NCBI GenBank assembly: GCA_963920635.1
Contig: OY987299.1
Span: forward strand, 132,181,373 to 132,245,372
Reading direction: 5' to 3'
Length of the DNA stretch: 64,000 bases
Source of the DNA: Pseudeuparius sepicola
Lineage: Eukaryota > Arthropoda > Insecta > Coleoptera > Anthribidae
Shown: one piece after another, positions 1 to 64,000 of the stretch
Layout of the letters: each line of letters starts with the position of its first letter
How positions within the stretch are numbered: position 1 is the first letter of the stretch
Position numbers and translations under genes: made by a program
The notes under the pieces: generated by a model
What the model saw: the letters and a program-made list of their open reading frames with translations, nothing else
What the model was told of the DNA's origin: nothing
The model's database searches: none

Positions 1-233
1 TCCGAAATGGCGCCTCATATAAAACCATCGAAAATGACTCAGTCTGTACAGCTTATTTTCTTATATAATAAGATATCGATCGGCTCGATGAGGAGGGGAG
101 CGTGAGAGGGCAAGAGGGAAACGTTTGTTTACACAAGGCCGAGTGCCCGGACTTATTAGTAGGTATGTCTCTGGACGCTGGTTCAACCTCGCATTTTTCG
201 GTTTTGGTGATGTGGCAAATCTCCCCTTTCCAG
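1..233 (+). other. Intron tail upstream of the first visible coding exon
   Basis: This stretch is AT-rich and then ends in a pyrimidine-rich acceptor tract with CAG at 231-233. Open frames that run through it carry no recognisable protein similarity before position 234. I read it as intron belonging to the zinc-finger gene that follows. Confidence 0.6.
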
Positions 234-506
234 ACCTGCGCATCAAGCTCGAACCGACGTCGGGCGGCGGGGGCGGCGCGACGAGGCGGAACGGCTCGCC
301 GCCCACCCAGCAGGACGAGCCGCCGACGAGCACGTTCGGCGGGTCGCCGCCAGGCGGCGAGACCGCCGCCGACAGCAACGCCGGCAACAGCCTGCCGCCC
401 GCCTACGTCGACACGGGGCCCGGGGACCAGCTCCTGCCGGCGCTGCCGTGGAACTCCGTTACCGGCAAACTGGGCAAGACAGGGACTTCGGTCACCACGC
501 CGGACG
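234..506 (+). CDS. chinmo: chinmo-like BTB zinc-finger protein, penultimate coding exon (linker region)
   Basis: This exon encodes about 90 residues of low-complexity linker rich in Gly, Pro, Ser and Thr. It opens with the motif LRIKLEP, which resembles a SUMO-type IKLEP site, and ends near TTPD. It has a clear acceptor (pyrimidine tract and CAG at 231-233) and a donor GTGAGG at 507. The exon begins with two bases that complete an Asp codon and ends with one base, G506. That base joins GC at 4845 to make a Gly codon directly before the zinc-finger exon, so the two exons are phase-compatible. The GC content is far above the flanking sequence. The BTB domain expected of the family is not in the window and must lie upstream. 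The gene name rests on the downstream fingers and the 3' UTR; another BTB-ZF gene is the alternative. Confidence 0.72.
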
Positions 507-537
507 GTGAGGATGCCTATTTCGATTTATTTATGTA

Positions 538-2323
538 CGGGGTGAGTTTTTTTCGATGACCGCTGTGGGCAGAGCATATAAAACGACCAGCAGTCTCTCT
601 CCCCGTGGCGGGAAAATTCTGCGCACCTGTTCGTGCAGCCGCCATCTGGGAATAGATTCTGTCAAATCGATGCAGTGCCGGGGCGATTGGGCAGTTCTTT
701 TTTGGCTGTATGAGAGATATTACAGTGCCGTGGAGTGTGCTTTTTCCTAGTATCTTTAAATAAAGAATCCCAGGAAGGAGTAAAAGCTGCTTGTGCTTAC
801 CACACACTATATACTTTACTAATACTACTCTGTATTTCTGAATTGATTTTCCCGACTACACATCTGGCTTCTATTCCACCTATATGGCTCAAGGTCATTG
901 TATTTGCGGATGATTTCTCAAGAGTAAGTTGTACTGCTGGTTGTTTTATATGCTCTGCTATGGGGATCTCGGAAACTAGCAGGGCTAGAACAAAGGTTAA
1001 ATAGGAAAAGAGTTGCGGTTTTGAATGCTCAATCTAATGCCCCTTTTGGACTTTTAAAAAAGTTCATGGCTCACTAGATATTTTGAAAACAGTGATTTTT
1101 TCATCAGATCTCTGTAGCTCCGTTATTTCTGATTATACAGAAAAACTGCAGACACAAAAATTTTAGATAATTTTGGGCTTAATAAGATAATCTGATCCAA
1201 TTTTTTATGTTGTTTGTGATTTTTGAGATATGACAGAAACTTGTGTTTTTTTTAAATGTAAATCATAGTTGGCTGTGGCCTTATCAAATCGGCCATTTTT
1301 TGAGCTTTCCAAAGATATAATACTCGGCATAATTATTATAAAAAATAAAAGAGCTATGGCTAATTCCCTGATTTTTTTTTTAATTTTCACATAGTCAACC
1401 ATGGATTATTTTCATAATTACGTTCTATTTTATAATTAGACATACTTCATACTTGCTAATATTTTGTTTTTAGCTGGTAACAAAATGTAACAAAAATTAA
1501 AAAACTCAAATTCAAATTATTATTATTTTAGAAGGTGTTCAAACAATCCACAATTATTATTTATGCAAATATTGCATCTTTTTAAAACTAAATTTCTCGC
1601 CTTTCTTAGAGAGCGCCTGTCAACAGACAAATCGGGGGATCGGGGCGGCCAGGAAATAGGTATGTTTCTCCCTATCCAACTATTTGGATAGAGCTGATCT
1701 ATTATAGGTAATTTCTTACAAGCAAATAATTATGTGGTAGAGCTCCATCATGATAATTTTTGTTTTATTTTGTTACCAGCTAAAAATAAAATATTTGTAA
1801 GTTTGAAGTATGTCTTATTATAAAATAGAACGTACCTAATTATGAAAATATTCCATGGCTGATTATGTGAAAATTTAAAAAAAATCAGGAAATTAGCCAT
1901 AGCTCTTTTTTTATAACAACTATGCCGAGTATTATATCTTTGGACAGCACGACAAATGGCCGATTTGATAAGGCCACGGCCAACTAAGATTTGCATTAAA
2001 AAAACACAAGTTTCTGTCATATCTCAAAAATTACAAACAACATAAGAAATTGGATAAGATTGTCTTATTAAGCCCGAAATTATCTACAATTTTTGTCTCT
2101 ACAGTTTTTCTGTATAATCAGAAATAACGGAGCTACAGAGATCTGAAGAAATAGCAAAAAATTACTCTTTTCAAAATATCTAGTGAGACATGAACTTTTT
2201 TAAAAATCCAAAAGGGGCATTAGATTGAGCATTCAAAACTGCAATTATTTCCCCATTTAACCTTTGTTCTAGCTCTGCTAGTTTCCGATATCCCCATAGT
2301 GGTAATCGAAAAAAACTCACCCT
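538..2323 (-). mobile_element. Fold-back DNA transposon, copy 1 of a three-copy Tc1/mariner-derived family
   Basis: Two long inverted arms of about 550 bp (about 960-1530 and 1750-2320) surround a short centre. The ends are CGGGGTGAG and its complement CTCACCCTA, flanked by TA dinucleotides. The same arms occur at 28,871-29,945 and 49,684-51,173. The centre (about 1535-1680, minus strand) corresponds to the transposase C-terminal remnant seen intact in copy 3, but about 100 bp of it is missing here. The left arm is interrupted by a 388-bp hAT-like MITE (570-957). Confidence 0.8.
570..957. mobile_element. hAT-like MITE inserted in the left arm of the fold-back element
   Basis: Imperfect terminal inverted repeats begin CAGAGCATATAAAAC and end with its complement. 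The element separates two parts of the family arm that are contiguous in copy 3, which confirms an insertion. Flanking CTGTGGG and CTATGGG are nearly identical, as expected of an aged 7-8 bp target duplication. No coding capacity is seen. Confidence 0.7.
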
Positions 2324-2357
2324 ATATATTTATATTTATTCATATATTTATTTCTCT

Positions 2358-2607
2358 ATGGGGTATTCGAAAGGAATCGATAGCGCACGCCGTCTTCATC
2401 ATAAATTCAAGAGACTGCCTGGGTCCGACAAAAGGCTTTGCCATTTGTTCAGTGTATTTGTCTGCGTTCTTCCTTGGGCCATTGAATAAGGACCGAATAC
2501 CTTAATCAATGCTTGGGCGCACCCCGTAATCCCCAAATAACAATAGGAAATAAAATGCTAATAAAGGAAATTGTAAGCCCATAGGCGGAGGGTCGGGTAG
2601 TTAATTT
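2358..2607. repeat. Left arm of an intronic inverted repeat
   Basis: This arm is similar in reverse complement to 4600-4798. Shared blocks include TTCGAAxGGAATCGATAGC, ATAAATTCAAG, AAAAGGCTTTGCCA and a long stretch that includes CCCATAGGCGGAGGGTCGG. The arms enclose about 2 kb, including the THAP fragment and the 3726-4449 MITE. Confidence 0.75.
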
Positions 2608-2621
2608 GATTCAAGTAAAAT

Positions 2622-2720
2622 ACGGCGCAAAAGAGACGTCCGACCGGGGGAATAATTTGGCGGCCATTTTTAACCCTAAATGAGGCGGAAAATTTGAAAT
2701 AAATTATACGGGTGGGGTCC
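2622..2720. promoter_or_regulatory. Block with ATGGCCGCC motif, related to blocks near 39.15 kb and 56.9 kb
   Basis: The sequence CGGCGCAAAAGAGACG followed by CCGACCGGGG and a GGCGGCCATTTTT core recurs in inverse orientation at about 56,880-56,975. A shorter part of it (TTAGGGGTTAAAAATGGCC) recurs at about 39,150. The core resembles the binding site of Pho/YY1-type factors (ATGGC). Function is inferred; it could also be an old repeat. Confidence 0.4.
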
Positions 2721-2899
2721 ACAAGTAATGTAATGTCTTGGTTGTCGTTTTGTGTAAAATTGAAATTATTTTACTTCAAAGTACAACATATAGGTCCAAG
2801 TTTTTTGTGGGTTTTAATTTTAAATTAATGCATTCTGGAAACGAAGCAGTTAACTAGGTTGAGAAATCATACAACTTAATCAAAACAACATATTTTAGT

Positions 2900-3690
2900 C
2901 ATCATAAAGAGAACTGATATAATATAATTATTATTATACATTATATCTTATTTTATTACTACTACATTAAATAATTACTTATATTATATTTCTAATTGCC
3001 TAACATTTTCAAACAATATTAGGTACTTGAAATAATTATTTCTTTGGATACTTTTAATAATAATAACCTATTTTCCAGGAACATGTCTATACCTAATTCT
3101 GAATTTTTAAGCAGCTAGTTTTATTCCTTAGAGCTTTTTCTTTTTGTTTGTTTAAAAAAATACAAGCAAAATAAAACTTGGTAACTTCAACTTCTACCAC
3201 TTTAATCTTTGCTTCAAAAATGCAAGTGAAGTGATATCTAACGCTCTTCTTTGATAAGCTTCAATAATTTTGCTGGGGTGATCTGCAGTTAGCAGGTTTA
3301 CTTGCTGCTGCCTGCTGTTGTTTGCATTTCTTCGGTTAATTCTATTTGCTCCAGAAATGCGGCTTTCTTGGAGAATTACAATGTCTCCATTTTCCTCATC
3401 TCCATGAGTTACATTACTTCTTGAACAGGATTGAATTTCTTTTGGTGGTCTTACCAATTTTGACTCCACTGCTTCGTCGGTTAGGTTTCTAGATGGTAGA
3501 GCGCACCTTTTCGCGTTCCTTCGTATTGCATCAAGAAATCCTGTTCATCAAAATGAATAGAACACGCATACATAGAGTCCTTCCAGAGAATAAGTATTAT
3601 TGTCGCTGACACCTAGAGTACTAAGCCACTTTCAAAATTTAGTTTCTTCTCTTGAAAATCTAAAAATCAGCAAGAAATAAAAAAATATCA
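2900..3690 (-). pseudogene. THAP/P-element-type transposon fragment (3' part)
   Basis: On the minus strand an acceptor TTTTTAG near 3670 is followed by an exon with THAP-domain features: the CSIHF motif (C-x2-H half of the C2CH zinc site) preceded by LWKDSMY. A further open segment at 3469-3194 runs from MESKLVRPPKE to a stop after LKQRLKW. The same exon and tail occur in the plus orientation at 36,940-37,735. The 5' exon with the first Cys pair is absent here but appears in related fragments at 19.45 kb and 35.5 kb. Frame breaks separate the THAP part from the tail, so this is a dead fragment. The assignment rests on the THAP-like pattern and the cross-match between copies. Confidence 0.6.
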
Positions 3691-3725
3691 ATGAAAAAAT
3701 CATTAATATTTGGCAAAAAATTATA

Positions 3726-4449
3726 CAGGGTGTTCGAAAAATAGACGGAGATATTTTAGAGGGTGATTCCCTGTTAAGAAATATGAAAAAAAGTTTCTAT
3801 AAACATGGGTCCGGAAATGCAGAGTTTTCAAGATACAGGATGTTAAATATATTGCATGTCACTGGACAAAATTGGTTTATCAATTTTTGCAAAAAAAATC
3901 ACAAGTGCCTTGGAAAACAAATAATCAAAAGCATTTCTAGGAAAGAGTGTTATTGCAACTTTTCCAATATCATAACATAAAGTACACTACAACCTACAAC
4001 CAATTTTGTCCAGTGACATGCAATAAAACGGTTTTTTTTTTCTCGAAAACGAAGTGAGATAGGAAAACAATACAAGAAGAGGAAAGAAGTTGTATTTTTA
4101 GATGCTTAATCAAACAAAAAATATTAAAGTTACAAAAAAGGTAGTGGCGTACATTTTTTTGATAATAATATTCGCTAAGGTGCCCCCCGGGACGCCACTG
4201 GACTTAATAAATTTAATCTAGTTAGGGCGAAATTAGCCTCTTAATACAACAAATAACATTGCCAAATTTCAACAGAATCGAGTAAATAATTTTTAAGACA
4301 TTAATAATTTCATGTTTTATTTTTTTTATTTAACATCCTGTATCTTGAAAACTCTGCATTTCCGGACCCATGTTTATAGAAACTTTTTTCATATTTCTTA
4401 ACAGGGAATCACCCTCTAAAATATCTCCGTCTATTTTTCGAACACCCTG
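3726..4449. mobile_element. Fold-back MITE (TA target site, CAGGGTGTTCG ends)
   Basis: Inverted arms of about 130 bp start CAGGGTGTTCGAAAAATAGA at the left and mirror this at 4449. TA lies immediately outside both ends. A second internal inverted pair contains CATGTCACTGGACAAAATTG (about 3855-3875 and 3998-4020). It is non-coding. Confidence 0.85.
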
Positions 4450-4599
4450 TATGTTAATATACAGGTATTTGGGGTCAGGTAAGGAAAATAAAAAAATATT
4501 AATTTATTATCGTTTTTACTTGTTCCTAAAACCAACTGAACCATTTTGCAAAAATATTAAATTTTGAAACACTACTTACTTGCAACAAATTAACGAGCC

Positions 4600-4798
4600 G
4601 ACCCTCCGCCTATGGGCTTACAATTTCCTTTATTAGCATTTTATTTCCTATTGTGATTTGGAGATTACGGGGTGCGCCCAAGGAAGAACGCAGGCAAATA
4701 CATTGAACAAGTGGCAAAGCCTTTTATCGGTCACAGGTACTCCCTTGAATTTATATCGAGGGCAACGTGCTATCGATTCCCTTCGAACACACCACAGC
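4600..4798. repeat. Right arm of the intronic inverted repeat, near the 3' splice site
   Basis: Reverse complement of the 2358-2607 arm at roughly 75-80% by eye. It ends about 45 bp before the acceptor of the zinc-finger exon. In a pre-mRNA the two arms could pair. Confidence 0.75.
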
Positions 4799-4844
4799 CG
4801 AACGGAACGCGAACTAACTCAACCTTCCCCACCTCGTTCCGCAG

Positions 4845-5080
4845 GCAAGAAGCTGAAGTGCCCGTTCTGCGAGCGGCTGTACGGGTACGAGACGAACCTG
4901 CGCGCGCACATCCGGCAGCGGCACCAGGGCATCCGCGTGCCGTGCCCGTACTGCACGCGCACGTTCACCAGGAACAACACGGTGAGGCGGCACATCGCGC
5001 GCGAGCACCGCACCGAGCTCAGCCTGGCGCAGCAGGCGCAGGCGCGCCAGCTCGCCGCCGGCGTCACCCACAACCAATAG
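4845..5080 (+). CDS. chinmo: chinmo-like BTB zinc-finger protein, terminal exon with two C2H2 fingers
   Basis: After the split Gly codon the exon encodes 77 residues and a TAG stop at 5078-5080. Two consecutive fingers are complete: CPFC-x12-H-x4-H (ERLYGYETNLRA helix region) and CPYC-x12-H-x4-H (TRTFTRNNTVRR), joined by a QGIRVP linker. A short tail ends in VTHNQ. Paired C2H2 fingers at the very C-terminus are typical of insect BTB-ZF transcription factors. Chinmo has this layout and acts in nuclear control of temporal neuronal identity and growth. Four let-7 sites downstream fit this gene. Fruitless, broad or lola alternative terminal exons are the main alternatives. The exon is very GC-rich and the strong acceptor CCGCAG precedes it. 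Confidence 0.78.
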
Positions 5081-5272
5081 GGGGGCGGCGGCCGGTGGGA
5101 GCGGCCGCGGGGGGCGGGGCGCGGCGGGCGGGGCCCGGCGCGCGGTTGGCCGGGCGGGCCGTTGGAGGCGGGGCACTGGTTGGGCGGGTGCGAGTTTTAG
5201 TTTCGGCGGTTTCGACGTGCGGCACGGATGTCCGTGCCGCAACGCCGGGGGTTTTGAATTCGAACTGGATGA

Positions 5273-5278
5273 AATAAA
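5273..5278 (+). terminator. chinmo: Proximal poly(A) signal AATAAA
   Basis: A canonical AATAAA lies 193 bp after the stop codon and is followed by a T-rich run. It would give a short-UTR isoform lacking all the microRNA sites. Confidence 0.5.
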
Positions 5279-5492
5279 TGATATTTTTTTTAAATTTCGA
5301 GGTTAAGTTAAATGTTTTTCGTCAGACATTAGAACAACTAAGAGATTCTTTTGAAATGTTTGAAATTGATTAATTGAATTAAGAGCGAGCTTCGGCTACT
5401 CCAAATATTTTGGTGACAAATCAGTACTTAGAGTACTAAAATACTCTTTAATAGATTATATTTATAAATTCCCAACGAATTTCACATACTTA

Positions 5493-6366
5493 CAGTGTGT
5501 TTCACTTCAAGTCGAGACAATTCATTATTTTTTTACGGGTTGACCGAATTTCCAAAACTTTTTTTGTTAAATATAGTGCTCTGAAAGATCTACATTCTGA
5601 CAATAATTTTTTTCCGATTCGTCTTTTCCATGACCTACTACGATCAAAATTATACCCCCAAAAAACTGCAAAAGTACATTAGGCATTTTTTAGGAAAAAC
5701 AAATGAAGAGCACATAGTCGTATTGGCCATACCCGCAAACCACAAGTACCATGTTTCACGGTCATAGATTATACAGGGCGTTCAGAAAATATCTTGAAAC
5801 ATAGCATTGAAAATACTTTCTAAAATTTAATATTGTTTATGTTTTTAAATAGGCATAAGTTAAAATTGTAGAAAAAAATGTAAAAAAAAACACCAAGAGA
5901 AAAATTGATTTTTTTCGAATTCCGTATTTTTATTGCGAACGCCCTGTATAAGGCAGGGCCATAAAATCGTGGGACTTGATGGCTTATGTGAGCCCTAATC
6001 AAACTGCAAAGAAATAATTTTAAAATATCTCTCGGTGTTTGTAGAGGGTACTTCGAAAAACCGTATTTTTGCCATGTTTGAAGCTATTTTCTGAACGCCC
6101 TGTATTAGCTATGACCGTGAAACATGGTATGTGTAGATTGCGGGTGTGGCCAATACGACTTTCCTAAAAAAAATCCTAAATGTACTTTTGCAGTTTTTGG
6201 GGGTACCTATAATTTTGATCGTAGTAGGTCATAGAAAAGTCGAATCTGAAAAAAATTAGTGTCAAAATGTAGATCTTTCGGAGCACTATATTTAAAAAAA
6301 AGTTTTTGAAAATCGGTCAACCCGTAAAAAATAATGAATTGTCTCGACTTGTAGTGAAACACACGG
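5493..6366. mobile_element. Fold-back MITE with TA target site (CAGTGTGTTTCAC ends)
   Basis: Inverted arms of about 280 bp start CAGTGTGTTTCACTTCAAG and mirror this near 6366 with a few changes. TA lies outside both ends. The centre is occupied by a second element at 5774-6102. It is non-coding. Confidence 0.85.
5774..6102. mobile_element. Nested MITE with CAGGGCGTTCAGAAAATA ends
   Basis: A 329-bp element with inverted ends, TA on both sides, sits in the loop of the 5493-6366 fold-back. A related GAACGCCCTGTATA end also occurs internally near 5938. Confidence 0.8.
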
Positions 6367-6465
6367 TATAAACGTGATCTAGATTTACTCTACTATAAAA
6401 AAATGTAAAAGAAACATTGTATGCAGTTTAAATTCAACACCCATGAAAATGTGTAGTAATATTTA

Positions 6466-7293
6466 GACCAGAAGATAGTGACAAATTTTTGAACATTATG
6501 TTGCGTACATTCTCACAATAATAAGGTATGAATCATAGAGTCATCCGGGGTCTTCATATGGAAAAGTAAGTTTTCATTTATTTGAAAAATATGCGTTTTG
6601 ATATGATTTTAGTCAGGCTGCCATGTGTCTTATAATGAAGTTCAAAATAGAAAATTCCTCGGAAAACCATAGCGTAGGCCCAAAGGGCTATTATTGCCAC
6701 GTGAACTTGTATTTTAATAATTAATTTTTTCACGTTTCTGAACAGGCTGCTAATGAGAAGTATATAAGTTCTTGTCATAAAACTGCCGAAGAAAAGATGG
6801 CATAGGTACCGTTTGCGTATATCCAAGTACACTTTACATCGAATAAATCGTTTAAATGATTAAATAACATTCAATTTAAACTATACTTGGACATGCGCAA
6901 ATGGTATGCCATCCTTTTTTCAGCAGTGTCATAATAAGGACTTGCATACTTCTCATTGGCACCCTGTTCAGAAATGTGGAAAAATCAATTATTAAAATAT
7001 AATTTCATGTGACAATAATAGCCCTTTGGACCCACGCTAACGGTATGCCTATGGTTTTCCGAAGAATGTTCTATTTTGAACTTCATTATAAAAAACACAT
7101 GGCAGCCTAACTAAAATCACATCAAAAATATATTTTTTGAATAAATGAAAACTCAGTTTTTCATATGAAGAACCCAGGATGACTCTCTGATTCATACCTT
7201 ATTATTGTGAGAATATACCCAACATATTAATGCCCTTTAAAAGGCATAGTGTGTAAAACCACTTCCAAAAATCTCTGTCACTATCTCCCGGTC
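6466..7293. mobile_element. Fold-back element with GACC-AGATAGTGACA ends, copy 1
   Basis: Arms of almost 400 bp form a near-complete palindrome. The right end GTCACTATCTCCCGGTC mirrors the left GACCAGAAGATAGTGAC, and TA flanks both. A shorter relative lies at 44,101-44,713. Internal blocks such as CTGAACAGGCTGCTAATGAG and GGTATGCCATCC recur in both copies. Confidence 0.85.
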
Positions 7294-7629
7294 TAATTTT
7301 ATTGCGACCAGGTTAAATAATATAGGTACAAATTTCCTGATTCTGCTAGATTTGAAAATAACAGCGCCTCCAACAGTCTGTTTTGTCTACCGCCAACATA
7401 AGAATGATGAGGGAGTTAAAAACATTTAATATTTTTTCTATTGGCCCTCCCGAGGTCTGCTCCGGCCCCCTCGGAACTTGCCCAAGGTGTTGTAAATACC
7501 GACTCTTGTTTGCCTGTATCGCTGAAAAAAAATAGGAGATATGTGTCATTTTTTATTGTTACTCTGTATAGAGGGGGAGCGGGAGCGTTTACAAGCTGGT
7601 CTTGTTCAGGTGTTTTTCCTCGTTTTATT

Positions 7630-7666
7630 TTTCGCAGCGCCGCGACAAGTTTCCGGCGCTGCGAAA
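7630..7666 (+). other. Perfect 13-bp GC-rich stem-loop
   Basis: TTTCGCAGCGCCG (7630-7642) pairs exactly with CGGCGCTGCGAAA (7654-7666) around an 11-nt loop. It lies in the non-repetitive part of the probable chinmo 3' UTR. It is not followed by a T run, so it does not look like a terminator. Confidence 0.7.
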
Positions 7667-7812
7667 GGCGTGCAACCTCTTTGTGTTCATTATATCGCGT
7701 TGCCGTTTCACATTAATCGCAGGAGTTATTCTTTTCGTTGTACTTACTAGGAAATATCGTTTATGTTTTTTCAGCTGCTATCTTTCGTCGCCGTAGCGAC
7801 GCAGTAATTGAT

Positions 7813-7820
7813 CTACCTCA
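7813..7820 (+). promoter_or_regulatory. let-7 8-mer target site 1
   Basis: CTACCTCA is the perfect 8-mer complement to let-7 seed positions 2-8 plus A opposite position 1. Confidence 0.6.
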
Positions 7821-8693
7821 AGTCAGTAACTATTCTGCCTCATAATACGTTTCTTTGATTTTTATTCTGCCTAGTCAGTAGTGCAGCAGAAATCAGGTAA
7901 ATCAGGAAGTAACGTTAGATTGTAAGTTTACGAATCCACGTAATAACGCAACTCAGGAATACTTGAAAATCCAGTAACTTTTTGCCCAAAGCAGATTGTA
8001 CATAAGATTATTTTTTAATGTGGTTTTCGTTAGTGTTACAGGATTCTATATTTTATACATTTCAAAAGAACCAATAAGCTCACAACGGTGAATATGATTC
8101 ACCCAAATAAATCACTATTTTTTTGCGTGCGACTATAATGGCAGGGTGACGACCAAAGTCGTAGAAAGTGAAAAAAAAAACAGACACAACAACCAACTTT
8201 GGTGCACCCTGCGTCCTTGGCTCAAGAAATGCCGTTGAATATTTTCATTTCCCCAGTGTACTGTTGGCCACGGTAGGCATTATTGGTTTTTGTAAAGAAC
8301 CCTGATTGTTGAATATTTTTTTATACTAGTAGGTAGGTTTGATCACCGATTTTTGCCATATAAAATATTATCGAAAGCGTAAGAACGAACCAAAAATATA
8401 AATGTTAATGTTAAGCCAATCTGCTAGTCACTTCAGACAGGTTATACGGAGCGTCCCTGCATTTGTCTTACGGGCCACAAGATATTATGGCCTGTATAAT
8501 ATGACAAATTCCGGGACAGCCTGTATAGTTTTAATGTACAGGGCGATCCGGCAGGTGCCGCCCGTGTACAGTCGGTTAAATTATTTAAAAGGGCGGCGCC
8601 TGTTTGAGTCCCGTTGTATGCTCACAGTATTTTTTATTCTGCCTGCTTTAAGTACGGGTAATCCATGTTAGTTACCGTCTTATAACTACTCAT

Positions 8694-8701
8694 CTACCTC
8701 A
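8694..8701 (+). promoter_or_regulatory. let-7 8-mer target site 2
   Basis: CTACCTCA in AT-rich unique sequence, about 150 bp from site 3. Confidence 0.6.
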
Positions 8702-8847
8702 TTTTTACATGACATGGGCGACGCTATTATATTTATTATTTTCGTAGTTGTTAAGGTTATTATATACAGTATGTTGCAGAGTTAGAGTACAAAAACTTAT
8801 TTACAAGGCAATATCTATACACTTTCTGCCGCTAGCACGGTTCATAA

Positions 8848-8855
8848 CTACCTCA
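8848..8855 (+). promoter_or_regulatory. let-7 8-mer target site 3
   Basis: CTACCTCA within a TTCATAA...TTTTC context; accessible AT-rich flanks. Confidence 0.6.
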
Positions 8856-9588
8856 TTTTCTTGCTTGTTAATCACACAGTTGCGTAAACTCAGGTATATA
8901 GTAAAACCGTTAGTTGAGGAAGAATTTCAGCTCATATGTCAACATAACCACCAAACCAGTGCAATATACTTTTTAAATGATATAGTCTTTGTCAAATAAA
9001 CCGCATAGTGTACTATGATCTATGATGGAGTTCTTATTTAACGTCTGCATGTTTTTTTACTTCCAGTGTAAGCAATTTGCTTTAGTGTTCCTACACAATA
9101 GAAATGCGGAATCTTGATGCATACCAACTTTTGCGTTTGTAACATTGTCTCTCGGAATGTATCACTTTTTAGACCATCATAGATAGTGACAGATTTAGGT
9201 GCCCCATTTTCGCATACAAGCCTCGAAGAGGATTGAAAAGTACATTGATGTTGAGTATAATGAAGGAAAATTTACGAGTGGCCCCTGGGAATAACATATG
9301 GAAAACTGGATTTTCCTTAACAGAAATAAAAGGTGTCTGTTGCCTATATTTTCACGCAAGCCGTATTCACTATATGAATAATTAATATAGAACCTGGCTT
9401 CGGAAAATCAAAGGCTTGTGTGTTGCAAGTGGCTAAAAAAATAAGGGCGTAATCTTGTAAGGAAAAATCGAAATTCTGATTGTTTTTCACACAAACCCAT
9501 CGAAAGTATGAAAATGTACATCGTCACTAGCCCGAAAAACATAAAAAAACATATTATACATATATAATTAACGGTTTATTTACAAATT

Positions 9589-9737
9589 ATATAATCATAC
9601 AAAGTAGCTGCAAATGGCAGTGAAGCCTAAATAATAGTAATTGCCACCACTCCCCAAGCACAAGCATGTGGTTGCTTCTGGGGTACTCCTAGTTTGGAGT
9701 ATTGTGAGGGTGAAAATTATTATTATTACCTGATCCT
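9589..9737. repeat. Retroelement-like 3' tail with (TTA)n, copy 1
   Basis: About 120 bp matches 51,187-51,300. Shared features are CAAGCATGTGGTTGCTTCTG, the small hairpin ACTCCTAGTTTGGAGT, GTGAGGGTGA and a terminal TTATTATTA tract. A hairpin followed by a short tandem tail is typical of the 3' end of a LINE or LINE-mobilised SINE. No coding part remains. Confidence 0.5.
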
Positions 9738-10655
9738 TTTTTTTCTCGTAATTTTTTTCATGTTTTGCAGCGCTGTTTGACAAAGACTATACTTGTTCCT
9801 ATTATTCATTGCTCAAAACGAACCCCGATTACATGTTTGAAGAGACTAGTGCGGTTATCGAGACCATACTCGAGACAAATTTGACCATAGTTGTAGGAAC
9901 AAAAATGTTGCGGGTTGTTGAAAGAAAAATTAGGGTTATGTTGACATGGTTTTAGGTTAGGTCAGCGTGAACGAACGTATGCGTGCCGAACACGGTCCGA
10001 TGGGCTCGGCATTAAAGAATTAATTGTAATTTATTTTTCTTTCATGGGTGATACTCTTTCTTGCACTTGCCCGTCGTTCCAGAGTGAACTGGTAATTCAA
10101 TGGATGTGGAAAGGCGCAGTTGACACGGGTATTTTCGTTTAGTTTCTTGTTGTTAAACTTAGATTAGCGCTAGTTTTTAAGACATTCAGGGTTCGAACCG
10201 TTCTTTTAGAGTAAAAGTTAAGTTTAGTTTTTCTTTTTAGGATTTAATTTGTAAATGTTTATTAATACAGAGAATATTACTTGGCTTTGTTAATATTTTT
10301 TTAGGAGTCTTGAGAAACGACTATAATTTTTCGACGCAAGCACTTTGCGTGTGGTGATGGAAAAGCAATTTTTCGAAAACGGGTAAGATTTTGATTTGGA
10401 TGTGACGAGAAAAGCCCGGGACTGCGGCAGTCGAAAACTGCCCTTTCTTCGAGGTTATGTAAAAAGTAAAAGTAATCTGGATGGTTAGTATATAACCGGA
10501 TCAGAAAAGATAGATAGTTTTGGGATTTGCTAAGTGGAATATAAAAAAAACTAGGGTGGCAATGTAGTGTTGATAAGTCGTAGGGGTCTTTGTTGAACGG
10601 AAGGAATTTTTTCAGGTATATTATATATTTGCAATAAAACTCAGGTATACACTCT

Positions 10656-10662
10656 TCAGGGA
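10656..10662 (+). promoter_or_regulatory. miR-125 7-mer site 1
   Basis: TCAGGGA matches miR-125 seed positions 2-7 plus A opposite position 1. miR-125 is co-transcribed with let-7 in insects. Confidence 0.4.
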
Positions 10663-10996
10663 AAATATTTATTATAAACGATGTTATACTTGCTGTTAAA
10701 ATAACATAAATACATACATATTATAATATAAAAACGCTGTGTGCAAAATGTATGGTTGTTATTCAATGTGAGAGAACTATCACAGATAAAATACCTCTAT
10801 ATTTTGATGTCTGAGGGAAAACGACGGAAAAACTTTTAACTCTGAGCGACCTGCCGAGATTCGTTTATTACACGAAAAGTTTCTCTACGTTTTTCGCTCG
10901 GTATTGTATGTATAGAATTGGCACTCAAATATAGTATTGTTGCCTATTATAATTATATTACACTGATTGTTGAAATATTCACACGAGTACAAAAAT

Positions 10997-11004
10997 CTAC
11001 CTCA
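10997..11004 (+). promoter_or_regulatory. let-7 8-mer target site 4
   Basis: CTACCTCA in AT-rich unique sequence of the probable 3' UTR, between the two miR-125-type sites. Confidence 0.6.
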
Positions 11005-11338
11005 AATCCTGTATAATGTTGATGTATAACAATGTCTTTTGATCCTTGACGGAATGTAATCATTTAAATATTTATATTTATCTAAGGTTCTACTGAAAGT
11101 AAGACTCGATTAATGACATCAGTGCATAACAATTTTATACACATTTTACTTAACTGTTACTTTCAGTAAGGCCATAGAAAAATGGCAATTTTAGATGGTT
11201 ATGTGGCAAAATTATTATAGTACAGAGTAGAAATTTTCGATTTTGTTCTTGCTTGCCTGGGTGTGTTCTACGTAAAAAAGAATTGCTGTGTGAGCTCAGG
11301 TATTATAAGTACAAACCTCAAATATAAGCTATAACTGT

Positions 11339-11345
11339 TCAGGGA
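11339..11345 (+). promoter_or_regulatory. miR-125 7-mer site 2
   Basis: TCAGGGA, the second 7-mer match to miR-125 in the probable UTR. Confidence 0.4.
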
Positions 11346-11929
11346 ATCTCTATATAAATATCTTTAAGCACATCATGTATGTTACGTACCTATTGGAACT
11401 ATCTGGGTAATGTAAGAAAATCATTCGCATCTAAATGTGTCCTCAAAATGGTATAGATCTAGATCGACTTAAGATGACTGAGATTTAAAATATTTTCAAA
11501 ATTATATTATCGTCTTAAGAGATTTTCGGCGAGAAGTTTGTTGGAGTTGTAAATGAAAATGTTAAACTGTTACCTCTATACCGTTTTGGTACTTCATGTG
11601 TGTCCTTAGGCAATTACAGAAATATGTACGTTAATTTAGCGAAATTGTAAATACGAAGTGTAGGCAAAAGTTTAGGCAAATTCGGATGAAATTTTTTATA
11701 AATCGGTTTAAGATTAGTCCAATTAACTGTACATACTTATGTAATTGTGTTTGTTTTATAGCCCCCAAAGCTCAGTATACCCGCCACAATACCATGTAAC
11801 CGTGTGGCGTGTATTTTGAAAATCGTTCATTGTTATATTACTGTGACACCTCTATATAATGTATGTAAACAATAATTCGCAACAAAAGTATGTGTTCCTA
11901 GACCTTAACGTTACATTGTCACTGATTTT

Positions 11930-11935
11930 AATAAA
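11930..11935 (+). terminator. chinmo: Candidate distal poly(A) signal
   Basis: AATAAA in unique sequence, followed by GT-rich DNA (CACTGTGTATTGTATAAC). Confidence 0.4.
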
Positions 11936-12107
11936 GCTAGGTTTTGAAAATCACACTGTGTATTGTATAACTTTGATGTACAGCCACCACCGAAAACTTT
12001 TCACTCTCGTCGTTCGGGAGTATAAACGTGAAAACTACTTATTGTGTATATAAGTAAGTTAAATGCAAGTACTATGTATTCATGTTTCTGTTTTACTTAT
12101 TAATTTT

Positions 12108-12113
12108 AATAAA
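12108..12113 (+). terminator. chinmo: Most distal poly(A) signal before the repeat desert
   Basis: AATAAA followed by T-rich sequence. It lies about 140 bp before the target duplication of the Penelope-like element, at the edge of the unique region. Confidence 0.45.
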
Positions 12114-12262
12114 GAATTTGTCGTTTCAACGTTTTTCTCTTCTGCACTCACCATACCTCCAGAATGTGTGTGACACAACACACACCAGCAATTTGGAAGA
12201 TTTGCCGACGAAAAAGTTTCCGAAAACTTTTGGCTGTTCTTTGCTAAATTATACCCAAAGTC

Positions 12263-13603
12263 CATTTAATTTTTTATTGGGTTTTTCGCCACCAAACTGA
12301 TTGAAAGACAACTTTTTCAAGTTGCCTCGAAAATTCATAAATTCTTAACACTAAATGAACGAAACTTTAAACTCAAAAAATAACTTCAACAAATTTGTTT
12401 TCTGAGCTTTCGGAGGATAAACCTTCCTCCTTTCTCAAAGATCATGTCACGTCAAAGTGAAGTGACAGATTAATAAATTTCAGGTTAAAATGTCATGACA
12501 ACAGAAACAATAGCCTAGCCACCTGCCTGATATTGTACTAGTGTCTATAGAAAACCAACACATACTAATAGATATCTCCATTTCAACTCCAATCACCATA
12601 TTAGTGTTAAAAAAGGAGTAATTAAAAGTTTGTATGACAGGGCTAGAACGATTTGTTCTAATAACACAAAATTTGAGGAGGAAATTAAACATATAAAACA
12701 TGTTCTTGAGAAGAATAGTTATCCTATTGAATTTGTTGACCAAGTTTTTCAGGATTGCCAACAAAATAACAATGCTAATAGAATTAGAGAAATAAATCTG
12801 GTGGACCGACCAGTAAATTTAATAATTCCTTATATTCCTGGACTGTCAGATAGGCAATCGTTTTAATGTGAGAACAGTATTTAAAACCAAAAATACATTA
12901 AGATCGATGCTAGTTAAAACAAAACCATTTAATGAGTTACAAAGTTCAAAAAATTGCATTTATAAAATTCCTTGTGAATGTGGAAAGTTCTATGTTGGGG
13001 AGACATTTAACGTTCGTTTAAAAGAACATAAAAATTATATCAGGCAAAATCAAATTTCGAAGTCAAAAATATGTGAACATTCCTTTAATAACAATCATAG
13101 GATATTGTGGGATAGTTCCAAACCAATTCTAAAAGAAGAAGTAGGAAATAGACGAAAAATTAAAGAATCTGCATTTATTCTAGGAAATACGGGCAACTGT
13201 GTTGCTGAATGTTCAGTGGAATTCAGTAAAATATTATTGCCACTTATTCAAAGAGAAGTTAGTATAGATAATTAGATAAAACACAGGGTACAATATCAGG
13301 CAGGTGGCTAGGCTATTGTTTCTGTTGTCATGACATTTTAACCTGAAATTTATTAATCTGTCACTTCACTTTGACGTGACATGATCTTTGAGAAAGGAGG
13401 AAGATTTATCCTCCGAAAGCTCAGAAAACAAATTTGTTGAAGTTATTTTTTGAGTTACACGTTTAAAGTTTCGTTCATTTAGTGTTAAGAATTTATGAAT
13501 TTTCGAGGCAACTTGAAAAAGTTGTCTTTCAATCAGTTTGGTGGCGAAAAACCCAATTAAAAATTAAATGGATCTGTTTGCGCCACAAATAAATTTTAGA
13601 AAA
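12263..13603 (+). mobile_element. Penelope-like element remnant with inverted pseudo-LTRs
   Basis: Two inverted arms of about 280 bp (12,263-12,538 and 13,288-13,572) flank the C-terminal GIY-YIG coding remnant. A 33-nt extension (13,571-13,603) follows the right arm, as Penelope-like elements often show at one end. An exact 13-bp duplication TATACCCAAAGTC lies at 12,250-12,262 and 13,604-13,616, so the insertion boundaries are clear. The reverse transcriptase is missing. Confidence 0.82.
12630..13275 (+). pseudogene. Penelope-like GIY-YIG endonuclease remnant (frameshifted)
   Basis: Two adjacent frames make up one broken protein tail. The first (12,630-12,866) ends in IIPYIPGLSDRQSF, the linker that precedes the endonuclease in Penelope-like elements. 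The second (12,868-13,275) resumes with VRTVFKTKNTLRSML and carries the GIY-YIG core: CIYKIPCECG, then FYVGET, then RLKEH. These correspond to the GIY half, the YIG half and the catalytic Arg segment of single-strand-nicking retroelement endonucleases. A T run at about 12,860-12,864 marks the frameshift, and a few codons also seem missing there compared with the usual spacing. The reverse transcriptase is absent, so the copy is dead. It uses the same strand throughout and ends 12 bp before the right pseudo-LTR. Confidence 0.8.
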
Positions 13604-13739
13604 TATACCCAAAGTCATCGGATCAAGTTTGATTATACCCCTGATCATTCAGTGTTGTTTTTCCCATGTAGTACAATCGTTTTAGAATTTATTCTCTATT
13701 TTAATTCCCTGGGGATGATTTAAGAACTAAACCGACGTT

Positions 13740-14062
13740 TTGATTTAATTTTGAATCATCTTCAGGGCTACAAGAAGATAAATGCAAATTACATCACAAT
13801 ACAAATGAATGATACATACATAAAACATAAAATACAAGACAGGAAAAAACATCCTTACCTAGTGAGGTCAAAAATAACTTATCTTACGTAGATCTTGAAC
13901 CTAGGATGACAGGTAAACAAGTTATTTTTGACCTCCACATAGTTGCCTCACCCAAGTTTGTTTTTTCCTGTCTTATGTTTGTTCTATTCATTCATATTGT
14001 GCTGTGATGTGATTTGCTCAATCTTCTTGTAGACTTGAAGATTCATTTGATTTGGTCAATTT
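13740..14062. repeat. Fold-back repeat
   Basis: A palindromic unit: TTTTGAATCATCTTCAGG, CTACAAGAAGAT, CAAGACAGGAAAAAAC and AGGTCAAAAATAACTT on the left are mirrored by AAGTTATTTTTGACCT, GTTTTTTCCTGTCTT and ATCTTCTTGTAG on the right. No target duplication was found. Confidence 0.7.
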
Positions 14063-15647
14063 TCGGACAATTTTTTTGAGTGGTCTGTAGCCACACAGAA
14101 CACCAGCTTACGACTAACGCAGTTGAAGAGTACATTCAATTTAAATTATGGTGGAGTCGTTAGGACAAGAGTCGTTCGTGAATAATTTATTTGTAAATGC
14201 CAGAGCAAAAGAGATGATTGCTTATTTTATTGCTTATGTAGGTGTAGGTATGATGTTTATATACTGATTACTGATTATATAGACACACACAGATTATACC
14301 GTATCAAGCTTGTAAAAGACAAAACAAATTCAAGTTGAAAATGCTCGTTTTGAAACTAATTAGCATAATTTTAGTTCCGAAGAACCATGTATCATGTAAA
14401 TGTATTCGTATTGTATTATTGTGCTCTATGTCAATTTTTAGGAGGATACCTATTCGTCTTTTCTTAATTGATATTCCAGGAATTGAAACTGAAACCATAA
14501 AATTCAATACAAAACTGTGCCTTATCATTTTGCTTCACTCCATTTTTTAAAATAGATGTGTTTTGTTCAAAAATATTACAACACTGGCCCAGGGCATGAA
14601 CTTAGCTTAAAATTAAGGAGTCTTCATCAATATTATGCTGTTACACAACCAACAACTATATTATTTAAAAATATATATTATTTTTTCCCTGTTTTGAGTT
14701 GAAATTTATTTTTATTTTTATGGTTTAGTAAGAAAGCAACCAGTAAATAAGTGTCTTAAGTCTTTTTGCTTGAAAAATATTGTCTACCAATTTGAAGAGA
14801 TATAATGAAGAAAAAAAACAGATATCCTGGTATCTTTCTGAAAATTGGCATGTAACATATTTTGCCCATTTTTCCCAATTTTTAGTTTTAAATGTCAAAT
14901 TTGACAGGCGTGGGCTGTGACTTCAGGACTCTCTTTAGGCGCAATATGCTCCAACATATCCCGAAATCATGTTTTTTAAAAAATCGAATATTACGAATTG
15001 TTCCCATTTGGTGCAAACTTTATGAATAACACTAACACTGTATATTATTTATTACAAAATAACGCATACCTATACAAAAAAGTCAAGATATTCTTTGGTT
15101 TAAAATAAAAGTAAAACCTGTCACATAATCACTGGTTTAGGCTCTTTTATTGTGGAGAAAAATTAGTTTTTCAAAATTTCCAAGATATACTTGACTTTAT
15201 AAAACTAAAATTATATCACAAATTACCTTCAAAACACGGAAAACAACAAAAGTTCAAATACTGGATTTTTTTGTCCTTTACAAGAGTCGTTTAACCTATC
15301 CGGGGACATACTGCATAAAAGTTTATTTATTTTTTATTTAAAAGATAAGAAACAAGAAACTTAGACTTCTGCAAATATGTTGACAGAATTAGAGTTCCTG
15401 GATAGCAGGAACCCTAGACAGAATGACATTATATACTAGCTCGTAGTTTATACTTGAGTCATTTTCGATTTTTTTTTAATTGTTGACCAATATGTACTAA
15501 ATTTAAAGCAGTTAAGAGTACCTATTTCTATTATTTAATATATAACTTTAGACCAAAATGTTACCGACACAGTTTACTTTATCGGCACCTCTAAGGTCTA
15601 AGGTGCCAGTCTATTAAATACTTGTGGAAAAACTAGTAGGCAGTAGT
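14063..15647. other. AT-rich stretch without recognised features
   Basis: Short open frames such as those near 14.3-14.5 kb overlap on both strands and show no domain or codon pattern. No repeat arms were found. Confidence 0.5.
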
Positions 15648-15657
15648 AGTGCACAGT

Positions 15658-17502
15658 AGAGGCCCTGTATGACACAAAAAGTGACAGTTATTCCTTTTAA
15701 CAGAAGTTGGACAACGATCGGCGAGGGTCTTATTTTCCCTATGAAATTCATTTTGTGCAACAGACATATATTTTTTCGCTCTTTCTAACATTCCCCTAGC
15801 AGCACGATGTATCAAAATTGGATTTTAAGGTTAAGCTAACGACAGTTAACTGCCATAAGCGTAGGTAGATGAGGGCACAGTTTAAAATGTATAAAAATAT
15901 AGATAAAACCAATAAATAGGTAAATAGGTTAGGTAGTAGTATGTTATTTGCAAAGCTTAACTAATAATATTATTGAAGTTTGAATGGAAAAGTGAAGAAA
16001 CATATAATTTGTTCCAAGAAAACAGAAATTTTAGGATATCAGGATAAAAACATTTATTAAATTTTTGTAGGAGGGTGGTATATGTAGATAGGTATGTACA
16101 TAAAATTAAACAAGGCTCTAGCATACCAACTAATCAAACTTTCGAATATTTCTTCAATAGGAATCATAGCTGCAATAATAATTATTCCGTTCATTTACAA
16201 ATAAAAAAGGTCTTTTAAATGGTTTTACTGTATGGTTTGGTTTCTTCAAACTCTCTTCTTATACATACCATCATAATTTTAAGAGAATTAATACTGAAAT
16301 TTGTACGGAACAAAAAGTTGGAAAGTTTGTTTTGGTAATATGAATCAACCAATAATAATAAGGAATTAGGCTGAATAAAAAAATGAGTACCTAGGTATTT
16401 AATATCGATATATTAGTCTCTCATTCTTTTTTTGGTAAAATAAAAGTTAATAACTTTTTAATGCCAGAGAGATCATCTACATTTCAATAAAGAAGACAAC
16501 AGTATTTTTGTTTTTAAAGATATATTGTAAGTAAATAGGAAAAATCAAACTAGTACAAGTTCTCAGAAATTTATACATATTTAATAATGGTTCTTTCTTG
16601 CTAAAGTCACGTTCATCAAACGTTGCAGGAGATGATCCTTTCTTCAGCACAACCTGACACTCAAAATCCCATAATAAAACGCTGCTATTTTTTTATCAGC
16701 AAGAAATTTGTAATGGAATATAAGCTCACACATTTAACTGACTACACAAAAAGGGTTCTTTATATTCCCACCCGTGTTAACTTCTTTTTTGTCCGATTTT
16801 GTTGGTCTTGGTGCAAAATAAAGCACCTTCAAAACTGCCTCTCTCTAACACATATACTTACATTTTTATTATTCCATGAAACGAAAAATGCCTAGCCCGG
16901 TCCAGTGTAAATATACCTAACAGGTTTTACCTCCTTGAAGGGCAAAAATTTTAATTTTATCTCTTTAACATTGGGAAATTTTCATAAGAATTCTAATAGG
17001 GGGTTTGTAGAACCTTATGGACTTTTATTGAAAATAAATAGGTAGGTACTAATATTTAATACGTATTAATTTAGGTATCTTATGTTATGTTGCTGATGCA
17101 GATTAAGAAAATTATTCTGCAGATTAAAATCACAGATCAAACAAAAATTTCATTCATTTCATTTCACAAATTTTCGTATCATTTCCAACTCTCATGTTAG
17201 GGTATTTCATTTGCACCATCGTGCTCGTTCTTCTGCGCTTTTTGGAAAGGGTGATATGAAAAATCATCCTGCTCAGAATTCTTGCAGTTTCTTATTACAC
17301 AAGATGTCACTTTTCACTGTTAACATTCCTTTTTGCAAAAGAAAATGAGCACGCTCAATAATTTGTCGACAGTTTTGTTGACAAACTGGCACCCGCCAAG
17401 ATAAGAATATAATAAAAACAATGTTACTAGATCTGCCAAAATCTGTTGTCCAACCTCTGTTAAAACGAATAACTGTCACTTTTTGTGCCATACAGGGCCT
17501 CT
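15658..17502. mobile_element. MULE-like non-autonomous element with 10-bp target duplication
   Basis: Terminal inverted repeats of about 55 bp with three mismatches begin AGAGGCCCTGTATG and include CACAAAAAGTGACAGTTATT. They are flanked by identical 10-bp direct repeats AGTGCACAGT (15,648-15,657 and 17,503-17,512). A 9-11 bp duplication is typical of Mutator-like elements. The 1.7 kb interior has no transposase-like frame. Confidence 0.75.
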
Positions 17503-17524
17503 AGTGCACAGTGCACGTGTATAA

Positions 17525-17780
17525 AAACTACATTAACGCCATAACGGTCTGGATATTCGCGGATGCGTTATTCTAACAAAATAAGCAGGCATAATGAAAC
17601 CAGCCGATGGGTCCTCGGGGCCCCAGTAGTAGTAGCCCCAGGGGGCCCTTTGCGGGTTGGCCCCGAAAAACCAGCGCAATCTAGGTCCATTGTCTCGCCG
17701 CTAAATAGAATGACGCGCACAAAAAGAAGAAGGGAGCGATGCGATGCGGCTCAAAGAGGGGTTGCAGCTTTTTGATGATG
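17525..17780. promoter_or_regulatory. CpG-rich non-repetitive block
   Basis: Base composition shifts sharply to GC-rich with runs such as GGGGCCCCAG and GGGGGCCC. It lies immediately outside the MULE-like element. Possible conserved host regulatory DNA; no coding evidence. Confidence 0.35.
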
Positions 17781-18018
17781 ATCATCGGTATATTTTTTGG
17801 CAAAGAATAGATTATACTTTCAGCACAAAAAAACAGTTTTTAAATATTTTTTTCCAAAGTATATAGATACGTGGTGTTTTATGATGATTATTAAGATTAA
17901 CTACGTATGTATGTTCCTTCAAAATAACCTTTACATCAGCCAAGAAGAGATAGCCAATAGCAAATAAGCTAGGTTTTCTGTGATTGAAGGTAAGTAGGAT
18001 ATGAAGAATGTATACCAC

Positions 18019-18853
18019 AGAGATCATAATATATATAGGTAGAGTGCTGGACGATGTTTTATATACATAGGATGCGCGGAAAATCTTTGACGAATTTAAA
18101 ATCATAAAATAGTAAAAAAATAGTAATAAATAGGCCCAGTGGACATGCGCATTTGCAATTTGAGGTAGTGTTTTGTGAAACTTGACATTCTTTGACGGCC
18201 ATTATTGGACAGCGACAAACTAAGTATAACCTACCGTTGTTTACATCATAGACGCTTTGTGGCATAATTTTTTCGATTTTCAGCTAATCATTAATAGTTT
18301 CTTCGCGTTTTAGTTGTTTGAGTGTTTTATCTAATTAAGTGATCATCTCGAATATGTTCTACTGCTCATTATATACCAGAGTGTTTAAAATCGAAACGAG
18401 TCAAAACGCAGCTAATTGAAAATGCGGTACCAACTCTTCTATTAAAACCACCTAAACCATCATTTAAGTATATTAACATTATTGTGGTGTAAGAAACTAT
18501 TAGTAGCTTATTTGTTTTAGTGTTAAAGTTATAAAGGTAGATGAAAACAAGTCAAGTTCTATCATCAGTGAAGCAAATTCTAGTAGTTTGGACGAAACTA
18601 GTTTTACAAGTATATACGAACCTAGTTGTAGTTATCGATGTCTTGACCAGTCCACGTTGAGGTGAGCTTAATTTATTATCAATATACGAGTACAAGTTTG
18701 TAGGAAGATAGTAATTCAGAAAAACAACCACTGTTTTGAATTGCGCGGTCTGAAGGTCTAATGCGCATGTTCCATAGGCCCATGCGCAAATCCACAATTT
18801 GCCATAAAAAGGGACTTGTTACGCACTCTACCTATAATATGTATATGATCTCT
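18019..18853. mobile_element. Possible MITE with AGAGATCATA ends
   Basis: Inverted ends of about 29 bp with indels: AGAGATCATAATATATATAG on the left and the complement of a sequence containing GGTAGAGTGCG on the right. A second inverted pair with TGCGCATTTGCAA and ATGCGCAAATCCAC lies inside. No clear target duplication. Confidence 0.4.
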
Positions 18854-19069
18854 ATGATGTGTACAGAAAATAAAATGTTATGGCCTTTCAAACATTTTTC
18901 CGAGACAGTTTAAGAGCCACTGGTCGCAAGTTCTCTTTATTATTGAAGCGATGGCTTCCTACTACAGTCATACCGTCAGATAATTCCTTGAAAATCTGTA
19001 AAAATTTGCAATTTCCACACCTTGCATGGGGTCAGGGGTCACAGAAAAACGGCAAGCTGCGTTAAAGAA

Positions 19070-19630
19070 CATCAATTTGGAACAATTAGGTAATATCTAC
19101 AATCTACGTATAGTAGAAATTTGGATAGTTATCATTTAACAAAATTTTTTACTGATTTTGTGAATTTACTGATCCTACTTGGTCTATACATAATATCCTT
19201 AATAAATTGCTTATTCTGGCCAACGTGGCAATGTGGCACGAGCTCTTTGTGATCGATGTGCAATTGATTTATTATGCCCCAACAGCTGATCCAGAGTTCG
19301 TTGACATTTCGCCGGTTTGTATTGATTCGTGTCGAGTGTTTACTTTTGCGTTATATTCTTGTTTTTTTTTAGGAGATTTTGGGGTTATTAGACAAAAGAC
19401 ATAAATATAACAGTTAGGTTAATAATTAATGAATTAGTGTAGTTTTAAGAACGATGGGAAGAGTAAAGTGTTGGATTTGTCAGATAGGAAACGTAACCTC
19501 TAATTATCATATAATGCAGGCTTAAGTGTCAAATTTGTTGTTTTTGTTTTGACCAAGCATTTTTTTTATGTTGGCTGATTACAATGCAACCTTTAGGTTA
19601 GTCTATGACGTCTATGTTTATTATTTGTCT
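19070..19630 (+). pseudogene. THAP-type transposon 5' fragment, copy 1
   Basis: About 550 bp are directly repeated at 35,123-35,645. Near 19,453 a short exon reads MGRVKCWICQ and continues to a stop within 25 codons. MG-x-x-KC-x2-C is the usual start of a THAP domain, whose remaining half (C-x2-H) is found in the fragments at 3.5 kb and 37 kb. The likely donor, GTAGGC in the other copy, reads GCAGGC here. Only the 5' end of the element is present. Confidence 0.5.
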
Positions 19631-20595
19631 GAGATAATAATACTAATAAATAAATTGAAATACCCATACCTCAAAAATTAGTATCGAGTCCTAAGATTTA
19701 AAACCACAATTTTGTACAATAAGTTATTAGCGCAATACAGAAACCTATGTGATGTGGCATTAGGATATTATGGAGTCTGACCACAAATAGGTACATACCT
19801 ACCTACTCCACATCAGTTTCTTTCTAGATTCAATAACATGGACAGAGCAAACAGAGACCGTTTATAAGCGGGTAGTGTTATGAAAATAGAGCGAGACTGA
19901 GGGGAGAAGTAGACTGTATAGAGAGGGTTGGAACGGTCGAGGGTGACAAGGCAAACAACGTTGAAATTTGTTGAATTAAGTGAGTGTCTCTGAAAAAAAC
20001 GCATCAAGTGCAAATTGCACTATTTATAAAAATAGCTTCTATCTCACGTTTCTTCTCGTGTTGAAGCTTATGAACGCAGGCATTTTTTATCAGCGTGAAA
20101 AGAATGTAACTTTTTGTAGATTTCTAGCAATACAAGTTTTATTTAATATCATATAGGTAGGTACTTAAAAGTATTATAAGAAAAAGCGATAATATGCTGG
20201 GGTAATATTAACCAAATAAAGAAGATAGGCAAACAACAAATGAGGTTCAGACAGGAAACAGCCTTCGTGGTGACGTTAGTAGGTACAAGCTCCAAATCCA
20301 GGGAAAGTTGCAAATGTGCTGTTGGCTCCTGTCTGGATTTCTTTTGTTGCTTCCCAAATCATTTTTGATTTGGTTAATGTTATAACGTACTGATAATTGA
20401 AACACGTGAAACACACGTGTTTGCGGTAAATTTAGTGAATTTTCCATTGTCCAGACACTAATATCCTGCCTACTAATTATTACACTTACACCATAGAAAT
20501 AATATACCCTCTTATCTAAAACTGACATTTTTCCATTTCGATTGGTCCAATCATCCCCAGGGAATTAAATTTTGAAGTTTCACATATTATAGGTA
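19631..20595. other. AT-rich stretch without recognised genes
   Basis: I see no repeat arms and no credible coding frame. Fragments near 20.4-20.5 kb (ACACGTG, CACTAATAT, AATTATTACAC) resemble sequence at 21.4-21.5 kb, suggesting an old dispersed repeat. Confidence 0.4.
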
Positions 20596-20602
20596 TTGAG
20601 GT

Positions 20603-21050
20603 ATTCAACCAATGACGTCAAAACCTATAGACGTGGTGCCCCATTGTTAAAATGCCCTTTTGACTCCAAGATTAAATATATCCATACTACTCTAAAAACA
20701 TGCTACAAACAAAGAGAGAAAGTCAACCATCAACCAACTATACACCCGGTGATTCCCGGTTATAGTTCCTCCAGAATCACACTTAGATATCGCATGTTTT
20801 TTCTTGTTTGGGGGCATCGGAACCTCACCTGAAGACTCGGGGGATGGTCTAACGACGCCAGCCTCCGAGCCCAGTGTCGAAATAAATTCGCTACGGCTCG
20901 ACAAAAAGGGGCAATTTCTGACAATCTTGCGACATTTTCGGAATAATTTAATGGAGCAATGGAGCGCTTAGATTGTGATTAGTTCTGGGCGTCAAGCGTT
21001 TATCAAAACCAACCTGTTTATAGGTTCTGACGTCATTGTATTCAACATTT
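20603..21050. mobile_element. Possible small MITE with CAATGACGTCA ends
   Basis: AATGACGTCAAAACCTATAG on the left is mirrored by CTATAAxxx and GGTTCTGACGTCATT near 21,010-21,040. The inverted ends are about 28 bp with mismatches. It is non-coding. Confidence 0.4.
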
Positions 21051-21927
21051 TTGAAGTTTTTGAAATTTGCGGGAGTTGTTAAAATTCTCCCTAACTTCAA
21101 GACAGTTGCAAAAGTTCAAATTTTGTCCACGCTTTATTATAGTTGGAAGATTGTATGCTCCTAAGAAGACAGTAATTTTCATATTGATTATACAGGGTGA
21201 TCGAAGATTAGTCTCCAACTCTCTTATGAAAAAATATAGAAACACTCATTTTTTTTCAAATTTGTCCAAACAACGACATACCTAAAAATCAATAATTTTG
21301 CCTCTATTTGCATTTTTTCCCAATTATTCTTGGCTGAAGCATACCATCCAGTGTGCTTTGAAAATTAAATAACGAATATTTTGGCAAACAGATTTTTATT
21401 TATAATTTTTTATAAACGAAACACCTCCTGAAACACGTGTATTTAGTACATTTTCCAGTGGCGTATCATTTTATGCCTCAACACTAATATCTCAGCTAAA
21501 GGAAGAGACCCAAATTTGAGACACTTTTTTTTGTAAATTCGAAATAAAAGTCACACTTACTTTTTTTTAATAATATTGTATTGGAATACTTGCTTAGTGT
21601 ATTGACAAAACAGTAATGCAACTTAAACTTTTTTTTTGTTAACTGCCCCATAAGATAAAAGGACAGCCGGACATCCCAATTACGCACTTCCTTTACTTCT
21701 TCTACCATAGCATGAGAGTCCCATTTCTTGTGTTTTTTTGGCATCTGTAATAAAAAAAAATGAAAATATTGTTTGGGTGCCTAATTTGAGATAGTCTTAA
21801 TTACAGAACCCATTTGGTATCTCAAATTAGGAACGTTCAGTATAAAAAATTGACAACAGTAGTATTTTAGGTTAGTTATGAAAAAATAGTGCTAAATTTC
21901 AATAAATAGTATATTTCATTACGATTC

Positions 21928-22030
21928 TGGAAATAAAGATTTTTCCGTGCGCGCGTGACAAATTCCCGTGTGAGGCACAGCCGAACACGGGAAGTCATGC
22001 AAGCACGGAAAAATCTATTTCTGGACGTGT
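21928..22030. repeat. Stem-loop around CACGGAAAAATC
   Basis: CTGGAAATAAAGATTTTTCC on the left pairs with the right arm GGAAAAATCTATTTCTGG. The stem extends with GTGC/GCAC. An inner CCCGTGT/ACACGGG pair extends the structure. Confidence 0.6.
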
Positions 22031-22039
22031 AATGAACGA

Positions 22040-22515
22040 TATTTTTTATTATACTTCTTTGAAAACAGAAACTTAAAACATTTTATCGGCATATAATAAA
22101 TTTAATTGACAAAAAATAAACAATGCAGACAATATAGTGTTTGGTATGTATGGTGCGTTTCCATGGTTACTCACAAATTATTTCAAAGGTGCTTTGTTGT
22201 AAATTAGTTATTGTCAGATAAGGTGAATAAAACGTCAAAAATATTACAGAAATGTATCTAAATATTGAAACACTTACGAATTAAAATACAAAATAGGTAC
22301 ATGTTAAATATCAGAGAGCATATAGAGTTTCTTAAATTTAGTTTACTTTGCTGTATATTTCTATTTTAAAGCCATATATTCGGTATTTTTATTCAGCGCA
22401 CGGAAAGTTTTCCATGCGCTGTTTCCGTGCGCTAGCCCGAAAAACCCCATCTTTCATTATTGCTAAAACAGATGAAAATAAGGTGTTGTCAAAGAAGTAT
22501 AATAAAAAATATCAT
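22040..22515. mobile_element. MITE with GATATTTTTTATTATAC ends
   Basis: Inverted ends of about 30 bp read ATATTTTTTATTATACTTCT on the left and its complement on the right. The interior is non-coding and contains CACGGAAAG and TTTCCGTGCG motifs related to the neighbouring stem-loop. Confidence 0.65.
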
Positions 22516-22975
22516 TAAGCAACACCTCCTACTACTATACTAACTACTACGACACATAATTTTTTTTACACTTCACCTTGACTCTAAATGCCAGTTTATT
22601 TAAACTATCAAAAACATTTTAGCGTTGACTGACGTATTAGTAAACACTGCTCACGGCTATTATATTTGACACTTCTCTGGCTCACCATGCACTTCCCGGA
22701 GACAAAATACAATGAAAAATACATTGTTGACCATAGGCGCCATCTACTTTTCAGAATATGAAGCTATAGCCGTGAGAAGTCTTATTAATACGTCAGTCAA
22801 CGAGTTTAGCTGTCAAATCACACCAAACGTGCTTTTGTACAGAAACAAACGAACTGAAGCGCTCAACTACCACTTTAACACTACACCCCAGTTTATTTTA
22901 ATTAGTCTAGGCTATTTCTGTTAGATGGCGTTACATATCATTTAATATAAGGAGCTATCTCAAATTAGGCACCTA

Positions 22976-23962
22976 CCGCAAAACGGGGTTACTTTGCACC
23001 TGTCAGGGTAACTTTGCACCAATGTTGTAAATGTTATTTATATACACTTATTTCCTTTAATGTGGATTTTTTCACTTTATAACAATTTCTACTAATAGAT
23101 GGAGCCGTAATAAGTAATAGCAATAGGTTGTTGATCAGCTGTTACCGGTATATGTATATCTTAACCTCAAAATTTCGTTGTTTTATAGTTCCCCAAAATT
23201 GTATTGCCAAGGAATTTCTAGCTGATAAGAAGCGGTAACAATACATTTAATTGCATGTCCCACTATTGTTTATACGTATAATAAAAAAAAAAAAAGTTAT
23301 TAGAATTTGGAATCGAAAAAAAAATAATATTTTTTTATTATTATAACGGTTTTCTAGAAAATTGGGGATTCTTTGCACCACCTTCAGTGGTGTCTACCCA
23401 CCACTTTCAGTGGTGTCTACTCTTCAAGCCCTTTCATTTAATTTAAGGAGGTTGAAAAGAAAATGTAACCCGGCGGCGACCCTATTGAATTTAGCGTGCT
23501 GCCACTAACTTTATCGTTTTCTACTTTTCAAGCCCATTCATTTGATACCCATATTAAGGGGGTTGTTACCCTAATAAAAAATAGCAGCTTTAAATGCCTA
23601 TTATTGGCCAAATGAAGTAATTAAATATGCGGAAAAAAATCCTACGTAGGTATCTATTATGGTGCAAAGTAAATATTTACGTCGGGTTTCTTTGCATTAG
23701 TGTCAGTTTACAGGCTAAAAATAATTCAAATTCTAAATGGTGCAAAGTGTCCCTCTTGTAGGGTATACTTTGCACCATAATTAAAATGAGTGCCACCTTT
23801 TAGTGACGCGTTAAACCTAGTTCTAAACGTAGGTACACTTGTTTTATAATCTATACAATCGTCTTCCACAAAAAAATACCGATACTGGATTTAAAATATT
23901 TTAACTCTTGCATTTCAAAAATTAGGGAAAAAAAGTGGTGCAAAGTAACCCCGTTTTACGGT
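22976..23962. mobile_element. Iteron-rich DNA element with repeated TTTGCACC motif
   Basis: Inverted ends TACCGCAAAACGGGGTTACT and the complement of TACCGTAAAACGGGGTTACT bound about 1 kb. The motif TTTGCACC or its complement appears about seven times, plus one TTTGCATT variant. Sites lie near 22,992, 23,011, 23,371, 23,660, 23,692, 23,740, 23,770 and 23,937. Clustered subterminal repeats usually bind a transposase. No transposase is encoded. Confidence 0.75.
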
Positions 23963-25604
23963 ATCTCAAATTTGGGTCTCTTCCTCTAATAATTATTACA
24001 CCTTAGAATTTCTATAGACACCACTATGCCGCTACAACATTTTCTACCAGATGGCGGCCAAGCAACACGACAAGTAGGAAGTAGACGCTCACTGCAAAAT
24101 AGAATCCCCGATCAGTTTGCTTCAGGGACCCTTTAAAGTAATGGGACCCAGCATTATACTTTCCAAAGTGAGGCCTATCCTTTCCTCATTCTAAAGGTCT
24201 CAATGATGCCAAGTATGCCATTTTATTGGAGAATCTAAGAATATAACAGCTACTTTGATTGTTAGTAAAAATTAATAATGGTTTCCATGATTTCTAAAAA
24301 TTGGACTTGACAATGTTCTGTCAACAAACACAGAATATGGCAAGTGCGAAATGAATCAAATTTATTATTTATTTTATAATTGAATTTGGTTTCCTGCAAT
24401 TATTTCCAGGAATTTAAGTAATATATGTATGGTAAGACAGTTCCGATTTTGCTTATTTGAGAATTTGTCGCTATTGCACCTTGTTACCAGGTTCCTCAAA
24501 CCATTTGGAATATGTAGGTATAATAGGTACGTACTTGAACTTTCTTCCCTTGTTGAGTGTATCTACCCAAAGAACTTTCACAGATTTCTGGATGGACTAA
24601 TAAGATTAGGTCTTGTACTTAGTTCTAATCATGTAGTTTTTCTCGGTGCTCATTTTTGTAATTTTATTTCTCTTCCAAGGTACCTCACAAACGTAAAATA
24701 AACTTATAGTTGTAGATAAAAACTGTTTAAAAAAAGACCTGACTGAAGCTACCTGCTTAATAATTCAAAATTTAGGAAATACCATTTTTGTTTTGAACTA
24801 CTTATACGTAATGCCCACGTAATGGGAATTGTAGGATTACTAAAGGTGAGACAAGAAAAATCTGGTTGCAATTATTGGGACAACTACAGGCGGCCGCATT
24901 ATCTTTAATTGACTATCTGGAAGTTAGAAAGCTTAAAAATTGTGAACTATGATGGGAAATATTTTGCCTCCTTTGGAATCTATGGCACTGGCATGTCACA
25001 TAAAACCTGATGGCAGTTGGACACTGATATATAACATAACCTTGTACCAGCCCACTTATGTGGTCTCCTTGGAGATATACAGAAAACAAGGCTTCACTTC
25101 TATTATGTGACATGCTGGGTCCCAGTGGCGTATTCAGGGGGGGCAAAGGGGGCAATTGCCCCCCCCCCCCAGACCTGTCGAGATAAACGAGATTGGTAAT
25201 ATCAAAATTAATAATACCAAAAATTATATACTCCTGTCCTAATCTGAAAATGCAGTGAACATCAAACATCTACAATTTGTTATTTGTTTCATCTTGTCTT
25301 CTCGAAATTAAAACCTGTGCAGTAGATTTGAGAACGCGCCGCCGCGTCGTATAGCGTAGCTAGATATTCTGTGCAGCGTGTAGGTAACCGTAAATTAGGC
25401 AAAACAACCTACTAAACATATTTTGCACAATTACAGTGTGCACCGCCACGCCAGAAAGAACATTTTCAAAACATTCCTTTATGTGTACCCTGAAATACCC
25501 ATATCTCCATAGGAGATATTTGACGAGCTCAAGACCAAAAAAAGAATACTTGATTTTGTGATATAGATTTTACTGGTTTGAAGAAAAAATATTTTTATGT
25601 TATA

Positions 25605-26250
25605 CAGGGTGTCCGGTAATAACTTAAAAAATTAAAAAAAAAATGGAAAATATGACGAAAAGTTCATATGAAGAGGTCCGCAGATGTTTGGTTTTCGAGA
25701 TATAGGGTGTTGAAATTTAAATTTTATTTTCGATTTTTTTAAGTAACTTTTTGAGACGACAAAATTTTCTTGAAAAAAAAAACAAGTTAATTAAGTAAAC
25801 TGTCAAAAAATAAATGTGCTTGTTTATTTAAATTTTATTTTTAAATTTCTGGAAAACAGTCACCTTTGGCGTTATTCACCAAGTATACCTTTTTTGCTTA
25901 GAAAACGTTTGGGAAGAGGATACATCCACAAAATGGTAGTAAAAGTCAAAAAAGTTAGGGCAAATTAAATTAAATAATGATAGCGTATAGCCGAGCGTAT
26001 AGCCCTCTACGGATTGCACCAAAAATAATACCAAATTATGACTTCCCTTCCCAAAAAAAAAACTCCGGCTACCAAACTTTGCAAGAAAATTTTGTCGTCT
26101 CAAAAAGTTACTTAAAAAAAATTGAAAACAAAATTTCAATTTCAACACCCTGCATCTCGAAAACCAAACATCTGCAGACCCATGTTCATATGAACTTTTC
26201 GTCATATTTTCAAATTTTTCAAGTTGGTTCATTTATTTCCGGACACCCTG
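25605..26250. mobile_element. Nested fold-back MITE (CAGGGTGTCCGG ends, TA target)
   Basis: Inverted arms of about 150 bp include TGAACTTTTCGTCATATTTT and an AAACCAAACATCTGC block. TA flanks both ends. Open frames on both strands at 25.9-26.3 kb are shadows of the palindrome. Confidence 0.85.
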
Positions 26251-26267
26251 TATTTATTTATTTCAGA

Positions 26268-26876
26268 AAATATGTTTTCTTAAAATCGGCATTAAAATGT
26301 CTCAAAATCGTCATTAAAAGCACAGAAATCGTACAATAATGTAGCCCATTATTGTACGATTTTTTCAATAAGTAGGCCTTGGCGAGATGTAAACATCAAA
26401 CGTCAGACGCGGAGAAATCGCCCGTCAAATATTCAAAACCCGGCCGATAAAGGCTCATTTAACTTTTCGTACACATTGCGAAATTGTTTCCTATAGAAGC
26501 GCAATCCTTCAGTATACATATTTTAGTAAATTTTAAAATCAATAGATTTCTTGTGTCGGCTGCACAAGAAGCAGCAGTTTGGTTTTTCTGTCAGAAGGTG
26601 CCGTACATCATTATACTTGTCCTAGGTAGAGCGATCGGTAAAGTCAAGCAACGCCGCGCGTAGTCGGTTCGTGGACGGGTGATCCCTTATTATTATTTTC
26701 TTGCCTAATAAAACATTTTTTTCCGATTTCAAGAAAAATATAATATGTACCTCGGCACTGAAGTTCTTTTTATGACTCATGTGGTTTATTTGCCTCGGCC
26801 AGAGGCCTCAGCAACTAAACTCCACATGAGTCATAAAAAGTTGAACTTCAGTGCCTTGGTACATAAATAACTATTT
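26268..26876 (+). repeat. 5S-like composite repeat, copy A
   Basis: About 600 bp is nearly identical (about 97% by eye) to 53,973-54,583 and related to an inverted copy at 57,090-57,665. Order: TTCTTxAAATCGGCA start, a palindrome around AAAATCGTACAATAAT, a 54-bp 5S-rRNA-like segment, an inverted copy of the start motif (CCGATTTCAAGAAAAA), then a 120-bp hairpin with ATGACTCATGTGG and CCACATGAGTCAT arms. It is non-coding. Confidence 0.75.
26633..26686 (+). ncRNA. 5S-rRNA-like internal segment (copy A)
   Basis: GATCGG, then AAGTCAAGCAACGCCG, then GTTCGTGGACGGGTGATCCC line up with the box A to box C half of eukaryotic 5S rRNA (the familiar AAGCAACG and TTGGATGGGTGACC blocks). The 5' half of 5S is not convincing, so this is a 5S-derived promoter-like segment and not a functional 5S gene. 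Confidence 0.6.
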
Positions 26877-26996
26877 TGTTCTGTTTTTATTCGTTAAAAT
26901 TATGGACAGAGTTTTGTTATTTATAACCGATTGCCCCTCCCAGACGTTAATCCTGGATACGCCACTGCTGGGTCCCCTTATTTTAAAGAGTCCCTG

Positions 26997-27680
26997 GTTT
27001 GTTTAGCCCCATCCCATGAATACACGATCGGAATTAACCGCCGACGAACGTACAAACCAAACAGACGCGCGCACGTGTTCGCCCTCGGGGGGGGGGGGGG
27101 GGGGGCAGATCCGTCCCGAGTCCGGCCCTGCGGCGCCGGCCCGTTCCGCTCCGGCGGCGGCGGCGCAGCTGCGATTTGCGGGGTTGATTTATGCCTCGGG
27201 GGTGCCGTGAAATCGGGACAAGTAACGCGCCGGTTCACGGCTGTTAGCGGGGAACCGGGACCGGGCGAATTTCGGGCCAAATCACGGGAAATGCGAGCGG
27301 TCGGTCACGGTCGGTGCGGGCGCCCGGCCGGCCGGCCTAATGGGGAAGGTATTGCGATTGCGGGTTAACGAGAAATCCCGATACCTAGACTTTGCGAAAA
27401 GTCGTCGTCTCGCGAGGCAGACATTTGATACGGCAACGTTGCATTGCATGGGTGACCTGGGCACGATATATTCCTTACACCGTAGAGCCAGAGTCTAGAG
27501 AATACTATAAGTCCGCTCACTCCTTTGAAGTCGTCGAAAATGCGCCGATTTTTTGCGACCGGTCGTAAATCAATGTCAGCTCGCCACTCCGTTTTTTACG
27601 AGGGTGGACTATACAAATCACCGTAAAGCTGGTTGCACCAAGTTATACGGGGGACTTCCCATTATGCACCGTGACGCATT
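26997..27680. promoter_or_regulatory. CpG-rich non-repetitive block with a poly-G tract
   Basis: High GC with many CpGs, a 20-odd-base G run at about 27,087-27,107 and GC-rich AATTxCGGG motifs. Overlapping open frames on both strands are composition artefacts. Possible host regulatory DNA. Confidence 0.4.
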
Positions 27681-28027
27681 AGTGTAGGTAGGTATATCGT
27701 TAGTTTTTGATACAATGTTAAAAATTAAAATAGGAGTAATAGGTATAACACAAAAATAAGGAGCGTAATAGGTATGTATAATAAAAATGCAGATATTTTA
27801 CTTTTTACGTCTAAATAAAGCAAGATATTCCTAGCAACTAAACATATAGGTTAAGAAAAAATTGTTTACCTATATTTTAAAAGTTTTGCAAAATTGTAAG
27901 TTATGGATTTTATTTATTTTGTCTTTGAGTTTTTAATTCCCTATTCGCAAATTTAAGTTTGAACGAACTCGCGTACCTATATATACTGAAACCAAATAGT
28001 CGTGGGGAAAATTTGCACACGGATATA
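27681..28027. other. AT-rich stretch without recognised features
   Basis: Contains TAGGTAGGTAT-type short repeats only. Confidence 0.5.
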
Positions 28028-28773
28028 CAGTGTGTCCCAATTTGATACTGGACACCTCAGAACTATATGAAGGACAAGGAAAACAAAGGGTCTCTAATTT
28101 TTTATTGGTAGTCCCAAGGGAGTCACTGCTCATAGGCGGTGGTATTTGGATGGGTTAATTATTTCATGGCCTGCTGTGATTTTTTAAAATAGCTAATTGT
28201 CGAGAAACCCTATTAGGGATTTTTTACGACAAAATGTTATTATGAAAACTTGTTCAGAATGAAAAACTGAGTAGAATTGCAAAATTTCAAAAGTCTAGGC
28301 CTACTTTGATTTTTAGCTTTTTCGCCTTTTTCTCCCACTTTGTTCTTAGAAATGTGTCCTTTCTGAACCTTTCACGTTAAAATATTAAAATATTATTTAA
28401 GGAACTTAATCAAAGTGAAAAAATAAAATTTTGACGTGAAATTTCCAGAAAGGATACTTTTTTAAGAAAAAAGCTGAAGATAAATCTAAAAATCGAAGTA
28501 GGCCTAGCCTTTTAAAATTTTGCAAATCTACTCAGTTTTCCATTCTAAACAAGTTTTCTTAATAACATTTTGTCGTAAAAAATCACAAATTGGTGTTCTT
28601 GAAAATTTGCTATTTTAACAAATCATAGCATGCCATGAAACAATTACCCCATCCAAATACCACCGCATATGAGATACTTTCCCTTGGTACTACCAATAAA
28701 AAAATACAGACCATTTGTTTTCCTTGCCCTTCGTATATTTCTGAGGTATCCAGTATAAAATTGGGACACACTG
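28028..28773. mobile_element. Fold-back MITE (CAGTGTGTCCCAATT ends, TA target)
   Basis: Arms of about 350 bp form a near-complete palindrome. Left CAGTGTGTCCCAATTTGATA is mirrored near 28,750, with TA on both sides. It is non-coding. Confidence 0.85.
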
Positions 28774-28870
28774 TATGTATTTTACTGATCGGAATTCCTT
28801 TAGTAGGTTAGAACCTAAGCCATCATTAAATTTTGATAAGAAAATATTTTCTAAATTGATTAGGTATATA

Positions 28871-29945
28871 CAGGGTGAGTTTTTTTTTCTATGATAACTA
28901 ATATGGGGATTCTCGAAAACTAGCAAAGCTAGTAACAAAGGTTAAATGGGGAAAGAATTGCAGTTTGGAATGCTCAATCTAATACCTATTTTGGATTTTT
29001 AAAAAAGTTCATGGCTCACTAGATATTTTGAAAAGAGTGATTTTTTGCTATTTCATTAGATCTCTGTAGCCTGTAGCTCTGTTACTTCTGATTATACAGA
29101 AAAACTGTAGAGACGAAAATTGTAGATAATTTTGGGCTTAAAAAAATAGTTAATCTTATCCAATTTTTCATGTTGTTTGTGATTTTTGAGATATGACATA
29201 AACTTTCGTTTTTTTTTATATACATAAATCATAGTTAGCTGTGGCCTTACCAAATCGGCCATTTTTTGAGCTTTCCAAAGATATAATACTCGGCATAGTT
29301 ATTATAAAAAATAAAAGAGCTATGGCTAATTTTCTGATTTTCACATATTATAGTCAGCCATGGAATATTTTCATAATTACGTTTTATTTTATAATAAGAT
29401 ATACTTCAAACTTTTAAATATTTTATTTTTAGCTGGTAACAAAATGTAAAATTATCATGATGGAGCTCCACCACATAATTATTTGCCCGTAAGAAATTAC
29501 CTAGATCAGCTCTATCCAAAGGGGAGAAACAGACCTATTTCCTGACCGCTCCGATCCCCCGATTTGTCAGTTTTGGATTTCTTTTTGTGGGGAACAGTAC
29601 AAAATAAAGTATGAGACAATTGATGAATTAAGAGCAACTGTTTTAGAAGCAATTGACAGGCGTTCTCTAAGAAAGGCGACAAATTCAGTTTTAAAAAGAT
29701 GCAATATTTGCATAAATAATAATACTGGATTGTTTGAACACCTTCTAAAATAATAATAATTTCAATTTGAGTTTTTTAATTTTTGTTTTATTTTGTTACC
29801 AGCTAAAAACAAAATATTAGAAAGATTGAAGTATGCCTAATTATAAAATAGAGCGTAGTTATGAAAATATTCCATTTCTGACTATGTGAAAATTAAAAAA
29901 AAAATCAGAAAATTAGCCATAGCTCTTTTATTTTTTATAATGATT
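28871..29945 (+). mobile_element. Fold-back Tc1/mariner-derived element, copy 2 (right end lost)
   Basis: It starts TA-CAGGGTGAGTTTTT. The left arm (to about 29,450) and centre match copies 1 and 3. The right arm breaks off near 29,945, where the 29,948-30,260 repeat begins, so this copy is truncated. Confidence 0.8.
29544..29753 (+). pseudogene. Tc1/mariner transposase C-terminal remnant (copy 2)
   Basis: A 69-codon open segment ends at TAA 29,751-29,753. It contains FWISFCGEQYK (compare the FFLWG motif), then IDRRSLRKATNSVLKRC and NICINNN with GLFEHLL. The pattern RC-x2-CI followed by GxFEHL is the usual C-terminus of Tc1/mariner-type transposases. The catalytic DDE domain is absent. This copy is the better preserved reading: it has LFEHLLK and a natural stop, compared with copy 3. 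Confidence 0.65.
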
Positions 29946-29947
29946 AT

Positions 29948-30260
29948 GCATTTTGTTAAAAAAATATTACTTAGCATTGTGTTTTTTTGGATTTTTTAAC
30001 AGGAAAAATTAGATGCCCGAATGATATTTGACAAGACTATTTCATGAGTAACAGATTATTCTGCATACACATAGCTTACAAAACATACTACCTATACAAC
30101 AGCTGTGAAGTTTTGCCGCAGGTAAACTCGAAAAAACTGATGACAGGTGCTCTCATACAGTTTTTCCATCTAGCAACCATTTGTAATTCAAAATTGCGCG
30201 TTTGTGATTGGTGGAAATTAAGACGGGGGAAATAGTCAGTGATAATAATAATAATAATAG
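29948..30260 (+). repeat. Dispersed repeat, copy A, with (TAA)n tail
   Basis: About 290 bp matches the inverse of 62,145-62,430 (shared CAGATTATTCTGCATACACA, AAAACATACTACCTAT, TTGCGCGTTTGTGATTGGTG). It ends in an (ATA)n tract at 30,241-30,260, which suggests a retroposed 3' tail in this copy. Confidence 0.6.
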
Positions 30261-30429
30261 ATATCAGTAGTGTCGGTCCAGGTCAAAGTGGTCAAAATAT
30301 ATTCCGAACAGAGGGCTCCTTAATGACAGCTGTCAAATAATGAACTTTTATGTTCAATATTTTCCATATGCATCGATACCGAGGTCCTTTCTCCGGGGTT
30401 TTTTTATTCAAAGGCTCGTACTCGTAAAC

Positions 30430-30740
30430 GGTGATGCTTCAGGCTTCCCGAACGCCGTCCGATCCGTCAAATTCCGCCCATAGAAACCGAACGGCGCGCG
30501 GCCGGCCCTGTCCTGCCCACCGAGGGCCGCCCCGCACTTCAGAGTAATGTTTCCCGGAGTCAACCGGCCCCTGCATGGGGTGGCTGCCCCGCCGGCCGGA
30601 ACGGGAGCACCTGTTTGACGGGTGGTCGGGGGGTTGATTTCGTCGGCCAGATTCGGAACGGCCGCCAGTTCATTAAAACCGCCGTGAGACGGACCGCCGC
30701 CGTGGGGTTTGAACTTTAAACACCGTGACTTGCAGTTCGG
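30430..30740. promoter_or_regulatory. CpG-rich non-repetitive block
   Basis: GC-rich, CpG-dense sequence with CGGCGCGCGGCCGGCC and GCCGCCGTGGGG. No open frame persists. Sharp composition contrast with neighbours suggests conserved host DNA. Confidence 0.4.
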
Positions 30741-31253
30741 AGGTTTGGAGTCTGCATTCGCGAGGATAGATTGAAAACGAGGAGCTGGAAGATAAATGAG
30801 AGAATGACGTACTATTTTCGAGGCTAAAGTGGCATTTTGGACTTACCAAAATATAACCGTTTAGCCCTTTTCATATTTAAACACCGTTGGTTAATGTAAG
30901 AAAGTTATCATAACGACACGACCGATACTCAAAAGCGACTTGGTCCGCATAATAGATTAGAAATTATTGGAATTGCATTGTAAATTTCAGATTTAAGTGA
31001 AAAAGAGCAAGCAACTCATGCAATTTAATACTGATTCTCGAATGTTTTATATTGCCAGGTCATCGAAGAGGAAGCAACAGAAAATATGTTAGCATCTGCT
31101 AGTGGTATTACTGAAATTATTGCTGATTCTTCTATTGCGAATGTTTCATCAACCAAGAATGCTTTATATTGTCAACGATATTGAAATAAAAAGAAAATGG
31201 AACAACGGCTGGCCACTGGGTATTCGCTGCTTAAGAAAATAAGAAAAATAAAG
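30741..31253. other. No recognised feature
   Basis: AT-rich; several TAA-rich stretches; no repeat arms or coding frame identified. Confidence 0.5.
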
Positions 31254-31520
31254 CTAAAATACAGTGGCGTAACTACAGGGTGTTCAGAGTGTGCGGTGAA
31301 CACGGGCCCAGAGCTGCTAGGGGCCCACCGCCACCAAGATTCATACGCAGGGCGCATAAATTTCGATTTTTCCGATGCGAGCCGATTGATGTGGTGCTGC
31401 GTAATAACCGACGCGTCAGAATCTCTAATCGGTTACATAGAGGGCAATTGAAATTTCCCAAAAATAAAAATGCAAGGGTAGCACAAAAAATGTATAATAA
31501 CTTAAGAGTAAATGTACCTA

Positions 31521-32164
31521 CAGGATGATCCAAACTCGACGCCCCAGGCCCTGCGGGAACACGAAAATTGGCATTAAAATTTCGAAGAGGACATACTATA
31601 CGGCCATTGACTAAAAGAATATATATTTTAAAATATATATTCTTTTACTCAATGATACGGCTCAATTATGACCGAAAATTAGCTTTTTTGTTGTTGGGGG
31701 AAATGGCCGCTGTGACGTCATCAATATTTTTCCACAGAAACATACCATTTTTCCTAAATATTGAAAGTCTTTATCATTCTCAACAACTTTTATAGGAAAA
31801 GATTTTCTGTACCTTTTATTGTTCAAAATTTATAATAATTGATAGTCAGAAATTATTTAAGAGAATGTTAGGTTGTCTTGTGCACCCTCAAATTTTGTCA
31901 ACTGGAATATTAAAAAAACAATTTTTGTAACAAGCTATAATAGCAAGCAAGTCAGTAACAAGCACATTTCAAAAATTTAAAAAATACTCCAGTCGAACAA
32001 ATTTAATGGTGCACAACTAACATAACTATCGCAATTCTATCCTAGTGAATAGAAAAAATTCCATGTTTTTCATTCCATTCCATTTAAGAGCCCCTGTTCG
32101 AAATTTTATTTTCAGTTTTAGTGTTCCCGCAGTAGGCCCGGGGCGTCGAGTTCGGATAACCCTG
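31521..32164. mobile_element. Nested MITE (CAGGATGATCC ends, TA target)
   Basis: Inverted ends of about 45 bp include AACTCGACGCCCC and CTGCGGGAACAC. TA flanks both. An inner palindrome AGAATATATATTTTAAAATA lies near 31,615-31,650. Confidence 0.8.
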
Positions 32165-32299
32165 TAGGTACAGAACATACATGGTGATTCAACATTTTGA
32201 CCTATAAAATGGCGTTTTTCGACCTGTAGTGAGCAATGTGCATTATTTTTAACTGTTGGTTAACACAAAGTTTAAGTTGGATTATTCCCTATGCACCTA

Positions 32300-32617
32300 C
32301 AGGGTGTCCCATTTTCGATACTTTTGCGAGGTATCTCGTTTATTTTTAGAAATAAGGAGTTGCAGTTTTCGGGACACTGACCTACTTTTTCATAAAAGGA
32401 AAGTCTCGTATAGAGAATTTTCATGCGGCCTCCTTAGTATTTTAAACACAAGGTGATTTTCAAAATTTGCCATTTTCAGACTCCCCCCCCCCTATATCCG
32501 TTATACGACAACTTGTTGAACACGTAGAATTCAGTGGCGTACACGGGTTTTTACTAGGAGGTAAGGATTTCAAAATATAAATATAACTTGCAAAAGTATC
32601 GAAAATGGGACATCCTG
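32300..32617. mobile_element. Nested MITE (CAGGGTGTCCCATTTTCG ends, TA target)
   Basis: Inverted ends of about 30 bp, TA on both sides, 318 bp. A further AGTGGCGTACACGGG segment inside resembles a hAT end. Confidence 0.8.
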
Positions 32618-32742
32618 TACAATGTTTGTCATCGTTACACCACTTTCAAACATAAAAAAAAACACGGGCCCACATGAAATTTTGAACACGGGCCTACTCT
32701 TCCTTAGTTACGCCACTGCTAAAATAGTATTGTATTGTTCTA

Positions 32743-33010
32743 AAGGGTGAGTGTTTTTATGATCAGAATTGTTGGAAAAGTCCATGGCTTACTAGATATT
32801 TCGAAAAAAAAAATGAATTTTTGCAATTTCGCTAGCTCCGTTATTTTTGATTTTACAGAAAAAGTGTAAATACAAAAGTTTTAGAGAATTTTGTTCCCAA
32901 TAAGAAGGTATTTTGCATACGAGCTGTCATTTTAGAGATATGACATAAACTATCTTTAAAAAGTGAGTCTTGGACGATCAAAGATTTTTTATGTAAAGGG
33001 TGTTACCTCG
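32743..33010. repeat. Diverged solo arm of the CAGGGTGAG fold-back family
   Basis: Starts GGGTGAGTGTTTTTATGATC and keeps recognisable blocks (CATGGCTTACTAGATATTTCG, CTCCGTTATTTxTGAT, TTAGAGATATGACATAAACT) of the copy 1-3 arms. The other arm is missing. Confidence 0.5.
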
Positions 33011-33829
33011 ATTTAAACTCATTGTATGATTTATGGCCTTAGTGAGAACGGACACAGAGTTGTATTGAGTTAATCAATCAACGCTCAACTTAAGTTGACT
33101 CATTACCTCTTTTTGCACTAAATTAATCTGGCATAAGTGAGTTAACTTATCACGGTTTTTTGTGCATTTGGAGATGTGTTTATTTTATTTTTTTTTAGAA
33201 TATAAGCATTTCTCGGAAACTTTTGTGTGTTAATAATAAATAAGCATGTTCATAAGTAAAAGTATATTTTATTTTATTCCCAGTTTCCATAAAATTGATT
33301 TAACATTTTGAATCACTTTTAAACTAGAATATCTTACAAACTGTTATTTTAGACTTGTTTCTCTTTGCACGCGCAAGGGCGTATTGTGATAAAGTAACAA
33401 TGTACATTGTTAATAATATACCAAATATAAACGGCACAAATGACTTTCTTAGATATCTTACGCCAGTATTACACCTTGGAAGCGCAAAAAAATAACTCTA
33501 AAATCATAATAAAACGAAAGAAATATAAAAACACGTCTTTATGTTCCATTTTGCAGATCTGCTTCCTAAACACGCTGAAATAGATTGGCCACTTTTTGAA
33601 GGGGACGCGGCACAAGTTTTTGATAATTTTTGTTTTTGTTTTGTTCGGTGTGGTGGAAATCCGGCATTAGAAACCTAGCAGTTGTTTCGGTATTTTCAAT
33701 ACGCCTATTAGACTTGCGTAAGATGAAAGATCTGTGAATTTTTTAATAAAAAATAATACACCACTTGAAAAGTACCTACAGAAGCGTAGAAGGGCCACGT
33801 GGTATTTTTTTAATTTAGACCTTTTTCTC
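33011..33829. other. AT-rich stretch without recognised features
   Basis: No repeat arms or credible coding frames were found. Confidence 0.5.
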
Positions 33830-33990
33830 GAAATTTTGACTTTATTCTCCAAATTTTGAGATTTTTCTCAAAATTTTTGACTTTTTTCTCCAAATTTTAA
33901 AATTCAGAGTTTTTCTCAGAATTTTAAAATTCAGACCTTTTTCTCAGAATTTTAAAATTCAGACTTTTTTCTCAGAATTTTAAAATTATT
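33830..33990. repeat. Minisatellite, unit about 33 bp
   Basis: Tandem copies of a unit built from TTTTTCTCAGAATTTTAAAA and TTCAGAC. The last three copies are nearly identical and the earlier ones are diverged. T/C-rich on the plus strand. Confidence 0.75.
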
Positions 33991-35122
33991 TTTTCTATGA
34001 ATTTTGAGAAAAATCTCAAAATTTTTAATTTAATCTAAAAAAGTCCGAATTAAAAAAAAATACTTCATGATCCTTCCACATTTCCGTAGAAAAATAATCT
34101 TTTTTAGCCTTCACTAGATTTCCTAATAAATTCTAAATAAAAAACCATTCTTGGCTTTTTTCGATAAATGTATGTACCTACCGTTTTTTGAAAAATTTAT
34201 TTTAGTGAGTTCTAAATTTTTAGCAGAATAAAATGAAAGTAAGTGTAGACTTTTTAAATTAGGCCATAACTTTTCTGTAAGTACTTATCAAAATTACACC
34301 CTGCATTCCTAAGTATATTTTTTCAATTGCATAATATGTTGCAGGGTGATAAAAGTTGGATTTTAAAAATCGAATTTTATTAATAATTCCTCTGTTTTTG
34401 AAAGTATTTAGTTGGCATTTGGCACTGATTTTTTTGTTATAGAAACGCATTTTTTTAAATTTTAGTGAAATAATTCGAATAATAAATGAAGCAAAACCGG
34501 ATGAATGACGTAGGTAATAATTTATTTTCCCATAATTTGTATAGGTAGGTACTCTTGTAAAATATTCATTTAAGATTTGGTTTACGTGGCTATTTATTGA
34601 GAGTTTTTAATAATTTTTGGCTTGTGATTTTTAAATGCTGAGCTCAAATTTCGTTTTCTATTAACTCAATCTCGGAATTTGCCTATCCCAAAATGAAAAA
34701 TCGAAAGATTTGGGGGCTTTTGGAAACACGGTCCCGTCACTTTCTTACTATATGTAGATACGTCCCCTTATAAGTTTAAAAACTGTGAATTTCTCAAATT
34801 AGGTTGGGCAACTAAATATAGTACCAAATTTGAGCTCGATATTTCAAAAAACACAAAAATATGTTTAACGCGCCGAGCCTAAAATAGATAAACATTCGCA
34901 ATAGTCAATATTCAATTATTGTTATTACGTTCGAACACGCATTTCTTCTGGGTAAACAAAATGTGAATTCGCCTCACACAAATAATAAACATAAACTAAT
35001 AATTCAATACAATAGAGACCCTGGCAAGAAAAAAAAAGTTTAGTAACATTATTTGTCTGACTTAGCAAACTTCTTCATAAATTTATCTTGTACGAAATAA
35101 ATGTATAACCAATATTAAACAG
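33991..35122. other. AT-rich stretch without recognised features
   Basis: No gene, no paired repeats seen. Confidence 0.45.
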
Positions 35123-35645
35123 CATCAATTTGGAACAATTAGTTGATATCTACAATCTACACATTATACTAACAATTTGGATAGTTATCATTTAACAATA
35201 AATTTTACTGGCTTTGTGAATTTGCTGATCTTACTCGGTCTATAAATAATATCCTTGGTAAATTGCTTATTCTGGCTAACGTGGCAATAACGTTGCACGA
35301 GCTCTTTGGGATCGCTGCGCATTTGCTTTATTATGCCCAACAGCTGATCCAGAATTCGTTGAGATTTCGCCGGTTTACGTTGATAAGTTTAGAGTGTTTA
35401 CTTTTGCGTTATTCTTGTTTTTTTTTTGAGGATATTTTGGGGTTATTGGACAAAAGACATATAATTAAGTAGGTAATTAGTGAATTAGTGTAGTTTTAAG
35501 AACGATGGGAAAAGTAAAGTGTTGGATAGGAAACGTAACTTCTGGTTATCATATGATGTAGGCTTAAGTGTCAAATTTGTTGTTTTTGTTTTGAGTAGGC
35601 ATTTTTTATGCTGGCTGATTAAAATGCAGTTTATTATTTGTGTGA
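35123..35645 (+). pseudogene. THAP-type transposon 5' fragment, copy 2
   Basis: Direct repeat of 19,070-19,630. Near 35,504 the exon reads MGKVKCWIGNVTSGYHMM. The second Cys of the THAP start is lost through a short deletion relative to copy 1. A GTAGGC donor follows the ATGAT and, if spliced to the acceptor type seen at 36,953, would give YHMMFSREA, a plausible THAP continuation. The fragment ends before any transposase domain. Confidence 0.5.
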
Positions 35646-35699
35646 GGAATTTGCCTATTGTAAGGATAGCTTATAGCTTCCCCTTGGTTGCTTTGGTCT

Positions 35700-36060
35700 G
35701 TGCTCTCGGCGTACTACTACTAATTTTCCCTAATGCACCGAATTTCGCACCACATGACTAATCTGACACCCCATAAAAATTGCTAAATTGATGAAAATCC
35801 GCCTCGGAACGGAGAATACAGAGCCCGCCGCGCTTATGCTAATGGTATCCTCCGCTGCCGAGGCGGGGACAAAGGCTTTGGCCCACCCCTCCAAGGGATT
35901 ACCAGCGGATTTGGACCTCAGCATATTTGTCGGCCGACTCGCCGGTAAATAAATAGAGGAACGTAATCCGGCCGAAGTCCGCTAATTTTATTGCGATATT
36001 AGGATTTTTGGTGGCCGATTGGCGGGGATAATGAAATGAATAATGGAGGGGATGGATTCT
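35700..36060. promoter_or_regulatory. CpG-rich non-repetitive block
   Basis: GC-rich segment with GCCGAGGCGGGGAC, TCGGCCGACTCGCCGG, GTGGCCGATTGGCGGGG. No coding signal. It separates the THAP 5' fragment from the 3' fragment downstream, so those two are not one element. Confidence 0.4.
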
Positions 36061-36569
36061 GCTATTAAATAACACTCAATTTTCAACCATTTCCCAAAAT
36101 TTCTGCATGGAAAAGGTGGATATACCTAATTCAAAGTTATGTTTTGCCCCTTCCTGTTACGCTACTGAGGAACACAGGATGATACTGTGTCACCACATAC
36201 CTCTATATAAACCTTTATATATGGGCAGTTTGAATGGTAACTTTATCCCTTGTTTAATTTTTTTTATACTGCATTAGGTATACTTTTTGAAGGCGCCGGT
36301 AAAGTCATAAAAGTCACCGTGATATACATTATATATGCTGCTTTTTTTGAGAGATGCGTTTTTAGTTTTTAATCGCGTTTTTTTATATTTTGTACGGTTA
36401 AGAGCTTTTCGTTTTCATATTTACGGCAAAAAAATTGTGATAAATACACAAATATAAGACAAATGCATAAGAAACTGAATTTATTTAGCGTAATTCAAAA
36501 AATAGTTGAAAATACTTTAGTTTTTGTCTTTAAAGTGAAAAATAATAGAATATATATCCTTTACTCAAT
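36061..36569. other. No recognised feature
   Basis: AT-rich with no paired repeats seen. Confidence 0.45.
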
Positions 36570-36840
36570 GGTTATAGTATAAGAAATAAGGAAGATTTGG
36601 TTTTAAATAAATTTAGCACAAATTTTGGGCAAAATCAATTGTTATATAAAGGATTTAAATATTTTAATGACCTGCCCATCAATATTAAAATGATTAAAAG
36701 TTTATCGAAATTTAGAATAAAATTAATAAGTTATATTGAAGAAAAAGTAGATTATTGTTAATTTAATTATATAAAAGCCAATATGTATTATGTAATAAGT
36801 AGCAATGTGCTAAATAAAGCTTTTATTATTATTATTACAT
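36570..36840 (+). pseudogene. 5'-truncated LINE (non-LTR retrotransposon) 3' end
   Basis: A 63-codon open segment (36,570-36,761) encodes the very C-terminus of a non-LTR reverse transcriptase. It reads YSIRNKEDLVLNK, then LLYKGFKYFNDLPINIK, then SLSKFRIKL and a stop. The pattern NxRNxxDL, YxGxxxxNxLP and SLxxFxxxL is typical of jockey/CR1-like ORF2 ends. A short 3' UTR with AATAAA leads into a TTATTATTATTA tail at about 36,822-36,835. The copy is dead on arrival, as most LINE copies are. Confidence 0.75.
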
Positions 36841-36939
36841 CAAAAAATGACTTGGTGCAAATACGAAGAGACTTTTAAGTACATCTAGATTGTAAAATTA
36901 CACTACTATAATTTTAGCCAAAAAATATTGTTTTTCTGA

Positions 36940-37735
36940 TTTCTTGCTGATTTTTAGGTTTTCAAGAGAAGCAACTAAATTTAGAAAGCGGTTTAGTACT
37001 CTAGGTGTCATCGACAATAATATTCTCTGGGAGGACTCTATGTACAGGTATGCGTGTTCTATTCATTTTGGTGAACAGGAGTTTTTAATGCAACACGAAA
37101 GAACGCGAAAAGTGGCGCTCTACTATATAGAAACCTAACCGAAGAAGCAGTGGCGTCAAAGTTGTTAAGACCACCAAAGGAATTCATTCCGGTTCAAGAA
37201 ATAACTCATGGTGATGTGGAAAATGGAAAATGGAGACATTGTAATTCTCGATACGACGAAGAGAGCCGCATTTCTGGAGCAAATAGAATTAACCGAAGAA
37301 ATGCAAATAGCAGCAGCAAGTAAACCTGTTAACTATAGATCACCGCCAGCAAAGTTACTGAAGCTTATCAAAGAAAAGCGTAATTAGAAATCACTTCACT
37401 TGCATTTTTGAAGCAAAGATTAAAGTGGTAGAAGTTGCAGTTTCCAAGCTTTCTTTTGCTTGTGTTTTTTAATCAAACAAAAATAAAAAGTTCTAATAAG
37501 GAATAAAACTAGCTGCCTAAAAATTCAGAAATAGGTATAGATAATATGTTCCTGGAAAATTGGTTATTATTTTAAAAAAGTATTCAAATAAATAATTATT
37601 GTAGTAATATTGTATGAAAATGTTAGGTAATTACAAATATTTTAATGTTTTATAAGTAGGTACCTAATCATTTATAGTGTGGCTATTGTATAAGGTAATG
37701 TACAATAATTATATTAGTTCTCTTTATGATTTTTA
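36940..37735 (+). pseudogene. THAP/P-element-type transposon fragment (3' part, plus strand)
   Basis: An acceptor TTTTTAG at about 36,952 opens an exon with FSREATKFRKRFSTLGV, NNILWEDSMYRYACSIHF and FLMQHE. CSIHF is the C-x2-H half of a THAP zinc site. The downstream segment (about 37,139-37,430) matches the open tail at 3469-3194: LLRPPKE, ESRISGANRINRRNAN and SLAFLKQRLKW. Here it has two stops and an insertion. The fragment ends where the iteron element begins near 37,744. It lacks the transposase core. Confidence 0.6.
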
Positions 37736-37743
37736 AAATATTA

Positions 37744-39022
37744 GGCCAGGGAAAATAGAATAATTTGACCCAGACAAAAATATTAACTGCAATTTTGTTT
37801 TACCACATCAAAGTTATAAATAAATACGTTGGTAGAAACCAAAAATTAAACATTTTGAAAAAACGGAACTTTGCGTTACATCAAAAAACACCTATTTTTC
37901 TTTAGAAATTTCGAGCAAAAATGTTAACTGGATTTTTTTAGATTCTTTAGGTAAAAAACTTCCCTTGCTAACATATATTAAGAAATTAAACATTTTAAGA
38001 ATATGGAAGTAACATAGATCAACAAAGAGAGATAAAAATTGGATAATTTTCTATTTCGGCAAAAGCAAAAATATTAACTACGTTTTTATTGCAGATGATC
38101 ATTCCCTTTTACAAACAGATAATGTAACTTATAGAAAATTAAACATTTATCTGAGCCGCATGTACGTCAGCTGTCACTTCTCATTGGTATAGAATAGGCA
38201 AAAATATTAACTGTTTTTTTTTATTTAACTTTTTACAATATAACTATATTGAATCATATACAGCGAAATTACATTTATTTACGGTGCATATAGGTCAACT
38301 GTCACTTGTCATTTCTTTAGGAAAAGCAAAAATATTAACTGTTTGTTTTTGTTTAACTTTTTACAATATAACTAGGTATATTAAATCACATATAGCGAAA
38401 TTATACATTTATTTAGCGCGCATGTAGGTCAACTGTCATTTGTCATTTGTATTTGTAAAAATACTTACCGTTACAAATTTTTGTTTAATTAAAAAAAAAT
38501 TAACAAGACTTAGTATCCACTTACAAAGTTTAACAAATAATTAAAAACAAAAAAAAAACAAATAGTTAATAATTTTGCTCTCAAACACAGCTTCAAATTT
38601 CTTTAAAATGCGATTTCCGGCGAAACAATATGTTTAATTTCAGAACAAACTGTTAATACTTGATTTTTAAGGTAATTATAAATAATAAAAACGCAGTTAA
38701 TATTTTTGCCCAACAAAATATTACGCAAAATGTCATTTTTACACCATTCGGATACTTGCGCAAACGTAATGTGTTTAATTTATCAATCGCAACTTTATAT
38801 ACCTTACTTACTAATAAATGCAGCTTAAAATTCGCAGTTAATATTTATGCCGTCTTTATTACAACAAGAAAATGTATTTTTCTAAAAAACGCCCACACGC
38901 GTATGTTTATTTTGTATAAAAAAACAATTCTGGCGTTCATTTATTACCAATATTTTGTGATGGCATTATTATAAAAATATGCGGTTAAGAATTTTGTCTA
39001 GGTTTCGTTATTTTTACCGTAA
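37744..39022. mobile_element. DNA element with opposed arrays of AAAATATTAACTG iterons
   Basis: The ends GGCCAGGGAAA and TTTCCCTGGCC (TA outside both) bound about 1.28 kb. GCAAAAATATTAACTG-type sites lie near 37,788, 37,918, 38,068, 38,198 and 38,334. The complement CAGTTAATATTTTTGC lies near 38,562 (degenerate), 38,648, 38,693 and 38,838. Orientation flips at about 38.5 kb. Three of the left units are also a tandem of about 130 bp containing GTCAACTGTCA. No transposase is visible. Confidence 0.65.
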
Positions 39023-39139
39023 TTTCCCTGGCCTATATGATTACTTTTCTCAACCTACCGAATGCATTAATAACTTAAAACCAACAAAAATCTTGGACCT
39101 ATGTCTTCTGAAAGCCACCCGTATCAATTATTTCAAATC

Positions 39140-39620
39140 TCTTCATCATTTAGGGGTTAAAAATGGCCGCCAAATTATATGCGTGCCACTCAACACGAGC
39201 ACTTCATTTTACAAATCTCCAACGACACCAAACGTTAAAGTTGTTGTCCGAATATTAAACGCAATGTTTGTCATCGCTCCTCTAGCTGCCAAATTTTCAA
39301 TTCGGACTGATCCCCGCGCCCTAAACGCCCCAGACCCGTCATCGATGAAGAGACTGTTACTAACTGGAGAGCAATGCAAATTATGAATATGCTAAGCGGG
39401 GCGTCCCATTAATCAGGGTGTATTTTTACGTTGCGCGCGCGAACGCCCCGTCAACCCCTAAAGGGTTTTCGGCCCCTCGCCCCCCCCCCCGCAACCCCGC
39501 GCCACCCCTTTCGCCACGGTCGGCACCGTGCCGAAGCGGCGGATAGTTTTTTCGAGGGGCCCCGAACGATCTGTGTTTTGGCCGCCACAATGCAGCTTTC
39601 ACGCTCGTTACATCGCTAAG
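39140..39620. promoter_or_regulatory. CpG-rich non-repetitive block with ATGGCCGCC core
   Basis: Begins with TTAGGGGTTAAAAATGGCC, shared with the block near 2.65 kb, and continues into a GC-rich segment with a C run at about 39,481. Overlapping open frames have no domain. Possible conserved regulatory DNA. Confidence 0.4.
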
Positions 39621-40067
39621 CCCTTAAAACTTTCGCGAGATGGTTTGTTGCACACCGTCAACGAGTAAAGGAATATGTATTTTAATTGTATATACATATA
39701 ATTCAATTCGATTGATTTAACTCATTTGAAAAATAGTCAGCCAGAGACAACAGACAGAAATATTATTTGAAACAGTTCGTTATCTTGTATACCTTGTTGC
39801 TTGGTGTACGATAGTATCAGTAGAATCGGCTCGCTACACGAGAAAATTACTACCGGTGCAACCTTATGCAAATATCTCATCATAGAGTCGCAGTTTTATT
39901 ATACGCGACGCTCGCCAGTCGGCTTATTACCGTATCATAACAGATTTCTTATTATAAGCGCGAGAGGAGGTGCTAAGTTCTGACGCTCATGAACTAAACT
40001 TGTGTGCGTAGTCAAGTTGCTGGCCGCATTTTTGAAGAACTCGTCTAAATAGTACTGACAGGTAGTG
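39621..40067. other. AT-rich stretch without recognised features
   Basis: Ordinary unique-looking sequence up to the target duplication of the transposon. Confidence 0.45.
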
Positions 40068-40073
40068 CATTTG

Positions 40074-42778
40074 AAGGGTATCGGGAGAAAATCAGGAATG
40101 TCCATCCGGAAGCTCTTCGAGAAAAGTGAATTTGAAACTTTAGTATTTGATGTAGTTGACACTTTGGATAATAAACAAGTAAAAAATGGTAATATTTATT
40201 GCTACGTTTGTTAAGAACTCAAATTTATAAGAAATTTAGCAGAAAAATACACAACGTGTTATAAAAACTATTAAAACTAATCCGACATCCGTCATTTATG
40301 GGTGAAAACCGGAAATGTCCACAGATCATTTCTACCTATAAAGACAAAAAGTTTTAACAAAAATCGATAATAATAATGTTTTTAAATCATACCAGGCTGT
40401 TGACTTTGGTCTTGATTATTTTATTGACCACTTCTGGAATTTTTCTGGAGTTGATGAGTAGGTTTTGTAGATGTACCTAAAACAAAACAAAAATTAGTAT
40501 GAGTAGACAATACAAAATATTCTATTTTTTGTCTACCTGTACTCTGCATATTTTTTCTAGTAGACATTTTTCTGGAAATAGACACGCGCTTGAATGATTC
40601 CACTTGAGCAGTCTTTTTAACTGCAACAAAGGATAAAAATTGGTTTGAATCGACGATATTTTTTTTAACTTACCTTCTTCTTGCAAAGGTTTTCTAGTGG
40701 CCTTGGATGGTCCTGGTTCTTGGACTTCTTGACTCTTTTTCTTCTTAGGCTTATCCACGTGGGGAATGTCCGCAAACATTTTTTTTGTTTCTTCTGACTC
40801 GCAAAATTTTGATAAAAAGATAAGGTCTTTATACTTGTCGCTGTCTATGGGGATAAAGTTGTAATAAGACTGTTGAGGTAATTCGAATTCAAAATGACTG
40901 TTGGCAGGGCTGTTGTTCATTAATATAGTTTTCCACTGATTTATAGACATAATAGGTGACTGAAGGTAAAATCCGTTGTAGTTGTCTCGGTGAGATATCA
41001 GACGGGGGTGGTCCATTGTGACTTTGAATTCTCTCATTTTTTGAATTAGAAATGGGCACTTTTTTATATACTTCTTGTCAGTGAAGAAGTCGGTCCACTG
41101 CTTGACGTGTGTCTGAGTAACGGATATCACATTAAACGGCATTGGCTTCACCCTAGCTGTGGCAATGTTTTGCTCCCAATCACTAGGAGATTCCATTCTT
41201 GTCTTTGTGTTTATTAGACCCATGTTTTTGTCGCACTCTAAGTACGAATGTCCACGGATTGGATAAGTAACCTCAATAGATTTAAACCGTCTGACAACAT
41301 GAACTAAATAATGAGTGAAACGGATAAGAGCGTAATTTTTATTTTGTCCACCAGCTCCATCACAGAAAATGTGCAAGTTTTCCACTTCATGAGGTAAGTG
41401 ATTCATGAAAAAATCAAACAAAAATGAACACACTTCATCAGCGCCTTTCTTGGCAACATATTCAGGGTAAGTATAAAAGAAAGATTGGGCATTCGACAGT
41501 ACGTGAATATTGAAGGAGAGCATTGACAGTTGTCGCTTATAATATACGTCGTTAGTAGTTATATTCGGGAGAGAAATGTTTTTTTGATAATCCATAGCTA
41601 TGCTTTCAAAGCCTTTCTGCTTTTGGGATCTTTTTCGAGCATTTCTTTTCCTGTCATAAAAAGTTTGAGCTTTTCGCAAGTGTAATTCTTTCTCTCTTCT
41701 TAACTTTCCTACTTCTTCAATATTATCCTTGATTTTTTCGGCAGCTTTTATTAATACATTAAACTGATCACACTGACTACATGTATCGGTCCTAGGATAG
41801 CCAAACCCAATGTTGAATTTTTTCTTAAATACCGACCTATATGTTTGATAAGATATTTTCTGAGCAGGATTTATTTCTAAGAACATTCTGTACATCTTCT
41901 TTATGTTAAGATCTTCAGGCAAATAAGATCTGTTCTTATTATCTTTTAAGCTATAATGGCTCTGTCTAGTCTGAAACGACGCAATGTGAGATTTAATACA
42001 ATCCAATGTCTCAGTCGTTAAAGATTTGTAATTTTTTCCGCCCCTCTTATCTTTTGGTGCAACACCCACATTCTTTAAAGAGCGCTGTAGGTACTCTAAT
42101 TTACTTTTAGATATACCATGTACAGCTAAAAAGAATTTAGCACAAACTTGGACTTCATCAAAACGATTGTCTTCCTTTATTCTCACCCGATACATGAAGC
42201 TGCTGTCGTGATATTTTGCAAAACATTCCGGAGCTCTTGACCTACGCCTCTGTACAGTTGTGACCGATATTAATGAGCACAAATAGGAATTTTGTTCGTC
42301 GTGGGATCCCAGACCGTTGAAATGATTTAAAATATTCCTTCTATTGTTTTCACTCACCTTTTCCAGACACTTAAGTCTTTTACAGTTACAAAACACACCG
42401 AATTCATGTGATTGCAATCGAATATTTTTCAGTACCTCGTACATTCTAGTCACCTTTCTTGCAGCCATTTTATTTAGAGTTGAACACAACACATCCTATC
42501 CTATTTACTTCATTAAGACGACTGGGGCACAATATGCGATAAAAAAATAAAACTACGTAAGATCATGGACATTCCCTGTTTATTACGTTTTAACTCGGAC
42601 ATTCCCTGTTTTCTCCGTACCTGGCATTTCTAAATACGTTAATATCTTGGCACTAACCCTGTTTTCTGCAGAACTGTTTAGGGCATAATGTAATAATTTG
42701 GGTCATCCGACACCAGATGGCGGGGTCACCTCGATTTGGCCAAAAAATGGACATTCCTTGTTTTCTCCCGATACCCTT
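40074..42778 (-). mobile_element. Complete DNA transposon encoding a DUF7869-like protein
   Basis: The 2,705-bp element has terminal inverted repeats of about 32 bp (18 exact bases AAGGGTATCGGGAGAAAA, two mismatches, then AGGAATGTCCAT). It is flanked by identical CATTTG hexamers at 40,068-40,073 and 42,779-42,784, a 6-bp target duplication. The motif GGAATGTCC recurs just inside: GGAAATGTCCACAGATC at about 40,311, and GACATTCCCTGTT twice at about 42,568 and 42,598. These look like subterminal transposase sites. The single encoded gene lies on the minus strand. Confidence 0.88.
40421..42492 (-). CDS. DUF7869-like putative transposase, three exons, apparently intact
   Basis: Exons are 42,492-40,674, 40,620-40,537 and 40,476-40,421, giving 652 residues. 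Both introns (53 and 60 nt) have clean GTAAGT...TTGCAG and GTAGAC...TTTTAG borders, and splicing keeps the frame. A later Met at residue 9 is an alternative start. N-terminus: a Cys cluster CNCKRLKC (35-42). Middle: CSQC (238-241), a possible zinc site, then a Lys/Arg-rich helix. Core: AMDYQKN (D301), FCDGAGGQNKN (D378) and GHSYLECD (E419). I propose these acidic residues as a DDE-type triad. These motifs match what I recall of arthropod DUF7869 proteins, which are usually left unnamed. The C-terminus is Lys/Ser-rich. There is no stop or frameshift. The terminal repeats and target duplication imply it is the element's transposase. Confidence 0.8.
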
Positions 42779-42850
42779 CATTTGTACGTTTTGTGCACAG
42801 TTTTAATTGATGCTCAACATTTTTGGGCATTAGGTACAATGATATTTACA

Positions 42851-43303
42851 AAATAAGAAAATTTTTAACAAAAAAATTAAAACCGACTTAAAAAATTTGC
42901 CCGTATCCACACTCCACTAAAAATTAAAAAAAAAAAACAAAAAATAACACCGACTTCACAAATTTGCCCGTATACACATTTCAACTAAAATTTTAGAAAT
43001 ATTTTTCCCTTTCTAAATTGGGTTATCTTTGGATTTGGTGACAGTCAAGGCAAGGAATTTAAATCTATTTAGATATGAATACATCATATCCTACATACAT
43101 CATAACTTACTGACTTCAAAGATAACTCAAATTAGAAAGAGAAAAATATTTCTAAAATTTTAGTTGAAATGTGCATACGGGCAAATTTGTGAAGTCGGTG
43201 TTATTTTTTGTTATTTTTTTTTTATTTTTAGTGGAGTGTGCATACAGGCAAATTTTTGAAGTCGGTTTTAATTTTTTTGTTAAACATTTTTTATTTCTTA
43301 TTT
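42851..43303. repeat. Fold-back repeat with AACCGACTT/AAGTCGGTT arms
   Basis: Arms of about 200 bp are nearly perfect. TTAAAACCGACTTxAAAAAT, CACTCCACTAAAAAT and TTTCAACTAAAATTTTAGAA are mirrored in the right half. It lies just outside the DUF7869 element. Confidence 0.8.
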
Positions 43304-43327
43304 TTTAGTGAATTATTATTTTTTAAT

Positions 43328-43475
43328 CTACGACGGTGTCATTATGACACATTTAGCATTGCCATTTGGATATCATTATGGCGTTCATAATAACACTCAG
43401 TGTAATAACACTCAGTGTTATTATGAAGGCCATAGGGACATCCAAATGAAATGTATCATAATGACACCGTCGTAG
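43328..43475. repeat. Near-perfect 148-bp palindrome
   Basis: CTACGACGGTGTCATTATGA on the left is mirrored at the right end. The axis lies between two ACACTCAGTGT units around 43,405. It is a full-length hairpin with a few bulges, of miniature-transposon type. Confidence 0.8.
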
Positions 43476-43569
43476 AAATGGTATTTAAGAAAAATCAAAA
43501 ATATGCGAATAAAATCTATTTGGACAATCGTAGAGTAAATTTTGAATGATACTAGTTCGATACGAACAT

Positions 43570-43655
43570 TATAATGAAACTTGTGTAACTAAACCACTCG
43601 GCTAACGCCTCGTGGTGTAACGTTACACACATTTCATTATAATGTTGTAACTGCA
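43570..43655. repeat. Small inverted repeat with ACATTATAATGAAA arms
   Basis: ACATTATAATGAAACTTGTG pairs with the right arm GTTACACACATTTCATTATA. Inside is CCACTCGGCTAACGCCTCGT, itself partly palindromic. Confidence 0.65.
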
Positions 43656-43779
43656 AATAAATTTATATTATTATTATTTTAATATTATTATCGACTTAGT
43701 CAAAAAGCATTCGCACTCCCTCTACGGGGAACATTCACTCAGATCCCGGGTATCCAGGATATCAGGATATTATTATTAT

Positions 43780-44052
43780 GGGGCCATTCCTAAAGTAATC
43801 CCTTTGTAATAATAATAATAAAAAGAGAATCATCGAAATCGCTTCAATATGAAATTTCATCCCCTATTTGTCCACCCTTAGGGGTGGAATTTTTTCTTCA
43901 AATTTAAATGGGACCATTCTGTAGGTACACCCTTTCAAATAAAAAAAGAATTGTCCAAATCGGTTTATAAATAACGGAGTTCTGAGGTAACAAACATAAA
44001 AAAAAACATACAACCGAATTGATAACCTCCTCCTTTTTGAAGTCGGTTAATA
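43780..44052. repeat. Repeat tail ending GATAACCTCCTCCTTTTTGA-AGTCGGTTAA
   Basis: A non-coding block that includes TACACCCTTTCAAATAAAAA, CAAATCGGTTTATAAATAAC and the CCTCCTCC plus AAGTCGGTT end. I recognise this ending as a common insect dispersed-repeat end but cannot name the family. AAGTCGGTT is shared with the adjacent fold-back arms. Confidence 0.45.
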
Positions 44053-44100
44053 AGAAAAGGATTGACATTGGAAGTGAAAAAGCGAGTCAAAAAGATAATT

Positions 44101-44713
44101 GACCGGGAGATAGTGACAGATTTTTAGACGTGATTTTATTCAGTGAGCATTTCAAAGGGCATTATGTTGCGTATATTCTCACAATAATGAAGTTTGAATA
44201 AGAAAGTCATCCTGGGTTCTTCATATGGAAAAGAGAGTTTTCATTTATCCGAAAAATGTGCGTTTTGATATGATTTTATAGTCAGGCTACCATGTGTTTT
44301 ATAATGAATTTCAAAATAGAAAATTTTTGCACTTTTCTGAACAGGCTGCTAATTATAAGTATATAAGTTCTTGTCATAAAACTGCTGAAGAAAATATGGC
44401 ATACCGTTTGTGCATGTCCAAGTACACTTTGCAACGAATAAATCGTTTAAATAATTAAATAACATTCAATTTAAAGTGTACTTGGACATGCGCAAACGGT
44501 ATGCCATCCTTTTTTCAGCAGTTTCATAACAAGAACTTGTATACTTCTCATTGGCAGCCTGTTCAGAAACGTGGAAAAATTGACTATTAAAATATAAGTT
44601 CACGTGACAACAATAGCCCTTTGAGTCCACGCTAACGGTATGCCTATGGTTTTTCGAGGAATTTATGACTCAGTGAAATCACGTCCAAAACTCTATAGCA
44701 CTATCTCCCGGTC
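44101..44713. mobile_element. Fold-back element with GACCGGGAGATAGTGAC ends, copy 2
   Basis: A relative of 6466-7293, with the same ends and internal blocks (GTACTTGGACATGCGCAAAC, GGTATGCCATCC, CAGGCTGC), but part of each arm is deleted. Confidence 0.8.
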
Positions 44714-45049
44714 TTGTGTAGTAAATCAAATTCTATTGATATATGCAACCGAACATACTTTTGATGACGTTTTATTTCCAGCCTTAAATACAACTTGTAA
44801 TATAGAAAATCTACGATGCAAAATAGAAATTCCATTATTTTTACTAAGCTATATTCGTACAGTCTAAACCTATGTGGTATGGTCTACATTATCGCCAGTT
44901 GTCAGAGAGAAGCTAATAAATATTCCCATGAGAATTTTTTAATACCAAAAAAAACACCGACAGACCTTCTAGTACTCTTTACACCAAGGAACCTGCACTC
45001 GAAGGGAGCGACATCCGTATCATTTTATGACATTATCCACTATATTATC

Positions 45050-45260
45050 CTAATTGAAGAACGGCGGCTAGCCGCGTGGCGGCCACGCGCCCGCAAGAGA
45101 TAGCGGGTGTCGGTGTCGCGTGGCCACGTTTAGCCTGGAATATCCTTGCGGCGGAGTGCCTTTTCGGCTCGTTTTATTAGCCGCATTACAAAGGCATTAG
45201 CCGTATTAAAAAGTGGGACGGCCCAGATTAATATTTGGTTTGTATCGTGGTATCGCCTAT
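45050..45260. promoter_or_regulatory. CpG-rich non-repetitive block
   Basis: GC-rich segment with GGCTAGCCGCGTGGCGGCC. No coding evidence. Possible host regulatory DNA. Confidence 0.35.
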
Positions 45261-46354
45261 TAGTAGATGAGGTGGTGACACGTGGCTGCTCGTGATATTT
45301 TTTTAGGCGTGAACCGATGGGGCATTGATACTGAAATCAGTTGGGCGATACATAATATTGCTGAGATTTTTCCACGACTATTACCTAGTTTTTTCAACGA
45401 GCGTGTCTATGACATTCCATGTAGGGTACTCAAATGCATGGCCACAGTCGACTCTAGGAAAGCCCTGAAGTTGAGAAAGCTGGCAACATGGCTTGCGGGT
45501 CTGCGCGGCGTGGCCTGTCACTCCCTGTCAGTTGATTTTACAAGAAATGCACCAGAATTAATTTGTGTAGTGCGGGTAGTGCTATCGTCGCCAGATTGCT
45601 ACGACGAGGCATTGTGTCTCTGGGTGGAAACAGACAGCCCGAAGTGCTGCCGAATTTTTTTTTATAAATTTGTTTTGTTTGTGAAAAATGAAACATTTCT
45701 CTAAAAGTTCGAAGTGAAGAATCGTTCCTTTACAATTTCAAGCCTCACGATGCCTAGAACCGTCGAGGGAAGCTAGAACTTAGTTATATACCTGGCTATA
45801 AGTCAAATCGTAATAATAACTTGAAGTAGCTAGGTTTTCTTTGCTTGACGGCAAGGGGTCAACTTGTATTCGTTTTGGGATTTCCAAAGGATGAAAATTT
45901 AAGAATAAAATGATTAAGGGCCAATTGCATCGACAAACTAAAGTACCCTTTAAAATTAAAGGAGCTTTCTAACAGGCCAACCATTGTTTAGTATTGTTGG
46001 TTGCAAACTTTATTTACCTAATCTTAAAGTCAAAAGATAATTTAGGTGAATGTATTAAGGAATTGACCCTAACTGCCATTTCAATCAGAAGAGATTACTC
46101 TCCTTCACAACGTGCAGTTCTCTATTCGCTTGTTGTATGTATTTTTTTGAAAATTTAACCATAAGGGAAGATAGGTAATCATCATTTGCGCACTTTGCGA
46201 AAAATTCTCACAAAAATTCGACTTACAACAAATTTACCATATTATTTGTCGAAAATGTACCTATCCAAAACAGGAATCGTACTTATTATAAATATTTATA
46301 CTTCTGTGTATATTTTGTTACTTGTTACTGCTTTTATTGTCTGTTAAACAAACG
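45261..46354. other. No confident feature; one uncharacterised 140-codon open frame
   Basis: An open frame at 45,282-45,704 (+) has no recognisable domain, no clear splice or promoter context and a low-complexity end. I do not call it a gene, but it is the longest plus-strand frame in the desert outside repeats. Confidence 0.3.
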
Positions 46355-46356
46355 TA

Positions 46357-48109
46357 CAGCGTGTCCTACCCCCTGGATCTCAGGAACCGTAAGAGACACG
46401 AAAAAAAATGAATACCAAAGTTGTAAGATTCGCAGTGGACGTAACCTCTCTTTTAATTTCACGTATACAGGGCGATTCGTATTTGCAGGACAAAAATAAA
46501 ATATTTACATTTTGACAATTGCATTAATTCTTTCGAATATTTGCATACAGAACCGTTTTTTTGTTTTGTATTTTGGATGCAGCGTTGCCAAGATATCGAA
46601 TTTTTCTTGGAATTTAGGGACTTCGCGGAGGTTATATAAACTTAATGCTGTATCTTTATTTTAATAGATATCAAAGATATATTTTAGCCGAAGTATGACA
46701 GCATAACCGTGTGTGGTGTGGTATGTCGAAATTGGTTTTTGCATATACAGTGTGTTCATAACAGGCTCTCAAATACAGATAATTTCAAACACCAATAACT
46801 TTTTTTTTTCAATTGGAATGACCCATATTTCTATAGTTTGTTGGATGCCGGCGTCCAAGCCCCACATTTTATGTAAATAACATTCTATACCAAAAACTAC
46901 CCGTTTTCGAGATATTTAGTATTTAAGAAAATTTCTTTGCATTTTTCATTCAGGTGAGAAGGTTTTATCAAGCAAGCCATAACTATTTTTCCAGACAGTG
47001 GCAGAAATAATTGTCATTTTAGATAATACGGGAAATAAAATTCCTATACCCGTATACAGATTGTCACACTATAAAGGTCGCTTTCTTTACATTAGTGATT
47101 AGGATATGAAATAAAAAGAAGCTTTCACGGGCAACAGGAATTAATATTTATATTTTCTTAATCGATAAAACAGAAACAAAAAATTATATGTACAATAAGT
47201 TTTCGATATGCCTTCCCTCGACGGTAATGCAGGTAGTATATTTCGTAACCAAATGATAGGTAAGTTTAAAGCCATAAAATAAATAAAAAAAAAACAAGGG
47301 CACAAATCTATGTACGTCTGGTGTGGTATGTTGTGTAATGTGTAGACGCACATTAGGTCCTATATTTCATGGGCAAAAATTAAAATTTGATATTATATTT
47401 CCTCTGATTCAAAATCAAGAAATAATTTTATACAATATAGCCAATTTTATATTGTTTTTGCTTCTTTTTATTTAATATCCTAATCACTAATATAAAGAAA
47501 GCGACCTTTATAGTGTGACAACCTGTATACGGGTATAGGAATTTTATTTCCCGTGTTATCTAAAATGTCAATTATTTCTGCCACTGTTTGGGGCTTGGAC
47601 GGCGGCATCCAACAAAGAAATATGGGTCATTCCATTTGAAAAAAAAAATAGTTATTGCTCTTTAAAATTATCTGTATTTGAGAGCCTGTTATGAACACAC
47701 TGTATATACAAAAACCAATTTCGACATACCACACCACACACGGTTATGCTGTCATACTTCGTCTAAAATATATCTTTGATATCTATTAAAATAAAGATAC
47801 AGCATTAAGTTTCCATAACCTCCTCGAAGTCCCTAAATTCCAAGAAAAATTCGATATCTTGGCAACGCTGCATCCAAAATACAAAACAAAAAAACGGTTC
47901 TGTAGCAAATTTCATGGAGAATGCAAATATTGTAAAGGATTAATGCAATTGTCAAAATCTAAATATTTTATTTTTGTCCTGCAAATACGAATCGCCCCGT
48001 ATATGTGAAAATAAAAGAGAGGTTACGGCCACTGCTAACCTTACAACTTTTGTATTCAAGTTTTTTTCGTATCTCTTACGGTTCCTGAGATCCAGGGGGT
48101 AGGACAAAC
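46357..48109. mobile_element. Large fold-back element (CAGCGTGTCCTACC ends, TA target)
   Basis: Arms of about 650-740 bp are highly similar (46,357-47,100 and 47,460-48,109). They include CCCCCTGGATCTCAGGAACC, CCAAGATATCGAATTTTTCT and TTTATTTCCCGTxTTATCTA. TA dinucleotides flank the ends. The 360-bp centre has no recognisable transposase motif. Confidence 0.85.
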
Positions 48110-49683
48110 TATTTGGGACTTACTTAGGTACCCAATTATTGAAACAATATTCACAAATTTATCTAATTATAATTAAAAAGAGGGTTGAACATTTATTAGA
48201 GAAGATAAACTAAGCCAACGAGCAGACTGCTCTATACTGCATAGACCCGTTGAAACGTCCCGCTGCGGCGTTGCCACTTGTTCGCACAGGGCTTGTAAGT
48301 TTGAGAAGGTTGTGGCATGGCTCATAATGATATTTTAAAGGGGACAGTGGACAGTAGTAGCAAAGTCTAGGTAGTAAGTAGCAGTGGCATATTGCACCAT
48401 ATGTTCTTTAGTATAGTATAGAATTATTATTATTTAAATTATTAGCAGTTATGTTACCTGTGGTAGTGTAGTAGATATAGCAACTAGCAAAAATCGGTCT
48501 TGTTTTATATCCAATGGACCGTATGAATAAACGTGAGCAAAACTTTTTACTCGCAAAACTTGAAGCATATGCTATATATTATATGAATAAAATTGTCAGT
48601 AAAAGGTTTTGCTCAAAACTGTAATGATTCGAAACATAGATACACCTGGCGCGACACATAATGAGTTGCCGACTAAAAAAACTAAATCCTCCATCGATCG
48701 CCTCCATTATGCAAGCTCACCCTAGCCCTAATAGCAGCTTTACCTGTGGATTATTCCGAATGACATAACTCCCAAAGGTAAGCGTCGTCGTCCGTGGGGA
48801 CTTTGCATTTTGAGGTGTTCAACGGAACATGTCAACGAGCAGCCACGCATTCATTTTCGCGGTACATTAACCAGCGCTTCGTTTTTTCTCGTTTTCCTGG
48901 AAAATCCGGCAGTTTTTTCGACAGCTGTTGCGAAACACGGGACGTTACATATAATACAACCAATTTTCGGGTGGTTTTTAGTTTATTATTCCGTAGTCCG
49001 GCGGCCTGTCACCTTTTGCGTATAAAAACTAAAAAGGAAAATGAACAAGAACAATTAATTTCTCGAAGTTTAAAACTTATTGAAGTTGAAAGTAAACCGT
49101 TATAGAGTGTTTTAATTTTGATGCATATTTGCACATTTTGTGCTTAGTTTTGTGCTTTGTCTGCTACTGCAGTCTCTGTAAACAACGTGCATCCGTTGTG
49201 GAAAACCAGGGGCTCCCTATACCCACCCATTACTGTTGATTGGCATTGAAAAATCAAAAAGGTAATAAATTCACTTAGACTATGCATACATTTTTCTGGG
49301 AAAAGGCACAAAAAAAGTAAATTTACGATATGTTGTGCAACTGGCAACACCGTGCCCAGGGGTCAATAGCCTCGACACACGAGCTTAACAGCTGATCTGG
49401 TGAACGCCGTTAACAATAGCTTTTAATACACTTCTGAAAATATTTTTTCTTTTTTGTTGTTGAGTTTTGAATTTTTAAATTTCAAATTCGTACCTATTAA
49501 GCTATTTTTTCCCACCTGTGGTTAAAATTTTTTTCATCATGACTGAATCACCCTGTAGATTTGAAACAGCGCTATGCACAGGTCTTTAAGTAGTGTTGGT
49601 CCAGGTTAATCAAGTTTATATTTTAATTTTCTTGTAATTATTGTTGCAAATGACAAAATAACACATAGAATAATGCTAATATG
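48110..49683. other. Mixed unique sequence without recognised genes
   Basis: Moderately GC-rich around 48.2-48.3 and 48.8-49.0 kb. Two overlapping open frames at 48.79-49.1 kb have no domain. A GATTCACCCTGTAG end near 49,545 looks like a lone MITE terminus. Confidence 0.4.
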
Positions 49684-51173
49684 CAGGGTGAGTTTTTTTC
49701 GATGCCCACTATGGGGATCTCGGAAACTAGCAGAGCTAGAACAAAGGTTAAATGGGGAAAGAATTGCAGTTTTGAATGCTTAATCTAATGGCCCCTTTTC
49801 GATTTTTAGAAAAGTTCATGGCACACTAGATATTTTGAAAAAAGTGATTTTTTGCTATTTCATCAGATCTCTGTAGCTCCGTTATTTCAGATCATACAGA
49901 AAAACTGTAGAGACAAAAATTGTATATAATTTTGGGCTTAATAAGACAATATTGTCCAATTTTTTATGTCGATTGTGCTTTTTGAGGTATAACATAAACT
50001 TGTATTTAAATGTAAATCATAATTGGCTGTGGCCTTATCAAATCGGCCATTTTTTAAGCTTTCCAAAAATATAATACTCGGCGTAGTTATTATAAAAATG
50101 AAATAGCTATGGCTAATTTTCAGATTTTTTTAAATTTTCATATAGTCAGCCATGGAATATTTTCATAATTACGTTCTATTTTATAATAAGACATACTTCA
50201 AGCTTTCAAATATTTTATTTTAAGCTGATAACAAAATGTAACAAAATAAAATAAAAAATATCAGCTCCACCACATAATTATTTGCCCGTAAGAAATTACC
50301 TAGATCAGCTCTATCCAAATAATTGGATAGGGAGAAAGACCTATTTCCTGGCCGCCCCGATCCCCCGATTTGTCTGTTTTGGATTTCTTTTTGTGGGGAA
50401 CAGTACAAAATAAAGTATGAGACAATTGTTAAATTAAGAGCAGCTGTTTTAGAACCAACTGCCAGTATTGATAGGCGCTCTCTAAAAAAGGCGACAAATT
50501 CAGTTTTAAATAGATGCAATATTTGCATAAATAATAATGGTGGATTGTTTGAACACCTTTTTTATTTTAAAAGGTGACCTTTTAAAATAATAATAATTTG
50601 TATTTGAGCTTTTTTATTTTTGTTTTATTTAGTTACATTTTGTTACCAGCTAAAAACAAAATATTAGAAAGTTTGAAGTATGTATAATTATAAAATAGAA
50701 CGTAATTATGAAAATATTCCATGGCTGACTATGTGAAAATTAAAAAAAAATCAGAAAATTAGCCATAGCTCTTTTATTTTTTATAATAACTATGCCGAGT
50801 ATTATGTCTTTGGAAAGCTCAAAAAAATGGCCGATTTTATAAGGCCACAGCCAACTATGATTTACATTAAAAAAACTCAAGTTTATGTCATATCTCAAAA
50901 ATCACAAACATAAAATATTGGAATAGATTATCTTATTAAGCCCAATCTAAAGTTTTTCTGTATAATCAAAAATAAGGGAACTACAGAGACCTGATGAAAT
51001 AGCCAAAAAAACACTCTTTTCAAAATATCTAGTGAGCCATGAACTTTTTTAAAAATCAAAAAGGGGCATTAGATTGAGCATTCAAAACTGCAATTCTTTC
51101 CCCATTTAACCTTTGTTCTAGCTCTGCTAGTTTCCGAGATCCCCATAGTGGTCATCGAAAAAAACCCACCCTG
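49684..51173 (+). mobile_element. Fold-back Tc1/mariner-derived element, copy 3 (most complete)
   Basis: Arms of about 560 bp start CAGGGTGAGTTTTTTTCGAT and end with the mirror CCCACCCTG. Flanks are TATG/TATA, consistent with a TA target. Arms match copies 1 and 2. The centre keeps an open transposase C-terminal remnant. Confidence 0.85.
50347..50577 (+). pseudogene. Tc1/mariner transposase C-terminal remnant (copy 3)
   Basis: An open segment of 76 codons reads RPDPPICLFWISFCGEQYK, then RRSLKKATNSVLNRCNICI and GGLFEHLF. It corresponds to the region after the last catalytic residue in Tc1/mariner transposases (FFLWG-like motif, then RCxxCI and GGxFEHL). Compared with copy 2, it has an insertion in LEPTASIDRR and reads through the natural stop into AT-rich arm sequence. 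The DDE part is absent. It is most simply the leftover 3' end of an ancestral transposase gene captured between long inverted arms. Confidence 0.65.
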
Positions 51174-51179
51174 TATATG

Positions 51180-51300
51180 GCAACGAAGACAAAATAATAG
51201 TAATTGCCCCCCTCCCCAGCACAAGCATGTGGTTGCTTCTGGGGTACTCCTAGTTTGGAGTATTGTGAGGGTGAGAATTATTATTATTATTATTATATTT
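51180..51300. repeat. Retroelement-like 3' tail with (TTA)n, copy 2
   Basis: Matches 9589-9737, with the same ACTCCTAGTTTGGAGT hairpin and a longer TTATTATTATTATTA end. It directly adjoins the right flank of fold-back copy 3. Confidence 0.5.
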
Positions 51301-52469
51301 AAATAGGAAAATACCATAATGATTTATCTCATAAAACACTTAGTGGCTTTTTTTCACATCGGTGTATAGTGTCAATGAACTCACTTGGAACGCTTGGGAG
51401 CCGTTTGCCTTGGAAAACGCGGCCCTTAATAATATTATACAAATTTTATTTAAATGCTCTAAAGAAGAATAAAATAAACTTTGAAATAATTCAAACCGAA
51501 GCGAACCAATAATTTTGTTACACACAAAACAACACCACACAAAAATCTATACACGCGAAACCAAAATCCGTAAAATAAAGCACAATTCTTATTTCCGTGC
51601 ACGGCACTGGTTATACTGGCCTAACTGGTCTACGTCGACACCTGCTCCATGGATCTCCGAGATGCCGACCAATCAAATCGCTACGCTCGCTTTCTTATTG
51701 GCTGCCTCCTTGACTAGGTCGACGTCAACCACATAAAAACCTTTGAATTTTATACGGGTGATTTCTGCTGATAAGTCTGGTATTTTTACCAGTAGCAGAG
51801 CGTGGTAAATGCTATGAAATAGATCGCGCCCCGTATATCACTATGTTCCAAGACTTTGCATCATTATCTAATAAAGATTATTGATTGAAACATGTATCAT
51901 ATTCGACAAACTTCAATAAAAAGAATGAAAAAGAGCCATTTATGACACGTTCACGTCACTAATCGCAATTTTCCGTCGCATAATTTTCAACCCTTCCGAT
52001 TTTGTCGACTTAACCGAAAACTCGCCGACATCTGTCACGAATAAAAATTCCGCTAACTGCGATTTTCTCCGAAACATTAAATTTCAAATCGTGACGAATG
52101 CATCTCAAATATTTGTATTGAATTCCCAACCCTTCCGGGGCCGACGTCGAATGATATTTATTGCCCATTTTACGGTATGATGGCGGGTCTAAAAAATCGG
52201 ACGATCCGTTAAATTTATTATTTTGTCTAGATATATGAGAAGGATTTATACCTCTATGTAGGAGATGTAACCAACGTTAGGTATTTTGCCCCAACCCCGA
52301 CGTGATTCAGTTTTATCTCTATAAACTGCCACTTGAAAATATCTGAGTTGTAATCAATGGCATCAGAACGTATATAGACAGGTTTCTTTTGACAAACTCC
52401 TGACGCCCAGAACCTTTGAATAAAGAATTTAAAGGAGTCAAAGCTCTATGTGTATTATAAAATACGTTA
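51301..52469. other. Mostly unique sequence with a CpG-moderate block at 51.96-52.24 kb
   Basis: The segment near 52.1 kb (TTCCGGGGCCGACGTCG, CCCATTTTACGG) stands out in composition. Near 51.63-51.73 kb, GTCTACGTCGAC and GTCGACGTCAAC form a loose inverted pair. No gene is seen. Confidence 0.4.
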
Positions 52470-52830
52470 TGCGGAAAGCGCCCTGTGTAGTAACCAAATT
52501 TTGACACAATATTTTGATAACTGACACGGTAATATCTGATAAGTGCCAGTATGTGATACTTGGATACTTTTTCGAGTTATTATGCTTAGCTGCGCGGCTT
52601 GTGGCACTTCTCTGACCGCCAAAACTAAAATGAAAATGATTGAAAATAATAATCCATCGGTAAGTAATTTTCTAATTTATATATTAACTTTTGAGGCCGT
52701 GCACCAAAGTGGCATAGGCGTTTGTGTAGGTACCTACTTACTTCTTCATCATTGGAAATTTAAAATTAGAATTGCTGTATTATCAAGGATTCCCAAACTT
52801 AAAGACAAAAAAGAAAGCAAAAGCAATGAA
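52470..52830 (+). repeat. Dispersed repeat with a small Cys-pair exon, copy 1
   Basis: Direct repeat of about 60,035-60,365. Both copies carry an ATG frame reading MLSCxACGTSLxAKTK and ending in NNPS, followed at once by a GTAAGTAAT donor. This looks like the first exon of an element-encoded protein starting with a Cys-x2-Cys pair. No downstream exon is recognised. Confidence 0.5.
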
Positions 52831-53306
52831 TAAAAGAAGAGATATTCAAGATTTAAGCTCTATTTACTGTTCTATTTTATTTTTGGGTACAAAATAAAAT
52901 AAACGTAAGACACTTTTTTAAATATCTATATTTTTGTAACCTATAACTTTAACCAGTGTTTAAATATTTACTCGTTCGGCTATGCTTTAACATTATTTCA
53001 TTGTTTAATTTATATTTGTATAACCTATATCTATATCACCTGTTGATTACTACCTGTAAGTGTTACCTAAGCTTTCGTTTTCCAATATCTAGTATGCCAT
53101 TTAAGAAAAAAAAATTGATTAAACATGCCAAACAATTTCTAATTTTTTATGAAAAAGTAGGTAAGTCATAAAAAAATTATGAATTTTTACTGAAACAATA
53201 TAACTATACTTTTTATATGTATAATAATTTTCACATTTTTCAAAATTACCTACGTATTCAACTTAATAATTAATAGAGAACATAATTAAAATTTTTACTC
53301 TCTGCC

Positions 53307-53335
53307 CTGAGGAAGTTCTAAAAATAAGAACGAAA
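53307..53335 (+). ncRNA. Possible hammerhead ribozyme core
   Basis: CTGAGGA (53,307-53,313) fits the CUGANGA box. A 5-bp stem GTTCT/AGAAC follows and then GAAA (53,332-53,335), the second conserved box. A convincing stem III and cleavage UH were not found, so this may be decayed or coincidental. It lies 300 bp upstream of a pseudo-LTR-like remnant. Confidence 0.25.
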
Positions 53336-53639
53336 GCTTGAAATTTATTAAGAATGGTGTCGTTTTTAGAGATTATATCTGCTAAAAGTACCCATGATTT
53401 TCATTTACATAATTTGAGCAACACAGCAGTGAATATTTTTACCATAAATAATTATTCTTCTCATTACTTTCTTTATTTTTAGAATAGAAAAAATATAATA
53501 GGTCTCATGTAGAATTTGCTGGGCAATTCAAATATGAAGACAAAGTTTATACAGGGTGTTAGCCTGCTCAAATTAATAAACTTTTTTTTCTTTGGATCTT
53601 TGATCACCTTTTGAGATAGGTAACTTGTCGGAATTTTTT

Positions 53640-53830
53640 TATGGCGCAAAATTAAAATTTTAATTGGGATTTTTCGCCACAGGAAATGTTGAGTAACCTC
53701 TCGTAATTGTCAGAGGCTAGTTTCAGTTTCAACTTTGAAAATTCATAAATACCTAACCTTACAAGAACGAAACTGTGAACGTTAACAACTGAAAAAATAA
53801 CTTTAACTTTGTTTTGTGAAAAGCGCCAAA
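53640..53830. repeat. Diverged Penelope-type pseudo-LTR remnant
   Basis: Shares spaced blocks with the 12,263-12,538 arm in the same order: TTTTTCGCCAC, GAAAATTCATAAAT, ACGAAACT and AAAAAATAACTT, then TTTGTTTT. No coding part adjoins. Confidence 0.4.
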
Positions 53831-53972
53831 AATGGGAATCCATGGCCAACTTTTGGCATAGTAGGGAAGAGGTGTACAACATAGCATAGTTGTTGAAACT
53901 TCCTGAATCATTCATATTTAGTAGGCTGTAGGCTTTTGGGTTACGTTTTCAATGCTAAATTGAATATATTGT

Positions 53973-54583
53973 TTTTCTTGAAATCGGCATTAAAATGTCC
54001 CAAAATCGTCATTAAAAGCACAGAAATCGTACAATAATGTAGCCCATTATTGTACGATTTTTTCAATAAGTAGGCCTTGGCGAGATGTAAACATCAAACG
54101 TCAGACGCGGAGAAATCGCCCGTCAAAAGTGACCAAATATTCTAAACCCGGCCGATAAAGGCTCATTTAACTTTTCGTACACATTGCGAAATTGTTTCCT
54201 ATAGAAGCGCAATCCTTCAGTATACATATTTTAGTAAATTCGAATATCAATAGATTTGTTGTGTAGGCTGCACAAGAAGCAGCAGTTTGGTTTTTCTGTC
54301 AGAAGGTGCCGTACGTCATTATACTTGTCCTAGGTAGAGCGATCGGTAAAGTCAAGCAACGCCGCGCGTAGTCGGTTCGTGGACGGGTGATCCCTTATTA
54401 TTATTTTCTTGCCTAATAAAACATTTTTTTTCCGATTTCAAAAAAAATATAATATGTACCTCGGCACTGAAGTTCTTTTTATGACTCATGTGGTTTATTT
54501 GCCTCAGCCAGAGGCCTCAGCAACTAAACTCCACATGAGTCATAAAAAGTTGAACTTCAGTGCCTTGGTACATAAATAACTAT
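53973..54583 (+). repeat. 5S-like composite repeat, copy B
   Basis: Nearly identical to copy A; it differs by a 7-bp AGTGACC insertion and scattered substitutions. Contains the 5S-like segment at 54,341-54,394. It is not inside a hAT, so the repeat moves independently of that element. Confidence 0.75.
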
Positions 54584-55341
54584 TATCCAGAAAATATGGA
54601 ATTATCAGACGAGAATTCTGCAGAAGATTCTGGATAATCTGTCAGGTAGACAATTCTATGCACTCATAATAAAACATTTATCATAACAAATAACTTTCTA
54701 TTTTATTTATATTTTCCACACTTTATAGGGCTAGAATTTCATATATGGAAATGCCAGGAAGTTACACATAACTTTTGATGTAGTAGTGTTTTTAGTGTTA
54801 TTTTAAGTGACCGAAAATTCTGTGTCATTTTATGACACTATCTGATGAGCAGGTTGCATATAGCTTATCAGTGTCATTAATTTTCAATAGAAAATTTTCT
54901 TCTGTGCCATACACATACCTTATATAATACATACACCGATTTTTAACCGTCTGTGCACGCTAGTGCGCGGGTCATAGTAAAGGATGCATGATGCCGCCAT
55001 TTGTACCCTTATATTGACATTTATCGGAACAGCTGTTTTGTGTTTGTTCGTTTTCCCTGCTCGTTTTCGGTTTTCCCACAAGTTTTTGTTATCTAGGTAT
55101 TTCGAAAATAGCCTTTTACTAACCGTTTTTTAGTGACAGTGTAGTGCTTACATACAAGAAAGTGTTTTACTGTGATTATTACACATACCTATAGGTATGT
55201 GGATTATTACGACTAGACGAGAACAATGGCTCGCTTTGTAAAGAATTGCAAAAATCTCAAAAGACTGGTGCCTCCTGAAAGTTATATTAAATTTTACAGG
55301 TAAGTTATTACTTCTGTACAAAATAATATATATTATAGGTA
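54584..55341. other. No recognised feature
   Basis: AT-rich sequence; a small ATCCAGAA/TTCTGGAT pair near 54,590-54,635; no gene. Confidence 0.45.
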
Positions 55342-56620
55342 AAAGCCTATTCATTTAATTTATACCCTGACGTCATCGATACCAGCATAACAGCGTTGCC
55401 AAACTTTATGACAAATTGCAAATACGAAGACTTCAGCTGCCACAATATTTGACTTTTAAACCATTTACAGGTTAGTTAATGTACACTGTGTTTTCTTAAT
55501 ATGAAACCTTAATAGGCCATGTGAATAAAAATTAGGAAAAGCTTAATACCACAGGTATTCTGTGTTAATAGGTACTTAAAAATTAAAAAAAAATGAAAAA
55601 AGTTCACTATTTCCGAATAATTAATTTTAAAAATGTTTTGGACCATCTGATGCGCCTTTATGTAAAAATAAAGCAGTGGAAATTTACAAAGAAAATATTT
55701 CCCTTAATTCAAAATCTTGGAAAATCTTGGAAAATCCATGTTTCTTCCAAGTAAACAAACTCTCGTGTTTCTTCTCTTTTTGCTTGCATATGAGTTCTTA
55801 AAAATTTAATACGTTTTATAGCAATATTATAGGCACCTCCATAAAGTCCACGTCGAGGATCATCTTTGCGGTACTTAAATCCAATGTCCCTCAATATTTT
55901 CCATAAAGATGTTCTACCACCATGAAAAATATCTCTTTCTTCTAATTTCGCTTTTAGGGCGTTCACTGTAAAGTGCTTTTCTAAAAGAATAATTATAAAA
56001 TTAGACGCATATTGGGGCAAATTGGCAAAATTCTTGAACATACTGTCCCTATATACATTTCATATATCACATTTCGGATTGCTGTCTGTTCGAAATCATC
56101 AATGTTGACTAGGTACAGGTTTTTTCTTTCTCTCCTTGCAGTTCGAGTAGCTGGTTCGTTTGAAATAATTGTTTTGACCGTGTCAAAACTAATTCCTAGA
56201 GCTGCTGCAACCCTCTTAAATAGAAACAAAAATATGATTTTTTAGAAATTATCGAAATTTATATCAGTGAAATAAAATAAAAAGTACTTACATCTTTTAC
56301 AGCACAAAGCGGAAGCAGCGGACCCCCGTTTTCCCTTTCCCTCTCAAAATATTCGCTCAAAGCACGCACCATACCCTGCGCGCGTTTATCAAGATTTTGA
56401 GAACCTATCTTGCCCGGCATTTTTAAAATTAAGTGACAAACGAAAAAATTTTAACGAAAAATTTGAATATTATTATTGCAACCCAGCCCTATTATGCCAA
56501 CATGACAGATGAAAATTAACTATTATTTGTGTGGCATTTTTGTAGTGTCACTAGAATTTATATTGGCAGCAAAAAACACCAAACGATGACGTCAGGGTAT
56601 AAATTAAATGAATAGGCTTT
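55342..56620 (-). mobile_element. IS630/Tc1-mariner-like element, internally deleted
   Basis: Exact 37-bp terminal inverted repeats start AAAGCCTATTCATTTAATTT and end GACGTCATCG (55,342-55,378 and 56,584-56,620). TA-containing flanks fit the superfamily. The encoded transposase is truncated. The element also covers unique non-coding sequence at 55.4-55.7 kb where the catalytic region should be. Confidence 0.8.
55709..56420 (-). pseudogene. Broken IS630/Tc1-mariner-like transposase
   Basis: Exon 1 (56,420-56,292) encodes MPGKIGSQNLDKRAQ and GGPLLPLCAVKD, then a GTAAGT donor. Exon 2 resumes at 56,214 in phase with RVAAALGISFDTVKTI, a helix-turn-helix-like segment. After YEMYIGT the frame breaks. 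A GTATGT...TTTTAG stretch of 63 nt could be an intron but does not restore the frame. The rest reads HFTVNALKAKL, SLWKILRDIGFKYRK and REFVYLEETWIF. In relatives the last motif is YLDETW with the first catalytic Asp. Here it is Glu, and the protein stops within 10 residues, so the DDE core is gone. It cannot be functional. Confidence 0.75.
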
Positions 56621-56869
56621 AGGTATTTTTGCTGCATTAGATTTTACAGAGTACCTATTGCGTTTTTTTAATAAAAATAATTCTACCTTGAAGTTGTATA
56701 ATTTATACAGCTGCCTTTTTTTAAGTTTTGCTTTCTTCTGTGAGTAAAATACAGTCATTTTGTGTTATGTGAAAACAAGCTTATTAAAAAAAGGAAAATA
56801 TAAACCAAGCAGAATACTTAGTTCATCTTAACGCTAAGAAAATCCTGAGAAACCGGGTTTTATGGATTT

Positions 56870-56980
56870 AATTTTAAGCGTTTTAAAATTCCCGCCTTAA
56901 ATAAGGGTACAAATGGCCGCCGTCCTTGATTGAAAAGTTACCCCGGTCGGTCGTCTCTTTTGCGCCGTATATGTATTATA
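56870..56980. promoter_or_regulatory. Block with ATGGCCGCC motif, inverse relative of 2622-2720
   Basis: Contains CCCGCCTTAAATAAGGG, AAATGGCCGCC, CCCCGGTCGG and CGTCTCTTTTGCGCCG. Roughly 70% similar by eye to the reverse complement of 2622-2720. Confidence 0.4.
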
Positions 56981-57089
56981 TAGGTATGTGGTCCCATAAA
57001 ATAAACATGCTACGTCTATTAACACAAAAAGTACCTAATTCTTAATAATGGCACATTATTATTTCTTAGCTTTTCTGGAATAGAAGTAA

Positions 57090-57665
57090 AATAGTTACTT
57101 ATGTGCCAAGGCACTGAAGTTCAACTTTTTATGACTCATGTGGAATTTAGTTGCCGAGGCCTCTGGCTGAGGCAAATAAACCACATGAGCCATACAAAGA
57201 AATTCAGTGCCGAGGTACATAATATTATTTTTTTTTGAAATCGGAAAAAAATGTTTTATTAGGCAAGAAAATAATCATAAGGGATCACCCGTCCATGAAC
57301 CAACTGCGCGCGGCGTTGCTTGACTTTGACGATCGCTCTACCTAGGTCAAATATGTCGAGACACGGCGCCTTCGAACAGAGGGTACTTAACAATTTCGCA
57401 ATGTATACGAAATGTTAAATGGGCCTTTATTGGCCGGGTTTCGAATATTTGGTCACTTTTGACGGGCGATGGCTCCGCGTCTGACGTTTGATGTTTACAT
57501 CTCGCCAAGGCCTACTTATTGAAAAAATCGTACAATAATGGGCTAATTCAGTGCCGATTTCTGAGCCTTTAATGACGATTTTGGGACACTTTACCAAAGT
57601 TTAGAGTATAAAATTTGTTCTGTAACTTTGACTTTAGGTACTGCCGATTTCAAGAAAAAATATAT
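57090..57665 (-). repeat. 5S-like composite repeat, copy C (inverted, diverged)
   Basis: Reverse-complement relative of copies A and B, with the same order and hairpin. The 5S-like segment (57,281-57,334, minus) reads GTTCATGGACGGGTGATCCC in its box C half, closer to 5S than copies A and B. The 5' end has extra sequence. Confidence 0.7.
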
Positions 57666-57729
57666 AAATATACCTTAGGTACTTTATTCACTTTAACTAG
57701 GTTTATACTATAGAACAAACAAAAACTCA

Positions 57730-58080
57730 TCCGGTCTCCCTCAGGCTGTATCGAATATATCGAATTCCCAATTTGTAAACCTGCGATTGGTCCCCAAATA
57801 TTGACCGTGCATTTTTTTCGGTAATTCTATATTTCCCGTTCCTCGAAATCCATCCTGCCGGGCTCGACAGATGGCGTAGAAGAAAATTTAATTATTCAAA
57901 GGGAGCAAATAATTGTTATTGGCAATCGGAGGGGAGCCCAAGGCTGGCCCATTGTTGGGCGGATTCTAGCGAATTCGACCCCTATATGCCTGAGCTCTGA
58001 GGCCGGTTACTGGTCCATTATAAAGGTGTCCATTAACGATGAGTCCGTCAGCCGTTAACTCCTGGAGGAAAATAGATGAT
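57730..58080. promoter_or_regulatory. Non-repetitive, moderately GC-rich block
   Basis: Contains CTGCCGGGCTCGACAGATGG, GGAGGGGAGCCCAAGG and CCATTAACGATGAG. No coding frame. Likely host regulatory DNA by composition and lack of repeats. Confidence 0.4.
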
Positions 58081-58683
58081 TACCTTACACCCAGACTCTT
58101 CAGTTACAAACTGCAGTGTTGCCAAATGTATGTTCATTGTGCTGACAATTAAAAACGATTCCCTGAAACTTCAGATATTCTCTTAAGTCATTCATTGCCT
58201 GCAGTGGCGTCCATATGCCTGATGTCAGTTTGGATTGTTGTGGCAACGTGTCGTCGACGGACACCTTTAACGTGTTGGCAAAGGGGTGGGTGGTTGAATT
58301 TTCGTTAGTGGGGATATGTACCATAGCGTTCCGCGCAGATCAAACATCTACTTGACTGCGTCCTCTATGAATAAATAATTGCTGGCGAGTTTGTTTGGTC
58401 TAATTAACACGGCGTGGGTTATAGATGGGCTTTTAATGACGTTCCATCTTATTACCGTGTTAAGAGGATAAAGAAATTCGTGATAATAGCTAGTACAAAG
58501 TTGAAGGTAGTTGCTGAAACTTACGAAAACGTTATTATACATTACCAGTTTTTTTATACGATTTAGGTTATTTTGTAAAAATAAGTATCTCAAAGCATAT
58601 AGATACGATATACAAGTCTATCAAAAAAACTACCTATTTATTATGCATTACAAAATAGGCAAGACTGCCGACCTGCTAAAAAA

Positions 58684-59131
58684 GGGTTGAATTAAGGGTT
58701 TGGCAGATCACACAAAAAATGACTTGGTTTACTGACTCCGTCAGTTATGCCGTTCGAAATGGTGAAAACTTATATCCTCACTAGCTCAAAAATTGATTGG
58801 CAGAAGTGAAGCGTGGGGAAAAATGCACTTTTTGGTCGGAAAATAAGTCGGAAAAAAAATTTTTTTTTCGTCAACTGATTTCTGCCCTTATGCCTCTGAC
58901 TATAGAAAGTTTTATTGCAATTCATTTTATCCCTGACAAAATCAGTTGATGAAAAAAAAATTTCCGATTTATTTTCCGACCCAAAAGTGCATTTTTCCCC
59001 ACGCGTCACTTCTGCCAATCAATTTTTGGGCTAGTGAGGATATAAGTTTTCACCATTTCGAATGGCATAACTGACGAAGTCAGTAAACCAAGTCATTCTT
59101 TGTGTGATCTGCCAAACCCTTAATTCAACCC
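58684..59131. mobile_element. Fold-back repeat with GGGTTGAATTAAGGG ends
   Basis: Arms of about 190 bp are nearly perfect (GGGTTGAATTAAGGGTTTGG; CTAGCxCAAAAATTGATTGG) around a 70-bp centre. Flanking AAAAA/TTTTT prevents a safe call of a target duplication. Open frames here are shadows of the palindrome. Confidence 0.85.
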
Positions 59132-59729
59132 TTTTTCCACACGCTACACTTATGCCTTTGGGTTTTCGAGGTCGGAATAGTATAAGAAATCGTACGGTGA
59201 ACATGGCATAAGTGAGAATTAGTACCTTTTTTTCTGCTTTGAAAAATAGAATTTTCCATATGTTTTCCCCGGGGGCCAAACTTAAAATTACTATTTTCCG
59301 GCTCAGCATCGATTTACCTTTCAATTTTCAACCCTCTCCAATCCAAGGCATAAATGAGAAAATCAGTAAGGAAAATCTTGTCACTGTCTGACGGTCTATC
59401 TACTTGATCTGCTGATAGCACTATGAAACGTGTCAAAAGTTGTTCTAATATTCCAAAAAAATCTCTTTTGGACAATCGTTTTTGCGTGATATATAATAAT
59501 CGATTTTTGTATAGAATAATCGATTTTGCCTTTTAAAAGTCAGGTTTTTGAAGGGATATCCACAACATTTTTGTTTCAGAAAGTGTGTAGAACCGAATTT
59601 TAGACCAGTTTGCAAATTTTGTGCTAGAAATTCGAAAAATGTTTTTACAAATGAAAAATGTTGTCCCAAGAGGTCGTCTAGAAACATTTTGCTCACGGAA
59701 TAAAATGCCAAATGCCTTACAGTTATGTG
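59132..59729. other. No recognised gene
   Basis: One 88-codon minus-strand frame (59,445-59,711) has no domain. No paired repeats seen. Confidence 0.4.
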
Positions 59730-59911
59730 TGTTGTGTTAGGTTTAGGGAAATTGTAAACCCGGTAGCGTCGCGAGAGGTACGTGACAGAAAAGTCAGTCG
59801 GCTGAGAGGCTCGTGGCGGGTCGGTGCTCGATGTTATAGTACCTAAATAAAGTTAGTTTCTCGCTATATTGTAGTGTCTAAATCAAACTCCCGTACGCCT
59901 ACACCGCAACA
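59730..59911 (+). repeat. Possible solo LTR
   Basis: Starts TGTTGTGTTAGG, ends CACCGCAACA (inverted TGTTG/CAACA), and has AATAAAG about 65 bp before the end. The GC-richer U3-like part is distinct from its surroundings. No target duplication was found, so this is tentative. Confidence 0.3.
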
Positions 59912-60034
59912 GAACACTGTGATGATTTTACCACAAACTGTACCTCTATATGAAATAAAAATAAAAAAGCATAATTTTTATTTTAATATACATACCTACC
60001 TAAGAGTTTTTTTCTATGGACAAAGAATTCCAGT

Positions 60035-60365
60035 GTACGCGAGACGGAAACTGCGCTGTGCAGGGGCCAAGTTTTGACACAATATTTTGATATCTAACAC
60101 GGTGATAGGTGTCAGTATGATTTAGGTACTTTTTTGAGTTACCATGCTTAGCTGTGAGGCTTGTGGTACTTCTCTGGCCGCCAAAACTAAAATGTTTGAG
60201 GATAATAATCCATCAGTAAGTAATTTTGTAATTTAAATTAACTTTTGAGGTCATGCACCAAAGTGGCATAGGCGTTTGTGCAGGTACCTACTTCTTCATG
60301 ATTGGAAATCTAAAATTAGAATTGCTGTATTATCAAGGATTCCTAAACTTAAAGACATAAACGTG
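60035..60365 (+). repeat. Dispersed repeat with a small Cys-pair exon, copy 2
   Basis: Direct repeat of 52,470-52,830. The exon reads MLSCEACGTSLAAKTK, then a shortened stretch to NNPS and the same GTAAGTAAT donor. The reading frame is kept in both copies although the middle differs in length. Confidence 0.5.
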
Positions 60366-60959
60366 CCTTATAATTTTTGGCCTGTATTGTAGGTACTGAT
60401 TTCACGAAAAATGTGGATTTCTGCCTCGATAAGTTTGTTGAAACCAGTCAAAGTTGCACGCCACTGTGAAATCGGTAACGGGATTCCGCCGACTGTCTCG
60501 GTCGAGTGTAGCCCAAATTTGCTTCTTCCTGGGGTTCTCTATTCAAAGACTGTTGTAGTAGTATATGTAGGTTGTACCTATGTTCCTGCCGTTTGTGAAA
60601 TAAGTTCATTAAGTACGTCACAAACCTATGTATTTTCCAATATTCAACTGTCCTAAAATTATGAAGGCTACTTGAGTCGGACTATAAATTACGGTGCGTT
60701 TAAACACATAGGCGTGCACAGCGGGCGGAGAAGAGACTTAAGCGAAATACGATTTATTAAATTTCTTAATTTTTCTCTTTCGTTTTTCGTCTCTCTCGAA
60801 CAAAAAAACAATCGAATATGCCTGCGTGTGAGAACTGCCACACGTCGTACCTACGCACTAGGTCCAAATCGCACGTAAGTGAACGGCAAACAGCCGTGAT
60901 TTAATTAAAAACCTATCTGTATTTGGTTAGGTGGCAAGTTTTCGACGAAACTCGTAATA

Positions 60960-61280
60960 ACATCTACATTTTTCTGTGGGTCTATTTGCCGAAAAAACAC
61001 GTGTCTTTTCGGGGTGCCGAACGGAAGCCCCGGTAATTGGCTGTTCCGTGACATTCTATTTGTTCTATTTGAGACAATTGTTTACAAATCACTCGTGAAT
61101 TTTGCTTGTTTGGTAGATAACAGGTTAGATAATTCGCATGCACCCGTTTCGCCCGTTAATATATTTTTTCTTAATGATTTGAGCCGTTTTTATTGCGCCC
61201 GGAAGTGCCGCCGCAAACATAATAAAAACGTCAAGAACGTCACGGAAATTAACCGGAAAATGTAATAATAATAATAATTT
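60960..61280. promoter_or_regulatory. Non-repetitive block with CG-rich and TAAT-rich motifs
   Basis: Contains CCGAACGGAAGCCCCGG, TGTTTACAAATCACTCG, GGAAGTGCCGCCGCAAAC and several TAAT cores. No repeat partner and no domain. A candidate regulatory region for the minus-strand gene at the right edge. Confidence 0.4.
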
Positions 61281-62144
61281 TCAGGACGGTGGGAATCGCG
61301 CATGTTGTACGTCTTATTCGAAAATTGAGATTTTTCTAACTTGGCCATCAGCCGGTCGCTTTAGTTTGTACCTGTTGAAACGAAGTGTATATGACCCTAG
61401 ATAACAATACGTGCGATAATATTCATGTGGTGGGCTTAATTCATTTTTTTCCTTATACTTCTGAACTTTTGAACAATTATTAAAAACTCGAGCAATAACA
61501 GTTTTGTGAAGGGTCGTAAGAGAATTTATTCTCAACGCTATTGGTTTCGCATTTTCAGATCCTTAAAAGTTTAAAAAAATTACATTAGAGAGTTGTTAAT
61601 TAAGGGGGTGAAAATGTACATACTATGACTTTACGTTCCAAAAAGATCAATTCGGCCAATGTCAATTATCATCTGTGTAACTGAAATAACAACCACTAAT
61701 AGTAAGTTCAAACAGATTTGATTGTTTTATTTTGATTCAAATTATTGCCTCTTACTTTGTAGTTTTTATTTCATTCATCATTCATTTCATAATTTTATTA
61801 TCGAGGTAAATGCAAGAACCAAATTTCGATTGTAACAGATTATTCAAAAAGTATTGTTTCTTAAATTATTTAAAACTAGGTGACATTCGGGGAAAAACAA
61901 AGTTTTATAGGGAAATAAAGGCTATTAAATTCTCTTACTTCACTTCACTACTAACTTCCTATATAATGGAGATTAATTTCTTTTTCTCAAATTATTGACT
62001 AGGTAGTAGTCTACTGCTTTTTAGGCTTTGGTCCTTATAAATTACAATCACGCCTTTGAGTAACAAACATAATATATTTTTCTTGAGTTTTCGGAATTTA
62101 ATGTGTCTAGTTTTACTATACCTACACAAGTCCACTCAAGTTTT
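61281..62144. other. AT-rich stretch without recognised features
   Basis: No repeats or genes identified. Confidence 0.45.
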
Positions 62145-62600
62145 TTTCCTGACTATTTCCCTTGTCTTAATTTTCACCAATCACAAACGCGCAATTTTGA
62201 ATTACAAATAGTTTCTAGATGGAAAAATTGTATGGCAAGTTTTTTCGAGTTTACCCGCGGCAAAACTTGACAGCTGTTGTATAATAGGTAGTATGTTTTG
62301 TAAGCTATGTGTATGCAGAATAATCTGTTGCTCATGAAATACTCTTGTCAAATACCCTTCGGGCATCTAATTTTTCCTCTGAAAAAAAAAAACAATGCTA
62401 AGTAATATTTTTTTAACAAAATGCATTCGTGCAGGTGCAAAAATCCTCGTCTTCGACTCGGATTTTTGTTGCCAGCAGCACTCAGGCTTCTTGTTAAAAT
62501 ATTACTTAGCAACGTGTTGTTTCGATTTTTTTTCTGAAAAATTAGATGGCCTTATGATATTACTTAAGACAATTTCATCATATTATGATGGGGCTAATAC
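62145..62600 (-). repeat. Dispersed repeat, copy B, with internal inverted segment
   Basis: The inverse of 29,948-30,240 matches 62,145-62,430. A second stretch at 62,490-62,590 matches the same left end in direct orientation (ATATTACTTAGCA, GAAAAATTAGATG). So this copy folds back around AAAATCCTCGTCTTCGACTC. Confidence 0.6.
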
Positions 62601-63532
62601 TTTATTTATAATGACTTGCAGCCAGTAAAGACATTCTTGTTGATCCCTTTTTTGTGTTTGTTCCCAAGTTTTGACAATCCTGTTTTTATAAGTGTTGTAT
62701 GAGTATGGTTTAATTTCAATCGATTAATAATATAGATACTAAAATGAAACAATATTTCAAAGATAATTTAAAAAGTGAAAAACGGTCCTATTCTCTTCTT
62801 ATTGCACACTTTGTATATTCTTTGCAAGAACAGGTTAGTCGTGGCTTGAATTATTGTTAAATATCAATAGTTAAATTTAATATATGTAAGTACACTAATG
62901 TCAAAAATATATACGTACCTGTAACTATTTCGTAAAAATGTAACGTTGTTATATCTTGGCAAGAACTATGAAAAGTTATTTTCATTCCCCAAAAGATTCA
63001 TTTCAGTTCTGTTTTTACTTTTTCTCTTTTCATTTAGCAGTTTTATCTTAATTTTGAGCGTACCTACGATAAATTCATCTATAACAGTTAAATGCGTTAG
63101 GAGAAAATTGAAAAGGCGCAGTAAAATCATGAACCTGCAAGACCACGAAGATATCCTTAAAAAAGTTATGAATATAAAACCCATTGTGCTACCCCGCCCC
63201 TTCGCCTCTGGGCGATAGGATTAAATATGTTTTTCAAACTGTACCTTCATTATCACCCTGTAACTTTCATTTATTCAAAATTACACTTTATACCTGTGAT
63301 TTTCGTTGGCATCATAATTTAGAAACACCCTGTATATACACTTTATATTACCTATTTATAACTTACCTCATCATACAAAAATAATACTGCTGTAACCTTT
63401 GAATTAATGTAATAAAAATAAAACAACAATATTTTACATCCGCATGGTACAAATAAACATAGACAATCTTATGTAGGTAGTTGTATCAATTAAACGCTCT
63501 GTTTAAAACCATTCTATATTGCAAAATAGACC
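62601..63532. other. AT-rich flank downstream of the right-edge gene
   Basis: Frames on both strands at 62.95-63.2 kb overlap and lack domains. A CACCCTGTA and an ACACCCTGTATATA end near 63,255 and 63,325 may be lone MITE termini. Confidence 0.4.
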
Positions 63533-63538
63533 TTTATT
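63533..63538 (-). terminator. Poly(A) signal of the right-edge gene
   Basis: AATAAA on the minus strand, about 95 bp after the stop codon. Confidence 0.55.
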
Positions 63539-63633
63539 ACAAAAAATATAAACCCACAAAAAATATATATAAATCACCATTTGTATAGACTAGAAAAATA
63601 GACTAGATCATTTCTTACAAAAATACAAATTAT

Positions 63634-64000
63634 TCAACCCTTCATAAAGCTGTCATTATAGTCGTAGGCGACATTGTTATTGAAGCTGGCCCCAACGTAC
63701 CCTCCTTGGTAGCCTACATCTCCGTAACATTGATGGCTTTGCACGTTGTAGGCACTATTCGGATACTGAACGATCTGGTTCGTGTAATATTGCTTGTGGT
63801 AGTCAACATTGTTGCTTGGTGCAAAACTACCACCATACCCGTTGTAATCCTGCATAAAACTGGCATTCGTTATCGTTCCGCTGGTCACCACGGCGTTTCT
63901 TCTCTCTTCGAAACTCTTCGAAGTGACGTTGTTCCCGTCCTTGCTGATGGAAACCGTGACATTACCCACGTGGACCAACACACTGTCTTCCGTCGAATAC
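63634..64000 (-). CDS. C-terminal coding exon of an unrecognised protein (partial)
   Basis: The frame is open from the window edge (YSTEDSVLVHVGN) to a TGA/TAA-type stop after NDSFMKG, about 122 residues. Composition is distinctive: rich in Tyr, Asn, Gly, Ser and Gln with no Trp. Motifs include SFEERRNAVVTSG, MQDYNGYGG, VDYHKQYYTNQIVQYPN and GYQGGYVG. This is the style of a disordered activation or adhesion tail of a transcription factor or RNA-binding protein. A poly(A) signal follows closely and codon use is more GC-rich than the flank, which supports real coding sequence. I do not recognise the family. The gene points towards the chinmo-like gene. Confidence 0.7.
   Translation of the reverse strand, partial: YSTEDSVLVHVGNVTVSISKDGNNVTSKSFEERRNAVVTSGTITNASFMQDYNGYGGSFAPSNNVDYHKQYYTNQIVQYPNSAYNVQSHQCYGDVGYQGGYVGASFNNNVAYDYNDSFMKG

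Follow-up and report, generated by a model that had tools for sequence, protein, structure and literature searches.

Introduction

The Sola superfamily of DNA transposons, with its Sola2 group, is said to go back to Bao et al. in 2009. Among the other superfamilies relevant here, Kolobok and piggyBac make 4-bp target duplications, Kolobok at TTAA, IS3EU duplicates 6 bp of its target, and the Tc1/mariner element Mos1 has a DDD triad. In PMC10741241, Sola elements are described as having a DDD transposase, a 4-bp target duplication, a length of 2–9 kb and terminal inverted repeats of 11–1124 bp. PMC3627910 gives AT-rich 4-bp duplications of the form AWWT for the Sola2 families of Dictyostelium. 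Dada elements, as described in PMC3706591, make 6–7 bp duplications, target small-RNA genes and carry a DxxH motif; Dada-U1 and Dada-U6 are without terminal inverted repeats, and the Dada-U6_DR protein has 1402 aa. The target is TTAA for piggyBac and TA, which is also duplicated, for Tc1/mariner (PMC5199201).

Here we analyse an element within a 64-kb stretch of DNA (the window). We consider it, with a probability of about 0.8, to be an autonomous, recently mobile 2.7-kb cut-and-paste DNA transposon, most likely a Sola2-like member of Sola, with a single gene for a DUF7869 protein that has an RNase H-like core and the triad D293-D370-D413. The link between the Pfam family PF25273 (DUF7869) and this transposon type seems not to have been spelled out in the literature searched, in whose papers neither DUF7869 nor PF25273 is mentioned.

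Ends and copies of the element

The genome (769 Mb in 16 contigs) was searched with the left 63 bp of the element. The 17 matches comprised 15 left ends, the window's included, and two right ends that belong to copies in this count. The 15 copies are a lower bound that covers those bearing the left end, decayed copies without it falling outside the count; at least 14 copies with the same ends exist beside that of the window, a check that an earlier note on this DNA had proposed. A G precedes AAGGG and a C follows CCCTT in 15/15 copies while the bases further out vary, so both belong to the element itself, and the alignment places the transposon at 40073..42779 (2707 bp, ends GAAGGG...CCCTTC). 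Its terminal inverted repeats, at 40073..40105 on the + strand and 42747..42779 on the − strand, are 33 bp long and identical at 31 of 33 positions (two mismatches), near-perfect as had been claimed.

The motif GGAATGTCC occurs five times in the window, each time within the element (0.29 expected; five were reached in 0 of 100 shuffles), in agreement with the repeated motifs reported earlier. The occurrence in the left inverted repeat (40095..40103, + strand) is a putative transposase-binding core, and a similar role may be served by that in the right inverted repeat (42749..42757, − strand) and by two subterminal motifs on the gene-start side, at 42567..42575 and, 30 bp from it, 42597..42605 (both − strand). 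The fifth, in a coding exon (40763..40771, + strand), may be due to chance.

The element is real and has been mobile recently. Besides the window copy there are 14, and 13 of these match it over their full length at 99.70–99.85% identity; the remaining one (L015), which has lost 228 bp internally, aligns as two pieces (99.76% and 100%). The 20 differences among the 15 copies (15 substitutions and 5 insertions or deletions) are each private to one copy, a star-like pattern, and three copies (L009, L011 and L022) have no private change. Divergence is about 3.7 × 10^-4 substitutions per site; an insect mutation rate near 3 × 10^-9 per site and generation implies an age on the order of 100,000 generations for the burst. 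The full 644-aa frame is kept in 11/15 copies; L018 has a different tail (646 aa) and the frames of L015, L020 and L021 are broken. These data uphold the recent activity that had been proposed from the window alone, and the element may well move at the present day. The window copy, described earlier as apparently intact, does have an open frame, but it is not the cleanest of the 15: it alone carries F317L, at a position where 69/80 aligned sequences have Y or F, and a 3-bp insertion located outside the gene is private to it.

The 15 sites are clustered, with five pairs within 2 Mb against 0.54 expected, which was matched in 0.06% of simulations that used guessed lengths for contigs C8 and C11–C16. 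Local hopping was considered as the cause and set aside, since the clusters on C9 and C4 can be explained just as well by regional landing or retention. In those places other DUF7869 loci are dense too: 3–4 of the 150 scored loci lie within 1 Mb, where 0.39 would be expected. On C2, where the window is paired with C2:133.9 Mb, there are no other DUF7869 loci nearby, so the regional explanation does not cover this pair.

Target-site duplications and empty sites

The transposon is flanked by ATTT on the left (40069..40072) and on the right (42780..42783). The earlier note had read a 6-bp duplication, CATTTG; on the left this consists of a flanking C, ATTT and the G of the element, and on the right of the C of the element, ATTT and a flanking G. 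The true duplication is 4 bp and is exact in 13/15 copies: ATTT, ATTT, GTTT, ACTT, ATAT, AATT, ATAT, ATAT, ATAT, ATGT, AGAT, ACAT and ATAC. Position 1 is A in 12/13 of these and position 4 is T in 12/13; 11/13 are ANNT and 7/13 AWWT, and 6/13 include a G or C. Among the 15 copies an exact duplication is absent in L020 (ATAC/AAAC) and L021 (TAAA/ATTA). Both are near-identical to the others and have intact ends; the missing duplication could stem from an aberrant insertion or from recombination among copies.

Empty sites, which had been suggested as a check, were found for two insertions, both in repeats. When the joined flanks of the window element were compared with the genome, 675 candidates were obtained and 40 scored; two were the window's own flanks and the other 38/38 cross the junction. 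The host repeat extends on the left over 39923..40072, as far as tested, and on the right over 42784..42861, the similarity ending most often at query position 228. In the three of these empty sites that were read, the target is present once, as GTTT, GTTT and GTTA, one of the sites having a 5-bp difference six bases leftward. With the joined flanks of a second copy (L013), 40 of 1507 candidates were scored; 40/40 cross the junction at 93–95% identity, and AATT is single in the three sites read. Thus, we conclude that at both sites the element inserted into pre-existing repeats.

The transposase gene and its probable catalytic triad

The gene lies on the − strand. Its first exon (40674..42468; 598 codons and one base) is a 598-aa open frame that holds the whole catalytic domain, with the PF25273 match, the modelled structure and residues D293, D370 and D413. 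Downstream, two candidate GT..AG introns of 53 nt (40621..40673) and 60 nt (40477..40536, length divisible by 3) would add an exon of 84 nt (40537..40620) and a third exon with the stop codon (40421..40476), giving 644 aa. The three-exon gene of the earlier note is accordingly confirmed for the long frame and plausible for the two introns, which are mutually consistent predictions from the sequence. Exons 2 and 3 find no support in the closest homologue (P0001, 84% identical), whose C-terminal tail differs.

The protein is almost certainly a transposase. It matches DUF7869 above the Pfam cut-off (E = 4.7 × 10^-7, 30 bits against 26), and its structure model (pLDDT 87.8) has an RNase H-like core whose best re-aligned structural matches are Mos1, SETMAR and retroviral integrases. 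Family membership, fold and the resulting view of the locus as a DNA transposon with an RNase H-like DUF7869 transposase were all anticipated correctly. A sequence search of the PDB gave zero matches for the transposase. Among BFVD folds one match had E <= 0.001, an IS4-family transposase of Barrevirus, and the rest of the 50 best were mixed. Six peptide patterns had zero matches in IMG/VR viral contigs, and a text search of the literature for GQNKN returned unrelated papers only.

In 80 aligned sequences D293 is present in 79, D370 in 80, E411 in 79 and D413 in 80. The third acidic residue was sought in other DUF7869 loci of the same genome, where column 411 holds A 8, P 7, E 6, S 3, D 1 and R 1 (26 rows), whereas D is found at 413 in 25/26, at 370 in 26/26 and at 293 in 32/33. 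Some families are represented by several copies among these rows; with one row per group (hand-picked for letters at the site, L044 left out), 411 is E in 3/16 and 413 is D in 16/16. The exceptions, L043 at 293 and L044 at 413, have frames with stop codons. Because D413 is kept across families and E411 varies, the triad is most likely D293-D370-D413, with spacings of 76 and 42 residues, a DDD rather than the DDE that had been proposed to end at E419. The earlier residue numbers were 8 too high (D301/D378/E419 are D293/D370/E411). Residue 420 was also tried as the third acidic position and rejected; it is E in 25/26 rows of other loci but N in 69/80 close homologues and in the window.

Other DUF7869 families in the genome

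DUF7869 relatives occur in many insects, and this genome has hundreds of candidate loci. The Pfam model retrieved 535 candidates, of which 150, the window family not among them, were scored, 150/150 above the cut-off; it matched 0/14 control genomes. Copies were compared for seven families. Five have inverted repeats and 4-bp duplications, which are exact in 18/19 copies. One of these (L025/29/30/31/33/34/35) has ends GAAGAATGG and exact duplications in 7/7 copies (AATT six times, AACT), and the L040/L041 family has ends GAAGCGG/GAATGC and exact duplications in 2/2 (AATT, AGTT). A 685-aa family has ends CTGTGGTG (5/5 exact), another family with a 644-aa frame has ends CGTGGGCG (2/3 exact; L056 has GATT/ATAT), and a 691-aa family has ends CGCTGC (2/2 exact; ATAT, AGTT). 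Together with the window family, exact 4-bp duplications are found in 31/34 copies of six families. The counted duplications of the other families begin with A and end with T in 16/16 cases; the 691-aa pair, both A..T, stands outside this count.

At the apparent edges of an 838-aa family (L060 and L061, near-identical copies) no inverted repeats and no duplication were found, and this family may be bounded or mobilised differently. The ends of the seventh family (L026/L027) lie beyond the stretches compared.

The 685-aa family (L054, L055, L058, L071–L078) is a second young one, with five copies of equal Pfam score and two compared copies identical over 3558 bp; approximate left ends are at C2:112730474, C4:59600380, C6:7361364, C6:36695180 and C7:12715629. 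The 150 scored loci include 14 on C9 and 18 on C10, against 6.6 and 5.5 expected by length. Dense regions, probably rich in transposable elements, lie at about 3.5–10 Mb on C9, 5–13 Mb on C10 and 65–67 Mb on C4.

Probable classification and proposed mechanism

By its anatomy the element is likely to belong to Sola, so far as the published descriptions consulted define that superfamily. It has 4-bp duplications (13/15 copies, and 18/19 in the five other families), a DDD transposase as judged by conservation and the RNase H-like model, and a size of 2707 bp with 33-bp inverted repeats. In the A/T-rich duplication with outer A and T it resembles Sola2, whose AWWT form is seen in seven of the 13 duplications. 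The comparison was with published descriptions, and six of the 13 duplications contain G or C. It is most probably a new family inside a known superfamily, and Repbase may contain such elements under the Sola name; given the anatomical match, the earlier suggestion of a group that may be unnamed is doubtful.

The solved structures that re-align best with the model are those of Tc1/mariner (Mos1, SETMAR), a superfamily whose TA duplication differs from the 4-bp ANNT duplications of the window family; the PDB search by sequence was without a match. The duplication is as long as those of piggyBac and Kolobok, but 0/13 are TTAA. A superfamily with 6-bp duplications, IS3EU or Dada, had been put forward for comparison. 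Its appeal lies in the CATTTG on either side of the window copy, and of that copy alone; the comparison falls with the 6-bp duplication, as the G and C next to the repeats are constant in 15/15 copies and the bases five positions out vary, so that neither the 6 bp of IS3EU nor the 6–7 bp of Dada is seen in the window family. Dada shares a DDE/D-type transposase and introns, which are predicted here. It differs, as portrayed in PMC3706591, in its small-RNA gene targets, its longer protein, the absence of inverted repeats in U1 and U6, and its DxxH motif: the residue three past D370 is G (DGAG), with no H in that column in 80/80 sequences. The combination of a DDD transposase and an A/T-rich duplication of 4 bp agrees with Sola as described and not with Dada, and we regard placement in either 6-bp superfamily as having next to no chance of being right.

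A less improbable reading, if still a doubtful one, is that DUF7869 elements constitute a separate, as yet unnamed superfamily of DNA transposons, resembling Sola just in duplication length and DDD triad. In the fuller form of this proposal, which we hold equally unlikely, DUF7869 proteins would be a single unnamed DDD superfamily that is separate from Sola, has a GH-x5-D third motif, 4-bp ANNT targets and inverted repeats particular to each family, and is still jumping, the 15-copy family being its first naturally active member. Among 240 listed proteins no Sola name is shown (most are nameless, and names are truncated), those given being 'uncharacterized', 'hypothetical', 'unnamed' or 'DUF7869', and the silence of the searched papers on the domain points the same way. 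Repeat nomenclature is, however, seldom reflected in database names, and against a separate superfamily stand the three Sola features and targets that, like those of Sola2, have A and T as outer bases. It is much less likely again that another element supplied the transposase that moved the copies, their own protein being an inactive passenger. Candidate helpers abound among the other DUF7869 loci (535 candidates, 150 scored), some with long intact frames, yet the five other families with defined ends have inverted repeats of differing sequence. The triad is intact and the full frame is present in 11/15 copies, although the argument from the frame is weak, as freshly made copies keep it anyway.

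For the favoured Sola2-like transposon, we envisage that the transposase binds the 33-bp inverted repeats, probably via the GGAATGTCC core, pairs both ends and excises the element by two-metal-ion chemistry. It would then make cuts staggered by 4 bp in target DNA at A-N-N-T sites and join the ends there, and gap repair would produce the 4-bp duplication.

A Pfam domain of unknown function that is present in many insect proteomes thereby gains a function, ends, a duplication size and a testable triad, and many 'uncharacterized' genes become recognisable as transposons. The family's youth and intactness make it suitable for a transposition assay; of seven titles retrieved from the literature, none refers to testing whether a Sola element transposes.

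Other features of the window

A foldback adjoins the transposon at 42858–43290, with two 174-nt arms that are 94% complementary and 85 nt between them. At 53–559 and 4657–5302, long open frames overlap on both strands. These stretches are seemingly G+C-rich (the window has 35% G+C) and are possibly host-gene exons or CpG-rich regions.
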